Of a stretch of 42,681 bases of DNA, positions 1 to 42,681 are shown piece after piece. The notes beneath the pieces were generated by a model. The model saw only the letters and a program-made list of their open reading frames with translations, did no database searches and was not told where the DNA came from. The DNA lies in IMG/VR virus record IMGVR_UViG_3300026078_000307, positions 1 to 42,681 of that record; one strand, written 5' to 3'. The stretch's first letter is position 1. The number at the start of each line of letters is the position of its first letter. Position numbers and translations under genes: made by a program. The stretch is from a virus.

Positions 1-146
1 ATGGAGAAATGGAATGCACTGGGCAGTGACGGGCAGGCCGCTGACAGCCAGGCAGCAGACCATTTGCGACCTCATCACGCTTGGCCGCACGAACAAGGAG
101 ATTGCTTTCGAACTCGGGATTGGATCCCGCACTGTCGAGTGCCATC
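1..146. repeat. Terminal repeat, left copy (circular overlap)
   Basis: These bases recur at 42536-42681 with a single difference: T at position 20 against G at 42555. The repeat lies inside protein-coding sequence (start of the LuxR-type HTH gene), and the upstream gene (42003-42536) runs smoothly into it. That fits an assembly overlap of a circular or circularly permuted genome better than a T7-style terminal repeat, which normally lies outside genes. The mismatch changes residue 3 of the HTH protein (Trp here, Gly in the right copy) and may be a contig-end error. Confidence 0.9.
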
Positions 147-223
147 GCGAGACGATCTATCGGAAACATGGCGTGCGCAACGCCGTCGAATTAGTTCGGA
201 AAATGCTGGGGGCAACGGAATGA
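14..223 (+). CDS. Small LuxR/GerE-type HTH regulator
   Basis: This 69-aa protein is almost entirely one LuxR-type (GerE) helix-turn-helix. It has LTARQQTICDLITLG for the first helices, then NKEIAFELGI and SRTVECHRETIYRK for the turn and recognition helix. No receiver or ligand-binding domain is present, so it resembles a stand-alone DNA binder. GGAG lies 7 nt before the ATG, which fixes the start. The stop overlaps the next start as ATGA, so it is probably translated together with the NusG-like gene. It sits after the replication genes and before the late genes, the place of a late-gene activator. The target is unknown. Residue 3 differs between the two copies of the terminal repeat. Confidence 0.85.
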   Translation: MHWAVTGRPLTARQQTICDLITLGRTNKEIAFELGIGSRTVECHRETIYRKHGVRNAVELVRKMLGATE

Positions 224-654
224 CGAGCTACTGGGCGGTCGCACAGACGGTTTCGAAGATGGAGCACATCGTGCGCCGGGACATCGAGAAGGGCGGCCAT
301 GGCGCGTTCCTTCCGACGTTGGCGCGGCACTGGAAGATCGATGGCATCGACTACACCAAGGAGATCCCGGTCATGGGTGGCTACGTGTTCTTCATGACCG
401 GCGAGAAGGCCTGGGCTGGCATCCCTGACATCCATGGCGTCTACCGAGTGCTGTCGAATCCAAATGGAAGCGCCAAGCGGGTTTCAGAAGCTGAGATGGC
501 GCGGATTGTTCTGGGCCACGCATCAGGCGCGCACAACAGGACCGATCCGCCACGTTTTACGAAATACTATCGGCCCGATCGCGTTCGCATCAGTCGGCGG
601 AAGAACCGCAAGCCACGTCCAGGAAATCGGCTTCGCAATTTCCCACATCCGTAA
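220..654 (+). CDS. NusG-like (NGN domain) transcription factor
   Basis: This 144-aa protein matches the N-terminal NGN domain of NusG/RfaH. It starts SYWAVAQTVSKMEHIVRRDI (the conserved tryptophan strand and helix) and continues with GHGAFLPTL, a central VMGGYVFF strand, and GVYRVLSNPNG before a helix. Family knowledge: the NGN domain binds RNA polymerase across the clamp and suppresses pausing, and specialised paralogs (RfaH, LoaP) antiterminate particular operons. A normal C-terminal KOW domain is missing; the tail after about residue 110 is short and rich in Arg/Lys. I checked the other two frames downstream and saw no KOW-like sequence. The ATG overlaps the preceding stop (ATGA). Inference: a phage late-operon antiterminator working with the HTH protein. 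Confidence 0.8.
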   Translation: MTSYWAVAQTVSKMEHIVRRDIEKGGHGAFLPTLARHWKIDGIDYTKEIPVMGGYVFFMTGEKAWAGIPDIHGVYRVLSNPNGSAKRVSEAEMARIVLGHASGAHNRTDPPRFTKYYRPDRVRISRRKNRKPRPGNRLRNFPHP

Positions 655-729
655 TCTCCACAATATTCTCGCGGGACCAAATCATGGCATCACTTGCGCG
701 CGGTGAAGTGGTCTCTGGCCTTTCCACCG

Positions 730-749
730 GGCTATCAAACGGGATAGCC
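730..749 (+). promoter_or_regulatory. Hairpin between NusG-like gene and late genes
   Basis: GGCTATC at 730-736 and GATAGCC at 743-749 form a perfect 7-bp stem with a 6-nt loop. There is no U-run, so it is not a standard terminator. It lies in the 155-bp gap between the NusG-like gene and the first downstream gene. A role as a recruitment element for the NusG paralog is inference. Confidence 0.5.
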
Positions 750-809
750 GCGCATGGTGTTCTATGCGCATTCCAATTTCACAATCGAAGCATCCCAAGG
801 AGAAGCGGC

Positions 810-1163
810 ATGGAATACGCTAACGCCGTCAATGGCGCGCAGGCTAATGCGCTCTATCAGCAGTATGCTGGGCAGGCCTCAGGCTTGGGCGATCTCAAGG
901 GGCAGGAAGCTCCTCGCACGCTCGCCAGCGCGGCCGGTCGTCTCGACAATCTGAACGACCGTCTGTCAAAGGTGACCGAAAGCCTTTCTCAGGTTGCATC
1001 GCAAATTGGTTCGCTCATCCCCGTGGGCATCGGGGGCGACCCCAAGTCGCGTCCTATCGATCCCGGCGCGGTCATCCGCCTTAACGATGCCGCCGAAGAC
1101 GCTCACAATAAGATCGCATACATCGAAAGCCTGATCGCCGGCATTCAGCGGGCACTTGGCTAA
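810..1163 (+). CDS. Hypothetical helical late protein
   Basis: I do not recognise this 117-aa protein. The middle (about residues 35-75) is heptad-like and rich in Leu, Ser and Asp (LDNLNDRLSKVTESLSQVAS), suggesting a coiled coil. It is followed by a Gly/Pro segment and a second helix ending AYIESLIAGIQRALG. The start is chosen at 810 because AAGGAG lies 7 nt upstream; the frame stays open further upstream but with no ribosome binding site. It is the first gene after the NusG-like regulator and precedes the terminase block, so it is probably expressed late. Confidence 0.65.
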   Translation: MEYANAVNGAQANALYQQYAGQASGLGDLKGQEAPRTLASAAGRLDNLNDRLSKVTESLSQVASQIGSLIPVGIGGDPKSRPIDPGAVIRLNDAAEDAHNKIAYIESLIAGIQRALG

Positions 1164-1169
1164 ACCAAC

Positions 1170-1244
1170 CGAAGCAGCGCGTTCTCAGCCTCACCCTGCT
1201 CACCCCCCGGGTCTTTCGCTGACGGCGCAGAGCGCGCTGCTTCG
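1170..1244 (+). repeat. Long inverted repeat before the terminase block
   Basis: Bases 1170-1185 pair with 1229-1244 in a 16-bp stem with one G-U pair. The loop is 43 nt, C-rich, and contains CCCCCCGGG. It lies in a 165-bp non-coding gap between two late genes. No U-run follows. Possible roles are a packaging or terminase recognition site, an RNA structure for processive antitermination, or a regulatory leader. The sequence alone does not decide between them. Confidence 0.7.
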
Positions 1245-1328
1245 AACTTCTCCAGACCATGCGAGTTCAAGCTGATGTTCTGGTCTCACTCCCACCAACG
1301 CCACTACGAAACCTTTGAGGAGCTTGTT

Positions 1329-1496
1329 ATGGCAGATAATGCGAAGCTCATGGCCGATATCGCAACGCTCTCTGAGAAAGTTGACACACTGATCGCGAAA
1401 GCCAATCAGCCGGCTCAGCCGCCCGTGGATGATCAGCCGCTGATCGACCAAGCCGATGCTGCTGTCGGCGCGATCATCGCGAAGATCCCGAGCTGA
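1329..1496 (+). CDS. Hypothetical 55-aa protein
   Basis: This short protein has an N-terminal helix with regular hydrophobic spacing (MADNAKLMADIATLSEKVDT), then a Pro/Gln-rich hinge and a second helix ending AAVGAIIAKIPS. GAGGAG lies about 6 nt upstream of the ATG, which sets the start. It resembles small coiled-coil proteins found just before terminase genes in rhizobial phages. No function is assigned. A 16-bp stem structure lies immediately upstream in its leader. Confidence 0.6.
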   Translation: MADNAKLMADIATLSEKVDTLIAKANQPAQPPVDDQPLIDQADAAVGAIIAKIPS

Positions 1497-1499
1497 GCC

Positions 1500-1709
1500 G
1501 TGGGCAAGCTCTCCGCCGGCAAGCGCCGGACCATGCCCAAGGGCCAGTTCGCTGGCCCGGGCAAAAGCTTCCCGGTCAACGACAAGACCCACCAGCGCTT
1601 GGCGATCTCAGGGGCAACGCGATCCTACAACGCCGGCAACATCTCCAAGTCCGAGGAGAAGCGCATCAAGGCGAAAGCGCGTGGTCTCCTGGATGGCGTG
1701 AAGCGGTAA
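1500..1709 (+). CDS. Small basic phage protein, GTG start
   Basis: This 69-aa, Lys/Arg-rich protein carries a pattern seen in many phages and mycobacteriophage-like proteins: K-L-S...R..MPKGQFAGPGKSFPVNDKTH, then a basic helix. The function is unknown; its charge fits nucleic-acid or capsid contact. The GTG start only 3 nt after the previous stop is kept because the family motif begins upstream of the next ATG (1533). There is no clear ribosome binding site, so it is probably translated by coupling. Confidence 0.65.
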   Translation: MGKLSAGKRRTMPKGQFAGPGKSFPVNDKTHQRLAISGATRSYNAGNISKSEEKRIKAKARGLLDGVKR

Positions 1710-1724
1710 CCCCAGCATAGCCAA

Positions 1725-1946
1725 ATGGCGAAAACTCCTACCGAAATCCGCTCTTTGGCGAGAGGGCACACGGAAACCGCCCTGAACGTGCTCGCAGGCA
1801 TCATGAATGAGCGGGAAGCGCCTCACGCTGCGCGGGTTGCGGCGGCAAACAGCCTGCTTGATCGGGGATGGGGTAAGCCGACGCAGCCGCTATCAGGCGA
1901 CGAGGACGCAGCGCCGCTAGTGATCCAGTGGCTCGCCAAATCGTAA
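1725..1946 (+). CDS. Putative terminase small subunit
   Basis: This 73-aa helical protein lies directly upstream of the large terminase and overlaps its start by 19 bp. It contains TPTEIRSLARGHTETALNVL, then ARVAAANSLLDRGWGKPTQP. The last segment is typical of short proteins placed before TerL in alphaproteobacterial phages. By position it would bind DNA and hand it to TerL for packaging. It is short for a small terminase, so the call rests on context and the conserved GWGKPTQP motif. The ATG has no obvious Shine-Dalgarno sequence. Confidence 0.6.
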   Translation: MAKTPTEIRSLARGHTETALNVLAGIMNEREAPHAARVAAANSLLDRGWGKPTQPLSGDEDAAPLVIQWLAKS

Positions 1947-3205
1947 TTCCGTACACCCCGCGCGGGCAGTTCGAAGCATACCACGATCGCACCGAGCGAT
2001 TTGCCAAGATCGTAGCCCATCGCCGGTTCGGTAAGACCGTTGGCTGCATCAATGACAAGATCAAGGCGGCGCTGACCAACGCCAGGCATTTCCCGCCGCC
2101 GCGCTACAGCTACGTTGCTCCGACCTACACGCAGGCCAAGGACGTAGCCTGGAGCTACCTGAAGCACTACTCAGCGCCCATCCCGGGCATACAGGTAAGC
2201 GAGTCCGAGTTGTGGGTGGAATACCCCAATGGCGCGCGCATCAGGCTCTACGGGGCTGACAACTACGACCGGATGCGCGGTCTCTACAACGACGGCGTGA
2301 CGATCGATGAGCCGGCGCAGATGGACCCGAGGGCGTGGCCTGAGGTGATCCGGCCGACCCTATCCGACTACAACGGATGGGGGACGTTCATCGGGACGCC
2401 AAAGGGCAGGGATTGGTTCTACAAGATTGACCGCGATGAGACCGGCACAGAGTTGCCAGGCTGGTTCCGGGCGGTCCTGAAAGCCAGTGAGACCGGCATC
2501 ATCCCGCCGGCAGAGCTTGAGAGCCTGAAGTCGGGATTGACCGACGAGCAATACGCGCAAGAGTTCGAATGCAGCTTTGAGGCTGCTGTCATCGGCGCCT
2601 ACTACGGCAAGTTAATGGCGCAGGCGGATGAGAGGATTACAGGTGTGCCGTATGAGCCTACAGCTCAGGTCTACACTGCTTGGGACCTCGGCATTCGTGA
2701 CGCTACGGCGATCTGGTTTGCCCAGGTGGTGGGGCGGGAGATCCACATCATCGACTACTACGAAGCCACAGGCGTTGATCTCGGGCATTACGTCCGCGAG
2801 ATTACTCAGAAGCCCTACCTATATGCCGGGCATATCGTTCCGCACGACGCCCAAGCTAAAGAGTTGGGAACGGGCAAAAGCCGTTTGGAAGTTCTGGAAA
2901 ACCTTGGGCTGAAGAACATCACCGTCGCAGCGATGCACCGAGTAGAGGACGGCATCAATGCAGTTCGTACTGTTTTACCTCGTTGCTGGTTCGATTCTAA
3001 GCGATGCGTTCGTGGAATTGATGCTCTCAAGCTTTATCGCGCCGAATACGACGACAAGCTGCAAGCTTTGAAACCGCGTCCGGTTCATGATTGGACGAGC
3101 CACGCTGCGGATGCGTTCCGCTACCTGGCGATGACATTGGATTCCCGGATTGTGAACACTGGCTTCAACCGCTCGCTGGCCTATCCCAACATGGGCGTAG
3201 CCTGA
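1928..3205 (+). CDS. terL: Terminase large subunit
   Basis: This 425-aa packaging motor is ATPase plus nuclease. The N-terminal ATPase shows a Walker A-like HRRFGKT (about residues 31-37), Walker B GVTIDE (D127/E128) and coupling motif GTPKG (about 156-160). The C-terminal RNase H-like nuclease shows acidic residues in TAWDLGIRDAT (D253), PHDAQAKE (D307) and SHAADAFRY (D395). The length is complete for the family. The GTG start lies inside the end of the small-subunit gene, and the stop overlaps the portal start by one base. It acts at the portal, pumping DNA into the procapsid and cutting it. All key residues are present, so it should be active. Confidence 0.95.
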   Translation: MARQIVIPYTPRGQFEAYHDRTERFAKIVAHRRFGKTVGCINDKIKAALTNARHFPPPRYSYVAPTYTQAKDVAWSYLKHYSAPIPGIQVSESELWVEYPNGARIRLYGADNYDRMRGLYNDGVTIDEPAQMDPRAWPEVIRPTLSDYNGWGTFIGTPKGRDWFYKIDRDETGTELPGWFRAVLKASETGIIPPAELESLKSGLTDEQYAQEFECSFEAAVIGAYYGKLMAQADERITGVPYEPTAQVYTAWDLGIRDATAIWFAQVVGREIHIIDYYEATGVDLGHYVREITQKPYLYAGHIVPHDAQAKELGTGKSRLEVLENLGLKNITVAAMHRVEDGINAVRTVLPRCWFDSKRCVRGIDALKLYRAEYDDKLQALKPRPVHDWTSHAADAFRYLAMTLDSRIVNTGFNRSLAYPNMGVA

Positions 3206-3768
3206 TGCCCAAGATGGACCTGCTCGAGCTCAAATCAGTGCTGGCGGCCGAGAAGTCGGATGCGCTGGCCGCTCTCGTTGCTGCCCAGCTCAGCCAGGAC
3301 CGTGCGACTGCGATGGAATACTATCTCGGCGACATGTCGCAGGACATGCCGGCCGCGGATGGGCGCTCTCAGGCTGTCTCGACCGATGTCGCGGACACGA
3401 TTGAAGGCTTGATGCCGGCGCTGATGGACATCTTCGCGGGATCCGATGAGGTTGTCCGGTTCGAGCCGGTCGGGCCCGAGGATGAAGAGGCCGCGCTGCA
3501 GGAAACCGACTACGTGAACCATGTGTTCATGCAGCAGAACCCCGGGTTCATGACGCTGTACGGCTTCATCAAGGATGCGCTGCTCAGCAAAGTCGGGATT
3601 GTGAAGATCTGGTGGGAAGAGCGCGAGCAGGAAGAGCGCGAAACCTACTACGACCTGAGCGAAGAGCAGTTCGCCATCTTGACTCTTGCAGTGCAACAGT
3701 CCGGCGGGGCGATGAAGATTGTCGAGCATACCGAGAACCGGCCAGCGGCTAGTGAGATGACATCGTGA
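3205..3768 (+). CDS. Portal protein, N-terminal part (split gene)
   Basis: These 187 aa match the beginning of P22/SU10-type portal proteins: an early helix, SQAVSTDVADTIEGLMPALM, DIFAGSDEVVRFEPVG and DALLSKVGIVKIWW. The frame then ends with TGA at 3766-3768, inside what is normally a variable Pro-rich linker after VEHTE. The rest of the portal continues in another frame from 3765. A single portal polypeptide of about 780 aa would be expected. Either one base is missing or extra near 3756-3768, or the phage really makes two chains linked by the GTGA overlap. No slippery heptamer is visible. Confidence 0.85.
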   Translation: MPKMDLLELKSVLAAEKSDALAALVAAQLSQDRATAMEYYLGDMSQDMPAADGRSQAVSTDVADTIEGLMPALMDIFAGSDEVVRFEPVGPEDEEAALQETDYVNHVFMQQNPGFMTLYGFIKDALLSKVGIVKIWWEEREQEERETYYDLSEEQFAILTLAVQQSGGAMKIVEHTENRPAASEMTS

Positions 3769-5540
3769 GGCCTCTTGATGCTGGCGTTAGCGGTGGAGTC
3801 GTTACTGAACCGGACAAACTGCAAAGCGTTGCTAATGCGTATGCTGGCCCGCCGGAGGCGCTCGCCGTGAGACCGCCTAAGCTGCCGGCTCCTGTTGTTG
3901 CGCCGCCAGCTATGCCGCAGCTTCCGTCCACGCATGACGTGACCATCGTCACAACGAAGAAGCTTGCGCAAGCCAAGGTGATGGGCGTTCCGCCCGAGGA
4001 ATTTGGCATCGAGCGCGGCGCGCGCGATATCAAAAGCTGCAATTACTGCTTCCACGAGATCGTCACCAAGACCCAAAGCCAGCTGATCGATGAGGGCTTT
4101 GACGAAGACCAGGTGATGGCGCTGGAAGATTACACCGGCAATACCGAGATCGAGACGCTTTCCCGCGATACTGTCGGGGAGCACTTCAACACGGTTTCGG
4201 CATCGTCCAACAAGGCGGCCCGGCTGGTCAAGGTCACCGAGCACTACATCAGGCTTGACTACGAAGGGAACGGCCGCGCGTGCCTCTACCAGGTCATCAC
4301 GGCGGGAACGCAGGGCGATATCCTCACGAAAGACGGCAAGCCGGCGATCACACCGTTTGACGCCATTCCATTCGCTGCGACGTGTCCAGTTCCGCAGCCG
4401 CATCGGTTCTTCGGGCGCTCGATCGCCGATTTGATCATGGACATCCAGCGCATCAAGACGGCGCTGATCCGCGGTGCGCTCGATAACCTCTACCTGCATA
4501 ACAATCCGCGAGTTGAGGTGGCCGAAGCCAACGCCGGCCAGAATACGCTGGATGACTTGCTCGTCTCACGCCCGGGTGGGGTGGTGCGGACCAAGACGCC
4601 AGGCGGCCTGAACTGGCAGGTTGTGCCGGACATCACGGCAAGCGTGTACCCGGCAATTCAGTATTTCGACTCTGTGCGTGAGCAGCGGACGGGGTTGAGC
4701 CAGCAATCGCAGGGGCTCGACGCCAACGCCCTGCAGAACCAGTCTGCCACGGCTGTGGCGCAGGTCTTCTCAGCCTCGCAGATGCGCACCAAGCTGATTG
4801 CGCGCATCATGGCCGAGGGGGTGCGGGACATCTTCGCGCTTCTGCATGGCACGATCCGCAAGCACGGCCAGCAACAGCAAACGGTTCGGCTGCGCAACAA
4901 ATGGGTGCCGATCGATCCCCGGCAGTGGAAAACCCGCGACGATATGACGATCAATGTTGGGCTTGGGACCGGCGGCAAAGCCCAGCAGTTCGCGCAGACC
5001 ATGGCGCTGGGGAATGTCCAGAAGGAACTTCTTGCCGGCGGCAAGAGCAATCTGGTTGGCGACAAGGAGCTCTACAACACCGCGGCCGAACTGACCCGGA
5101 TCATGGGCCACAAGAACCCTGACAAGTTCTTCAACGATCCGGATGACAAGGATCCCCAGACCGGCCAGCCGCTGCATCCGCCGGCGCCGCCGCCGCCTGA
5201 TCCCAAGGTGATGGCGATCCAGGCGCAGGCCCAGAACGACCAGCAGGAACTTGCGCTCAAGGCCCAGCTCGACAAGCAGAAGGCCGCAGACGCCGCGCAG
5301 TTGGCACAGTTCAAGGCCGAAATGGACGCCAAGCTGAAGGTGATCGACGCCCATCTGAAGGCGATCGAGATGGAGCGCAAGTCGGTGAACGATCAGCAGC
5401 AGCACCACGCTCACATGGCGGAGACCGTCATGGGGATGGTCGCGACCGCGCACGCTCACGATACGAAGATGGAGCACGCGCAGGCCACGCAGCAGGCCAA
5501 ACTTGAGCAGATGAAGCAGAAGCCGGCGCCCAAGAAATGA
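3765..5540 (+). CDS. Portal protein, C-terminal part (split gene)
   Basis: This 591-aa protein holds most of the portal: HDVTIVTTKKLAQAKVMGV, PPEEFGIERGARDIKSC, the IADLIMDIQRIKTALIRGA stem helix region, and QNQSATAVAQVFSASQM. It ends with a long Ala/Gln/Lys coiled coil (about 470-590). The portal ring forms the DNA channel at one capsid vertex. The GTG start overlaps the preceding stop as GTGA. The first 55 residues are Pro/Val/Ala-rich and look like linker, not a natural N-terminus, which favours a frame-disrupted single gene. The same GTGA arrangement occurs at real gene starts here (9837, 41321), so independent initiation is possible. Confidence 0.88.
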   Translation: MRPLDAGVSGGVVTEPDKLQSVANAYAGPPEALAVRPPKLPAPVVAPPAMPQLPSTHDVTIVTTKKLAQAKVMGVPPEEFGIERGARDIKSCNYCFHEIVTKTQSQLIDEGFDEDQVMALEDYTGNTEIETLSRDTVGEHFNTVSASSNKAARLVKVTEHYIRLDYEGNGRACLYQVITAGTQGDILTKDGKPAITPFDAIPFAATCPVPQPHRFFGRSIADLIMDIQRIKTALIRGALDNLYLHNNPRVEVAEANAGQNTLDDLLVSRPGGVVRTKTPGGLNWQVVPDITASVYPAIQYFDSVREQRTGLSQQSQGLDANALQNQSATAVAQVFSASQMRTKLIARIMAEGVRDIFALLHGTIRKHGQQQQTVRLRNKWVPIDPRQWKTRDDMTINVGLGTGGKAQQFAQTMALGNVQKELLAGGKSNLVGDKELYNTAAELTRIMGHKNPDKFFNDPDDKDPQTGQPLHPPAPPPPDPKVMAIQAQAQNDQQELALKAQLDKQKAADAAQLAQFKAEMDAKLKVIDAHLKAIEMERKSVNDQQQHHAHMAETVMGMVATAHAHDTKMEHAQATQQAKLEQMKQKPAPKK

Positions 5541-5836
5541 CCGACGAAATCAAGCTCCAGAAGGACGCGGTAAAGGGCGCCCGCGCGAAGGAATTGCTGG
5601 AGCACGATCTGCTGGCCGAGGCGTTTACCTCGCTGGAGCAGGCTTACACGCAAGCCTGGAGGCTAACCACGATCGATGACGTATCCGGCCGGGAAAAGCT
5701 GTTCCTGGCGATCAACGTCGTCGGAAAGGTGAGGGATCATCTCACCTCGATCATGAACAACGGCATGCTGGCAACCACTGAGTTGCGGCAGCTTGCCGAG
5801 ACGGCCGAGCGCGCTAGGCGCTGGGATCAGGTTTAA
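5537..5836 (+). CDS. Conserved small helical head protein
   Basis: This 99-aa mostly helical protein overlaps the portal stop by ATGA and is followed by the scaffold gene. The core is EQAYTQAWRLTTIDDV, then REKLFLAINVVGKVRDHL. I recognise this as a conserved small protein placed between portal and scaffold genes in related phages, with no known activity. It may help procapsid assembly, by position only. Confidence 0.7.
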   Translation: MTDEIKLQKDAVKGARAKELLEHDLLAEAFTSLEQAYTQAWRLTTIDDVSGREKLFLAINVVGKVRDHLTSIMNNGMLATTELRQLAETAERARRWDQV

Positions 5837-5850
5837 CCCAAGGACAATCC

Positions 5851-6939
5851 ATGAGTGACGAACAGACCGGCACCGCCGGTGAAGACACTACGCCTGCCGC
5901 AACCGTAATCGCGCTGGATGCTGACGCGCCGTCGAGTTTCGACTCGGCCGAGAGCGCTGTTGCCTCCCTTGTCGGGGCACGCGAGAAAGCTGGAATTCCT
6001 GCCGAGAGCGCGGATGACGCGACCGCAGAAGAGGAATTGTCCGATGAGGACAACCGCGCCCCTGAAAAGGCTACCGCGGAAGACCCCGAAGCCGACCCGG
6101 CCGCAAAGCCGCCACTCGAACTTCCGAGGTCTTGGACGAAGGACCGAGCCGAGCACTGGGCCAAACTCGACCCTGACACGCAGGAATTTCTCCTCGAGCA
6201 GGACAGGAAAGCCAGTGAAGCAGTTCGCCGGAGTCAAAACGAACTCGCTGAAGAGCGCAACGCCGTAAAGGCTCAGCGCGAAGCGGCGGAAAAGGCAAGA
6301 CAGCAGTACGAAGCCCAGCTTCCCGTCCTCATGCGGGAGTTGGAAAGCAACCTTCAGCAGTCGTTCGGCGACATCAAGACCATGGATGACGTGGTCAAGC
6401 TGCAGTCGGAAGACCCGTTCCGCTTCCAGGCATGGCAGGTGCATCAGATGCGCTTGCAGGCTGCGAAGGTCGAGACGGATCGCATTGCGAAGGAGAACGA
6501 AACCGTTGAGCAGAACCGCTGGATGGAACACGTCCAGTCGGAGAACGCGAAGGCGGCCGAGTTCATTCCGGAACTCACGGACAAGGACAAGGCTGAAAAG
6601 CTCACCTTGCGCGTGGCGAGGGAATTGCTGCCCGATCTCGGTTTCAAGGATTCCGAACTGGCGGCGCTGGCGAATGGAAAGGAAAAGCTTTCCATCTACG
6701 ACCATCGCATTCAGCGCCTGTTCGCGGACTCCCTGAAGCTGCGGGACATTCAGAACGCTCCGAAAGCTGTTGTCAAAGCCGATCTTCCTCCCGTTCAGCG
6801 GCCCGGTGTTGCTCGCGCCCCAGGTGCGGACAAGGCAGCACTTGTTCAATCCCTCACCGACAAACTCAGCAATTCCGGCAGCGAAAATGACGCCTTTGAG
6901 CTCTTGATGGCCAAACGCGCATCCCGCCGGGCATCATAA
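5851..6939 (+). CDS. Putative scaffolding protein
   Basis: This 362-aa protein has an acidic, disordered N-terminus (about residues 1-85, rich in Ala, Asp, Glu and Pro). A conserved LPRSWTKDRAEHWAKLDP motif follows, then a long charged coiled coil (about 120-230), and a basic C-terminus ending RASRRAS. This layout is usual for scaffold proteins encoded just before the major capsid, where the C-terminus contacts coat. AAGGA lies 6 nt before the ATG. It would act inside the procapsid and leave before DNA entry. The gene order portal-scaffold-capsid supports the call. Confidence 0.8.
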   Translation: MSDEQTGTAGEDTTPAATVIALDADAPSSFDSAESAVASLVGAREKAGIPAESADDATAEEELSDEDNRAPEKATAEDPEADPAAKPPLELPRSWTKDRAEHWAKLDPDTQEFLLEQDRKASEAVRRSQNELAEERNAVKAQREAAEKARQQYEAQLPVLMRELESNLQQSFGDIKTMDDVVKLQSEDPFRFQAWQVHQMRLQAAKVETDRIAKENETVEQNRWMEHVQSENAKAAEFIPELTDKDKAEKLTLRVARELLPDLGFKDSELAALANGKEKLSIYDHRIQRLFADSLKLRDIQNAPKAVVKADLPPVQRPGVARAPGADKAALVQSLTDKLSNSGSENDAFELLMAKRASRRAS

Positions 6940-6951
6940 AGGACTAAAACG

Positions 6952-7908
6952 ATGGCTATTCCTACCAATGCTTTCGCCACTGGTTCGGCGATCGGCAACC
7001 GCGAAGACCTCTCCGACATCATCTATCGCATCGACCCGACCGATACCCCTCTGATGTCGGCGCTCGACACTGAGAAGGCGACGGCGGTCAACCACGAATG
7101 GCAGACCCAGGCTCTGGCGGCTGCTTCCGGCTCCAACGCACAGTCGGAAGGTGCCGACTTCGCCGCGGTTGCGGTCACTCCGACCGTTCGCCTGGGCAAT
7201 ATCGCCCAGATCAGCTCCAAGTATGCGCAGGTCACTGGCACCCAGAACGCCGTCAAGCATGCCGGCCGCGCCAATGAAATGGCCTACCAGGAGATGCTGA
7301 AGGGCCTCGAGCTGAAGCGCGACATGGAGACGGTGCTGTTCGGCACCAACCAAGCGAAGGCCTCCACCGACCCGCGTAACTGCGCCTCGATCCTCTCCTG
7401 GATCAAGACCAACACCAGCAAGGCCGGCACTTCTCCCGCCGACCCGGCTGCGGCGGACGGTACCGGCACCCGTACCGATGGCACGGGCACTCTGGCGGCT
7501 TTCACCGAAGTTCGTCTGAAGACCGTCCTGTCCTCGATCTGGACCAACGGCGGCAAGCCGAACCTGATCTCGACCGGTGCGTTCAACAAGCAGGCGTTCT
7601 CGACCTTCACGGGCCGTTCGACCCCGATGGAAGAGGCGTCCTCGAAGAAGATCACGGCGTCGGTTGACGCCTACGAATCCGACTTCGGCAAGCTGAAGGT
7701 GGTGCCGGATCGCTTCCAGCGCGCCCGCGACGTGCTGGTGCTCGAAACCGCCAAGTGGGCTGTTGCCTACCTGAACGGCCGCAAGTTCGTCTCGGTCTAT
7801 GTTGCGCCGACCGGCGACAGCCAGAAGCGCCAGATCCTTTCCGAGTACACCCTTGTTGCCCGCAACGAGAAGTCCTCGGGCGGCGTGTTCGACAACACGA
7901 GCTCGTAA
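6952..7908 (+). CDS. Major capsid protein, SU10/DUF5309 type
   Basis: This 318-aa protein matches the DUF5309 (SU10-like) capsid family. It has NREDLSDIIYRIDPTDTPLM near the N-terminus, VTGTQNAVKHAGRANEMAYQ in the spine region, LKRDMETVLFGTN, and a C-terminal half with FGKLKVVPDRFQRARDVLVL. HK97-like fold is expected from the family. AAAGGA lies before the ATG. A strong intrinsic terminator follows 20 bp after the stop, so this gene closes a transcription unit and can be expressed at high level. A Gly/Thr/Asp-rich loop near residues 160-185 may be surface-exposed. Confidence 0.93.
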   Translation: MAIPTNAFATGSAIGNREDLSDIIYRIDPTDTPLMSALDTEKATAVNHEWQTQALAAASGSNAQSEGADFAAVAVTPTVRLGNIAQISSKYAQVTGTQNAVKHAGRANEMAYQEMLKGLELKRDMETVLFGTNQAKASTDPRNCASILSWIKTNTSKAGTSPADPAAADGTGTRTDGTGTLAAFTEVRLKTVLSSIWTNGGKPNLISTGAFNKQAFSTFTGRSTPMEEASSKKITASVDAYESDFGKLKVVPDRFQRARDVLVLETAKWAVAYLNGRKFVSVYVAPTGDSQKRQILSEYTLVARNEKSSGGVFDNTSS

Positions 7909-7927
7909 GCCTCTTATCCTCAACCTC

Positions 7928-7951
7928 AGGCGCCCTTCGGGGCGCCTTTTT
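7928..7951 (+). terminator. Intrinsic terminator after the capsid gene
   Basis: AGGCGCCC at 7928-7935, a TTCG tetraloop, and GGGCGCCT at 7940-7947 form a GC-rich 8-bp stem that runs into TTTTT. This is a textbook Rho-independent terminator. It also precedes the ribosome binding site of the next gene by only a few bases, so partial readthrough would set the level of downstream head genes. Confidence 0.92.
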
Positions 7952-7965
7952 CCTTGGAGGCTTAT

Positions 7966-8310
7966 ATGCCCCTCGTTCAAACTAAAACGGCTTCGGACTA
8001 TGTGCTGGCGGAAAGCACCACGGCCGGCACGACTGCCGTATACGCTATCGCTCCGATCGCGGGGCTTGTTGTCGCTGTCTTTGGCGCTCCTGCAACCGCA
8101 CAGGCGAGCACCGTGACCGTCGCGATCAACGGCACCACCGTTGCTGCCATGGGCATGACCCTTGCGGCCACGGCTTGGGCCACCACTGAAGTCGATCTCC
8201 CACTTGCCGGCGCCAGCGCCGTCTACGTCAATGCCGGCGACGTCATCAGCTTCACTGGCACGGGTGCGGCTGGTGCGGCCTATTCCGTCATCGTCAGGGC
8301 TTTCAACTAA
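7966..8310 (+). CDS. Putative head-associated beta-rich protein
   Basis: This 114-aa protein is rich in Ala, Thr, Val and Gly with alternating hydrophobic strands (VTVAINGTTVAAMGM, ASAVYVNAGDVISFTGTG), suggesting a small beta-sandwich. TTGGAGG lies 5 nt before the ATG. It sits between two terminators just after the capsid gene, where decoration or head-fibre proteins are common. That role is inferred from position and composition; no family is recognised. Confidence 0.6.
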   Translation: MPLVQTKTASDYVLAESTTAGTTAVYAIAPIAGLVVAVFGAPATAQASTVTVAINGTTVAAMGMTLAATAWATTEVDLPLAGASAVYVNAGDVISFTGTGAAGAAYSVIVRAFN

Positions 8311-8313
8311 TCC

Positions 8314-8343
8314 AAAGGCGCCCCTCGCAAGATGGGCGTCTTT
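8314..8343 (+). terminator. Probable second intrinsic terminator
   Basis: AAAGGCGCCC at 8314-8323 pairs with GGGCGTCTTT at 8334-8343 (10 bp, one G-U) around a 10-nt loop. GCC and a TTTTT run follow. It separates the post-capsid gene from the next gene, making a short cistron framed by two terminators. Confidence 0.7.
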
Positions 8344-8363
8344 GCCTTTTTGGAGAAACGTTC

Positions 8364-8582
8364 ATGTCTCAGTTTTCGAAGACCAGGGCCGCTGATCAGG
8401 CGGCTGCTGTGGCAGCGAACGCTGTAATTCAACAGGCGGTCGCAAAGCTGCATGCATCCGGCACGGTGGCCGGCCACGCGAGCTTCCTTGAAGCGTTCGA
8501 GTTGCTTCAGTGGATGATCAATAACGGCTTCGCCATCACCTACAATTCCACCGCGATCACGCAAGTTCAGATCGGATCCTAA
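8364..8582 (+). CDS. Hypothetical 72-aa protein
   Basis: The protein has an Ala/Val-rich helix (about residues 8-32), then a helix FLEAFELLQWMINNGFAI and a short strand tail YNSTAITQVQIGS. GGAG lies 10 nt upstream of the ATG. The next ATG follows the stop directly. It belongs to the cluster of small proteins between capsid and adaptor. Function unknown. Confidence 0.55.
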   Translation: MSQFSKTRAADQAAAVAANAVIQQAVAKLHASGTVAGHASFLEAFELLQWMINNGFAITYNSTAITQVQIGS

Positions 8583-8870
8583 ATGGCCGTCTTTCAGATC
8601 AAGGCTCCGTCCTCGAGGCAGGGTGCCTCTCAGAACGTTGCGCCTGCGGGAAGCAGCGCGGCATCAACCGTCTTCGGTCCTGAGACGTTCCAGATCCTGG
8701 TGGTGACGACGGCAAGCGGCATCACCATCCGAATTGGAGACGGGACGCCGACCGCCGTCGCGACAGATACTCTTCTGCCGGCGAATATCCCGCTCTATTT
8801 CACCGTGACGCCGGGCCAGAAACTCGCGGCTCTTGGCACGGGCACGGTCTCGGTGACGGAACTGTCCTGA
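8583..8870 (+). CDS. Small beta-sandwich-like virion protein
   Basis: This 95-aa protein shows a repeated strand pattern ending LPANIPLYFTVTPGQKLAAL and GTGTVSVTEL. I know this pattern from small phage structural proteins but cannot name the family. It follows the previous gene without a gap and overlaps the next start by one base (TGATG), so the three are translated together. Head decoration or fibre is possible. Confidence 0.55.
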   Translation: MAVFQIKAPSSRQGASQNVAPAGSSAASTVFGPETFQILVVTTASGITIRIGDGTPTAVATDTLLPANIPLYFTVTPGQKLAALGTGTVSVTELS

Positions 8871-9193
8871 TGCTCGACACGCGCATTCATCTCGACAGCA
8901 ACGGGCAAGATATCGCTGTCGAGATGGTTCAGGATGTTGAACCGATCCTCGAGCACAACAAGCTGTTGCGCTCGCTCGCCCAGAAGAGCGATTGGGGACG
9001 ACACGTCGCATCCATCCCGAACGTCATCATGACCCGATGGCTGAACGAGGAACTTGAGCGCGGCAACACCACGATCAAGATGTTCGGCCCCGAGATGGAT
9101 GCGCTGGTCGATCGTAAGCTGAAGGACCCGGAATGGGCTTTCTTGCGAACCGATAGCGCCCAGGTTCAGAGCTTCATGGGGTTCGGTAGCTGA
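8870..9193 (+). CDS. Conserved head protein of unknown role
   Basis: This 107-aa protein contains AVEMVQDVEPILEHNKLLRS, SDWGRHVASIPNVIMTRWLN and KLKDPEWAFLRTD. It is a conserved type that I associate with the segment between capsid and adaptor genes in SU10-like and related phages. The composition is mixed alpha/beta without signal or membrane segments. Its start and stop each share one base with the neighbouring genes. A head-completion role is inference. Confidence 0.65.
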   Translation: MLDTRIHLDSNGQDIAVEMVQDVEPILEHNKLLRSLAQKSDWGRHVASIPNVIMTRWLNEELERGNTTIKMFGPEMDALVDRKLKDPEWAFLRTDSAQVQSFMGFGS

Positions 9194-9840
9194 TGATTAC
9201 GGACTACACGAGCTTGCAGGCGGCGGCGGTTGAGTGGCTGGCGCGCGATCAGGACGCAACGCTGATCGCTCGTATTCCGACGTTTATCCAGCTCGCGGAA
9301 GCAAAGTTCAACCGGGAACTGTTTGTCAGGCAGATGGAGCAGCGGTCTTCCGCCACACTCAGCTTTGGTGTGACGGATGCCGAGTTCGTGCTGCTACCGA
9401 CTGATTTTCAGTCGATGCGCCGCGTGAGGCTGACGAGCGTGACAGGCAAGCCGAACCTGTCGTTCATGTCGCAAACGCAGATGGATGAGTTTCGATACGG
9501 GAGCGCCAACACGGCCGGCCAGCCCCAGTATTTCACTATCTTCGGCTCCGAGATGGAATTGGCGCCAACGCCTGACCAAGCCTACACGATCGAGATGGTC
9601 TATCGCACGGTTATCCCGGCGCTCGCGACCAATTCAGCGAACTGGTTGCTCGATCTCGCGCCCGATCTCTACCTTTACGGCGTGCTTCTGGAGTCAGCAC
9701 CATACATCCAGCAGGACGACCGGCTCCAAACCTGGGGCCTCGGCTTCAAGACCGCGCTTGATGGCCTCAATAATCTTGGCCTGACTTCGACCTTCAACGC
9801 TGGGCCAATGAGTATGCGCGTGACGGGAGTGACCCCGTGA
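9193..9840 (+). CDS. Head-tail adaptor protein, SU10 type
   Basis: This 215-aa protein matches phage SU10-type adaptors: [58 protein letters not shown] and a [14 protein letters not shown] strand. It ends with the [20 protein letters not shown] helix. Adaptors form a ring under the portal that connects it to the nozzle. The gene follows the head cluster and precedes the tail genes, as expected. The stop overlaps the next GTG start (GTGA). Confidence 0.8.
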
Positions 9841-11252
9841 CGCTGAAGGCAAACCACGTCTTCGTCTCACCAAAGCCGCAGGGTTCTGACCCAGCGCGGA
9901 TTTATGGCCCGCAGTGGAATGCGGACCTTACGGTAAGTGGGACCGCCGACCCTGGGCAGCTTAACGGCAACGTGGTTCAGGCTGTCGTTAACGACACCAA
10001 CATCACGGGATCGATCGCGGGGCAGACCCTGACGTTTAGTTGGGCCGGAACGCTCGCTGCGGCGCGGTTGAATTCAAACGTCGTCCAGGCCGTCACCAAC
10101 GACACGAACGTTACCGGCTCGATCTCCGCGCAGAACCTGACGTTCTCTTGGTCGGGAACGCTCTCCGCGGCTCGCGGAGGTTTCGGCGCGAATATCAGCG
10201 CCCAGTCCGGCGTTCCGATCTTCACGACGGGTGTTCCCGCGTTCACGGCGACGACCGGAAGCGGCAGCGTCGTACTCGCCAATTCGCCGGTCATTGGTGG
10301 TACGGGAATAACGCTGAATGGCGCGACTTCCGGAAGCACACTTCTTCGCCCGAGCTCAGTTGCAAGCGGAACGCTAACGCTCCCGGCGACGACGGACACG
10401 GTCTGCGTCATAGCTGGAACCCAAACCCTCAGTAACAAAACGTTTGTGGCACCCGTCCTTGGAGCAGCAACCGCTACATCGATCAACGGCAATGCGATTA
10501 CGACCGGAACGGGGACTTTAACCCTCTCCAGCGGCGCCACACTTACAGTCAACGCCAGCACGGCCATCACGCCGGCTGCATCAGGAATTGGTGTTTGGTC
10601 TGGCGGTACGTTGAGTGGTTCGACTACTCCGGCGCTCGGCACGCCTTCCTCGGGCACACTGACCAATTGCACTGGCTTCCCGGCTGCCAACATTTCCGGG
10701 AATATGCAGGTCAACAACTTCAACGGCGGAACTGGCGCCAGCAGTTCGACGTTCCTGCGCGGAGATATGACGTGGCAGACGCCGCCCGGTGGCGGCAACG
10801 TCAGTACCAGCGGCTCTCCGACCTCTGGTCAATTGGCATTCTTTACGAGCGCCACGTCGATTACAGGTGTTTCGGTCGGCGCCGTCTCGAATGCACTAGG
10901 CGCCAACGTTAGCATAACAAACACGACTTCCTACTTCGATGGGCCAGTTTCATCTCAGGGCGCGGCCACTGGCACATTCTTTGTGGTCGCGACTTGCGCG
11001 GCATTCAATTCGAATGCGGCCAACAATTATGGCTTCCGGCTCTGGGACGGCACAACGGTCATCGCGTCAGGCCTTGCAGCGTCGTCTGCAGTAAATCAGA
11101 CGATTTCAATGACCCTTGCGGCCATCATCACGAACCCGGCTGGCTCTATTAAAATGTCTGTCCGAAACTTCACCAACGGCAGTGGGAATATTCAGTTCAA
11201 CGGGTCCGGCGACAGCAAGGACTGCAACATCACTGTCTACCGGATCGCGTAA
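9837..11252 (+). CDS. Putative tail fibre/spike protein
   Basis: This 471-aa protein is rich in Gly, Thr, Ser and Asn with short beta repeats. [19 protein letters not shown] is nearly repeated about 34 residues later ([19 protein letters not shown]). The [20 protein letters not shown] motif common in tail fibres occurs around residue 198. The C-terminal third changes to a more aromatic beta domain ([17 protein letters not shown]), a likely receptor-binding tip. The fold is expected to be a trimeric beta-fibre. The GTG start overlaps the adaptor stop. Domain repeats are typical sites of recombination. Confidence 0.7.
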
Positions 11253-12127
11253 TGACAGATTCGCAGATCGTTGCCCGTTACAACAGGGACGCGCGCACCA
11301 TCCTATCGCCTGTTTCGGCGACACCAACGATCACGTGGGCGCCTCAGTTGGTATTCTCGCCCGGGTACTATCAGTACAATTCCAGCGTCTATGATCTCAC
11401 GCAGCCTGGTCTTCACGTCCTCACGCACTATTCGACGCCCGCGCAGCCGTTCGCCAACACCACGCACATGATCGTGCCTGATCCTTCAGGCGATCCGACC
11501 GTGTTGATCTCGGCGGCGGGGTGGCTGTCAGCATGCGGTACCAGCGATGACGCTCTCACTGTCTCGCAACTCTCGACGCAGGCCCGCAATTCAAAGCTTC
11601 GTTTGCTTTGCGGCCCGCTGTGCGCATGGACGAAACAGGCGCTTCTCGATCCCGCTGGGGCGGTTTCGCGCGTCGTACAGTTCTTGACGGTCAGCACGCC
11701 GAACAATTTTGCAGACGGTCATCAGACGCTTGAAGTGAAGATCGGCGGGAATTGGGCGCTTCACGATGTCTGGAACCGGGTTCGGTTCAAGGACACCTCT
11801 GGTAATTTGCTCTCAGCGGATAGCGCAGTCGGAGCCATCGCATCCGGCTCGTTCAGCTATGATCCGCTCGCGCTCGGCGGATCGGCGGCAGAGATCCAAT
11901 CCGGCCCGTTCGACGCGACCTCGTACTATGACAGCATGCTCGGCTCTCCCGGAGACATGCTGGCGTGGCATCAGCACATCTTCTGCGCGATCGGTATTCA
12001 AAACGGGTCGCAAGTCTGGTGGAAACTGCCGCCCGGCGCTCCTCCCGGTGCAGCAGCCTACATCACAGGCTTGAGTTCAGCCTTTGTGATCAAGGACGCG
12101 GCAACCTGGAACGCGGCGTTCTACTGA
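11252..12127 (+). CDS. Transglutaminase-like tail protein
   Basis: In this 291-aa protein the centre carries a likely transglutaminase-like Cys-His-Asp arrangement. It has LRLLCGPLCAWTKQALL (C120, with C124 nearby), GAVSRVV, then FADGHQTLEVKIGGNWALHD (H157, D172), matching the family pattern GHAWVEV...W...D. Family enzymes are papain-like and act as proteases, amidases or protein crosslinkers. It lies between a fibre-like gene and the nozzle gene, so it may be a virion-bound enzyme acting at the cell surface. No signal peptide is seen. The N-terminal 80 residues and the C-terminal 90 residues are unassigned. Confidence 0.6.
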   Translation: MTDSQIVARYNRDARTILSPVSATPTITWAPQLVFSPGYYQYNSSVYDLTQPGLHVLTHYSTPAQPFANTTHMIVPDPSGDPTVLISAAGWLSACGTSDDALTVSQLSTQARNSKLRLLCGPLCAWTKQALLDPAGAVSRVVQFLTVSTPNNFADGHQTLEVKIGGNWALHDVWNRVRFKDTSGNLLSADSAVGAIASGSFSYDPLALGGSAAEIQSGPFDATSYYDSMLGSPGDMLAWHQHIFCAIGIQNGSQVWWKLPPGAPPGAAAYITGLSSAFVIKDAATWNAAFY

Positions 12128-12309
12128 TGGCACGGTATGGCACATTCGACGGCAATGCATTCGATGATGACGCATTCGACACGGACATCTTTGAGCCTGT
12201 GACGCCGCCTTCCTCGAGCTGGACGAACATCGCCAATCCCTCAAGCATTTGGACGCCAGTGACCGCTCCGACGAATCCTTGGACCCCCAACGATGATGAT
12301 AGCTTCTGA
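12127..12309 (+). CDS. Short tail protein with tryptophan repeats
   Basis: This 60-aa protein has an acidic N-terminus (NAFDDDAFDTDIFEP) followed by three spaced repeats of the type P-x-x-x-W-T: SSSWTNIANP, SSIWTPVTAP, TNPWTPNDDD. Similar tiny Trp-repeat proteins occur in other phage tail operons with unknown function. The start overlaps the previous stop (TGATG) and the stop overlaps the nozzle start, so it is translationally coupled on both sides. Confidence 0.65.
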   Translation: MARYGTFDGNAFDDDAFDTDIFEPVTPPSSSWTNIANPSSIWTPVTAPTNPWTPNDDDSF

Positions 12310-13778
12310 TGGCGCTTCTCAAGTGGGGTGATTATCGGCCCGATACCAGCGACTACGAGGGGACGAGCGTTCATGCCATCCAGAACGTGTTGCCGCGCGG
12401 AGATGGCTATGGTCCGTTCCCGTCATTCGCGGCGTACAGCCAGGGTCTGCCGGCAACGTGTCGCGGCGCCTTCTATGCCCTGAAATCTGACGGATCAGTC
12501 ATCACTTTTGCTGGCACTGCAACCAAACTCTATCAACTGAACAACACGAATTTCGGCTGGACTGACGTTTCAAAGGCTGCGGGTTCATACTCTGGATTGT
12601 CGGCGAATGCTCAATGGCAATTTGCGCAGTTCGGAAATCTGGTCTTCGCAACTCAAGCCAATGCACCCTTGCAGGTATTTGACCTTTCATCGGCAAGCGC
12701 ATTCGCGGACTGCGCCGGCTCTCCTCCGCAGGCGGCCTATGTCAGCGTCGTCGGGCGATTTCTTGTTCTGTCTGGGCTGCTCTCGCAGCCGTACCGGATC
12801 CAATGGTCAGGCCTTAATGCGACGACGACTTGGACCAGCGGCGTCAGCAGCTCAGACTTTCAGGACTTCCCTGATGGCGGCATTGTTCGCGGCGTGGCGG
12901 GTGGTGAGTACGGCATTATCTTCCAGGATCAGGCTATCCGGCGCATGTCTTATATCCCCGGATCGCCGCTGATCTTCCAGATCGATCGAATGACGCAGGA
13001 CAAGGGTTTGTTTGCGCCATACTCGATCGTCAGGGCTGGCGAGAAGATTTTCTTCTATGCCGGTCAGGGCTTTCATAAGATCGAGCCTGGTGGCGTCCCT
13101 GAGCAGATCGGCCGAGAGAAAGTTGATCGGACGTTCATTGCCGACTTCGACAAGGGGCATCTTGAACTGTTCATCGGCGCCGCCGATCCGCGCTCCACAA
13201 AGGTTTATTGGGCTTATCGCTCAGTCAACGGCGTCAACCCGGCGAACTACGACAAAATGTTGGGATACGATTATGTGCTTGATCGGTGGTTCACGATCTC
13301 GGTCACCGGAGAGTTTCTTGTCGGTATCTCGCAAAGCGGCCTGACGCTGGAAAATCTGGATACGATCTCGTCATCTATCGATGCCTTGACGCTCTCGCTC
13401 GATTCCTATGCGACGGCGGTTCAGCCACAGATTGCGCAATTCAATGCTTTGACGCACGTCCTCGGGTTCTTCGCCGGGACTCCGCTGGAAGCGACGCTTG
13501 AGAGTGCTGAGCAGGCAGCAGATGGGCGCCGTGTGACGTTGCGAGGGTTCCAGCCGATTACGGATGCAACGACGCTCTACGGCTCTGTCACGTATCGCGA
13601 TACTCAGGCCTCCAATCAGATCTTGGGGGATGAAGTGGCGATGAACACGCGAACCGGCCGCTGCGATATGATGCGTGACGCTCGGTATATCCGCTACAAG
13701 AACCGTATCCCGGCCGGATCGAACTGGACGTATGCGATTGGCGTCGAGCCTGACGTGACGACGAACGGTGCAGTATGA
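12309..13778 (+). CDS. Putative tail nozzle/stabilisation protein
   Basis: This 489-aa protein is dominated by beta repeats of a propeller kind: CRGAFYALKSDGSVITFAGT, TKLYQLNNT, VFDLSSASAF, VSVVGRFLVLSGLL and GEYGIIFQDQAIRRM. It resembles the phage nozzle or P22 gp10-like class that closes the short tail below the adaptor. The length fits. The C-terminal part (about 370-489) is a separate beta domain. The ATG overlaps the preceding stop, and the stop overlaps the next gene by ATGA. Confidence 0.7.
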   Translation: MALLKWGDYRPDTSDYEGTSVHAIQNVLPRGDGYGPFPSFAAYSQGLPATCRGAFYALKSDGSVITFAGTATKLYQLNNTNFGWTDVSKAAGSYSGLSANAQWQFAQFGNLVFATQANAPLQVFDLSSASAFADCAGSPPQAAYVSVVGRFLVLSGLLSQPYRIQWSGLNATTTWTSGVSSSDFQDFPDGGIVRGVAGGEYGIIFQDQAIRRMSYIPGSPLIFQIDRMTQDKGLFAPYSIVRAGEKIFFYAGQGFHKIEPGGVPEQIGREKVDRTFIADFDKGHLELFIGAADPRSTKVYWAYRSVNGVNPANYDKMLGYDYVLDRWFTISVTGEFLVGISQSGLTLENLDTISSSIDALTLSLDSYATAVQPQIAQFNALTHVLGFFAGTPLEATLESAEQAADGRRVTLRGFQPITDATTLYGSVTYRDTQASNQILGDEVAMNTRTGRCDMMRDARYIRYKNRIPAGSNWTYAIGVEPDVTTNGAV

Positions 13779-14095
13779 CCGTTCTTCTGCCGGCGATCAC
13801 CGAAACCGATCAGCAGAAGATTAATCTTTGCATTCAGCAGTTGGGCGCCGGGCGGTCAAATGCGGTTGGGACCGTGACGCTAGCGACGGGATCGGCAACA
13901 ACCGTTGTGACGACGTTGACCGGCCTCTGTGCTCCCGGTTCTGTGCCGATACTGATCCCCACGACCGCGAACGCGGCAACCGAGTTCGGAGCTGGGGCTT
14001 GGTTCATCTCGTCTGTCGGGCTCAACACGTTCACGATCACGCACACAAACAGCGCAACAACCGGAAGGACGTTCCTTTGGGCGATCCTGGGTTGA
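13775..14095 (+). CDS. Small beta-rich tail protein
   Basis: This 106-aa protein has an N-terminal helix (ETDQQKINLCIQQLGAGR) and then Thr/Val-rich strands ending FITHTNSATTGRTF-like sequence. The pattern is similar to small fibre or cap proteins found after nozzle genes. The start overlaps the nozzle stop (ATGA) and the stop overlaps the next TTG start. Function not known. Confidence 0.6.
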   Translation: MTVLLPAITETDQQKINLCIQQLGAGRSNAVGTVTLATGSATTVVTTLTGLCAPGSVPILIPTTANAATEFGAGAWFISSVGLNTFTITHTNSATTGRTFLWAILG

Positions 14096-14472
14096 TCTGC
14101 GTCGATCCGGCGAGGATCGCTGAATTCTGGCCTTATGCCTCCGGACTGATCAAAGCTGCGATCGACGCGACGAACTTGAGCGATTTCGAGGAAATCGAAA
14201 AGCAAGTGTTGGCCGGCGAGCAGCTTCTTTGGCTGGCATGGTCTGGGCGTATTGAGGCGGCGGCGACGACGCATCTGAGCCGGGATGTCTGCACGCTCAC
14301 CGCATGCTCTGGTCATCAAAGGGAGCGCTGGCTTCCTCTGTTCGAAAAGATTGAAAACTACGCAAAAGCGGAAGGTGCCCTTGTCATGCGAATCTTTGGC
14401 CGAAAGGGCTGGGAGCGCGTGCTCGATGGCTATCGCGTTCAACACGTTGTGCTTGAAAAGGACTTGAGCTGA
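14092..14472 (+). CDS. Small GNAT-like tail-locus protein, TTG start
   Basis: In this 126-aa protein the order WPYASGLIKAAIDA, LLWLAWSGRIEAAATTHLSR, WLPLFEKIENYAKAEGALVM and RIFGRKGWERVLDGY, then VVLEKDL, resembles a short GNAT-type fold. Conserved phage relatives begin with the same ICVDP.R..E.WP sequence, so the TTG at 14092 (TTGA overlap with the previous stop) is the best start. An acetyltransferase activity is not certain because the acetyl-CoA loop is not obvious. It sits before the ejection proteins. Confidence 0.6.
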   Translation: MICVDPARIAEFWPYASGLIKAAIDATNLSDFEEIEKQVLAGEQLLWLAWSGRIEAAATTHLSRDVCTLTACSGHQRERWLPLFEKIENYAKAEGALVMRIFGRKGWERVLDGYRVQHVVLEKDLS

Positions 14473-15359
14473 TGGGCGGGACATCTACGAGCCAGCAGAC
14501 GCAGAGCTCTACGACTGCGCCTTGGGCGCCAACGCAGGGGTTACTCGGCAACATCATCAACCAGCTTGGTTCGGCGAGCAACACCACGGGATTGAACGGT
14601 GCGCAGAGTGGGGCACTCAACACGGTTGAGAACAACTCGAATGCGGCATCCGGGCTGTTCGCTCCTCAGCAATCGAATTACGCCCAATCGCTCTACAATG
14701 GGGGTGGCGCGCTCAACCAGGCTGGCGCGGTCAACCAGAACTATCTGGATTATGCCAACGCGACGCGGCCGCTGGCGAGCAACACGAACTATAACCCGTA
14801 TGACACGCCCGGGTTCAGGGACGCGATCAACACGGCAACGTCCGACATCACGAATAACGTCAATGGCTCGTTTGCGGCGGCCGGACGCGATTTCAGCGGC
14901 ATGAATACTCAGACGCTAGCTCGGGGCCTCTCGCAGGGCTTGGCACCGACGATCGCGGCTCAGTACAATCAGAACGTCCAGAACCAGCAGGGCGCGGCCG
15001 GTAATCTCTACAACGCCGGCAACACCAATGCGGGCATTCTCTCGGGCCTCCAGCAGCAATACCTGACGAACCAGGGGCAGGGCATGAACGCGGCCAGCGG
15101 TGGCCTCGATCTCTCGAACGCTGGTGCGAACGCGACGCTTGCTGCGGAAGCGCAGCGCTACGGCATCCCGCTTCAGAATCTCGGCCTTCTCGCGAATATT
15201 GGTATTCCGATCGCCGGTCTTGGCTCGCAGTCGTCGGGCCAGTCTCAAGGATCTCAGACCATGAGCGGCGCCCAGCAGTTCGGAACGATTGCCGGCGGCA
15301 TCGGGAGCCTGTTGGGCAATTTCGGTACCGGCCGGGCCTTTCCGAAACTTTTTGGTTGA
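14472..15359 (+). CDS. Putative DNA-ejection/internal virion protein
   Basis: This 295-aa protein is unusually rich in Asn, Gln, Gly, Ala and Ser (for example ALNQAGAVNQNYLDYANATR). It ends with a glycine-rich hydrophobic segment, FGTIAGGIGSLLGNFGTG, that could insert in a membrane. Proteins of this composition between nozzle and lysozyme genes are usually ejected with the DNA. It starts the group of three such genes. ATG overlaps the previous stop. Confidence 0.65.
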   Translation: MGGTSTSQQTQSSTTAPWAPTQGLLGNIINQLGSASNTTGLNGAQSGALNTVENNSNAASGLFAPQQSNYAQSLYNGGGALNQAGAVNQNYLDYANATRPLASNTNYNPYDTPGFRDAINTATSDITNNVNGSFAAAGRDFSGMNTQTLARGLSQGLAPTIAAQYNQNVQNQQGAAGNLYNAGNTNAGILSGLQQQYLTNQGQGMNAASGGLDLSNAGANATLAAEAQRYGIPLQNLGLLANIGIPIAGLGSQSSGQSQGSQTMSGAQQFGTIAGGIGSLLGNFGTGRAFPKLFG

Positions 15360-15370
15360 GGGCAGGATAA

Positions 15371-16966
15371 ATGGGACTTTTGGATTCGCTGCTTTTCAAC
15401 TCCGGAAATTACGGCGGCCAGGGCGGCGGTTTGCTCGACTTCCTGCGCTCGTCGCAGATGCAGCAGAGCGACTATCAGCCGAGTGCGGGCTTTCCTGCAG
15501 CCGCGCCGCCCGCAAGCTTTGCTGATCGGTTCAATGCTCTTCCCGGCGCTCCGCAGCCCGTCAATCCATCCGGACGCCAGTTCGACGCCGCGACGTTCGA
15601 TCCTTCGACCTACGCGCCGAACCAGGCCGCTCCTATCGCGGTCGGTGGCTATCAGATGCCACGGATTGGAGATGCAGGGCAGTTTCAGCCGCAGCAGGCA
15701 GCACTCCCCCCGAATGCGCAGCCGACGCAAGGGCAGCTTCCGCAAGCCGCTCAGCAGCCCATGCAGCCGCCGCAGTCAGCACCTCAAGAGCCGCTTCCTC
15801 CCGCTTTCGGGGGCGGCGGTTATCTTGATCGCTTGCAGAACGGGGGCAGCCTGATCGGCTCGCTGTTCCAGAGCAGCACGCCGCAGCAGCAGAATTTGAC
15901 GGCTCAATATAGCGCCTTCCGTCAGGCTCTGTTGGCGAATGGTGAAAGCCCGCAGGCGGCAGCCTCCAAGGCAATGGTTGCCGTAATGAACCCGGAAGCA
16001 GCCAAGACGATCATTCCAGAACTGTTCACGAACAAGGAAAAGTACGGCGTCGTCAGCGAAGATCCGTTCGCCGGCAAGAAATACGGCTTCATCAACGAGC
16101 GCGATCAGACCGTCAACGGCAAGCCGATCAATGCTCAGGGATCTCCGGAGGGCTCGTCGTCTCCGCTGGCTGACATGGAGCGTGCGAAGGCTGCTGGCGT
16201 GCAGGGTGAAGCACTCTACGAGTATCTACCCAAGCAGATCGCCCCGATGGTCAAGGCGATGATCGAAGGGCGACAGCCGCTTCCGAGTGGCGCAGCAATG
16301 CGCAACCCAGCAACACTGGCTCTAATCGACGCGGCTCATTCGGTCGATCCGACCTTTGACGCCACGAGCTGGGGCGCGCGTGCTGCTGGCGCGAAGGACT
16401 TCACATCTGGCAAGAGCTCGGAGATGGTCCGCGCTGCCAACCAGACCTTGGCGCATGTCGGCTCATTGCTCGATGCGATGGACAACCTCAAGAATGGACG
16501 TTTCCCGGTAGCAAACGCCGTTGGCAACTTCGTCAACGAGCAGACCGGAGGCGGTCAGCCTGGAGCGTTCCGCACGAATGCCCACGCGGTCGCGGAAGAG
16601 ATGTCCAAGGTGTTCAAGGGCGCCAATCTCTCTGACGCTGAAATCAGACAATGGGAACAGAACCTAACACCCAACATGTCGCCGGAACAGCAGCGTACCC
16701 AGATCGCGAAACTCTCGGAACTGTTGCACGGCTCGCTTGCCGCGCTCGAGGAGAAGAGAATTGCCGCGATCGGTCCTATGGCGGCTGCCAAAGCTGGTCC
16801 AGTCATCAAGGAAGAGGGTCAGAAGGTTCTTGAGCGCATCGACAATTGGGTGAAGGGCAACGGCGCACAGAGCGCTGCGCCAGCTGCCAGTATTCAGGAA
16901 GGCGCGACCGCGACCAACCCGCAGACTGGTCAGAAGATCACCTTCCGCAACGGGAAATGGCAGTGA
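15371..16966 (+). CDS. Putative internal virion protein
   Basis: This 531-aa protein begins with a Gly-rich MGLLDSLLF segment, then a long Pro/Gln-rich disordered stretch (about 35-150). A helical region follows with AASKAMVAVMNPEAAKTIIP, then a long helical domain (about 320-500) with LAHVGSLLDAMDNLKNGRF and AHAVAEEMSKVFKGANLSDA. GGCAGGA lies before the ATG. The architecture and neighbours suggest an ejection-channel or peptidoglycan-crossing component, but no enzymatic motif is visible. Confidence 0.65.
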   Translation: MGLLDSLLFNSGNYGGQGGGLLDFLRSSQMQQSDYQPSAGFPAAAPPASFADRFNALPGAPQPVNPSGRQFDAATFDPSTYAPNQAAPIAVGGYQMPRIGDAGQFQPQQAALPPNAQPTQGQLPQAAQQPMQPPQSAPQEPLPPAFGGGGYLDRLQNGGSLIGSLFQSSTPQQQNLTAQYSAFRQALLANGESPQAAASKAMVAVMNPEAAKTIIPELFTNKEKYGVVSEDPFAGKKYGFINERDQTVNGKPINAQGSPEGSSSPLADMERAKAAGVQGEALYEYLPKQIAPMVKAMIEGRQPLPSGAAMRNPATLALIDAAHSVDPTFDATSWGARAAGAKDFTSGKSSEMVRAANQTLAHVGSLLDAMDNLKNGRFPVANAVGNFVNEQTGGGQPGAFRTNAHAVAEEMSKVFKGANLSDAEIRQWEQNLTPNMSPEQQRTQIAKLSELLHGSLAALEEKRIAAIGPMAAAKAGPVIKEEGQKVLERIDNWVKGNGAQSAAPAASIQEGATATNPQTGQKITFRNGKWQ

Positions 16967-18453
16967 GCGAACTTCCCCCAGGCTTTGTTCTTGATCAACC
17001 GAATAGCTCGCCGGCATTGCCTTCCGGCTTCGTGCTGGATCAGCCGTCTTTCGGCGAAGACCTTGCCAAGAGCGCTGGCGTTGGACTGGAAAACGCCGCG
17101 ATCAGCACGGTTGGTGGGCTGGGAGATGTTCGGAGTGCTGCCAGCCATGGACTAGACGCGCTCGGTAATCGCCTTGGCGTTGATCTATCTCCGGTCAAGA
17201 CTGCAGCATCTGCGGCAGCGAATCTCATTCCTGGCGGTGGCCTTATCGCTAATGCCCCAACATCGGCGGATATCCGCGCGGCTGCGACAGACCCTCTAGT
17301 TCCGCTCGACTACAAGCCAAGATATGCGCTCAATGGATATGCGAAGACCGGCGCGGAATTTGCGCCAAATTTATTGGCGGCCGGTCCAGAGGGCCTATTG
17401 GCGCGGTTCACAACGAATGTTGCCGTTCCTGCGATCGCAGCCGAGACCGCTGGCCTTTTGACCAAGGATACGCCTGCGGAGCCTTACGCCCGCGTTGCGG
17501 GTGCATTGATCGGCGGCGCCGGCGGGGCCAAGGTTTCGAATGCCATGGCAGAGGCGCGGGCGCTGAAGTCGGCAACGCCGGCACTCGCTGATGTAAAGTC
17601 TGAAGCGTCAAACGCATATGACGCGCTGACAAATCGCAATATCGCAACACCGATTCCGCAATCTGCGCTCGACATCTTGGCAATGGATATCAAGACAACC
17701 TTGAACGCCAAGGGTATCCGGCCATCGACGGCGCAGAGTATCCACAACGCTGTCGATGAGATCAAAGCTCCCGCGACGCCCGGCATGGCGGATGTCGCTG
17801 ATCTCGTCGCGGCCCGGCAGAACGTCAAAAGTCTGCTTGGTGCTCCTGACGCGAACAAGGCCGGCGCGTTTGTGGCGCTCGGCAAGATCGAAAAGGCGAT
17901 TGAGCAGAATTCGCCCGGCACCATGGCTCAGATTAGGGAGGCGGATAAGAATTGGGCGGCCTTCAAGGCTGGTGAAGCGCTGGACAAGCGCGTGGCTAAA
18001 GCCGAACTGCGCGCTGCTGACGAGCATTCGGGAGCCAATGTCGGGAACAAAATCCGCCAGCAGGTAACAAACTATCTCTCCAGCAATGAGTCCAAGTACA
18101 TCTCAGCGGAAACACGCGCCGACCTTGAGAAGATTGTCAGAGGGACCTGGACACAAAACGGCATGCGCGCGGTCGCAAACTTGCTCGGCGGGGGCGGTGG
18201 CCTCGGCATGTTGGCGGGCGGTACGGCCGGTTATGAGGCCGGCGGCTGGCCGGGAGCAATTGCAGGGGCCGCTGTCGGTCGAGGTTTCAAGATCGCGAAC
18301 AATCGCTCTGTGGTGAAGCAGGCCGAACAAGCCGCGGAAGCTATCCGCCGCCGCTCACCACTCGGTCAAACGATGCCGTTGGCATTGCCGCCACCCACGA
18401 ACGTTGCGCTAGCAGCGCTACGGCCTGCGCTTCTGGCGCGCCCAAGAGATTAG
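16957..18453 (+). CDS. Putative DNA-ejection protein with PPGFVLDQP repeat
   Basis: This protein of about 498 aa carries two copies of L-P-x-GFVLDQP (about residues 5-14 and 24-33). These are followed by Ala/Gly helical segments and a near-transmembrane region (GMLAGGTAGYEAGGWPGAIA, about 430-450). This LPPGF-repeat plus helical body is common in phage internal proteins. The ATG at 16957 overlaps the preceding gene by 10 bp; a GTG at 16963 in the same frame makes a GTGA overlap and is an equally good start. The 3' end overlaps an antisense membrane-protein gene. Confidence 0.65.
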   Translation: MAVSELPPGFVLDQPNSSPALPSGFVLDQPSFGEDLAKSAGVGLENAAISTVGGLGDVRSAASHGLDALGNRLGVDLSPVKTAASAAANLIPGGGLIANAPTSADIRAAATDPLVPLDYKPRYALNGYAKTGAEFAPNLLAAGPEGLLARFTTNVAVPAIAAETAGLLTKDTPAEPYARVAGALIGGAGGAKVSNAMAEARALKSATPALADVKSEASNAYDALTNRNIATPIPQSALDILAMDIKTTLNAKGIRPSTAQSIHNAVDEIKAPATPGMADVADLVAARQNVKSLLGAPDANKAGAFVALGKIEKAIEQNSPGTMAQIREADKNWAAFKAGEALDKRVAKAELRAADEHSGANVGNKIRQQVTNYLSSNESKYISAETRADLEKIVRGTWTQNGMRAVANLLGGGGGLGMLAGGTAGYEAGGWPGAIAGAAVGRGFKIANNRSVVKQAEQAAEAIRRRSPLGQTMPLALPPPTNVALAALRPALLARPRD

Positions 18454-18591
18454 ATTGCTCAATCCTACGGTCGTGAGTAGTGCGGCGATAAAGCCCAGCA
18501 TGGAGGCGGCGTATGTGTTCGGCGTCCACTGCCAATGGATGTTGGAAGCGATGACCGCGAACATGATTGATCCTTGAAGCAGAAACCACAT
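18418..18591 (-). CDS. Antisense 57-aa membrane protein
   Basis: Read leftward, this gives 57 aa with two hydrophobic segments: WFLLQGSIMFAVIASNI (about 2-18) and MLGFIAALLTTVGLSNLI (about 28-46). The segments are joined by HWQWTPNTY, and a basic tail RQKRRP follows. The SNIHWQWTPN loop is one I associate with small rhizobial phage membrane proteins. It fills the 136-bp gap between the ejection gene and the lysozyme and overlaps the former by 36 bp. Its ATG and the lysozyme ATG share the palindrome CATG at 18589-18592. Ribosome binding sites are weak on both sides. Possible roles are lysis timing or exclusion; none is shown. Confidence 0.55.
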   Translation of the reverse strand: MWFLLQGSIMFAVIASNIHWQWTPNTYAASMLGFIAALLTTVGLSNLISWARQKRRP

Positions 18592-19282
18592 GGCTCTTGA
18601 CCCTGAATATCTCGACGCAATCAAGAAGTCTGAGGGGTACACCCCGGATGCGTCGTGGGACTACAAACAATATAGCTCGGGCTACGGAACGAAGGCACAG
18701 CCCGGCGATGAAAACATTCCACCGGATCAGCGGCAGGCGGTCTACGAGCAGCGGTTCCAGGATGAGGTCTCCAAGGCCGCGGCCAGCGTCGATTCCTTTA
18801 ATCCGAACCTTCCTCCGGGTGTTCGGGCTGCGCTGACCTCGCTAACATATAATGCCGGTCCCGGTTGGCAACAGTCCGGCCTCGGACAAGCCGTCAAGGC
18901 TGGGGATTGGGACAAGGCGCAGAGCATCTTCCTTCAGTACAACCATGCCGGCGGGAACGTTGATCCAGGACTCACAGCGAGGCGCCAGCGAGAGGCAGCC
19001 TGGTTCGGTGCGCCACAGGCCGCCCAGCCGCAGGCCGCGCCAGCGAGTCCCGTAGCGGCTCCTGGCGTCCCTCTGAACATCGCACCGCAGCAAGCCCCGG
19101 TTTTCGCGCAGGCACCGCAGACGATGCCCCAAGCCGCTCCACAGATGGATAGCGCTCAAGCCCAGATGCCGGCATTCCAGCCACCGCAGCCGGGCCAGAT
19201 TTTCTACGCCCAGCGTCGCAGTCCCGATCTGACCCGGCTGCGCGCATCCTTAGCTCAAGCTCCGATCTTCTCCAGAGGATAA
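18590..19282 (+). CDS. Virion lysozyme, GH24-like with long tail
   Basis: In this 230-aa protein, residues 1-142 match T4-type muramidases: KKSEGYTP with E15 as catalytic acid, then WDYKQYSSGYGT (D24; S30 where the family has Thr). LTSLTYNAGPGW and GLTARRQREAAWF follow. The usual GH24 His after GYG is Thr34 here. Residues 145-230 are a Pro/Ala/Gln-rich extension unlike endolysins. Its place among ejection and fibre genes, apart from the lysis cassette, suggests a particle-bound enzyme that opens peptidoglycan during DNA entry. Confidence 0.8.
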   Translation: MALDPEYLDAIKKSEGYTPDASWDYKQYSSGYGTKAQPGDENIPPDQRQAVYEQRFQDEVSKAAASVDSFNPNLPPGVRAALTSLTYNAGPGWQQSGLGQAVKAGDWDKAQSIFLQYNHAGGNVDPGLTARRQREAAWFGAPQAAQPQAAPASPVAAPGVPLNIAPQQAPVFAQAPQTMPQAAPQMDSAQAQMPAFQPPQPGQIFYAQRRSPDLTRLRASLAQAPIFSRG

Positions 19283-19286
19283 TTGA

Positions 19287-20303
19287 ATGGCACTTCCGTT
19301 CTTCAATTGGAGCCGCACGGCTTCCAATAACGCTACCGCTGACTCGACGGTCAACTGGCAGGAAGGCCAGGCGCCATCGAGCGTCAACGACAGTGCTCGC
19401 GCAATGATGGCGTCCACGGCAGCGTTTCGGGATGACATCGCGGGGGCGATCGTGACCGCCGGCACTTCAACGGCTTACACGGTCACCAGCTATCAGGTGT
19501 TCGATACACTCGCGCATATGTCGGGGCAGATGATCGCCTTTACGCCCCACACTCAAAACACGGGTGCCTGCACACTAAATGTTGATGGGCTCGGTGCCAA
19601 AGCCTTGCGCAGCGCGCCGAACGTCGAGCTTCCTTCCGGGACAATCTTGCAGGGGACGCCCTATGTGGCGACCTACAACAACACAGATGGAGCTTGGTAT
19701 CTGCAGGGCTTCATTGGCAATCCGTACAACGTTCCGATCGGCGCTGGGATGGATTTCTGGGGAAGCACTGCGCCAAATAGTTCGTTCGTACTCTTGAATG
19801 GAGCCACGACGACGCTTTCGCGAACGACCTATTCAGCGCTGTTCGGGATCATCGGCACGACTTACGGGGTCGGTGATGGCAGCACTACCTTCGGCATTCC
19901 GGACAAGCGCGGACGTGTCTCTGTGGGGAATGACAACGGTTTCGGTCGCATTAGCGGCGCTGTTTTCAGCTCAACAGGGCCTGGTGGTACCGGAGGCGCG
20001 GAAAGCATCACTCTCAACGCCACGCAAATACCTTCAATCACATCGGTAAATCCGTCGTCGATCGCCCTCAGCGTTACGACAAGCCAAAAGGTAGTGAACG
20101 GGCCTAATCAGGGTTCCGCAACGGCCGGCGGATCGCAGGTAACGGCAGCTGATCCTGGCTCCGGCGGTGCGCTGAGCACTGTGGCATCAACCGGTACGAT
20201 CGGTGCTGGTAGCGCCGCAGTGACATCGAACAATACAGGGGGAGCTTCCCACCCGAACGTGCAGCCGTCGATTGTCTGCAATTACATCATGCGAATTATC
20301 TAA
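19287..20303 (+). CDS. Tail fibre with phage collar domain
   Basis: In this 338-aa protein, residues 1-50 carry the WQEGQAPSSVNDSARAMMA segment typical of fibre N-termini. Residues 155-215 are a Phage_Tail_Collar domain: VPIGAGMDFWGSTAPNSSFV, LNGATTTLSRTTYSALFGII, GTTYGVGDGSTTFGIPDKRG. The C-terminus ends HPNVQPSIVCNYIMRII, the usual end of such fibres. It should be a trimeric adhesin at the tail. GAGG lies 9 nt upstream of the ATG. Its last 4 bp overlap the convergent acetyltransferase gene. Confidence 0.88.
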   Translation: MALPFFNWSRTASNNATADSTVNWQEGQAPSSVNDSARAMMASTAAFRDDIAGAIVTAGTSTAYTVTSYQVFDTLAHMSGQMIAFTPHTQNTGACTLNVDGLGAKALRSAPNVELPSGTILQGTPYVATYNNTDGAWYLQGFIGNPYNVPIGAGMDFWGSTAPNSSFVLLNGATTTLSRTTYSALFGIIGTTYGVGDGSTTFGIPDKRGRVSVGNDNGFGRISGAVFSSTGPGGTGGAESITLNATQIPSITSVNPSSIALSVTTSQKVVNGPNQGSATAGGSQVTAADPGSGGALSTVASTGTIGAGSAAVTSNNTGGASHPNVQPSIVCNYIMRII

Positions 20304-20812
20304 GGCCGTAGTATCGCCATCACGACTTCATCGACAAAACTTCCGTCGATGAAGCAAGCTCTTCGCATGACGCCTTCAACCTCAAGCCCGGCTTTCTTAT
20401 AGGCCGCTATGGCGCGGGTGTTTGTGTGAAACACCCGCAGCCAAAGTCGTTGCAGGTTGAGATCTCGCCAAGCGTGCTCGATCGCCAGTTTCAGTGCTTC
20501 GGTCCCGTAACCGCGGCCTCGATCCGTGTCGGTGCCTATTCGGATGATCAGCTCAGTTGTTCGATGGATCGGATGAATGTCGATTAATTGGATAACGCCG
20601 ATGATGGCCGGTTCAGTGATCCGCCTGATGGCGAGCACGGATCTATTTGGATTTTTGCCGATGTTTGCGAACCAGGCGTCATGTCCGGCGCGATCAACCG
20701 GCTTGTATGGAGCGTTGAAGCGAACCGTCTCTGCATCGTCGATCCATCCATAAAGGATGTTGGAATCCTCCGGCCGCAGCCCTGTTAACTGAACAGATGT
20801 TGCCTTGAGCAT
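20300..20812 (-). CDS. GNAT N-acetyltransferase (RimJ/RimL type)
   Basis: This 170-aa protein shows the complete GNAT order: LRPEDSNILYGWIDDAETV, IIGVIQLIDIHPIHRTTEL, IRIGTDTDRGRGYGTEALKL (the R/Q-x-x-G-x-G/A acetyl-CoA loop), and LWLRVFHTNTRAIAAYKKAG, then VEGVMRRACF. It would acetylate a protein N-terminus or a small amine in the cytoplasm. GGAGG lies before the ATG, so it is independently translated. It is antisense to the late operon between the fibre and the endolysin, a typical position for a moron gene. Confidence 0.88.
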   Translation of the reverse strand: MLKATSVQLTGLRPEDSNILYGWIDDAETVRFNAPYKPVDRAGHDAWFANIGKNPNRSVLAIRRITEPAIIGVIQLIDIHPIHRTTELIIRIGTDTDRGRGYGTEALKLAIEHAWRDLNLQRLWLRVFHTNTRAIAAYKKAGLEVEGVMRRACFIDGSFVDEVVMAILRP

Positions 20813-20869
20813 TTCGTTCCTCCCTGCCGGGTCGGATTTCTAACACCACAACCGAAAATAGAGCAAGTC

Positions 20870-21556
20870 ATGACCGACCTTAACGCCCTGAAAGCGGCGA
20901 ACGCGGCGCGCTGGGCGAAAGCCAAACCAACCCGGAACTTTGCCGGCGTGGCAAGCCGGCTTGCCGCTGCCAAATCCCGCTATCAGGCGGTTGCAGCCAA
21001 AACCGGGGTGCCATGGTTCTTCATCGCGGTCGCCCACGAACGGGAGGCCTCCCAGAACTGGAACACCCAGCTCGGGCAGGGCGATCCGCTTGGCAGCGTC
21101 TCGGTTCATGTTCCGAAGGGAAGGGGGCCGTTCAAGACCTGGGAGGACGGGGCCTATGACGCGCTGGTCAACTGCGCGCCCTTTGCCGCTCGCAATCACG
21201 ATTGGTCGGTTGGTGCCACGCTCACCATGCTCGAGCAATACAACGGGCTCGGCTACGCCTCCCGCGGTCGCCCATCGCCGTACATCTGGTCCGGGACGGA
21301 TCAGTACGTGTCCGGCAAGTACGTCCGAGACGGCGTGTACGACCCCAACGTCGTTGACCAGCAGCTTGGCTGCGCGGGTCTCCTGTTGGCGATGATCCAG
21401 ATCGACCCGACCATCAAGTTCACCGGCGTGACGATCGCGCCAGCGCCCAAGCCGCCACCTCCTGCGTCTCAAAAGCCCTCAGTGACATCTCCCGCCAAAG
21501 GCTCCCTAGGAGCCTTTTTTGTTGACCTCTTCAAATCGATTTTCGGAAGGAAATGA
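20870..21556 (+). CDS. Endolysin, lysozyme-like
   Basis: In this 228-aa protein, residues 35-180 match a lysozyme-like family common in rhizobial phages: TGVPWFFIAVAHEREASQNW (E57/E59, probable catalytic Glu), QLGQGDPLGSVSVHVPKGRG and TWEDGAYDALV. GLGYASRGRPSPYIWSGTDQ and SGKYVRDGVYDP follow. A Pro-rich linker (about 190-208) leads to a hydrophobic tail LGAFFVDLFKSIFGRK. There is no N-terminal signal, so release probably depends on a holin. Its last codons contain a perfect intrinsic terminator. The stop overlaps the next start (ATGA). Confidence 0.85.
   Translation: MTDLNALKAANAARWAKAKPTRNFAGVASRLAAAKSRYQAVAAKTGVPWFFIAVAHEREASQNWNTQLGQGDPLGSVSVHVPKGRGPFKTWEDGAYDALVNCAPFAARNHDWSVGATLTMLEQYNGLGYASRGRPSPYIWSGTDQYVSGKYVRDGVYDPNVVDQQLGCAGLLLAMIQIDPTIKFTGVTIAPAPKPPPPASQKPSVTSPAKGSLGAFFVDLFKSIFGRK
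21497..21520 (+). terminator. Intrinsic terminator inside the endolysin gene
   Basis: AAAGGCTCC at 21497-21505, loop CTA, and GGAGCCTTT at 21509-21517 form a 9-bp stem that runs into a T tract. It lies 39 bp before the endolysin stop, within codons for PAKGSLGAFFV. Transcripts ending here would lack the endolysin stop codon and the downstream membrane genes. Confidence 0.75.
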
Positions 21557-21921
21557 CGATGCTTTGGCTTTGGTTGATCCTGATCGTTCCCGGCGTGGCG
21601 TGCGCGTACTACTTCTTCCTGCGGCCGGTGCTGCACGCGATCCCGGCGCTGAAGGCCTTTTATGCTGAGGCGGATGGCTTCTGGGCCAAGGTCTGGGCGA
21701 TCTGCGGCAAGTCGGTGACCGTGCTGTGGGGCTTGTTTCTGACCGGCATCGGCACTGTCTTTCAGTGGCTCGATCCTATTGCATCAGCCTTGGGCGATCC
21801 TGATCTCAAGGCCCAGGTTATGGAGGCGCTGAAGGACAATCCGCAGTACCTCGCTTACGTGATGATGGGGATCTCCGCCATCACCATCGCAGCGCGGTTG
21901 CGATCGGTTGGAAAGACCTGA
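21553..21921 (+). CDS. Lysis-cassette membrane protein (holin candidate)
   Basis: This 122-aa protein has hydrophobic segments at about 4-22 (LWLWLILIVPGVACAYYFF), 50-70 (SVTVLWGLFLTGIGTVF) and 98-115 (YVMMGISAITIAARL). A soluble stretch between the last two contains ALGDPDLKAQVMEAL. It overlaps the endolysin stop by ATGA; a second in-frame ATG lies 6 bp later. The composition and position suit a holin or antiholin, but no named family is recognised. Confidence 0.65.
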   Translation: MTMLWLWLILIVPGVACAYYFFLRPVLHAIPALKAFYAEADGFWAKVWAICGKSVTVLWGLFLTGIGTVFQWLDPIASALGDPDLKAQVMEALKDNPQYLAYVMMGISAITIAARLRSVGKT

Positions 21922-21924
21922 CCC

Positions 21925-22308
21925 ATGTGGATGGCAATTCTTTCCTTCCTCGGCGGTCCGGTCATCAAGGGTCTGATCGATGCTTACCAGGCCAAGCTGA
22001 AGGCCGGCAACGTCGAGAGCAAGATCGCTGCTGATCTTGCTGCCAGCGAGATCGCTGCGCAGACCGCCGAAGCGCAGGCACAGACGCAATTGAAAATCGC
22101 CGAGATCGGGCACCCTTGGGAGCCCGAAAAGCTCGCTTTCTATATCGTGCTGATCTTCTTCGCCAAGTGCGTCATCTGGGACAAGGTTCTTGGCCTTGGC
22201 ACGACCGATGCGTTGGGAGGTGACGTGAGTACCTGGGCCGGGATGGTAATGGGCTTCTACTTCGGCAAGCGCACGTTCGAGAACGTCGCCCGAATTATCA
22301 AGCGGTAG
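21925..22308 (+). CDS. Holin, GTA_holin_3TM type
   Basis: This 127-aa protein has an N-terminal amphipathic or membrane segment, MAILSFLGGPVIKGLIDAY, then an Ala/Gln-rich helix (about 30-60). Two hydrophobic segments follow: LAFYIVLIFFAKCVIW and STWAGMVMGFYFG, then KRTFENVARI. The GFYFGKRTFENVARI ending is characteristic of the three-TM holins of gene transfer agents and alphaproteobacterial phages. It would form the inner-membrane holes that release the endolysin. It follows the other membrane gene by 3 bp. Confidence 0.75.
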   Translation: MWMAILSFLGGPVIKGLIDAYQAKLKAGNVESKIAADLAASEIAAQTAEAQAQTQLKIAEIGHPWEPEKLAFYIVLIFFAKCVIWDKVLGLGTTDALGGDVSTWAGMVMGFYFGKRTFENVARIIKR

Positions 22309-22314
22309 GGCAAT

Positions 22315-22707
22315 GTGGCGGAAATGGAATGGGGCAAGCTGGCGATCGAAGTAGGAATTTCGCTCGTATCTGGGATTAGCGGACTGATTGTCGGCGCGTG
22401 GAGGTGGGGACGTTCAAGCGCTGAAGCAGAGCAGGCGGTCAAGGAAGACTACGACACCAAAATCTCCGCACTGCGTGATGAAACGAGGACAGCTATGGTC
22501 TCCCACGTCCAAAAGTCTGACGCTCGCAATGATCTTCTGGTCGAGCAGTTCAAGGAATCCTTCGAAGGTATCCGCCGGCAGATCGACGATCACCGGCTGC
22601 ACACGGAAACGCGCTTCCTGCCAAAGGACGATTTTCGCGATTTCAGAGAAGAGTACCGTGAGGACATGCGAGAGCTGAAAGCGGCCATCGCGTCGAAGAG
22701 ACAATGA
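22315..22707 (+). CDS. Membrane-anchored coiled coil (spanin-like)
   Basis: This 130-aa protein has one N-terminal membrane segment (about 8-28, IEVGISLVSGISGLIVGAW) followed by a charged helical domain to the C-terminus. This is the layout of an inner-membrane spanin subunit. The GTG start at 22315 has AGGG upstream; an ATG at 22324 in the same frame is the alternative. No outer-membrane lipoprotein partner is evident inside it. The stop overlaps the next gene as ATGA. Spanin function is inferred from topology and position. Confidence 0.6.
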   Translation: MAEMEWGKLAIEVGISLVSGISGLIVGAWRWGRSSAEAEQAVKEDYDTKISALRDETRTAMVSHVQKSDARNDLLVEQFKESFEGIRRQIDDHRLHTETRFLPKDDFRDFREEYREDMRELKAAIASKRQ

Positions 22708-22976
22708 GCAGTTCGTTTTGGTGGGCTCATTGGCTCGCCGGCTTTATGATTGTCCTCTCCATCCTCACGATTGGCATCGCGATCCAAGAGTGGCGCGAGT
22801 GGCGCAAGAATCCGCCGGATCATCCGAACCGGCGGTAGTTGGTGGATAAAGCCTTCTCCATCCAACGCCTCCTCCTGCCTGATGCTTTCTGGGACGTTGG
22901 CTCGCCAATCGTGGTCCGTTGCCTTGTCCCAAGCAGGATGGAAGGCGGCATACAAAAGCTCGTCTGGTTTCATCAT
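22590..22976 (-). CDS. Hypothetical protein, uncertain 3' part
   Basis: The ORF encodes 128 aa. The first 48 residues (KPDELLYAAFHPAWDKATDH, ESIRQEEALDGEGFIH) look like real protein, and the ATG follows the stop of the upstream leftward gene by one base. The remainder is antisense to the lysis-cassette membrane genes and is basic and Ser-rich, like shadow sequence. Either the gene truly overlaps the cassette, or it is a decaying remnant cut by it. Confidence 0.4.
   Translation of the reverse strand: MMKPDELLYAAFHPAWDKATDHDWRANVPESIRQEEALDGEGFIHQLPPVRMIRRILAPLAPLLDRDANREDGEDNHKAGEPMSPPKRTAHCLFDAMAAFSSRMSSRYSSLKSRKSSFGRKRVSVCSR
22704..22838 (+). CDS. 44-aa single-pass membrane protein
   Basis: The protein starts SSSFWWAHWLAGFMIVLSIL, a transmembrane helix of about 20 residues, and ends with a charged WREWRKNPPDHPNRR tail. 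It begins in ATGA overlap with the spanin-like gene, so it is probably co-translated with it. It is the fourth membrane protein of the lysis cassette. A reverse-strand gene appears to overlap it entirely. Function unknown; it could adjust holin timing. Confidence 0.6.
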   Translation: MSSSFWWAHWLAGFMIVLSILTIGIAIQEWREWRKNPPDHPNRR

Positions 22977-22977
22977 G

Positions 22978-23289
22978 CTATTTCCGCCATGGCCGGCCCA
23001 TAGCCGCGTCCTGGGTGTGGTGCCAGAGCTCTACGCTCTTCGGGCTCAGGCTCGAATAGAACGCTTCCCAGACCTCCCGGAAGCGAGCCTTAGCGCCTTC
23101 CAGGTCCGTAGCACCGCCGCTGCTGTCGGTCGGCATGGGAAGCGGGACCGTGATGGCGTAGGTCCAGAACGCCGGGCTGCGTTCGGTTGCCAGCCTGATC
23201 CGGCCGACCGTGCAGCCTTCGTGGATCACTACGAAGTCGTCCGGAATTGTCTCGCCGGCTAGGACGGTGGGGCGGAGGAAGAGGTGCAT
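22978..23289 (-). CDS. Conserved hypothetical rhizobial protein
   Basis: This 103-aa protein contains FLRPTVLAGETIPDDFVVIH, TVGRIRLATERSPAFWTY, ITVPLPMPTD, and EGAKARFREVWEAFYSSLSP. The GRIRLA...W.....PLP...G.A..L..AKA.F...WE pattern is one I associate with Bradyrhizobium chromosomes and prophages, with no known role. It is the first of two leftward genes that face the lysis cassette. The 104-bp gap upstream contains the paired operators of the P63C gene. Confidence 0.75.
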   Translation of the reverse strand: MHLFLRPTVLAGETIPDDFVVIHEGCTVGRIRLATERSPAFWTYAITVPLPMPTDSSGGATDLEGAKARFREVWEAFYSSLSPKSVELWHHTQDAAMGRPWRK

Positions 23290-23347
23290 TGAGGGACGGT
23301 AGCAGGTCTAAAAAATCGGTGTGAATTATGTGGGCAGCGAACACTGG

Positions 23348-23394
23348 TGCTTGCTAACCAAGCAATCAAATCCTATATGCTTGGTCAGCAAGCA
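23348..23394. promoter_or_regulatory. Paired palindromic operators before P63C gene
   Basis: Two 17-bp copies of TGCTTG-N5-CAAGCA lie at 23348-23364 and 23378-23394. Their centres are 30 bp apart (about three helical turns). The second copy is nearly the reverse complement of the first (one mismatch). Between them is an AT-rich CTATAT that suits a -10 element, with TTGCTA in the first copy suiting a -35 element about 16 bp upstream. A dimeric repressor could thus cover the promoter. Confidence 0.75.
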
Positions 23395-23405
23395 TGGAGA
23401 ATTGC

Positions 23406-24446
23406 GTGTCAGGACAGAAAAAGGGTGGCGAGAATAGAGCGGCCCGGTTGAGTGCTGAGGAGCGCAGTCGGATTGCGCAAAGCGGAGCTCAGGCCAGATG
23501 GGCAAAAGCCGATCCATCCAGAATAGACCTCCCCAAAGCGGTTTGCGGATCCCAAGATAAGCCCCTCCGCATTGGACCGCTCTCGATCCCCTGCTACGTC
23601 CTTGAGGACGAGACGCGGGTGCTTACCGTGACCGGCATGACCGAGGCGCTCGGCCTCGCGAAGGGCGGTTCAATGATAGCGGGCATGAATCGTTTGGAGC
23701 TTTTTGTGCTCCGAAAGAAGATTAATCCGTTTGTTTCCAGTGGTTTGGTCGATCGAATCCACTCTCCTATAGTTTTTATCACAACCACGGGCGGCAAAGC
23801 CTATGGATATGATGCCGAGATCATCGTGGAGCTTTGCGAGAGTGTGCTGGCCGCACGGCAAGCCGGAGTTCTCCAGAAGCAGCAACTCGGAATCGCTCAG
23901 CGCTGCGAAGTTCTGACCCGCGGACTTGCTCGGCTCGGAATAATCGGTCTGGTGGATGAGGCCACCGGGTATCAATACATCCGCGCGAGAAACGCGCTGG
24001 AAAGGATCCTGGATCAATGGCTCACCAAGGAATTGCAGCCATGGAAGCGGCAATTTCCGGACACCTACTACAAGAGAATCTTCGAGCTGAATAATTGGGA
24101 CTATGACCCGAACTCATTGGCGCGGCCTGGCGTGATCGGCATTTGGACTAACGATATTGTTTACGACCGCCTTGGCCCTGGTCTTAAGAAGCTTCTCCAT
24201 GAGTACGCCGGCAGGAACGAGAAAGGGCGCTTGAAACATCAACTCCACCGATTCCTTACTTCCATGCATGGTATTCCGGAGCTACAAGCACATCTTTCTG
24301 CCGTTGTCGCGTTGATGAAGGCTGCCACTAATTGGGAGCAGTTCAAGGAAATGTTACAGCGAGCGTTTCCTAAACCTGAAACCACGTTGAGCATGGCCTT
24401 CGACGATCTAGAGCAGATTAAGAACAAGCCAAAGAAAGCTGCTTAA
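23406..24446 (+). CDS. P63C-domain protein
   Basis: This protein of about 346 aa has a basic Ala-rich N-terminus (LSAEERSRIAQSGAQARWAK). A region with VLTVTGMTEALGLAKGGSMI and GGKAYGYDAEIIVELCESVL recalls phage antirepressor-like proteins. The P63C region follows: RLGIIGLVDEATGYQYIRAR, then WKRQFPDTYYKRIFELNNW, GVIGIWTNDIVYDRLGPGL and KHQLHRFLTSMHGIPELQAH. The role is unknown. The GTG at 23406 has GGAG 6 nt upstream and is preferred over the ATG at 23394, which lies at the edge of an operator. It is a single-gene unit, convergent with the leftward operon. Confidence 0.85.
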   Translation: MSGQKKGGENRAARLSAEERSRIAQSGAQARWAKADPSRIDLPKAVCGSQDKPLRIGPLSIPCYVLEDETRVLTVTGMTEALGLAKGGSMIAGMNRLELFVLRKKINPFVSSGLVDRIHSPIVFITTTGGKAYGYDAEIIVELCESVLAARQAGVLQKQQLGIAQRCEVLTRGLARLGIIGLVDEATGYQYIRARNALERILDQWLTKELQPWKRQFPDTYYKRIFELNNWDYDPNSLARPGVIGIWTNDIVYDRLGPGLKKLLHEYAGRNEKGRLKHQLHRFLTSMHGIPELQAHLSAVVALMKAATNWEQFKEMLQRAFPKPETTLSMAFDDLEQIKNKPKKAA

Positions 24447-24468
24447 CTGTCAGCGGGGGCGCTCCTTA

Positions 24469-24489
24469 GCGTTCCTGGCTTAGGAACGC
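24469..24489. terminator. Hairpin between convergent genes
   Basis: GCGTTCCT at 24469-24476 and AGGAACGC at 24482-24489 form a perfect 8-bp stem with a 5-nt loop. It lies at the meeting point of the P63C gene and the leftward operon, overlapping the end of the latter. There is no clear U-run, so bidirectional termination is only probable. Confidence 0.45.
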
Positions 24490-24686
24490 GGTGGTGCATC
24501 AACGCGTTCGACAAGATCGAGGTCATCCTCGACGTGCCCCATCCTCATCCCGTCCTTGTGCCAATAGTCACCTGAATTGCGCACGAAGTTTGGGCGCCGC
24601 CAAAGCTCGCTGATACTATCCCAGACCATTGGTCCTATCGTTTCCCCGCTGCGGGTCTTGTAGTATCGCCCTTCCAGAATTTGCAT
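24480..24686 (-). CDS. Hypothetical small protein, last of leftward operon
   Basis: This 68-aa protein starts QILEGRYYKTRSGETIGPMV and contains a Trp-rich core (WDSISELWRRPNF, GDYWHKDG). The style is common in small phage early proteins; the function is unknown. The start at 24686 is preferred because AGGAGA lies 7 nt upstream; an ATG at 24701 overlaps that site. The final codons share a 14-bp sequence with the end of the gene at 26651-26902 (both end in PPRS). Confidence 0.65.
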   Translation of the reverse strand: MQILEGRYYKTRSGETIGPMVWDSISELWRRPNFVRNSGDYWHKDGMRMGHVEDDLDLVERVDAPPRS

Positions 24687-24724
24687 TTTGTCTCTCCTCA
24701 TTCATCCCCTGTTTACGAATGGCG

Positions 24725-24925
24725 CTAAGAACGAAAACGCTTTGCCATATCAATCCCGCCGACCACGAAGGCGGCAAGCATAAACACGATGGCCAAGCCA
24801 GCCCACAGCATCATAAGCATGTGCGGGAACATGAGCTGCGGCCTCGCCATAGCAACTATCAGAGTGATGTACCCGCCGAGCCAAAATGTCATGCCCATTC
24901 CTAGCAATATCAGTGCGTGTTTCAT
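24725..24925 (-). CDS. Small two-pass membrane protein
   Basis: This 66-aa protein has two hydrophobic helices, ALILLGMGMTFWLGGYITLI (about 4-24) and MLMMLWAGLAIVFMLAAFVV (about 36-55), with a short basic tail. GAGG lies 9 nt before the ATG. It is part of the leftward operon but outside any lysis context. Exclusion, regulation of a membrane target, or no known role are possible. Confidence 0.65.
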   Translation of the reverse strand: MKHALILLGMGMTFWLGGYITLIVAMARPQLMFPHMLMMLWAGLAIVFMLAAFVVGGIDMAKRFRS

Positions 24926-24940
24926 GCGACTCGCCTCTAT

Positions 24941-25339
24941 TTATGAACGATAGCGAGACGGAAGCGGGATATCCCTCTCAGTATTGAGAGAATTTTGCTG
25001 CATGCTCGGCTTCGCGTTCACTCTAAACTTGTTGCGACCGTCAGCATACTTGCCTTGTACAGTCTCGACTAGGTGGCGGATGGCGTTGGGTCGCCTGACG
25101 TTGTGATTCCAGAACTCCTGAACCACCTCCAAACCGAACTCATGGACAAGCTTGCGGATCTCCGGCGGGAAATTGTCTACTCTAGCCATTCGCTCTCTCG
25201 CTCGTTCAACCACTGAAGAATTATAGCTGGGGCTTTCCAGCGCCTGCATGTCCTTCTCACGCTGATACTCTCGCCGCTGGCGAGGTGTCATGCTATCGAA
25301 ATAGGCGCGGCGATCTTCCTTGGTCAAACTCATCGGCAT
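24941..25339 (-). CDS. Hypothetical charged helical protein
   Basis: This protein of about 132 aa has a Lys/Arg/Glu-rich N-terminal helix (TKEDRRAYFDSMTPRQRREY), then FPPEIRKLVHEFGLEVVQEF. The segment NAIRHLVETVQGKYADGR follows, with a polar C-terminus. FPPEIRKLVHEFG recalls small phage proteins with a helical DNA- or protein-binding fold, but I cannot name it. Two in-frame ATGs (25339 and 25333) follow the previous stop closely; the first has a partial GAG upstream. Confidence 0.6.
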   Translation of the reverse strand: MPMSLTKEDRRAYFDSMTPRQRREYQREKDMQALESPSYNSSVVERARERMARVDNFPPEIRKLVHEFGLEVVQEFWNHNVRRPNAIRHLVETVQGKYADGRNKFRVNAKPSMQQNSLNTERDIPLPSRYRS

Positions 25340-25346
25340 TCGCTGC

Positions 25347-25613
25347 TCAGGAACTGCGGGTAGTGAGCGCCGCCTTAACCTCAGCGTCGCTAACATCTCG
25401 AAGGCGCAAGCCGTGGTCGTGGATGGCTGGACCGACCCTGCGGCACACTGCGCAGGTTTCACCTTCCGGGAGGTCGTTGCCGTTAGCGCGGGCAATGCAC
25501 AATTGAGCCATTCTATCTTCGTACTCGGCCCGCTCCGCTTCCGGGTCCGGCTCGTCGGACGGGTGATATATGCCGTCATCGGGGGATTTGGTTTTCCATC
25601 GGTCATAGCTCAT
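25347..25613 (-). CDS. Hypothetical acidic protein with one CxxC
   Basis: The protein is 88 aa. The first half is acidic and proline-containing (SPDDGIYHPSDEPDPEAERA). The second half has GETCAVCRRVGP, a CxxC turn, then HDHGLRLRDVSDAEVKAAL. AAGGAGGG lies just before the ATG, the best ribosome binding site of this segment. It may bind a metal through the Cys and His residues. No family is recognised. Confidence 0.65.
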   Translation of the reverse strand: MSYDRWKTKSPDDGIYHPSDEPDPEAERAEYEDRMAQLCIARANGNDLPEGETCAVCRRVGPAIHDHGLRLRDVSDAEVKAALTTRSS

Positions 25614-25634
25614 TTCACCCTCCTTTTGGCTCGC

Positions 25635-25859
25635 CTAGGCGAGCCACTTGACTTCGGGATAAGTCACCTGAGCGACACGGTCGCTCGCCACGTCGTAGAA
25701 GAACCCGACTGCGCTATCGTCTGCGCGATGAATGACCGCAATCATATTTGCCCTTGCAAATGCCTTTGCCGCGCCAGCCGCGCTGTTGCGACGCGAGATG
25801 CCGCGCCACTCATTCATTGACTTAACGAAGGATGCGGAGCGGGAGAAAGAGACGGGCAT
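25635..25859 (-). CDS. Hypothetical small protein
   Basis: This 74-aa protein contains SFSRSASFVKSMNEWRGISR, NSAAGAAKAFARANMIAVIH and SAVGFFYDVASDRVAQVTY. The start at 25859 is fixed by CGGAGG 5 nt upstream; longer forms in the same frame run into the control region and are unlikely. It is the first leftward gene after the RHH control region, so that region probably drives its transcription. Confidence 0.65.
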   Translation of the reverse strand: MPVSFSRSASFVKSMNEWRGISRRNSAAGAAKAFARANMIAVIHRADDSAVGFFYDVASDRVAQVTYPEVKWLA

Positions 25860-25920
25860 GGGAGCCTCCGGGGAAGAGAGCGCTGGCAGAATTGCCGCGC
25901 TACATGTCTTGATCTCGTTT

Positions 25921-25982
25921 CTGATATGAGTTATATTCCTCATATGAGTTTCCGTCAATACCTCATATGAGAAATAATCGAC
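25921..25982. promoter_or_regulatory. RHH control region, copy 1
   Basis: The region contains three palindromic boxes: CTGATATGAG at 25921-25930, CTCATATGAG at 25939-25948 and CTCATATGAG at 25962-25971. It matches 30754-30815 at 56 of 62 bases and ends exactly at an RHH gene start in both places. AT-rich TTATAT segments between the boxes suit -10 elements. It lies between divergent genes, so autorepression and control of the leftward genes are both plausible. Confidence 0.8.
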
Positions 25983-26141
25983 ATGGGACGCAAAAAAAGA
26001 TGGGCTGAGGACATGCAGGCCCGATTTGAGGAAGGAACCTTCGATCGCATTGATGCCGTCCTGGCCGAAGGCGAGGAGCGAACGGCATTCGTTCGGGAGG
26101 CTGTTGAGCGGGAATTGAAGCGTCGCGAACGGCGGCCCTGA
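25983..26141 (+). CDS. Ribbon-helix-helix regulator, copy 1
   Basis: This 52-aa protein is rightward in an otherwise leftward operon. It has a basic start (GRKKRW), a beta-strand segment EDMQARFEEGTF, then helices FDRIDAVLAEGEER and TAFVREAVERELKRR. This is the Arc/CopG RHH layout, in which a dimer inserts a two-stranded ribbon in the DNA major groove. It shares 37 of the 52 aligned residues with the protein at 30816-30983. Both are preceded by the same palindrome array, which is probably their operator. No toxin gene follows, so a toxin-antitoxin role is not supported. Confidence 0.8.
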   Translation: MGRKKRWAEDMQARFEEGTFDRIDAVLAEGEERTAFVREAVERELKRRERRP

Positions 26142-26176
26142 TTTCTATCCGGATGATTCATGGCGCCCATCCTCGG

Positions 26177-26278
26177 TCAGGATCGCTTGTCGCAATGCAG
26201 GCACGGCCCGAACTTCACGCACCGTGGATAGCTGCACGGTTGTGCCCGGCAAAATAACCATGTGAGGTATCTAAGCAT
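26177..26278 (-). CDS. 33-aa cysteine-rich microprotein
   Basis: The protein starts LRYLTWLFCRAQPCSYPRC and continues VKFGPCLHCDKRS. It has five Cys and one His in 33 residues (C10, C15, C20, C26, C29), a plausible zinc site. GGGGAGG lies 6-7 nt before the ATG, and the start overlaps the stop of the upstream gene, which supports translation. It ends the leftward segment just before RHH gene 1. Function unknown. Confidence 0.6.
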   Translation of the reverse strand: MLRYLTWLFCRAQPCSYPRCVKFGPCLHCDKRS

Positions 26279-26624
26279 CGCGCGCCTCCCCATTCGGGAC
26301 TGCGCGGGGGCTATATAGCGTCGCCTTGCAGTCCGGACAGTAAAATCGATCCATCTTCGATTTCTCGGTCAGCGGCGGCTGCGAAATCATATGCTTGTGG
26401 TCGCACTTCGCGACCTCGACTGCCTGCCTTGCAGCTTCAATGATCTTGTTCATTTCGATCTCTCTAACCTCGATCCAATGCGGCCAGTCTTCGCCGCGGC
26501 AGTTTCCCTTCCAGGGGCACCATTTGCACTGACATCCCGTCCGGTATTCCCAACGAAACCCCGGACGGTTCTTCCTCATGACGCAGCTGCTTCGTAAGTC
26601 CTCAGTCTGTTTTTCCATCCGCAT
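26271..26624 (-). CDS. Hypothetical zinc-binding-like protein
   Basis: This 117-aa protein has a Trp/Cys-rich segment in the first half: FRWEYRTGCQCKWCPWKGNC, then EDWPHW. The second half has NKIIEAARQAVEVAKCDHKH and a CPDCKATLYSPRAVP ribbon, FYCPDC resembling a zinc knuckle. Translation might also begin inside at the Met before NKIIEA (GAGAG upstream), giving a second shorter product. The listed start has no ribosome binding site and follows a perfect hairpin directly. Confidence 0.6.
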   Translation of the reverse strand: MRMEKQTEDLRSSCVMRKNRPGFRWEYRTGCQCKWCPWKGNCRGEDWPHWIEVREIEMNKIIEAARQAVEVAKCDHKHMISQPPLTEKSKMDRFYCPDCKATLYSPRAVPNGEARDA

Positions 26625-26625
26625 C

Positions 26626-26645
26626 TAACAGGCTAGGGCCTGTTA
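26626..26645 (-). promoter_or_regulatory. Perfect hairpin at a gene start
   Basis: TAACAGGC at 26626-26633 and GCCTGTTA at 26638-26645 form an 8-bp perfect stem with a 4-nt loop. On the leftward transcript it lies between the stop of one gene and the start (26624) of the next, replacing the expected ribosome binding site. It may be a processing, attenuation or weak termination element. Confidence 0.5.
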
Positions 26646-26650
26646 CTTCT

Positions 26651-26902
26651 TCAGGAACGCGGTGGTTCAAGCGCAGAGCGAAGGCGATGGAAGGCCCCTT
26701 CAATGTCGCCGGCCATGACGCCACCGGCCGATTTGGACCTCAGCAGCTTGTAAAGGTACTTTTCCTCGCGATTGATCGCCTTTGTCGCAGTCGCGATCCG
26801 CTTGTCGCAGTGCTCTGCCATGACCTTGGTGGCCGCCTGGAACAGCTTCGCTTGCCGCTTGGCTTCGGCTACCGAGAAAACCTGCTTGATGATATCGGCC
26901 AT
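26651..26902 (-). CDS. Hypothetical helical protein
   Basis: This 83-aa, Lys/Ala-rich, mostly helical protein contains ADIIKQVFSVAEAKRQAKLF, QAATKVMAEHCDKRIATATK and NREEKYLYKLLRSKSAGGVM. The ATG overlaps the previous stop by one base (TGATG). No family is recognised. The last 14 bp before its stop resemble the end of 24480-24686. Confidence 0.6.
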   Translation of the reverse strand: MADIIKQVFSVAEAKRQAKLFQAATKVMAEHCDKRIATATKAINREEKYLYKLLRSKSAGGVMAGDIEGAFHRLRSALEPPRS

Positions 26903-27231
26903 CACTTCGCTCCCGTGGTCGGCGTATGAGCCGACGAGGGCGACTTCAGTTCGCCCTCCAACCGATCGGCTTCTTCGCGTAGGGCTTTAATGCGATCTTG
27001 TATCGGGCTTGTGCATTCGGTCGAATAGTTCCAGTGCTGTCCACCTGAGAAGGCCATATTAGCCGTCCAGAGGTCCTCAAAGCTCTTGATCTCAGCAATC
27101 TGGATTTGCCAGCTCTCGATGGCATTACGTAATGCCTCATACGAGCAGGCCGATACGGTCAGGACGAGCTTCCAGTCTCGTGGAGCGCTTGACGTGACGG
27201 GGACGACAACAATTTCAGAGTCCATACTCAT
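26902..27231 (-). CDS. Hypothetical protein with C-terminal helix
   Basis: This protein of about 109 aa starts with strands SEIVVVPVTSSAPRDWKLVL, followed by SACSYEALRNAIESWQIQIA, which may be a small alpha/beta fold. A C-terminal coiled coil follows (IQDRIKALREEADRLEGEL). ATGA overlap links it to the upstream gene; GAGG lies 4 nt before the ATG, and a second ATG lies 6 bp later. Function unknown. Confidence 0.6.
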   Translation of the reverse strand: MSMDSEIVVVPVTSSAPRDWKLVLTVSACSYEALRNAIESWQIQIAEIKSFEDLWTANMAFSGGQHWNYSTECTSPIQDRIKALREEADRLEGELKSPSSAHTPTTGAK

Positions 27232-27401
27232 GTCGCCTCTTTCGTGGTCTGAATGGCGGGTGGCGGCACGAAACGGCATTTATCCTCGGGGCCCGCACCG
27301 CACAGGTCGCAATTTCCTTTGAGCGGAAGCCAATGACCGGAGGCGCATTTCCCAATGCTCTTGTCGGCCATGGTTGTGTAGGTGCGAGGCTCTTCCATCA
27401 T
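27228..27401 (-). CDS. 57-aa zinc-ribbon-like protein
   Basis: The protein contains GKCASGHWLPLKGNCDLCGA and GPEDKC. The four Cys and one His spacing (C-x3-H, C-x2-C, C) suits a small zinc ribbon. It is short for a longer open frame; the start at 27401 overlaps the preceding stop by ATGA, which fits the coupling used by its neighbours. Its own stop overlaps the next start. No named family. Confidence 0.6.
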   Translation of the reverse strand: MMEEPRTYTTMADKSIGKCASGHWLPLKGNCDLCGAGPEDKCRFVPPPAIQTTKEAT

Positions 27402-27637
27402 CGCGTTTCCTTCATCGGAGGGGCGGGTAGAGGCATCCAGTGGGTCGGATTCATGAATGGCCCGCGCCATGTTGATCCGGTGACGCACCACGATTGATCG
27501 ATGCCGTCCCAATAGCCCGACGAGACGATACTGCCGTCCCACCCGCACAAGTCGCTTTTTGATTTTCCGACCTGGGGGCCGTAAATCATGATGGTGGTGT
27601 CTTTCGGCGCCGTGCTGATGTCCTGCCACTCGCTCAT
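27398..27637 (-). CDS. DUF551-like protein
   Basis: This 79-aa protein has the ends of DUF551 proteins: EWQDISTAPKDTTIMIYGP at the N-terminus and NPTHWMPLPAPP at the C-terminus, with a Trp-rich middle. Such proteins are frequent in phages and prophages with no known activity. The start and stop are both in ATGA overlap with neighbours, showing a tightly coupled operon. Confidence 0.8.
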   Translation of the reverse strand: MSEWQDISTAPKDTTIMIYGPQVGKSKSDLCGWDGSIVSSGYWDGIDQSWCVTGSTWRGPFMNPTHWMPLPAPPMKETR

Positions 27638-27909
27638 CGGGCGCTCCCTGCGTTCACGGCCATCGGAAGGCGGGGGCCGAGGATATCGATCCGACCGCTA
27701 ATCTTGGTGGTGGCAATGCTCTGTCCGTCTGGAGTTAGTTTCAGCTTGCCGTCCGTGTCCTTCTCGACAACAACGACAAATCCAGCCGTGTCGTCGGCCT
27801 CGCAGACGCCGTCCATCTCGATCCCGTTGACATAGACTTTCGGGCATTCTTGGAACTGGTTTTTCCAATGGTCCGGCTTGCGGTCATCCAACCCGCCAAC
27901 AATTCGCAT
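27634..27909 (-). CDS. Hypothetical beta-rich protein
   Basis: This 91-aa protein contains RIVGGLDDRKPDHWKNQF, CPKVYVNGIEMDGVCEADDT, then strands AGFVVVVEKDTDGKLKL and ISGRIDILGPRLP. It looks like a small beta barrel of the kind found in early operons. GGGAG lies 7 nt before the ATG. I do not recognise the family. Confidence 0.6.
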   Translation of the reverse strand: MRIVGGLDDRKPDHWKNQFQECPKVYVNGIEMDGVCEADDTAGFVVVVEKDTDGKLKLTPDGQSIATTKISGRIDILGPRLPMAVNAGSAR

Positions 27910-27910
27910 G

Positions 27911-28126
27911 TTAGGCTCCCTTCGCTGCGACAGCCTCGTCGAGCTCACTCAGGGTGCGGCGCAGAATGGAGCGCTGAGCCTCGTGGTGGCCTGGCCGCCC
28001 TTCCGGCTCCGATAGGACCGTCAGGGCGCCGATAGCATCCGTGGCTCGCCAGGTGATTGCCTTGTCTTGGGCGGCGCGGATCCGAAGCCCATGGAGCTCG
28101 GATTTGGCTTGGTCGGTGGTCGTCAC
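27911..28126 (-). CDS. Hypothetical helical protein, GTG start
   Basis: This protein of about 71 aa contains TTDQAKSELHGLRIRAAQDK, ATDAIGALTVLSEPEGR and RSILRRTLSELDEAVAAKG. The GTG at 28126 has GGAG 8 nt upstream and is taken as start; the frame stays open beyond it without a ribosome site. It is the first gene to the left of the integrase region, so the 174-bp gap upstream probably carries its promoter or the attachment site. Confidence 0.55.
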   Translation of the reverse strand: MTTTDQAKSELHGLRIRAAQDKAITWRATDAIGALTVLSEPEGRPGHHEAQRSILRRTLSELDEAVAAKGA

Positions 28127-28169
28127 TGTCTGTTCTCCGTCCGCGGCTAGGCGCCGCTTTGATAGGTTC

Positions 28170-28279
28170 GGATGACTGACGGACTTTAGACAGATCAAGG
28201 CCACTCCGCAGATGGTCAAGGAATGGCTTGTCTGAAAAGTCCAATTAAAAGAATAACTTAAAAAGACCGTCAGTCATCC
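28170..28279. repeat. Inverted repeat beside integrase (candidate attP arms)
   Basis: A perfect 13-bp inverted repeat, GGATGACTGACGG at 28170-28182 and CCGTCAGTCATCC at 28267-28279, flanks an 84-bp AT-rich stretch. The core TGACTGACGGAC (28173-28184) is also present in reverse at 28265-28276 with one change. It occurs again at 29872-29883 upstream of the excisionase-like gene (11 of 12 bases). Integrase arm sites or Xis sites are the likely reading; the crossover core is not identifiable. Confidence 0.6.
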
Positions 28280-28300
28280 GTCAGCTAGTAGGTTCTCACT

Positions 28301-29557
28301 TCATTCGGTTTTCGATTTGTTCCGGTGCTCGACCCGCAGCCGCATCACCTTGGCAACCTTCTCGGCCGCCCCACGGGAATACCTCTGGGTCATCGAGATG
28401 TCGCTGTGGGTTGCGGCGTGCCTGACGTCCTCGAGCTCGGCTCCAGCATCGGTAGCCTCCGTAATGGCTCCTGAGCGGCTATCCATGTTCCAGACATTCC
28501 GGGGGATCCCGCAGGCGTTGGCGAGCTGGCGCCACTTTTTGCGGAAGTCGGAGGCCGGCCAGGGCATGGCATCCTGTTCCCGGGTGACCATGGGACCGGC
28601 CGCGGGAAACATGTCTCGGCGGAGCTCGGAAACCTGCACGCCGGCCATGAAGGCCAATTCGGCCAAAACCATGGGCGCCAGCATCAGGTCAATTTCGATG
28701 GTTTTCCCCTTTTTGCTGGTGACATGCACCAGCTTGAAGGTTTGGTCGAGCTCGGACCAACGGAGGCCGCGGAGCCATTTCTTGCCCTTCCAGATCACGT
28801 CCGACGTGCCGGGCTCGCTGATCGGGACTAGCTCGCCAATTACATCGCGCTGACGAAGAGTTCCCTCGTACTGGAGAGATTGAGCAAAGGCGATCGAGTG
28901 CAGGCCCCATTTATGGGCCTTGGCCCGGACGGCATCGGCCTGGGCGGCCGAGACGAAGTTCTTCCGCGGCGACGGGTTCTCGAAGCGCATCTTGCTCATG
29001 ACGCCGCATAGACGCTCGCATTCCGGATCCTCGAGGATCGTCGCGCCGAATGTGAACAGCACCCGGAGCTGTCCTCTGATTGCCTGAGCGGTCGCTAGCA
29101 TCGTGCCGCCGTTGCTCCATTCCTCATGCCAGGCGAGCAGGGTGCGGGCCTTGGTGTCCTTCACCTCATCGGACCCATGGCGGATGACCATGCGGCGCAG
29201 CAGCGTGTCGTGGTTCGACCGCACATGGTAGCGTTTCTTGTGATAGGTGGAGTCCGGATCAGTCTGATAGCAGTTGATCAGGGATTTGTAGGTGCCGTCG
29301 TAAACGTAGGTATGCCCACCGGTCGGGAGTCCGCCGCGGCTAAAAAGCAGCATTTCATCCTGAAGGCGCCGACAGCCGTCCTGGATCTCGACGATTTCGA
29401 GCTCGGTCGGCTCTTTGCCAAGCCATACCCGCTGGCTCTTGGTCGGGAAGCCCTTGTTGATCAAGTCGGTACGGGCCTGCCATCGGGCCTCCCAGTTCTG
29501 GCCGATCGTGCGCCAGCGTAGGCCAGGCGCGTTGTCGATCTTCGGCGGCTCTTTCAT
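28301..29557 (-). CDS. int: Tyrosine integrase
   Basis: This is a 418-aa tyrosine recombinase. The N-terminal half is an arm/core-binding region, and the catalytic domain spans about 195-395. Motifs are GTLRQRDVIGEL (box I arginine, R235 or R237), the TSKKGKTIEIDLM beta-hairpin with Lys, a DSRSGAITEA segment with R361, and HAATHSDISMTQRY with H384 and nucleophile Y393. The His that usually opens the HxxR box is Met here. It would integrate the phage DNA at the host site. The start at 29557 overlaps the excisionase-like stop (ATGA). Confidence 0.92.
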   Translation of the reverse strand: MKEPPKIDNAPGLRWRTIGQNWEARWQARTDLINKGFPTKSQRVWLGKEPTELEIVEIQDGCRRLQDEMLLFSRGGLPTGGHTYVYDGTYKSLINCYQTDPDSTYHKKRYHVRSNHDTLLRRMVIRHGSDEVKDTKARTLLAWHEEWSNGGTMLATAQAIRGQLRVLFTFGATILEDPECERLCGVMSKMRFENPSPRKNFVSAAQADAVRAKAHKWGLHSIAFAQSLQYEGTLRQRDVIGELVPISEPGTSDVIWKGKKWLRGLRWSELDQTFKLVHVTSKKGKTIEIDLMLAPMVLAELAFMAGVQVSELRRDMFPAAGPMVTREQDAMPWPASDFRKKWRQLANACGIPRNVWNMDSRSGAITEATDAGAELEDVRHAATHSDISMTQRYSRGAAEKVAKVMRLRVEHRNKSKTE

Positions 29558-29823
29558 CGGCGGCCTCCTGCGGCCTGCACGATCATGCCATACTTCTGAT
29601 CGAAGTAGTCTTTGACCGCCGGCCAGTAGCGCCGATCTCCCCACAATTTCTGTTTCTTCGGGAAGCCCGAAGGCTTTGCGTCAAGCATGCGGATGACCTC
29701 TCTAGCTTGCTTTTCCGGCACGCCCATGCGTCGGATCAGCTCGGCATCTGTTAGCCAGAGCTTATCCTTCTCGCGTTCGAGTGTTTCGGGTGACGGCGTG
29801 CTCACAGCTAGAGGTTTCTCCAA
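29554..29823 (-). CDS. Excisionase-like DNA-binding protein
   Basis: In this 89-aa protein the core DKLWLTDAELIRRMGVPEKQ, KPSGFPKKQKLWGDRRYW and VKDYFDQ forms a small winged-helix-type fold like AlpA/Xis-type adaptor proteins. It is followed directly by the integrase in ATGA overlap, which supports excisionase or directionality-factor function. The start is uncertain: TTG at 29823 as listed, or GTG at 29805; neither has a strong ribosome site. A TGACTGAC motif lies 50-60 bp upstream. Confidence 0.7.
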   Translation of the reverse strand: MEKPLAVSTPSPETLEREKDKLWLTDAELIRRMGVPEKQAREVIRMLDAKPSGFPKKQKLWGDRRYWPAVKDYFDQKYGMIVQAAGGRR

Positions 29824-29886
29824 GTCAACAAAAATTCCTAGTCCGGGAAAAGTCTAAGACGCATTCTTTTTTGACTGACAGACCGG

Positions 29887-30351
29887 TTACGTATCCCCCT
29901 GCGAGATGAAGGCCGACATGGCGGCTTCTTCCTTTCGCGCGGCCTTGTCGATCAAGCGCAGCACATGGATATAGGCCTCATATTTCCCAGCCCGATCCGA
30001 GCGTTTGACGTGCCAGAGTTCTCTGGCAATGTCGGCCCAGAGACGACGGAGCGGGGACCGTCGCTTGAAAGTTTGACGGCCCCCATCCGAACGCTCGCTA
30101 GTCTGGGCGTTGCGGGCTCGTGGCGAATAGAGCAGGTTTTCAGCCACGAGCTTCTGACGGCGATCTCTCTTCGCCGCCAACACGTCGGGCCATTGGGCCG
30201 TCAGTGTCCCTGTGGCCCGCTTAGCAACACTGCGGGCGAAATTGTGTGGCAGATCGCAGCCATGAGCATGAGCCGCATTCTCGACCGCGCCCGCCACTAT
30301 GCGCAAGGTCCGATACTGCGATGGCGTCGCACGTTTCCACAGACTAGCCAT
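29887..30351 (-). CDS. Conserved rhizobial phage protein
   Basis: This 154-aa basic protein begins ASLWKRATPSQYRTLRIVAG, continues NFARSVAKRATGTLTAQWPD, and ends with a helical region with LRRLWADIARELWHVKRS. I recognise the WKRATPSQYRTLRIV...ARS.AKRA.GTL.AQWPDVLA pattern from rhizobial genomes and prophages. Its basic charge fits nucleic-acid binding, but no function is known. GGAG lies 9 nt before the ATG. Confidence 0.75.
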   Translation of the reverse strand: MASLWKRATPSQYRTLRIVAGAVENAAHAHGCDLPHNFARSVAKRATGTLTAQWPDVLAAKRDRRQKLVAENLLYSPRARNAQTSERSDGGRQTFKRRSPLRRLWADIARELWHVKRSDRAGKYEAYIHVLRLIDKAARKEEAAMSAFISQGDT

Positions 30352-30472
30352 CAGATCGCTCCTGTGAAACTATCGCGGCAAACACATAGATGGCGACTAC
30401 GACCACGATCGGGATAGCGAACACAATCCATCGTGGGTAGAGGGTGTTTCCGATCCAGATCAGATCAGTCAT
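30344..30472 (-). CDS. 42-aa single-pass membrane protein
   Basis: The protein begins TDLIWIGNTLYPRW and has a strong transmembrane helix IVFAIPIVVVVAIYVFAAIV (about residues 16-35), ending SQERSDG. GAGAGG lies about 4 nt upstream of the ATG. Its 3' end overlaps the next gene start by 8 bp. This is one of several tiny membrane proteins scattered through the leftward operon. No homolog is recalled. Confidence 0.6.
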   Translation of the reverse strand: MTDLIWIGNTLYPRWIVFAIPIVVVVAIYVFAAIVSQERSDG

Positions 30473-30518
30473 GGTGCCTCTCATCGTGAAATATCGCGCA
30501 GTAGCGCTGAATCATCAT
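30465..30518 (-). CDS. Possible 17-residue coupled micro-ORF
   Basis: This 17-codon frame (MIQRYCAIFHDERHHD after a double Met) begins in ATGA overlap with the stop of the upstream gene. It ends 8 nt inside the next gene. It would carry ribosomes across the gap between two genes. The peptide may have no function of its own; the evidence is only the overlap pattern. Confidence 0.25.
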   Translation of the reverse strand: MMIQRYCAIFHDERHHD

Positions 30519-30730
30519 TGACCCTGCGCGCCCTTCCATCTGTCGCGGCCGGCGTCGTGCTGCTTCGCCATCACCGCACGGTGTATGCTCATCTCCGGAT
30601 CGAGCAGATTGAGAATTAGCGACCGGCAGCGCTCGTAGTCCGCAATATCGCCATCCTGTTCCGGGCGCGAGGCCATGCGGAATATGCGGCCAAGGGCGAG
30701 ATTTACGGTCGTGGCTTGCTCGTTGGTCAT
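30515..30730 (-). CDS. Hypothetical helical protein
   Basis: This 71-aa protein contains NEQATTVNLALGRIFRMASR, IADYERCRSLILNLLDPEMS and AKQHDAGRDRWKGA. AAGGGG lies 8 nt before the ATG. It is the first leftward gene after the second RHH control region, in the same relation as 25635-25859 has to the first. Family unknown. Confidence 0.65.
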   Translation of the reverse strand: MTNEQATTVNLALGRIFRMASRPEQDGDIADYERCRSLILNLLDPEMSIHRAVMAKQHDAGRDRWKGAQGQ

Positions 30731-30753
30731 TTGCGAACCCCTTGCGTTGATTT

Positions 30754-30815
30754 CTGATATGAGTTATATATCGCATATGACTTATCGTCAATACCTCATA
30801 TGAGAAATAATCGAC
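30754..30815. promoter_or_regulatory. RHH control region, copy 2
   Basis: The region is 56/62 identical to 25921-25982. Boxes are CTGATATGAG at 30754-30763, a degraded CGCATATGAC at 30772-30781, and a perfect CTCATATGAG at 30795-30804. Differences cluster in and around the middle box, so binding may differ between the two copies. It ends at the start of RHH gene 2. Confidence 0.8.
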
Positions 30816-30983
30816 ATGGGAAGAAAAAAACTTTGGCATGAGGATATGCAGGCCAGATTCCCCGAAGGAACGTTCGAGGCAATCGACGAGGTTTTGGAAG
30901 AGGGCGAAGACCGGACACAATTTGTGCGCTGCGCCGTTGAGCGTGAACTGCAATACCGGCTGAAGCGGCAGAAAAAGTCATAG
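30816..30983 (+). CDS. Ribbon-helix-helix regulator, copy 2
   Basis: This 55-aa protein is a paralog of 25983-26141 (37 of 52 aligned residues identical). It has GRKKLWHEDMQARFPEGTF, then the helices FEAIDEVLEEGEDR and TQFVRCAVERELQYR. The proline in RFPEG is typical of RHH strands; copy 1 has Glu there. A Cys replaces Glu in helix 2. Rightward and antisense to its neighbours, it converges on 30978-31364 with a 6-bp overlap. Role as for copy 1: a dimeric repressor of its own control region and of the divergent leftward segment. Confidence 0.8.
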   Translation: MGRKKLWHEDMQARFPEGTFEAIDEVLEEGEDRTQFVRCAVERELQYRLKRQKKS

Positions 30984-31364
30984 TCGCTCCTGCGGAGCAA
31001 CTGCGGTTAAGACGGGCTCATTTAGGAATTCGGCCGTCTCGCGCGTGAGGTGGTGTTTCGCCAGGTCATATCCGCTTACGACCCAGCCGCCATTTTTGGC
31101 GACATTTTCCCAGCGGTGTAGCAGCGAAATGGCATCACGCTGCCGGCCCAGTTCGTGCGCTTGCCGGTCAACCTGTCCCATCCACATATCGCGGTTGCGA
31201 GCGATGCGATCTCGGTCGGATCGAATGGCGGAGATCTCTGCAGCCATCTGAGCGATATCGTGCAGCGCCATCGTCAGCACGTTCTCGGCCTGCGCCGCAC
31301 TGCCTTCAACAACAGCCTTCGGTTTGACGTGTGACCACGCTTCCGGCTCGTGGAAAACCTTCAT
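30978..31364 (-). CDS. Hypothetical coiled-coil protein
   Basis: This 128-aa protein has a long helix in the middle (LTMALHDIAQMAAEISAIRS, DRQAHELGRQRDAISLLHRW). A C-terminal module follows: NGGWVVSGYDLAKHHLTRET. GGGGG lies 7 nt before the ATG, and the start overlaps the previous stop as ATGA. It ends the first segment of the leftward operon, meeting RHH gene 2. Unknown function. Confidence 0.6.
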   Translation of the reverse strand: MKVFHEPEAWSHVKPKAVVEGSAAQAENVLTMALHDIAQMAAEISAIRSDRDRIARNRDMWMGQVDRQAHELGRQRDAISLLHRWENVAKNGGWVVSGYDLAKHHLTRETAEFLNEPVLTAVAPQERL

Positions 31365-31750
31365 TGATTTCCCCCGGATGAATCTATGGGGCATGATGTC
31401 GATGACAACGCGCAGAACTTGCGCGCCCGGCGGAAGTCGCCAACGGTCAGAACATCGCCGTCGTGTCTGAACCACTCGTCTTGATCGGCGCCGTCGATGC
31501 CAACGTCGATAGAAGCGAACGGTCCCAATGCTGTGCGCGCTATCTCGACCTGACTGCGCAATAGAGCGATCTCGGCCTTCATGGCGTCGTAGCTGTTGAC
31601 TGCCTCGACGATAAAGGCGGCGTTTGCTTCCCAATTCTTGGAGTTCTCCGGATGGTTGGGGACGCGGGCGATGACTGCAACGTCATCCCGATCGGTCGGG
31701 AGAATGCCTTCGCTATCGCAGATCCACGGCGTCGGCGCGTGCTCAGCCAT
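31361..31750 (-). CDS. Hypothetical phage early protein
   Basis: This 129-aa protein carries features of a common phage protein type: HAPTPWICDSEGILPTDRDD, WEANAAFIVEAVNSYDAMKA, then a helix EIALLRSQVEIARTALGPFA. NAAFIV.AVN is the family hallmark I know from many phages, with no defined role. It overlaps the upstream gene by 8 bp and the downstream gene by ATGA. Confidence 0.65.
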   Translation of the reverse strand: MAEHAPTPWICDSEGILPTDRDDVAVIARVPNHPENSKNWEANAAFIVEAVNSYDAMKAEIALLRSQVEIARTALGPFASIDVGIDGADQDEWFRHDGDVLTVGDFRRARKFCALSSTSCPIDSSGGNQ

Positions 31751-32507
31751 TGGAGCCCTCCTTGGTTTCCACCCCACCCGGTATGTGGCGGGTAGCTTGG
31801 GCGTCCAGCTCGCGCAGCGCTGCATCGACGCCGTCCAGTACAGCGGCCTGGATTTCATCGCCCTGAATGCTTCCGTCATCAGCGACGTATTTGCGGGGAT
31901 CGCCGCCGAACGCGGTCAGGCTTGATTTGGCATTAACCAGCGCTTCGCGAACCAAATCATAGTCAAACTTGTCTGCACCTGTCTGTCCTGAACGTCCGGA
32001 AAACTGGGCGTTGAACAACTTCAACAATTCGTCCGTTCGCTGACCGCACCATGTAGTTTCCGTGCCGTCACAAATCTCGGAGTGCATGCAGTTCCCGCCG
32101 CAGATGATGTCTTCGATCGCGTCGGAGAGATTCGGCCCCGGAGCGGGCGCCTCGGGCTGGAGGGCGAGATAGCCTTCAAGAGCATCCTCAAGCATGGCTC
32201 GGTCGCGCTCGGTGGGCGCGTAAGACCCTCCGCCGTCAAACTCAAACCTGTAGTTCTCGATGTACTCGCGGACACTCGGTGATGGTTGGCCGGAATCTCC
32301 TGCGCTCCGGCCGGGCGCGTGTCGGCTCTGACCTGGCTCCCACGCCGCCAGAGCTTGGAGTTCTGTATTCTTTCCTTGGGCAGGATGATCCAGGAGAGCT
32401 GCAGCGCGCTGGTAGCATTCCTGCAGATCCGGCGTCGGCGCCAACTCCGCCATCTCGAGCAGTTGGGCCGACATCTGCTGAGCGTCCATGGCTCGATAGT
32501 CCTTCAT
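31743..32507 (-). CDS. Hypothetical multi-segment protein
   Basis: This 254-aa protein appears built from several segments. It has an N-terminal helix (AQLLEMAELAPTPDLQECYQ), an acidic part with IENYRFEFDGGGSYAPTERD, a Cys-containing part GGNCMHSEICDGTETTWCGQ, and a helical C-terminus (LDGVDAALRELDAQATRH). It may be a fusion of small early proteins. Start at 32507 (ATGA overlap) or 32489 (AAGGA upstream). No family is recognised. Confidence 0.55.
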   Translation of the reverse strand: MKDYRAMDAQQMSAQLLEMAELAPTPDLQECYQRAAALLDHPAQGKNTELQALAAWEPGQSRHAPGRSAGDSGQPSPSVREYIENYRFEFDGGGSYAPTERDRAMLEDALEGYLALQPEAPAPGPNLSDAIEDIICGGNCMHSEICDGTETTWCGQRTDELLKLFNAQFSGRSGQTGADKFDYDLVREALVNAKSSLTAFGGDPRKYVADDGSIQGDEIQAAVLDGVDAALRELDAQATRHIPGGVETKEGSNG

Positions 32508-32632
32508 TGCTCGGTGTCCTGTCCGAAGACGTGCTCGAGAGACGCACTAAAGGCCCAGCCGCCACCGATGAAGATGCCGACGCTGAGGGCCGCTACAATG
32601 GGGATGGCGATGAGGTACGAGCGGAGGGTCAT
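32504..32632 (-). CDS. 42-aa single-pass membrane protein
   Basis: After TLRSY there is one transmembrane helix (LIAIPIVAALSVGIFIGGGW, about residues 7-26), then a short polar tail ending FGQDTEQ. GGAGG lies 4 nt before the ATG. Both ends overlap neighbours by ATGA, so it is firmly part of the coupled operon. Function unknown. Confidence 0.65.
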   Translation of the reverse strand: MTLRSYLIAIPIVAALSVGIFIGGGWAFSASLEHVFGQDTEQ

Positions 32633-33012
32633 GCTGCCTCCGCCTGCTTGGCGCGCGACTGGTTAAATCGATCACGCAAGATGAAACGTCGCTGTAGGCC
32701 AAACCAAAGACCCGTCACTTCATCACGGGCGCGATAGTAGGCATCCTCTACCGCTTCTCTGAGACTTTCGTCGGCGTTGCCATGCATCCAGCAAAGGCAC
32801 GGAACGTTGTTTCTGACCCAAGTCCGGAGATCGACGCAGCGCTCACAGGTTCGAAAGGTGGAAACGCCGTAATCCCAGCAGCCTGAAACGAATTCGTACC
32901 TATCTCCGGGCAAGATCTTCCCCGCGCATTCTTCGCAGGCATATATCTTCCGAGCCTTTCGGGTCTCAGACCGATAGAAGCGGGCGGGCTCCCAGTCGCA
33001 TGAACAGTCCAT
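32629..33012 (-). CDS. Cys-rich probable zinc-binding protein
   Basis: In this 127-aa protein the motif ARKIYACEECAGKILPGDRY, then RTCERCVDLRTWVRN and PCLCWMHGN, gives two CxxC pairs plus extra Cys and His, like a zinc-ribbon found in phage early proteins. The C-terminal half is helical (ESLREAVEDAYYRARDEV). GAGGA lies 8 nt before the ATG. Likely a DNA- or protein-binding accessory; not assignable further. Confidence 0.7.
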   Translation of the reverse strand: MDCSCDWEPARFYRSETRKARKIYACEECAGKILPGDRYEFVSGCWDYGVSTFRTCERCVDLRTWVRNNVPCLCWMHGNADESLREAVEDAYYRARDEVTGLWFGLQRRFILRDRFNQSRAKQAEAA

Positions 33013-33045
33013 GTCAGCGGTCCTCGCGGAGGAAAGAACGGGAGG

Positions 33046-33537
33046 TCATGCGAACACCTCAAGCGGCGTTCCGCTTTTGATGTAGAGCGGATGTTTCGGG
33101 AACCCTGCCTTCGTCTTGCCGAGGCAGAAGATTGCGGGCCGACGCGACCGCAGCATGTTGCGGACTTCAGTGGCCCGCCGCTGTGCCATGTGATGAGCGC
33201 CCCAGGCGCAGATCGCCATATCGCATCGGCCAAGCGCGGCCTCGATCACAATGTCATTGCGTGGCCCGATCGGTTCTGCTGCCTTCTGCAATTCGGCCGG
33301 ATCGGTCGCCCGGAGAGCAAAAAGATTGACGACCTCGAAGCTACCATAGCCAAGACATTTGGAGAGCCGGATGCAGGATCGGATGGTGGCGTCGTCAATC
33401 TCAGCATCCGCTGTGGACGGATTGAGCATGATGAAAAGGCTGCGCGGGAGCTTGTGATCCCATGTCCGGCGCAGCAAATAGCGATACGTCCCGCAGTCGG
33501 ATAGAACGGCATCGCGCTCAAGAAATAGGTCGCTCAT
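33046..33537 (-). CDS. DUF1643-family protein
   Basis: In this 163-aa protein the pattern YRYLLRRTWDHKLPRSLFIM, LNPSTADAEIDDATIRSCIR, YGSFEVVNLFALRATDP and ICAWGAHHMAQRR, then FCLGKTKAGFPKHPLY, is the DUF1643 signature. The biochemical role is unknown, although the family is frequent in phages and mobile elements. Length is complete. It overlaps an upstream 46-codon frame by ATGA. Confidence 0.9.
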   Translation of the reverse strand: MSDLFLERDAVLSDCGTYRYLLRRTWDHKLPRSLFIMLNPSTADAEIDDATIRSCIRLSKCLGYGSFEVVNLFALRATDPAELQKAAEPIGPRNDIVIEAALGRCDMAICAWGAHHMAQRRATEVRNMLRSRRPAIFCLGKTKAGFPKHPLYIKSGTPLEVFA

Positions 33538-33674
33538 TGGCGCTTTCCGGCTGTGGGAAAGAACGGAAGTTTTCGAGAGAACAGGTAAAGTCCTACGTCT
33601 GCCAATTCGTCGAACCGCGCCGGGAAACCGAAAAAATCGGCGCGTTGACCATCCCTGTTACGTCCGGTTGACAC
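33534..33674 (-). CDS. Possible 46-aa protein, GTG start
   Basis: A 47-codon frame fills most of the 149-bp gap between two genes. It encodes STGRNRDGQRADFFGFPARF, then DELADVGLYLFSRKLPFFPT. It ends in ATGA overlap with the DUF1643 gene, and its GTG lies 12 nt after the upstream stop. These placements match the operon style, but composition alone is not convincing. Confidence 0.45.
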   Translation of the reverse strand: MSTGRNRDGQRADFFGFPARFDELADVGLYLFSRKLPFFPTAGKRQ

Positions 33675-33686
33675 TCTCGAAATCTC

Positions 33687-34091
33687 TCAACCGTTCTTGA
33701 TTGCGTTGATGAGTGCGACCTTGGCGGCTGGATAGATGTACGTATCGACCACGCCGTGGCGCACGCGATGCGCAGCCTCATCCCAGGTTGAGCAATCTTT
33801 TTCGGCGATCACGGGCCGGCCCTGCATCTCAGCCCAGATGATCTCCCGGGCCGTTGATTTCCCGATGTAGCCGGGACCAACTACAAAGATCGCGTCTGCG
33901 CGCATCATCTTATTGAAATGGACGAGGTCGAGAATTTCCTTCAGTGAGGCTTCCTCATCCGTCTGCTGAACATTCCTCGGCATTGCCATCGAGATCGTGA
34001 TGACGGACAGGCCGCGTTTTGTCAGTTCGATATTGGCGCGTTCAAAGTTCTCGATGAACTGAGTGCTTCCACAAAGGCAAACCGTGTTCAT
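33687..34091 (-). CDS. Nucleoside 2-deoxyribosyltransferase-like protein
   Basis: This 134-aa protein starts NTVCLCGSTQFIENFERAN and continues KRGLSVITISMAM, then HFNKMMRADAIFVVGPGYIG and KSTAREIIWAEMQGRPVI. This is the Rossmann-like fold of nucleoside 2-deoxyribosyltransferases and related phage proteins, with GYIG.STA.EI..A...G.P as the conserved block. Such proteins may act in nucleotide salvage or modified-nucleotide handling. The catalytic Glu is probably in AREIIWAE, but activity is not proven. Confidence 0.7.
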   Translation of the reverse strand: MNTVCLCGSTQFIENFERANIELTKRGLSVITISMAMPRNVQQTDEEASLKEILDLVHFNKMMRADAIFVVGPGYIGKSTAREIIWAEMQGRPVIAEKDCSTWDEAAHRVRHGVVDTYIYPAAKVALINAIKNG

Positions 34092-34124
34092 GTCCTTGGT
34101 ATCCTTGTGAGATGGCGCATTTCT

Positions 34125-34451
34125 TCAGCTATGAATGCGCACGTTCGAGCGCTTCGGCGTCAGCATCGCTTTGAAAATCGAGATGTCGGTTTTGCGCTCG
34201 ACGACGGGGCGGAAGCGATATGCGCCAAAGGCAGGCTCATATTTGGCGCGGTCTCCCCCGTAGAGCCTGCTCTCATTGCTGATTTCAACGAGACGTACCT
34301 GCAGCCTGTCCGGGTAGTGCGAATTAAATCCGACGCCTATGGAGCGAATTGTATATATCTTCCCTTCAATCGGCCCGATCTCGTCGCCGTAGCCGGTGCC
34401 GTTGAGACTCCACGTCTCGATGCACACCACCTTCTGCCCCACACGAAACAT
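34125..34451 (-). CDS. Conserved small SH3-like phage protein
   Basis: This 108-aa protein begins FRVGQKVVCIETW, continues PIEGKIYTIRSIGVG and DRLQVRLVEISNES, and ends FRPVVERKTDISIFKAML. It is a small beta-barrel type I know from many alphaproteobacterial phages with no role assigned. The conserved C-terminal RFRPVVERKTDISIF is the best identifier. Confidence 0.7.
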   Translation of the reverse strand: MFRVGQKVVCIETWSLNGTGYGDEIGPIEGKIYTIRSIGVGFNSHYPDRLQVRLVEISNESRLYGGDRAKYEPAFGAYRFRPVVERKTDISIFKAMLTPKRSNVRIHS

Positions 34452-34493
34452 AGTTCATCTCCTGTATGAATTATCGGCCACGGGGCCACCCAC

Positions 34494-34886
34494 TCAGCGA
34501 GAATGTCCTGGACTTGCGTCGCGACGAACCACGGTCCCGTCCATCTTCTTCTTGAATGCGCTATCGCGAGAGCATGAGAACGTGCTGCGCTTGCGGATGC
34601 CGAGATGACGCTTGCTGATGCGATCGTTCTTGGCCTTCTGCGCGAGGTCTGCCTTCGTCTTGGTCTTGTGTGGCGCAGCCAGTGCTGGCGCCATGTTGCT
34701 TTCGCGATGCTCGCCGCCGTTGCACAGCGCGATGATATGCTCCAGATCCCAGGTATCGGCAGCGGTGATCTTGCGCTTTGAGATGTGACAGATGCCGCCG
34801 TGATTTTTAAAGATGCGCAGCCGCACATAGTCGGGCACCTTGGCGTCGTCGGTCTTGCCGATCCATTCAGAGGTTGCGCGGGTCAT
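34494..34886 (-). CDS. HNH endonuclease
   Basis: This 130-aa protein has a single HNH fold: GGICHISKRKITAADTWDLE, then HIIALCNGGEHRESNMAP and HKTKTKADLAQKAK. The motif residues are H50 (after DLE), N64 and H73; the usual zinc-binding CxxC pairs are absent (only C33). The rest is basic. It sits in the recombination segment, not next to the terminase, so homing, host-DNA cleavage or recombination are all possible. The stop-start overlap with the upstream gene is ATGA. Confidence 0.85.
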   Translation of the reverse strand: MTRATSEWIGKTDDAKVPDYVRLRIFKNHGGICHISKRKITAADTWDLEHIIALCNGGEHRESNMAPALAAPHKTKTKADLAQKAKNDRISKRHLGIRKRSTFSCSRDSAFKKKMDGTVVRRDASPGHSR

Positions 34887-35395
34887 GCTGCCTCCGCGTG
34901 GGTCATATCCCTGACGCTCACGCCGATCATGCCGGCGATCACTTCCATGATGGCGGTCTTGCTCTCCTGGAATTCCTTCGCTTTCATTGCGCGGCGCGAT
35001 TGGCTCTTGGCCGTCCTGCGAACTACGAGTGGTCCGCGAACAATGACAAGTGAGAAATCGTCAATCGCTCGGAATGTCGATGCCACGCGCAACGCCGCGG
35101 CATTGGTGCCGGCGTCGGTAATGGATTCATCGTAGTACCCGGCATCGATCAGAGCGCGCTTGCGAAGATGCTCCGTTGTCGGATACTGATCCGACAAGCT
35201 TTCCGGCAGGCTCATCCAAGCCTCCCGCAGCCAGCCAAATTCGTGGCGATGGCTCACGTCGGAGCGCTGGTGAACCGGCTCCAAGATGTAGCGCTCTCCG
35301 ACCGCATAGTAGGCATCGGCGCGACGGGGGTTCAAAGGCTTCATCATGCCTTCGTCGGTCCACTCGAAGGCAAGAGGAGGGGCTGTATCAGTCAT
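34883..35395 (-). CDS. Conserved protein next to recombination genes
   Basis: This 170-aa protein contains FEWTDEGMMKPLNPRRADAY, YAVGERYILEPVHQRSDVSH, HEFGWLREAWMSLPESLSDQ, YPTTEHLRKRALIDAGYYDE and RGPLVVRRTAKSQSRRAM. I recall close relatives placed beside YqaJ/ERF genes in alphaproteobacterial phages. No activity is known; a role in recombination or replication is inferred. ATGA overlap links it to both neighbours. Confidence 0.75.
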   Translation of the reverse strand: MTDTAPPLAFEWTDEGMMKPLNPRRADAYYAVGERYILEPVHQRSDVSHRHEFGWLREAWMSLPESLSDQYPTTEHLRKRALIDAGYYDESITDAGTNAAALRVASTFRAIDDFSLVIVRGPLVVRRTAKSQSRRAMKAKEFQESKTAIMEVIAGMIGVSVRDMTHAEAA

Positions 35396-36054
35396 GCGGC
35401 CTCCGCTGATGCTTTGAGATCAGCCAGGAGCGTGCTTCCGTTGTACTGGCGTATCGCCTTAACGGTTTCGGCCAGCTCGTCGTTGAATGCCTTAACGGCG
35501 CCAGCCAGTGTAGCGATGTAGCCATCATCACGGGGCACGCGAACGATCAGCAGCGGGAGGCGAGGGCAGTAGGAAACGAAATCCCACCATTGCCGCTCGG
35601 TCACCCACATGTTGCCTTGCACCTGGGCGCGGTGCTCGCTCGGCAGTTCGCCCTTTAGGAGGCGATCAACCTGAATATGCGGGAGCGCCGTCTTGATCTC
35701 GAGGCCGCCTTCGGAACCGATCAGGGAATCCGGGCTACATCCCTTGTCGCCATTGACGATGAAGCCGACGAGATCGGTGTCCACATCCCGCATCAGCTCA
35801 TAGGCTGAGCGCGCCTCGGCTTCCTGTTCCTTGCCGCGCTCCATGTGCTGGTTGGTGTAAGCCTCCATCGGCTCGCCGGTCAGCAACTCGCCGGCCAGCT
35901 TGAGCATGTAGGTGCGGCGCGTGACGGACTTCCCGCCGTCCTTGCCTTTCGCCATGATGGTCGAGAATTCACTGGCGGTCGGCAGACCCATACGGGCCTG
36001 AAACCACTCGGGCGAACCTTGTTCGCAGGTGATGATGCGCGGTGCCATGCTCAC
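35392..36054 (-). CDS. YqaJ-type viral exonuclease
   Basis: This protein of about 220 aa is of the lambda exonuclease-like nuclease fold. It has ITCEQGSPEWFQARMGLPTA, ASEFSTIMAKG, then the active-site run CSPDSLIGSEGGLEIKTALP (D109, E119-x-K121) and EHRAQVQGNMWVTERQWWD. It would degrade the 5' strand of double-stranded ends to expose single strands for the neighbouring ERF protein. The start is GTG at 36054 (GTGA overlap) or ATG at 36048, which has GGGGGTGA upstream. Confidence 0.92.
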   Translation of the reverse strand: MSMAPRIITCEQGSPEWFQARMGLPTASEFSTIMAKGKDGGKSVTRRTYMLKLAGELLTGEPMEAYTNQHMERGKEQEAEARSAYELMRDVDTDLVGFIVNGDKGCSPDSLIGSEGGLEIKTALPHIQVDRLLKGELPSEHRAQVQGNMWVTERQWWDFVSYCPRLPLLIVRVPRDDGYIATLAGAVKAFNDELAETVKAIRQYNGSTLLADLKASAEAA

Positions 36055-36833
36055 CCCCGCGCCTTAGCGTTGAGCATGTTGACTGCTTCCTGATAGCGCT
36101 TGGCCGGAAGCTGACTGACCTGATCAAGCTCAAAGAACTTAAGGAACTTGTCTTTGTTCGCGTTGACGCTCTCGATCATTGCTTGCAGATCGTCGGCCTG
36201 ATCCTGTGTGATGGTTTCAGGGGCGCCCGCAGCCTTTCCATCGTCATCCTGCCCGCGGGTGGTGATGTTGAGCAGATTGATGGCGGTGTAGCGCTTGCCA
36301 TAGCTGTTTGACGAGCCGACAGCCTGAACAGCATTCTTGCTGCCGGTGCTATCGTGCTGCAGGGTGAAGGTATCCTCCTCACGATGCCCATCGCGGTGAG
36401 CAAGGATGCCAGTGACAGTGACCAAGCCTTCCGGAGTGCGCCCAGCGCGGAATGTCAGCGAGAAGCCATGGGCCGCGAGGATCGGTCGGATAGCCTCGTT
36501 GATGTCCTCCCACAATGCGTAGGGCGTGGACTGCTGGATGGCGCCGGTGCGGTCACCATTTCCATCTTTCTTGCGGACCTCGATCTTGCCCTTGCGATCG
36601 ATCGTCGGCAGCTGCGGCTGCATTTCAGCCATTGCCGCATCGAAAGCCACGCGAGCCCGCGCGGCATCCCGGTCCTCCTGCAGCTTCATCAACCGTTCCA
36701 GCTTGTCGATATCGACGGCCGGATCACGCGCCGCGCGCTCAATCATGCTGAGGACTGCGGCCGTCTCGGAAAGGGCCGGCGGGTAGGAAACCGGTCCAGA
36801 AATCTCGCGAAGGTTTTCAGCGGGCAAACTCAT
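36051..36833 (-). CDS. erf: ERF-family single-strand annealing protein
   Basis: In this 260-aa protein the ERF core is visible: ARVAFDAAMAEMQPQLPTID, YALWEDINEAIRPILAAHGF, LTFRAGRTPEGLVTVTGILA, then AVGSSNSYGKRYTAINLLNI and the acidic TTRGQDDDG end of the domain. It anneals complementary strands in phage recombination. The pair with the exonuclease makes a lambda Red-like system. The C-terminal 50 residues are helical and variable, as usual. TAATG overlap joins it to the upstream gene. Confidence 0.93.
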   Translation of the reverse strand: MSLPAENLREISGPVSYPPALSETAAVLSMIERAARDPAVDIDKLERLMKLQEDRDAARARVAFDAAMAEMQPQLPTIDRKGKIEVRKKDGNGDRTGAIQQSTPYALWEDINEAIRPILAAHGFSLTFRAGRTPEGLVTVTGILAHRDGHREEDTFTLQHDSTGSKNAVQAVGSSNSYGKRYTAINLLNITTRGQDDDGKAAGAPETITQDQADDLQAMIESVNANKDKFLKFFELDQVSQLPAKRYQEAVNMLNAKARG

Positions 36834-37018
36834 TACTTCCTCCCAATGACTTGACGAATGATTTCGAGATCGCGCTCAAAGGCGCTGTCGAGACGCTTGG
36901 CGAAGAAGTGCATTCGCTCGTTGGCTTCGAGCGAGAACGTACCGGCGCGGCGCTCGGCCTCGTAGTAGCGGGCGAGGGCCTGTTCGCGCTCAATCGGCGA
37001 CAAGGGGAGGCGACGCAT
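36833..37018 (-). CDS. Small helical protein
   Basis: This protein of about 61 aa contains RRLPLSPIEREQALARYYEA and NERMHFFAKRLDSAFERDLE. It is helical and basic. GGAGG lies about 7 nt before the ATG, and the start shares one base with the upstream stop. It is the second gene of the leftward operon. Unknown function. Confidence 0.65.
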   Translation of the reverse strand: MRRLPLSPIEREQALARYYEAERRAGTFSLEANERMHFFAKRLDSAFERDLEIIRQVIGRK

Positions 37019-37314
37019 CACACCGCCTCCGCCTGCAGCTTGCGCTGGTGATCCTGCGTGTTGGCGATACGGTCGGCGCGGGAGGCGCGATACTCGTCCT
37101 TCAGTTCAGCTTCAGCGAGGTCGATCAGCTCGGCGGTCACATCCTCGACCGAAAGACCGTCAATGTGATGGATGAACCGGATGAGCTGGTATTCGCCGGA
37201 TTTGATCCGATCGACCACGTTGCGGCGGGTGGTCTCCGGGGTGACCGTGGCCTCAAGGCCGAGCCGGCCGAAGTCCTGCATGACGACGAAATAAGAATGG
37301 TTGGTTGCGGCCAT
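37018..37314 (-). CDS. Hypothetical first gene of leftward operon
   Basis: This 98-aa protein contains HSYFVVMQDFGRLGLEATVT, ETTRRNVVDRIKSGEYQLIR, FIHHIDGLSVEDVTAELIDL and AEAELKDEYRASRADRIA, suggesting an alpha/beta core and a long C-terminal helix. GGGAG lies 7 nt upstream of the ATG. It is the gene nearest to the operators at 37344-37404 and thus probably the first one expressed after induction. Confidence 0.7.
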   Translation of the reverse strand: MAATNHSYFVVMQDFGRLGLEATVTPETTRRNVVDRIKSGEYQLIRFIHHIDGLSVEDVTAELIDLAEAELKDEYRASRADRIANTQDHQRKLQAEAV

Positions 37315-37343
37315 GTCGTGCTCCCGAAATCCGATGGGAGCAT

Positions 37344-37404
37344 CCTACCAAAACGGTAGGAGAAAGCAATAGGCTTGGTCAAAAAAATTAGCCAAAATGG
37401 TAGG
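37344..37404. promoter_or_regulatory. Leftward operator pair (OL-like)
   Basis: Two copies of the palindrome CCTACC-N5-GGTAGG are present: a perfect one, CCTACCAAAACGGTAGG at 37344-37360, and TTAGCCAAAATGGTAGG at 37388-37404, with centres 44 bp apart. The same element occurs three times at 38254-38326. A shared 10-mer AATAGGCTTG (37368-37377) also recurs at 38295-38304. This is the probable control region of the leftward early operon. Confidence 0.85.
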
Positions 37405-37517
37405 AAAAGAAAATCCGAAATAGCCGCAATGGCTTAGTTGAGTCGCGAGCTGGAAAATGGGGAGATTATCCTGTAGGTTGAGCAGCATTGCAGCCGCTCG
37501 CGGCCGGAAATCGTCCA

Positions 37518-37916
37518 ATGAACCGGAATCTATTGATGCTTTGTTGCGCCGCGTCACTCTTGACCGGATGCATGACGGCCCGAAACTCGGACGGTCTCAC
37601 CTCCGAGCAGCAGGTCAGCTACAATTACTTTGTAAGTCAGGGAATGGACAAAAACCGCGCAACTCTCTTGGCGGTGAGCCCCGTTGCACGGGAACTCTTC
37701 TTTGACGACAAGACCTGCCAATCGTATGGCGCAAAGCCTGGATCTGATGCCTATGTGAGTTGCCGCGCTCAGCTCGAGGGGAGCCGGCGCACTGCCGCGG
37801 CAACGCCCCCGCCGACGATTGTGCAGGCACCTGCGGCGCCGGCCTATGTTGCGCCCGCACCTTCGACGGTGACCTGCATGCGCACTGGAACGATCGCTAC
37901 CTGCAACCAGATGTGA
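37518..37916 (+). CDS. Small lipoprotein in the immunity region
   Basis: This 132-aa protein has a signal peptide NRNLLMLCCAASLLTGC with lipobox LLTGC and lipidated C18. The mature part has TSEQQVSYNYFVSQGMDKNR, CQSYGAKPGSDAYVSCRAQL, a Pro/Ala-rich linker, and a terminal VTCMRTGTIATCNQ strand pair with two Cys. CQSYGAKPG..AYV.CR is familiar from Bradyrhizobium lipoproteins. It lies between the OL-like operators and the leftward XRE gene, converging with the latter 1 bp apart. Likely made by the prophage; superinfection exclusion or host modification is possible but unproven. Confidence 0.75.
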   Translation: MNRNLLMLCCAASLLTGCMTARNSDGLTSEQQVSYNYFVSQGMDKNRATLLAVSPVARELFFDDKTCQSYGAKPGSDAYVSCRAQLEGSRRTAAATPPPTIVQAPAAPAYVAPAPSTVTCMRTGTIATCNQM

Positions 37917-37917
37917 T

Positions 37918-38241
37918 CTAGGACACTCGGCGGGCTGCTACCAGCGCCTCAATGACCCGGAAACCTTGATCCTGAACGTCGCCTGGCTGATCCCTCAGGA
38001 GGGCGTCGGCGCTCGGTTGATCAGGGTGCCTATAGAGATCAACCACCTCGATCCCCAACACCCAAGCGATCGCTGATTTAGCGTCATCATCGGGGCGGCG
38101 CTTCCCGGTTTCCCATCGCGAAACGGTTACGTCTGTCGTCTCAAGCCGGTCTGCCAGCTGTTGCTGGGTCAGATGTCGGCTTTCTCGCCACTCGGCGAGG
38201 AACAGCTTGACGGGCTTTCTTGGACCAATTCGAGGGGGCAT
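37918..38241 (-). CDS. XRE-family regulator, leftward (repressor candidate)
   Basis: This 107-aa protein has its helix-turn-helix at about 20-60: RESRHLTQQQLADRLETTDV, TVSRWETGKRRPDDDAKSAI, with VLGIEVVDLYRHP completing the domain. A short tail (FRVIEALVAARRVS) may help dimerise. The ATG at 38241 has no ribosome site and lies 13 nt from operator 38254-38270, so a leaderless message like lambda cI is possible. Longer frames run into the operators. Divergent from the other XRE gene. Which of the two is the lysogenic repressor cannot be told. Confidence 0.8.
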   Translation of the reverse strand: MPPRIGPRKPVKLFLAEWRESRHLTQQQLADRLETTDVTVSRWETGKRRPDDDAKSAIAWVLGIEVVDLYRHPDQPSADALLRDQPGDVQDQGFRVIEALVAARRVS

Positions 38242-38253
38242 TTCGGGAGCATA

Positions 38254-38326
38254 CCTACCAATGTGGATAGCTCCCATAACCAAAACGGTAACATAATAGG
38301 CTTGTAGAGCCTACCATTTTGGTTTA
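38254..38326. promoter_or_regulatory. Central operator array (OR-like)
   Basis: Three copies of CCTACC-N5-GGTAGG lie between divergent XRE genes: CCTACCAATGTGGATAG at 38254-38270, ATAACCAAAACGGTAAC at 38276-38292, and CCTACCATTTTGGTTTA at 38310-38326. Centres are 22 and 34 bp apart. The half-sites vary, so affinities should differ. A further inverted repeat TAGGCT-N5-AGCCTA (38297-38313) overlaps the third. Confidence 0.85.
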
Positions 38327-38337
38327 GAAGCAGCGGT

Positions 38338-38547
38338 ATGGCTGAAAATGACCATCCTCTCGCGAAGTATCGCGCCTCTAGGAACCTCACTCAGGAAGCT
38401 CTGGCGGGCGAGCTGAGCGTGGCGCCCTTGACGGTGTGGCGCTGGGAAAATTGTCGGCGGACTCCGCGTCCCAAGGACGCAAAGCGCATTTCAGATCACA
38501 CGGGAATCTCCGTTGGTGAGTTGATCGAAGCGGGGACGTCTCAATGA
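38338..38547 (+). CDS. XRE-family regulator, rightward (Cro-like)
   Basis: This 69-aa protein is a bare XRE domain: HPLAKYRASRNLTQEALAGE, LSVAPLTVWRWENCRRTPRP, then DHTGISVGELIEAG. Its size and divergent position resemble lambda Cro. It begins 12 bp after the third operator. Its 3' end overlaps a leftward gene by 7 bp, so this transcript may stop or collide there instead of running into the replication operon. Confidence 0.85.
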   Translation: MAENDHPLAKYRASRNLTQEALAGELSVAPLTVWRWENCRRTPRPKDAKRISDHTGISVGELIEAGTSQ

Positions 38548-38807
38548 CGCTTGGTGCGCTCGCCGCGTTGCGCGAAGATGGGCTGGCTTTGAGCCTGACG
38601 CGCATCCTCGATCGCTTCGTCGAGATTTGCCGCCGGCATCACCAGTCGAATGACAACAATCTTCTGCGGATCGCCATTCAGACGCGAGGCCGGCTGAATT
38701 CGATATCCAGCACACGTCAGAACGCCGTTCGTAATGATGTGATCGGAAAACCCATCCACAAAGATCTCTTGGACAGGGAATGGTTCTACGAGCGTTTCGT
38801 CTCGCAT
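38541..38807 (-). CDS. Conserved hypothetical rhizobial protein
   Basis: This 88-aa protein contains PFPVQEIFVDGFSDHIITNG, VLTCAGYRIQPASRLNGDP and QKIVVIRLVMPAANLDEAIE. This EIFVDG...NGV....Y..Q......PQKIVV.RLVMP pattern is common in rhizobial prophages and chromosomes; no function is known. GGGGG lies 5 nt upstream of the ATG at 38807. It converges with the Cro-like gene. The + strand frame over it is a shadow. Confidence 0.75.
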   Translation of the reverse strand: MRDETLVEPFPVQEIFVDGFSDHIITNGVLTCAGYRIQPASRLNGDPQKIVVIRLVMPAANLDEAIEDARQAQSQPIFAQRGERTKRH

Positions 38808-38968
38808 GCTGGCCCCCAAAGCAATTTCTTTTCTTTTTATTCCGGGACCGATGCTCGCTCAGAAATTGAGAGTTCACAAGTGGACTTTCGCAGTCTCCGG
38901 ACAACGCCGGTGTTCCCTCAGGGAACCTTGACACCTCAAATTGTAAGCAATCGGAGCGCGTCATGAAG

Positions 38969-39295
38969 TCAATTCGCCTTTTCCTTTCCCGGCATTTCGG
39001 CTTCCAGAATCAGCGTGAGCATGTTGCGAAGGTCCAACGTGGTGGACAGGCTCAATCTCACGCGAGTTGTTACAACAGCCTCAGCGGCGGCGTCTCCGTC
39101 CTTAACGGTATTAGCCAAGGACAGTTGAACAACTCCGGCATAGCTGCGAGCTTCTACAATAACGTCAGCGAATACCGGCAGAACATTTCTGGGGTCAACG
39201 ACCTCTATAATGACTCCGCCCAGATTAACCGCTCTTCGGCCGCGTATGGCAGCCTCAACGGATTTGGTCTTAACGCTGCTGCTCTCGTCACTCAT
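38969..39295 (-). CDS. Conserved hypothetical, DUF3467-like
   Basis: This 108-aa protein has a core PVFADVIVEARSYAGVVQLS, LANTVKDGD, then TTRVRLSLSTTLDLRNMLTL, a beta-sheet plus helix resembling DUF3467-type proteins. The role is unknown. Start at 39295 with GAGGGG about 10 nt upstream; longer forms lie opposite the divergent + strand gene. A 161-bp gap separates it from 38807; I see a short hairpin there (GTTCCC-TCA-GGGAAC near 38912) and no gene. Confidence 0.7.
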   Translation of the reverse strand: MSDESSSVKTKSVEAAIRGRRAVNLGGVIIEVVDPRNVLPVFADVIVEARSYAGVVQLSLANTVKDGDAAAEAVVTTRVRLSLSTTLDLRNMLTLILEAEMPGKEKAN

Positions 39296-39369
39296 CGCCC
39301 ATTCCCCTCTGGGTTGAAAGCCCGATTTCGCCGTTCTTGCCGAGCTTTTGTCAATGCTTGGAGGGCCGC

Positions 39370-39756
39370 ATGAGCCGTCAATTCGGAATCCATTTCGCGC
39401 CGCCTTCGGGGTTTCACGGTGCGAGAGCAGCGGCCGGCGAGCACCGCCAGCCCCGGTCACCCCAGGCGCCGGCTGCTGCAGAAATTCAGACCGTGCCGCG
39501 ATCCCTCGGGGGCAATGAGCGGATCGCGGCACGTCCCGGCGCCAAGCAATACATGGACGCCGATCTACTAGCTCCGCTTCCCGCGGGCTCTATCTTCAAA
39601 TCTTCGAATCCGATCGATGCCCTCGCGGAGGTAAGCCCTACGGTTGCTGTCGCTCAGGCGACCATTGATTTCCTGAAGGTGCTCTTCGCGATCCTGCTCG
39701 TCGCCGTGACCGGCTTCGGGATCGCGTTCGCCTTTGCCTACTGGTTCTTCTGTTAG
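39370..39756 (+). CDS. C-terminally membrane-anchored protein
   Basis: In this 128-aa protein the first 85 residues are soluble, basic and Pro/Ala-rich (FGIHFAPPSGFHGARAAAGE, PRSLGGNERIAARPGAKQYM). The last 30 are one hydrophobic helix (DFLKVLFAILLVAVTGFGIA, then FAFAYWFFC). It is thus probably tail-anchored in the inner membrane. GGAGGG lies just upstream of the ATG. First gene of the rightward replication operon, divergent from 38969-39295. No family known. Confidence 0.6.
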   Translation: MSRQFGIHFAPPSGFHGARAAAGEHRQPRSPQAPAAAEIQTVPRSLGGNERIAARPGAKQYMDADLLAPLPAGSIFKSSNPIDALAEVSPTVAVAQATIDFLKVLFAILLVAVTGFGIAFAFAYWFFC

Positions 39757-39826
39757 CCTACCAACGACGCGCGCCGCCGCCAAGCCAAGCGCGCTCCAGG
39801 TCGAATTGTCGTTGTGATGCGTATCC

Positions 39827-40249
39827 ATGCCGTTCAACAGACAGCATGGGATTGTCCAAGTGAGTACAAAAAATGTCCGGAGATCGAAAGTGATCACCTC
39901 GGCTGCAATCACCAACATGACGCGTGAGCGCGCTCATATCCTCGTCGATCGCGCCGAGCGGAAAACCGGATCGCGAATGGCGGCCTATGAGGCGGTAGCA
40001 AAAGCGGTTGGTGCGTCTCCTGGCTGGCTCCGTAAGCTGATCAAAGGATACGAGGCGAAAGAACCTCGCGCGACAATTTATGAAAATATCAGGGCGCAAT
40101 ACGAGGCATTGTGTAGCCGCGTCGAACGCGAAAACGAACTCGATGAGGCGCGCCTTCGCCTTCTGATGGGAAATGCGCATGAGGTTATTGAAAGCAATCT
40201 GGAACAAGCTGGTCGTCAAGGCCAGGCTGTGGTGGGCGAGGATGAATAG
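39827..40249 (+). CDS. HTH DNA-binding early regulator
   Basis: This protein of up to 140 aa has the conserved section TRERAHILVDRAERKTGSRM, AAYEAVAKAVGASPGWLRKL, IKGYEAKEPRATIYENIRAQ. The GASPGWLRKLIKGYE segment is the helix-turn-helix, followed by a helical C-terminus. Similar proteins sit at the start of replication operons in rhizobial phages, perhaps as CII-like regulators. The start is uncertain (ATG 39827, GTG 39860 or ATG 39917); none has a strong ribosome site. Confidence 0.65.
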   Translation: MPFNRQHGIVQVSTKNVRRSKVITSAAITNMTRERAHILVDRAERKTGSRMAAYEAVAKAVGASPGWLRKLIKGYEAKEPRATIYENIRAQYEALCSRVERENELDEARLRLLMGNAHEVIESNLEQAGRQGQAVVGEDE

Positions 40250-40468
40250 ATGAGGGCGCGGCGCCGGACGGCACACTTCGTTAGCCCGCAACAGGAATGC
40301 ATGATCATTCCATTGTGGCGCCGCGGAATGGATTCGCTGGAGATCGCGAAAGCCCTCGGCGTGCCGGAACACGAGATCTACAACCGCCTTCTGCTCCTCC
40401 GAGAACGGTTGAGAATTCCGTCTGTGCGAATCCACGGATTGTCAGAAAATCGGAATGGTGCATCATGA
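40250..40468 (+). CDS. Small HTH protein
   Basis: This 72-aa protein contains ARRRTAHFVSPQQECMIIPL, WRRGMDSLEIAKALGVPEHE and IYNRLLLLRERLRIP. The W..G.....IA..LG......NRL pattern is a sigma-70 region 4/GcrA-like helix-turn-helix with a basic arm. It starts directly after the previous stop and overlaps the next gene (ATGA). Probably DNA-binding; target unknown. Confidence 0.65.
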   Translation: MRARRRTAHFVSPQQECMIIPLWRRGMDSLEIAKALGVPEHEIYNRLLLLRERLRIPSVRIHGLSENRNGAS

Positions 40469-40728
40469 CTAAACGACGCGAGATGAAAGGCATACCGAAG
40501 ATCATAAACGGGATCAGCTTTGGAAATGTGGATGACAGCTTTCGAGCGCCACTGCACAGGCAGCTCGGGATTGAAACATTCACGCACCGACAAGCGATCC
40601 TCACCGATCTCATTCCGCTCGCGCGTGGCAAAAAGAGCGAGCACGGGTTCGGGTACGACGCTGAAACTAGATCCTGGAGCAACAATCATCTCTTCCGCGC
40701 CAGCATTACACTTCCAAAGGTGATCTGA
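40465..40728 (+). CDS. Hypothetical protein
   Basis: This 87-aa protein contains REMKGIPKIINGISFGNVDD, SFRAPLHRQLGIETFTHRQA, LTDLIPLARGKKSEHGFG and YDAETRSWSNNHLFRAS. It is basic overall. It starts in ATGA overlap and shares one base with the next start. No family is recognised, but the tight coupling supports a real gene. Confidence 0.6.
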   Translation: MTKRREMKGIPKIINGISFGNVDDSFRAPLHRQLGIETFTHRQAILTDLIPLARGKKSEHGFGYDAETRSWSNNHLFRASITLPKVI

Positions 40729-40868
40729 TGAAGCCTCGCCTTCGTGCCCTTCTGAAAGCCCGCAGGGAAGCTCTCAAGCACTCGACGCCCAAGTCTCGGG
40801 ATCGCCTTCGTCATCGCGTGAAGGTACTTGAGGTTGTCACGCTGCTTAAGCGGCAGCTTCGCGCATGA
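40728..40868 (+). CDS. 46-aa very basic protein
   Basis: The protein starts KPRLRALLKARREALKHSTP and continues KSRDRLRHRVKVLEVVTLLK. Nearly a third of its residues are Arg or Lys, in amphipathic helices, so nucleic-acid binding is likely. It is tied to both neighbours by TGATG and ATGA overlaps. Function unknown. Confidence 0.6.
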   Translation: MKPRLRALLKARREALKHSTPKSRDRLRHRVKVLEVVTLLKRQLRA

Positions 40869-41068
40869 TCGCGATCCGAAAGAGCATCCCGACTGCCGGC
40901 ATGTCTGCTTGGTGGGATGTCGGCTGGATGTACGTCATGCCAGATTTCGACAACAAGGACCATTCGATCGTCGAGTGGCGCAGCAATTCAGCTCCAGTTG
41001 AGCCCAACCGCGTTCCAGCAGCATCACATACCGAGGGCGCAAATGAGCGAGCCGAGCATCGGGCATAA
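40865..41068 (+). CDS. Hypothetical 67-aa protein
   Basis: The protein contains IRKSIPTAGMSAWWDVGWMY, MPDFDNKDHSIVEWRSNSA and a polar tail. It overlaps the previous gene by ATGA and the GapR-like gene by 26 bp. The last 20 codons run through the next gene's start, so the true end may be unimportant. No family is recognised. Confidence 0.5.
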   Translation: MIAIRKSIPTAGMSAWWDVGWMYVMPDFDNKDHSIVEWRSNSAPVEPNRVPAASHTEGANERAEHRA

Positions 41069-41324
41069 CAGCCTGGCAGATGAACCCGCAGCGAGATTTT
41101 CCAAGGAGCAGCTCAAGTCCATTATTGAGCGCATCGAGCGCATGGAAGAAGAAAAGAAGGTGATCTCCGACGACATCGGGGACATCTACAAGGAAGCCAA
41201 AGGCAACGGCTGGGACGTGAAGGCGCTGCGCACCATCGTTCGCATGCGCAAGCAGGATGCCAACGAGCGCCAAGAGCAGGAGACCATCCTGGAGACCTAT
41301 ATGCACGCCTTGGGGATGCTGTGA
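41043..41324 (+). CDS. gapR: GapR-like (DUF2312) DNA-binding protein
   Basis: This 93-aa protein matches alphaproteobacterial GapR: FSKEQLKSIIERIERMEEEK, KVISDDIGDIYKEAKGNGWD, VKALRTIVRMRKQDANERQE and TYMHALGML. Family knowledge: GapR forms tetramers that clamp overtwisted DNA ahead of replication forks and RNA polymerase, and supports topoisomerases. A phage copy just before the replication initiator suggests use during phage replication. Full length compared with host proteins. The stop overlaps the next GTG (GTGA). Confidence 0.9.
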   Translation: MSEPSIGHNSLADEPAARFSKEQLKSIIERIERMEEEKKVISDDIGDIYKEAKGNGWDVKALRTIVRMRKQDANERQEQETILETYMHALGML

Positions 41325-42133
41325 ACCACTGGTGGCGCGCATATAACGAAGCTGTCAACGATCCGAAGCTTCAGCTCATCTCGGATTCGCTTTTCCGGGC
41401 GTGGTTCAACGTTATGTGCATTGCTTCCGCGCATGACGGTGCCTTGCCAGCGTTGAAGGATGTTGCCTTCGTTCTCCGCATTGCTCCGACCAAGGCCGCT
41501 CAGGTCTTGGCGCAGCTTCATGCTGCCGGGCTTCTCGACAAAACTGAAACGGGCTTCACGCCGCACAATTGGAATGGTCGCCAGTACAAATCGGACGTTT
41601 CATCAGAGCGAGTGAAACGTTTCAGGAAACGCAAAGGAAACGTTTCATCGACCGTTTCAGAAACGCCCCCAGATACAGAGACAGATACAGAAGATAGGAT
41701 AGGAAGCGCGCGCGCGAGCAAATTCACAGACGGGTCGAAGGCATTGGCCTCCGCGTTCTGGAAAGCTCTCGGCTTCGCCAATCCGCTTTCGATCCCTCCC
41801 GAGTTTGCGGGCGTCGATTGGCGCGCGATCGATTGGGAGGCTGCCGGTTGGACGGTGGACCTGATCGAAACTGAAGCGCGCCGGATTGGCCCCGATAAGC
41901 CGCTTTCCTACCACGAAAAGGTCTTCGCAACGGCCTTCGCCAAGCGCCAGGCCCCGCTGCCGATCGTCCAAATCCGCCAAGCTGAAACTCTCACGGTGAC
42001 CCATGGAACATCTCAAAATCAATCCGGTGGCAGCCTTATCGCAAGAATCAACCGCGAGCTCGCAGCAGTTGAGGCAGAGGAAAGGGCTGATCTTGCGCTG
42101 TCAGAAAGCCCTGTTCTCCGCATATCGAACTGA
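41321..42133 (+). CDS. Replication initiator, lambda O-like layout
   Basis: This 270-aa protein has an N-terminal winged helix (about 20-85): LISDSLFRAWFNVMCIASAH, ALKDVAFVLRIAPTKAAQVL, AQLHAAGLLDKTETGF. A low-complexity linker (about 92-130, SSTVSETPPDTETDTEDR) follows, and the DNA encoding it holds repeated palindromes. A second domain follows (about 140-215, DWRAIDWEAAGWTVDLIETE, then KVFATAFAKRQAPLP). The order DNA-binding, linker with iterons, partner-binding region is that of lambda O. GTG start overlaps the GapR stop. It likely recruits a host helicase. Confidence 0.7.
   Translation: MNHWWRAYNEAVNDPKLQLISDSLFRAWFNVMCIASAHDGALPALKDVAFVLRIAPTKAAQVLAQLHAAGLLDKTETGFTPHNWNGRQYKSDVSSERVKRFRKRKGNVSSTVSETPPDTETDTEDRIGSARASKFTDGSKALASAFWKALGFANPLSIPPEFAGVDWRAIDWEAAGWTVDLIETEARRIGPDKPLSYHEKVFATAFAKRQAPLPIVQIRQAETLTVTHGTSQNQSGGSLIARINRELAAVEAEERADLALSESPVLRISN
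41596..41695. other. Candidate replication origin (iterons in rep gene)
   Basis: CGTTTCA occurs at 41596, 41618, 41641 and 41653 (spacing 22, 23 and 12 bp). Two of these are within 12-bp palindromes: TGAAACGTTTCA at 41613-41624 and GGAAACGTTTCA at 41636-41647. Other copies of the inverse GAAACG follow. A purine-rich direct repeat, CAGATACAGA twice between about 41669 and 41692, comes next. This arrangement in the middle of an initiator gene resembles lambda ori. Confidence 0.6.
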
Positions 42134-42536
42134 CCAGTATGCTGATCCTGAGGGCTTTATGGTCTCTCTCGGTGCCGTACTCGAGGGATTTCCGGACGAG
42201 GTAATAACCCACGTCACCGATCCGCGCACGGGCATCCAGCGCCGTATGAAGTGGCCGCCGACGATCAGCGAAGTGATCGAAGCCTGCGAGGAGCACCAAG
42301 AGTATTTGCGGAAGCTGCGAACATCGCGGCCCGCCAAGCGAAGTTCTGTCCCGGGTTCTGGAGCATCGGGTCAGTGCGTGAAGATATTCGTTCCCGAAGG
42401 GCACAAGCGATACGCAGGCCTTGTCCGCTGGGCGGAAAACCAGGAGCCAAAGTGGTGGCATTTCGGGCAGTCCTCGGATGGGCGTAACGGCATCTGGGTT
42501 CCGTTCGCCCAGTGGGAAGAACCGCAAGCGGCTTGA
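42003..42536 (+). CDS. Hypothetical protein after the initiator
   Basis: The protein is 177 aa. The central part YADPEGFMVSLGAVLEGFPD, EVITHVTDPRTGIQRRMKWP and PTISEVIEACEEHQEYLRKL is a conserved pattern of replication-operon proteins in rhizobial phages (a small helical loader-like domain). The C-terminus has KIFVPEGHKRYAGLVRWAEN and a Trp-rich end. The ATG at 42003 would overlap the initiator by 131 bp; a later start is possible. Its stop shares a base with the ATG at 42536. Function inferred only by position. Confidence 0.65.
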   Translation: MEHLKINPVAALSQESTASSQQLRQRKGLILRCQKALFSAYRTDQYADPEGFMVSLGAVLEGFPDEVITHVTDPRTGIQRRMKWPPTISEVIEACEEHQEYLRKLRTSRPAKRSSVPGSGASGQCVKIFVPEGHKRYAGLVRWAENQEPKWWHFGQSSDGRNGIWVPFAQWEEPQAA

Positions 42537-42681
42537 TGGAGAAATGGAATGCACGGGGCAGTGACGGGCAGGCCGCTGACAGCCAGGCAGCAGACCATTT
42601 GCGACCTCATCACGCTTGGCCGCACGAACAAGGAGATTGCTTTCGAACTCGGGATTGGATCCCGCACTGTCGAGTGCCATC
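42536..42681. repeat. Terminal repeat, right copy
   Basis: This is a copy of 1-146 with G instead of T at the base matching position 20 (42555). Joining the two ends here gives an uninterrupted series of genes. This end of the sequence carries the better context, because it follows the preceding gene without a break. Confidence 0.9.
42549..42681 (+). CDS. LuxR-type HTH protein, 5' part (cut by sequence end)
   Basis: This is the first 44 codons of the same gene as 14-223. GGAG sits 7 nt upstream of the ATG. Residue 3 is Gly here and Trp in the left copy. The rest of the gene is at the left end of the window, so this is not a broken gene but a consequence of where the circle was opened. Confidence 0.8.
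   Translation, partial: MHGAVTGRPLTARQQTICDLITLGRTNKEIAFELGIGSRTVECH

Follow-up and report, generated by a model that had tools for sequence, protein, structure and literature searches.

Two RHH switch modules in one viral genome are predicted to share an operator code and to repress each other

The window analysed here, a 42,681-nt stretch of viral DNA (IMG/VR record IMGVR_UViG_3300026078_000307), carries two ribbon-helix-helix (RHH) modules. Our analysis indicates that each is probably an autoregulated switch, whose RHH protein represses its own gene together with the leftward genes, and that both modules probably belong to one cross-repressed regulon. The evidence for this reading comes from the sequence: the boxes and the promoter-like sites that they overlap, the antisense orientation of the RHH genes, the strand residues common to both proteins, and a family-wide strand-box covariation with a held-out test. 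Two strand residues appear to predict the DNA word beside the gene, which would place RHH1 and RHH2 under one shared code.

A repeat search of the window returned 25918-26117 versus 30751-30950 as its strongest internal repeat (200 nt, 76%). Within this repeat, the control regions at 25921-25982 and 30754-30815 are identical at 56 of 62 positions and the coding parts at 101 of 156, and the likeness stops abruptly at either flank (11/38 and 19/62). Each control region contains three ten-base palindromic boxes and is followed by an antisense RHH gene. In copy 1, box 1a (CTGATATGAG, 25921-25930) lies within the rightward promoter spacer, box 1b (CTCATATGAG, 25939-25948) within the leftward promoter spacer, and box 1c (CTCATATGAG, 25962-25971) immediately upstream of the leftward -35, in a register (GTCAATA, one nucleotide, box) that is common to relatives. 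Copy 2 contains box 2a (CTGATATGAG, 30754-30763), box 2b (CGCATATGAC, 30772-30781, within the leftward spacer) and box 2c (CTCATATGAG, 30795-30804). The consensus CTSATATSAG fits five of these six boxes; it has five matches in the window, none of them outside the two control regions, against 0.09 expected, and none of 100 shuffles contained at least five. The sixth, box 2b, departs from it by two changes. Its word recurs once more at 17613, in the structural-gene part; lying outside the modules, this box-like site counts against the proposed mechanism.

Both RHH genes lie on the plus strand, RHH1 at 25983-26141 (52 aa, without a Shine-Dalgarno sequence) and RHH2 at 30816-30983 (55 aa, its end overlapping the convergent gene 30978-31364 by 6 nt), and both proteins carry the strand EDMQARF. 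Shine-Dalgarno sequences are absent from 78 of 87 RHH genes and present in 361 of 491 other genes. On the minus strand, leftward segment 1 opens with a 74-aa orphan gene (25635-25859), to which the first leftward gene next to the RHH module in relative L016 shows 48% identity, and continues through 24941-25613, where genes were called at 25347-25613 and 24941-25339 and the ORF 24941-25606 is open throughout. Segment 2, also on the minus strand, opens with a 71-aa orphan gene (30515-30730) and includes a small gene in excisionase position (29554-29823), directly before the integrase and conserved with it in relatives, and the tyrosine integrase itself (28301-29644; a 447-aa ORF with called start 29557). 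The notion that the first leftward gene is specially orphan was discarded: its neighbours on both sides are at least as orphan, so the whole region is variable. Among 114 first and second leftward genes of modules, Pfam matches were few and included three DNA methyltransferases. Much of this arrangement had been anticipated by a sequence-only reading of the window. Repeat search and alignment agree with it on the identity of the control regions and their three boxes each, the RHH genes are antisense to leftward genes on either side, each copy heads a separate leftward segment (from 25859 and 30730 downward, behind strong Shine-Dalgarno sequences), and the flanking genes differ, the two segments carrying different genes.

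That reading had also claimed that the switch was duplicated. The likeness is indeed confined to the switch, but a true duplication of one copy from the other is unproven. A recent copying event between the two modules was rejected, as the two RHH genes share 94 of 138 codon bases, less than expected; RHH1 shares up to 112 of 138 with several single-copy phages. RHH2 groups with L050 (99/87 support). Each gene thus lies nearer to single copies in other phages than to its twin, though the AU test does not reject RHH1 and RHH2 as sisters (p = 0.09 for protein, 0.225 for DNA). A third-position excess between the copies (14/12/29, p = 0.009; synonymous sites saturated) suggests that both are under selection.

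The boxes straddle two overlapping divergent predicted promoters: one points leftward into the accessory genes, and the other, which is weaker, points rightward into the RHH gene. The leftward promoter-like site, TTGACG-17-TATAAC, is present in both copies and matches the consensus at 10/12 positions in each: on the minus strand at 25930-25958 in copy 1 (TTGACG 25958-25953, 17 nt, TATAAC 25935-25930) and at 30763-30791 in copy 2 (TTGACG 30791-30786, 17 nt, TATAAC 30768-30763). The rightward promoter of copy 1 (plus strand, 25909-25937; TTGATC 25909-25914, 17 nt, TATATT 25932-25937) matches at 9/12, and its -10 element overlaps that of the leftward promoter; in copy 2 the rightward promoter is weak (8/12 at best). 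Among the relatives, 34% of control regions have a leftward promoter-like site of at least 10/12 and 13.8% a rightward one; in shuffles the figures are 2.2% and 2.6%. Autorepression through the boxes is likely. A conserved terminator shielding the RHH gene from upstream transcription was considered and dropped (only 7 of 63 loci versus 2.7% of shuffles); copy 2 has one terminator candidate, at 31002-30982.

We assembled a set of about 140 relatives, most of them in alphaproteobacterial phages or prophages. A check for one- and two-copy modules, as the sequence-only reading had advised, found them mostly single-copy, with some multi-copy phages and a clean switch-only duplication in another genome (L263; 300 bp, 97%). 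The module usually lies backwards in a leftward operon amid changing neighbours: the gene to its left is leftward in 57 of 63 loci and that to its right in 47 of 61, and the adjoining gene varies from phage to phage. In Bradyrhizobium phage ppBjS10J-1, which has similar recombination genes, no RHH gene of this switch family was detectable. These modules apparently constitute a large phage family of RHH switches not described before.

The RHH fold is a predicted assignment, based on the layout of the helices, on family HMMs and on strand-box covariation. An AlphaFold2 monomer model (mean pLDDT 87) shows an extended N-terminus and helices at 19-26 and 33-50, the strand itself not being formed, and RHH-type family HMMs match the window proteins. 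A Foldseek search of the PDB with the 52-residue monomer model gave no match, and sequence matches to solved PDB RHH proteins were not significant.

Across the family, the operators co-vary with the RHH strand: bases ±3 are best predicted by residue 10, and the central four by residue 12. Box similarity follows strand similarity when helix similarity is removed (partial r 0.53), more closely than it follows the helices given the strand (0.21). An ATAT core accompanies residue 12 P, L or V in 27 of 28 cases and other residues in 0 of 16, and C..G accompanies D10 in 23 of 26 cases and other residues in 1 of 48. Both rules were fixed in writing ahead of reading new loci and held on these held-out loci (7/7 versus 1/8, p = 0.0014; 3/3 versus 0/18, p = 0.0008). 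The covariation in part reflects common ancestry, and the supported independent pairs, all in the predicted direction, number only three, too few for significance. Residues 10 and 12, which by our own alignment we take to be equivalent to the Arc contact residues Q9 and N11, fit the pattern asked of the RHH superfamily, as the covariation suggests that alternate strand residues specify bases. By this code, the substitution D10Q in RHH1 should shift its preference from TCATATGA towards TGATATCA.

In the mechanism that we infer, comprising dimer binding, repression, timing and cross-regulation, the RHH protein would dimerise and its two-stranded ribbon (EDMQARF per chain) would enter the major groove of the TCATATGA boxes. 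Bound there, it would cover the overlapping -35/-10 elements and block both the leftward promoter and its own weaker rightward gene; in segment 2, the leftward block would also take in the excisionase-position gene and the integrase. Upon infection, with no repressor yet present, the leftward genes would fire first; as RHH protein builds up, both promoters would shut and be kept low in the lysogen. With identical base-reading residues in RHH1 and RHH2 and the same boxes in the two regions, the modules would be cross-repressed and act as one regulon with two outputs.

Alternatively, the modules could be two insulated switches, each RHH protein repressing only its own module through diverged residues and the middle box. 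RHH1 and RHH2 do differ at 11 of their first 46 residues (35 identical), box 2b has changed, and modules of differing strand/box type are found in four other multi-copy phages and in one further genome whose two modules are separated by 5 kb. However, strand residues 9-15 are all the same, and the boxes outside 2b keep the common consensus. The Glu/Pro difference, previously taken for divergence within the strand, is residue 16, past the strand and ahead of helix A (from 19), and it shows no link to the box: where relatives have an exact CTCATATGAG box, this position holds P in 18 cases, E in 5 and A in 4. Nor did the middle box diverge specially between the copies, as had been thought, since in single-copy relatives it also varies more than the other boxes (CTCAAACGAG, CTCATACGAG, CTGATATTAG). 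Where different or cross-acting repression had been left side by side, identical strands and general box drift favour the cross-acting form, and insulation seems unlikely.

Still less probable is that the RHH protein is the main lysogeny repressor and the modules an immunity switch. Autoregulated divergent promoters near an integrase do resemble immunity regions, and in long-type relatives the RHH genes are apparently leaderless, as is lambda cI. Against this, the window has a separate HTH repressor-like gene of CI/Cro type (37918-38283, minus strand), a candidate immunity repressor, and neither its surroundings nor those of the replication/recombination genes contain a box at 0-1 mismatch; the boxes sit at the two modules only, not on early lytic promoters as in the lambda type, and in Sinorhizobium phage StopSmel an RHH module adjoins an annotated c repressor. 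A role as antitoxin or as accessory DNA-binding protein (partition, relaxosome or integration factor), with autoregulatory or structural boxes, we regard as highly improbable: RHH antitoxins such as MazE6 do control their own expression from operators at the -10 element (PMC9477884), but here the protein stops right after helix B without a toxin-binding tail, the RHH gene stands alone with a convergent gene next and no same-strand gene following, where a type II antitoxin would share its operon with a toxin gene, and the adjoining gene differs between phages.

If the cross-repressed regulon reading extends further, a tentative generalisation would be a phage-wide family of portable switches of about 300 bp with a readable two-residue operator code, in which same-code modules cross-repress and others are insulated; we consider this possible, though doubtful. 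Were it true, same-code modules in one cell, whether in one phage or in co-resident prophages, would repress each other's accessory operons, adding an immunity-like second layer that does not depend on the CI-like repressor, and modules of different code would remain insulated. Few repressors are as small as RHH proteins, whose strand reading of DNA has, to our knowledge, been worked out in only a handful of examples. The family supplies more than 90 natural protein-operator pairs, all in one fixed register, together with a simple code by which unseen loci were predicted; this would make RHH recognition directly testable and could yield orthogonal repressors of 50 aa whose operators are predicted. 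The modules also mark cassettes of accessory genes, nearly all with unknown products, in alphaproteobacterial phages.

Among known families, NCBIfam NF041551 (YlcI/YnfO, from the E. coli DLP12 and Qin prophages) has the same short RHH core; at its cut-off of 30 bits RHH2 passes (33.7) and RHH1 just misses (29.8), and both match PHROG phrog_949, of unknown function. E. coli ylcI nevertheless differs in its N-terminal arm and strand and, by eye, has no comparable tandem boxes upstream; the literature on YlcI/YnfO/DUF3950 consisted of passing mentions or unrelated text, with no function described. P22 Arc/Mnt and other RHH repressors share the fold class, base reading by alternating strand residues and phage origin, whereas the window proteins belong to stand-alone portable modules with variable cargo and match no solved RHH protein significantly. 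In the MazE6 case, paralogs that use different operators owe their specificity to strand residues, and the operator lies at the -10 (PMC9477884); unlike MazE6 and other RHH antitoxins, the window proteins have neither toxin partner nor antitoxin tail. Aca autorepressors (Aca1, Aca2) are small phage DNA-binding proteins of anti-CRISPR operons, whose inverted repeats overlap the -35/-10 of a promoter for small, mostly orphan accessory genes, giving an early burst and then shut-off (PMC8434428, PMC11065993). Aca2 is an HTH protein whereas ours has the RHH layout, aca shares an operon with acr whereas the window regulator is divergent and antisense, and the Pfam scan recognised none of the cargo genes here as anti-CRISPR; the window modules nevertheless resemble the Aca systems in placing their boxes in the spacers and beside the -35/-10 of an accessory-gene promoter.

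Analysis of internal repeats in the window revealed one leading pair, 25918-26117 and 30751-30950, whose similarity ends abruptly at both edges; the control regions are identical at 56/62 positions and the coding parts of the two ribbon-helix-helix (RHH) genes, RHH1 (25983-26141, plus strand) and RHH2 (30816-30983, plus strand), at 101/156. The ten-base palindrome CTSATATSAG matches five times in the window against 0.09 expected, every time in the two control regions (boxes at 25921-25971 and 30754-30804), and box starts lie 18 and 23 nt apart in both copies. The sixth box, the middle one of copy 2, is the degenerate CGCATATGAC, which occurs once more at 17613-17622, in the structural-gene part, probably by chance. 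The feature described by the sequence-only reading, an RHH gene present twice with its three-box control region, is real, and the class proposed for it was well chosen.

The window is a 42,681-base phage record from IMG/VR. As far as ~24.4 kb most of its long genes point rightward, and both copies lie in a long leftward gene block (~37.3 to 24.5 kb). Among the contents of this block are the recombination genes ERF and YqaJ, NinB, an integrase accompanied by a small gene in the excisionase position, and many orphans; an HTH repressor-like gene occupies 37918-38283. Within this leftward operon, 33574-33683 (minus strand) matches Rfam RF02496 (Rhizobiales sRNA Atu_At1; 88.7 bits, gathering 60); the sRNA family takes its name from Agrobacterium, and this copy is carried by a phage. 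The window ends (1-146 and 42536-42681) form a 146-nt direct repeat, either a circular assembly overlap or a true terminal repeat; its single mismatch is unexpected for a simple assembly overlap.

On the minus strand, both copies carry TTGACG-17-TATAAC, a leftward promoter-like site whose spacer holds the middle box, with box c 3 nt upstream of the -35 and box a abutting the -10. On the plus strand of copy 1, TTGATC-17-TATATT encloses box a in its spacer. Because the -10 elements of the leftward and rightward sites overlap, polymerase at one predicted promoter should exclude polymerase from the other, and a box-bound protein would block both. Leftward genes start with strong Shine-Dalgarno sites, which RHH1 and RHH2 lack; across the family these are absent from 78/87 RHH genes and present in 361/491 others, of which only the RHH figure escapes a bias in start choice, leftward starts having been picked partly by this signal. 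A hairpin with a T tract (31002-30982, minus strand), resembling a terminator of leftward transcription, sits precisely where RHH2 ends convergently; only 7/63 loci have such a site.

Scans that covered species genomes as well as viral contigs and phage records yielded ~60 viral or phage records and ~45 further genome loci, with hosts, where known, in Hyphomicrobiales, Sphingomonadales and Caulobacter; the set also includes one record from a cyanophage (Pam5) and a few MAG contigs that bear other labels. Even genome draws gave carriage of 8/397 in one order, 15/399 in another and 21/392 in the Bradyrhizobium family, and most phages hold one module. The gene to its left runs leftward in 57/63 cases and that to its right in 47/61, so antisense placement is a family rule rather than a peculiarity of this phage, and flanking genes vary on either side. 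The integrase, where found, almost always runs leftward, downstream of the module in about two-thirds of cases and upstream in about one-third; between them, the window's two modules represent both arrangements.

Two layouts were distinguished. Short modules, as in the window, have overlapping promoters and an RHH leader of ~30-40 nt, whereas long modules have a separate RHH promoter (-35 at -36 and -10 at -13, separated by a 17-nt spacer that contains a box). The -10 element ends exactly 7 nt ahead of the RHH start codon, which predicts a leaderless message for L021, L032, L036, L037, L197 and other long-type loci. Promoter scores averaged 6.97 at that offset versus 4.32 (sd 0.66) over all offsets, and the strict form of the rule held in 9/16 long modules among new loci.

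Operators can be compared without fitting, since the box adjoining the leftward -35 keeps a constant register (GTCAATA, 1 nt, ten bases). Over 70 pairs, similarity of the RHH strand (residues 9-15) tracked box similarity beyond helix similarity (0.53; reverse, 0.21), the top-ranked residue being 10 for bases ±3 and 12 for the central four. D10 proteins have C..G at bases ±3 in 23/26 cases, versus 1/48 for others; among non-D10 proteins, P, L or V at residue 12 accompanies an ATAT core in 27/28, versus 0/16. Other cores are ATAC/GTAC for Q12, GGGG-rich for K12, GGTGCC for N12 and mostly TAGC for S/T12. Both rules were fixed in writing before being applied to loci fetched but still unread, where the residue 12 rule gave 7/7 versus 1/8 (the lone exception, M12, is hydrophobic, as are P, L and V) and the D10 rule 3/3 versus 0/18. 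Shared ancestry qualifies this code, as a helix-only tree gives just three supported independent pairs, all in the predicted direction.

The 114 first and second leftward genes behind modules gave few Pfam matches, three of them DNA methyltransferases. The same cargo can stand behind switches of unlike code (L008/L060 and L040; the leftward segment headed at 25859 and L016), which in these few cases suggests that code and cargo are swapped independently.

The sequence-only reading held that only the switch had been duplicated. Such copying exists: the L263 genome carries a 300-bp module twice (3655-3954 and 6098-6397; 97% identity, 2.4 kb apart) with unlike genes between and around the copies. 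For the window, trees group the two copies with different single-copy phages but are still compatible with a common origin. Between 3007 and 8904, L263 also bears an imperfect repeat of ~31 nt (CAACTGAGGGACgAGACCATG); its seven copies lie where genes begin, and it looks like a translation-start element shared within an operon.

Same-code pairs were found only in the window and L263. Multi-module phages with differing codes include L041 (CATATATACG and CGATACCG), L037 (CATGTAC and GGTACC), L027 and L042, and one genome has two such modules 5 kb apart. Since both window proteins carry EDMQARF and both control regions matching boxes, the simplest expectation is that the two modules would form one cross-repressed regulon. 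Across the family, mutual orthogonality of the switches is predicted, and at the sequence level the window pair is best read less as a duplication than as one instance of a phage switch family with a readable operator code.
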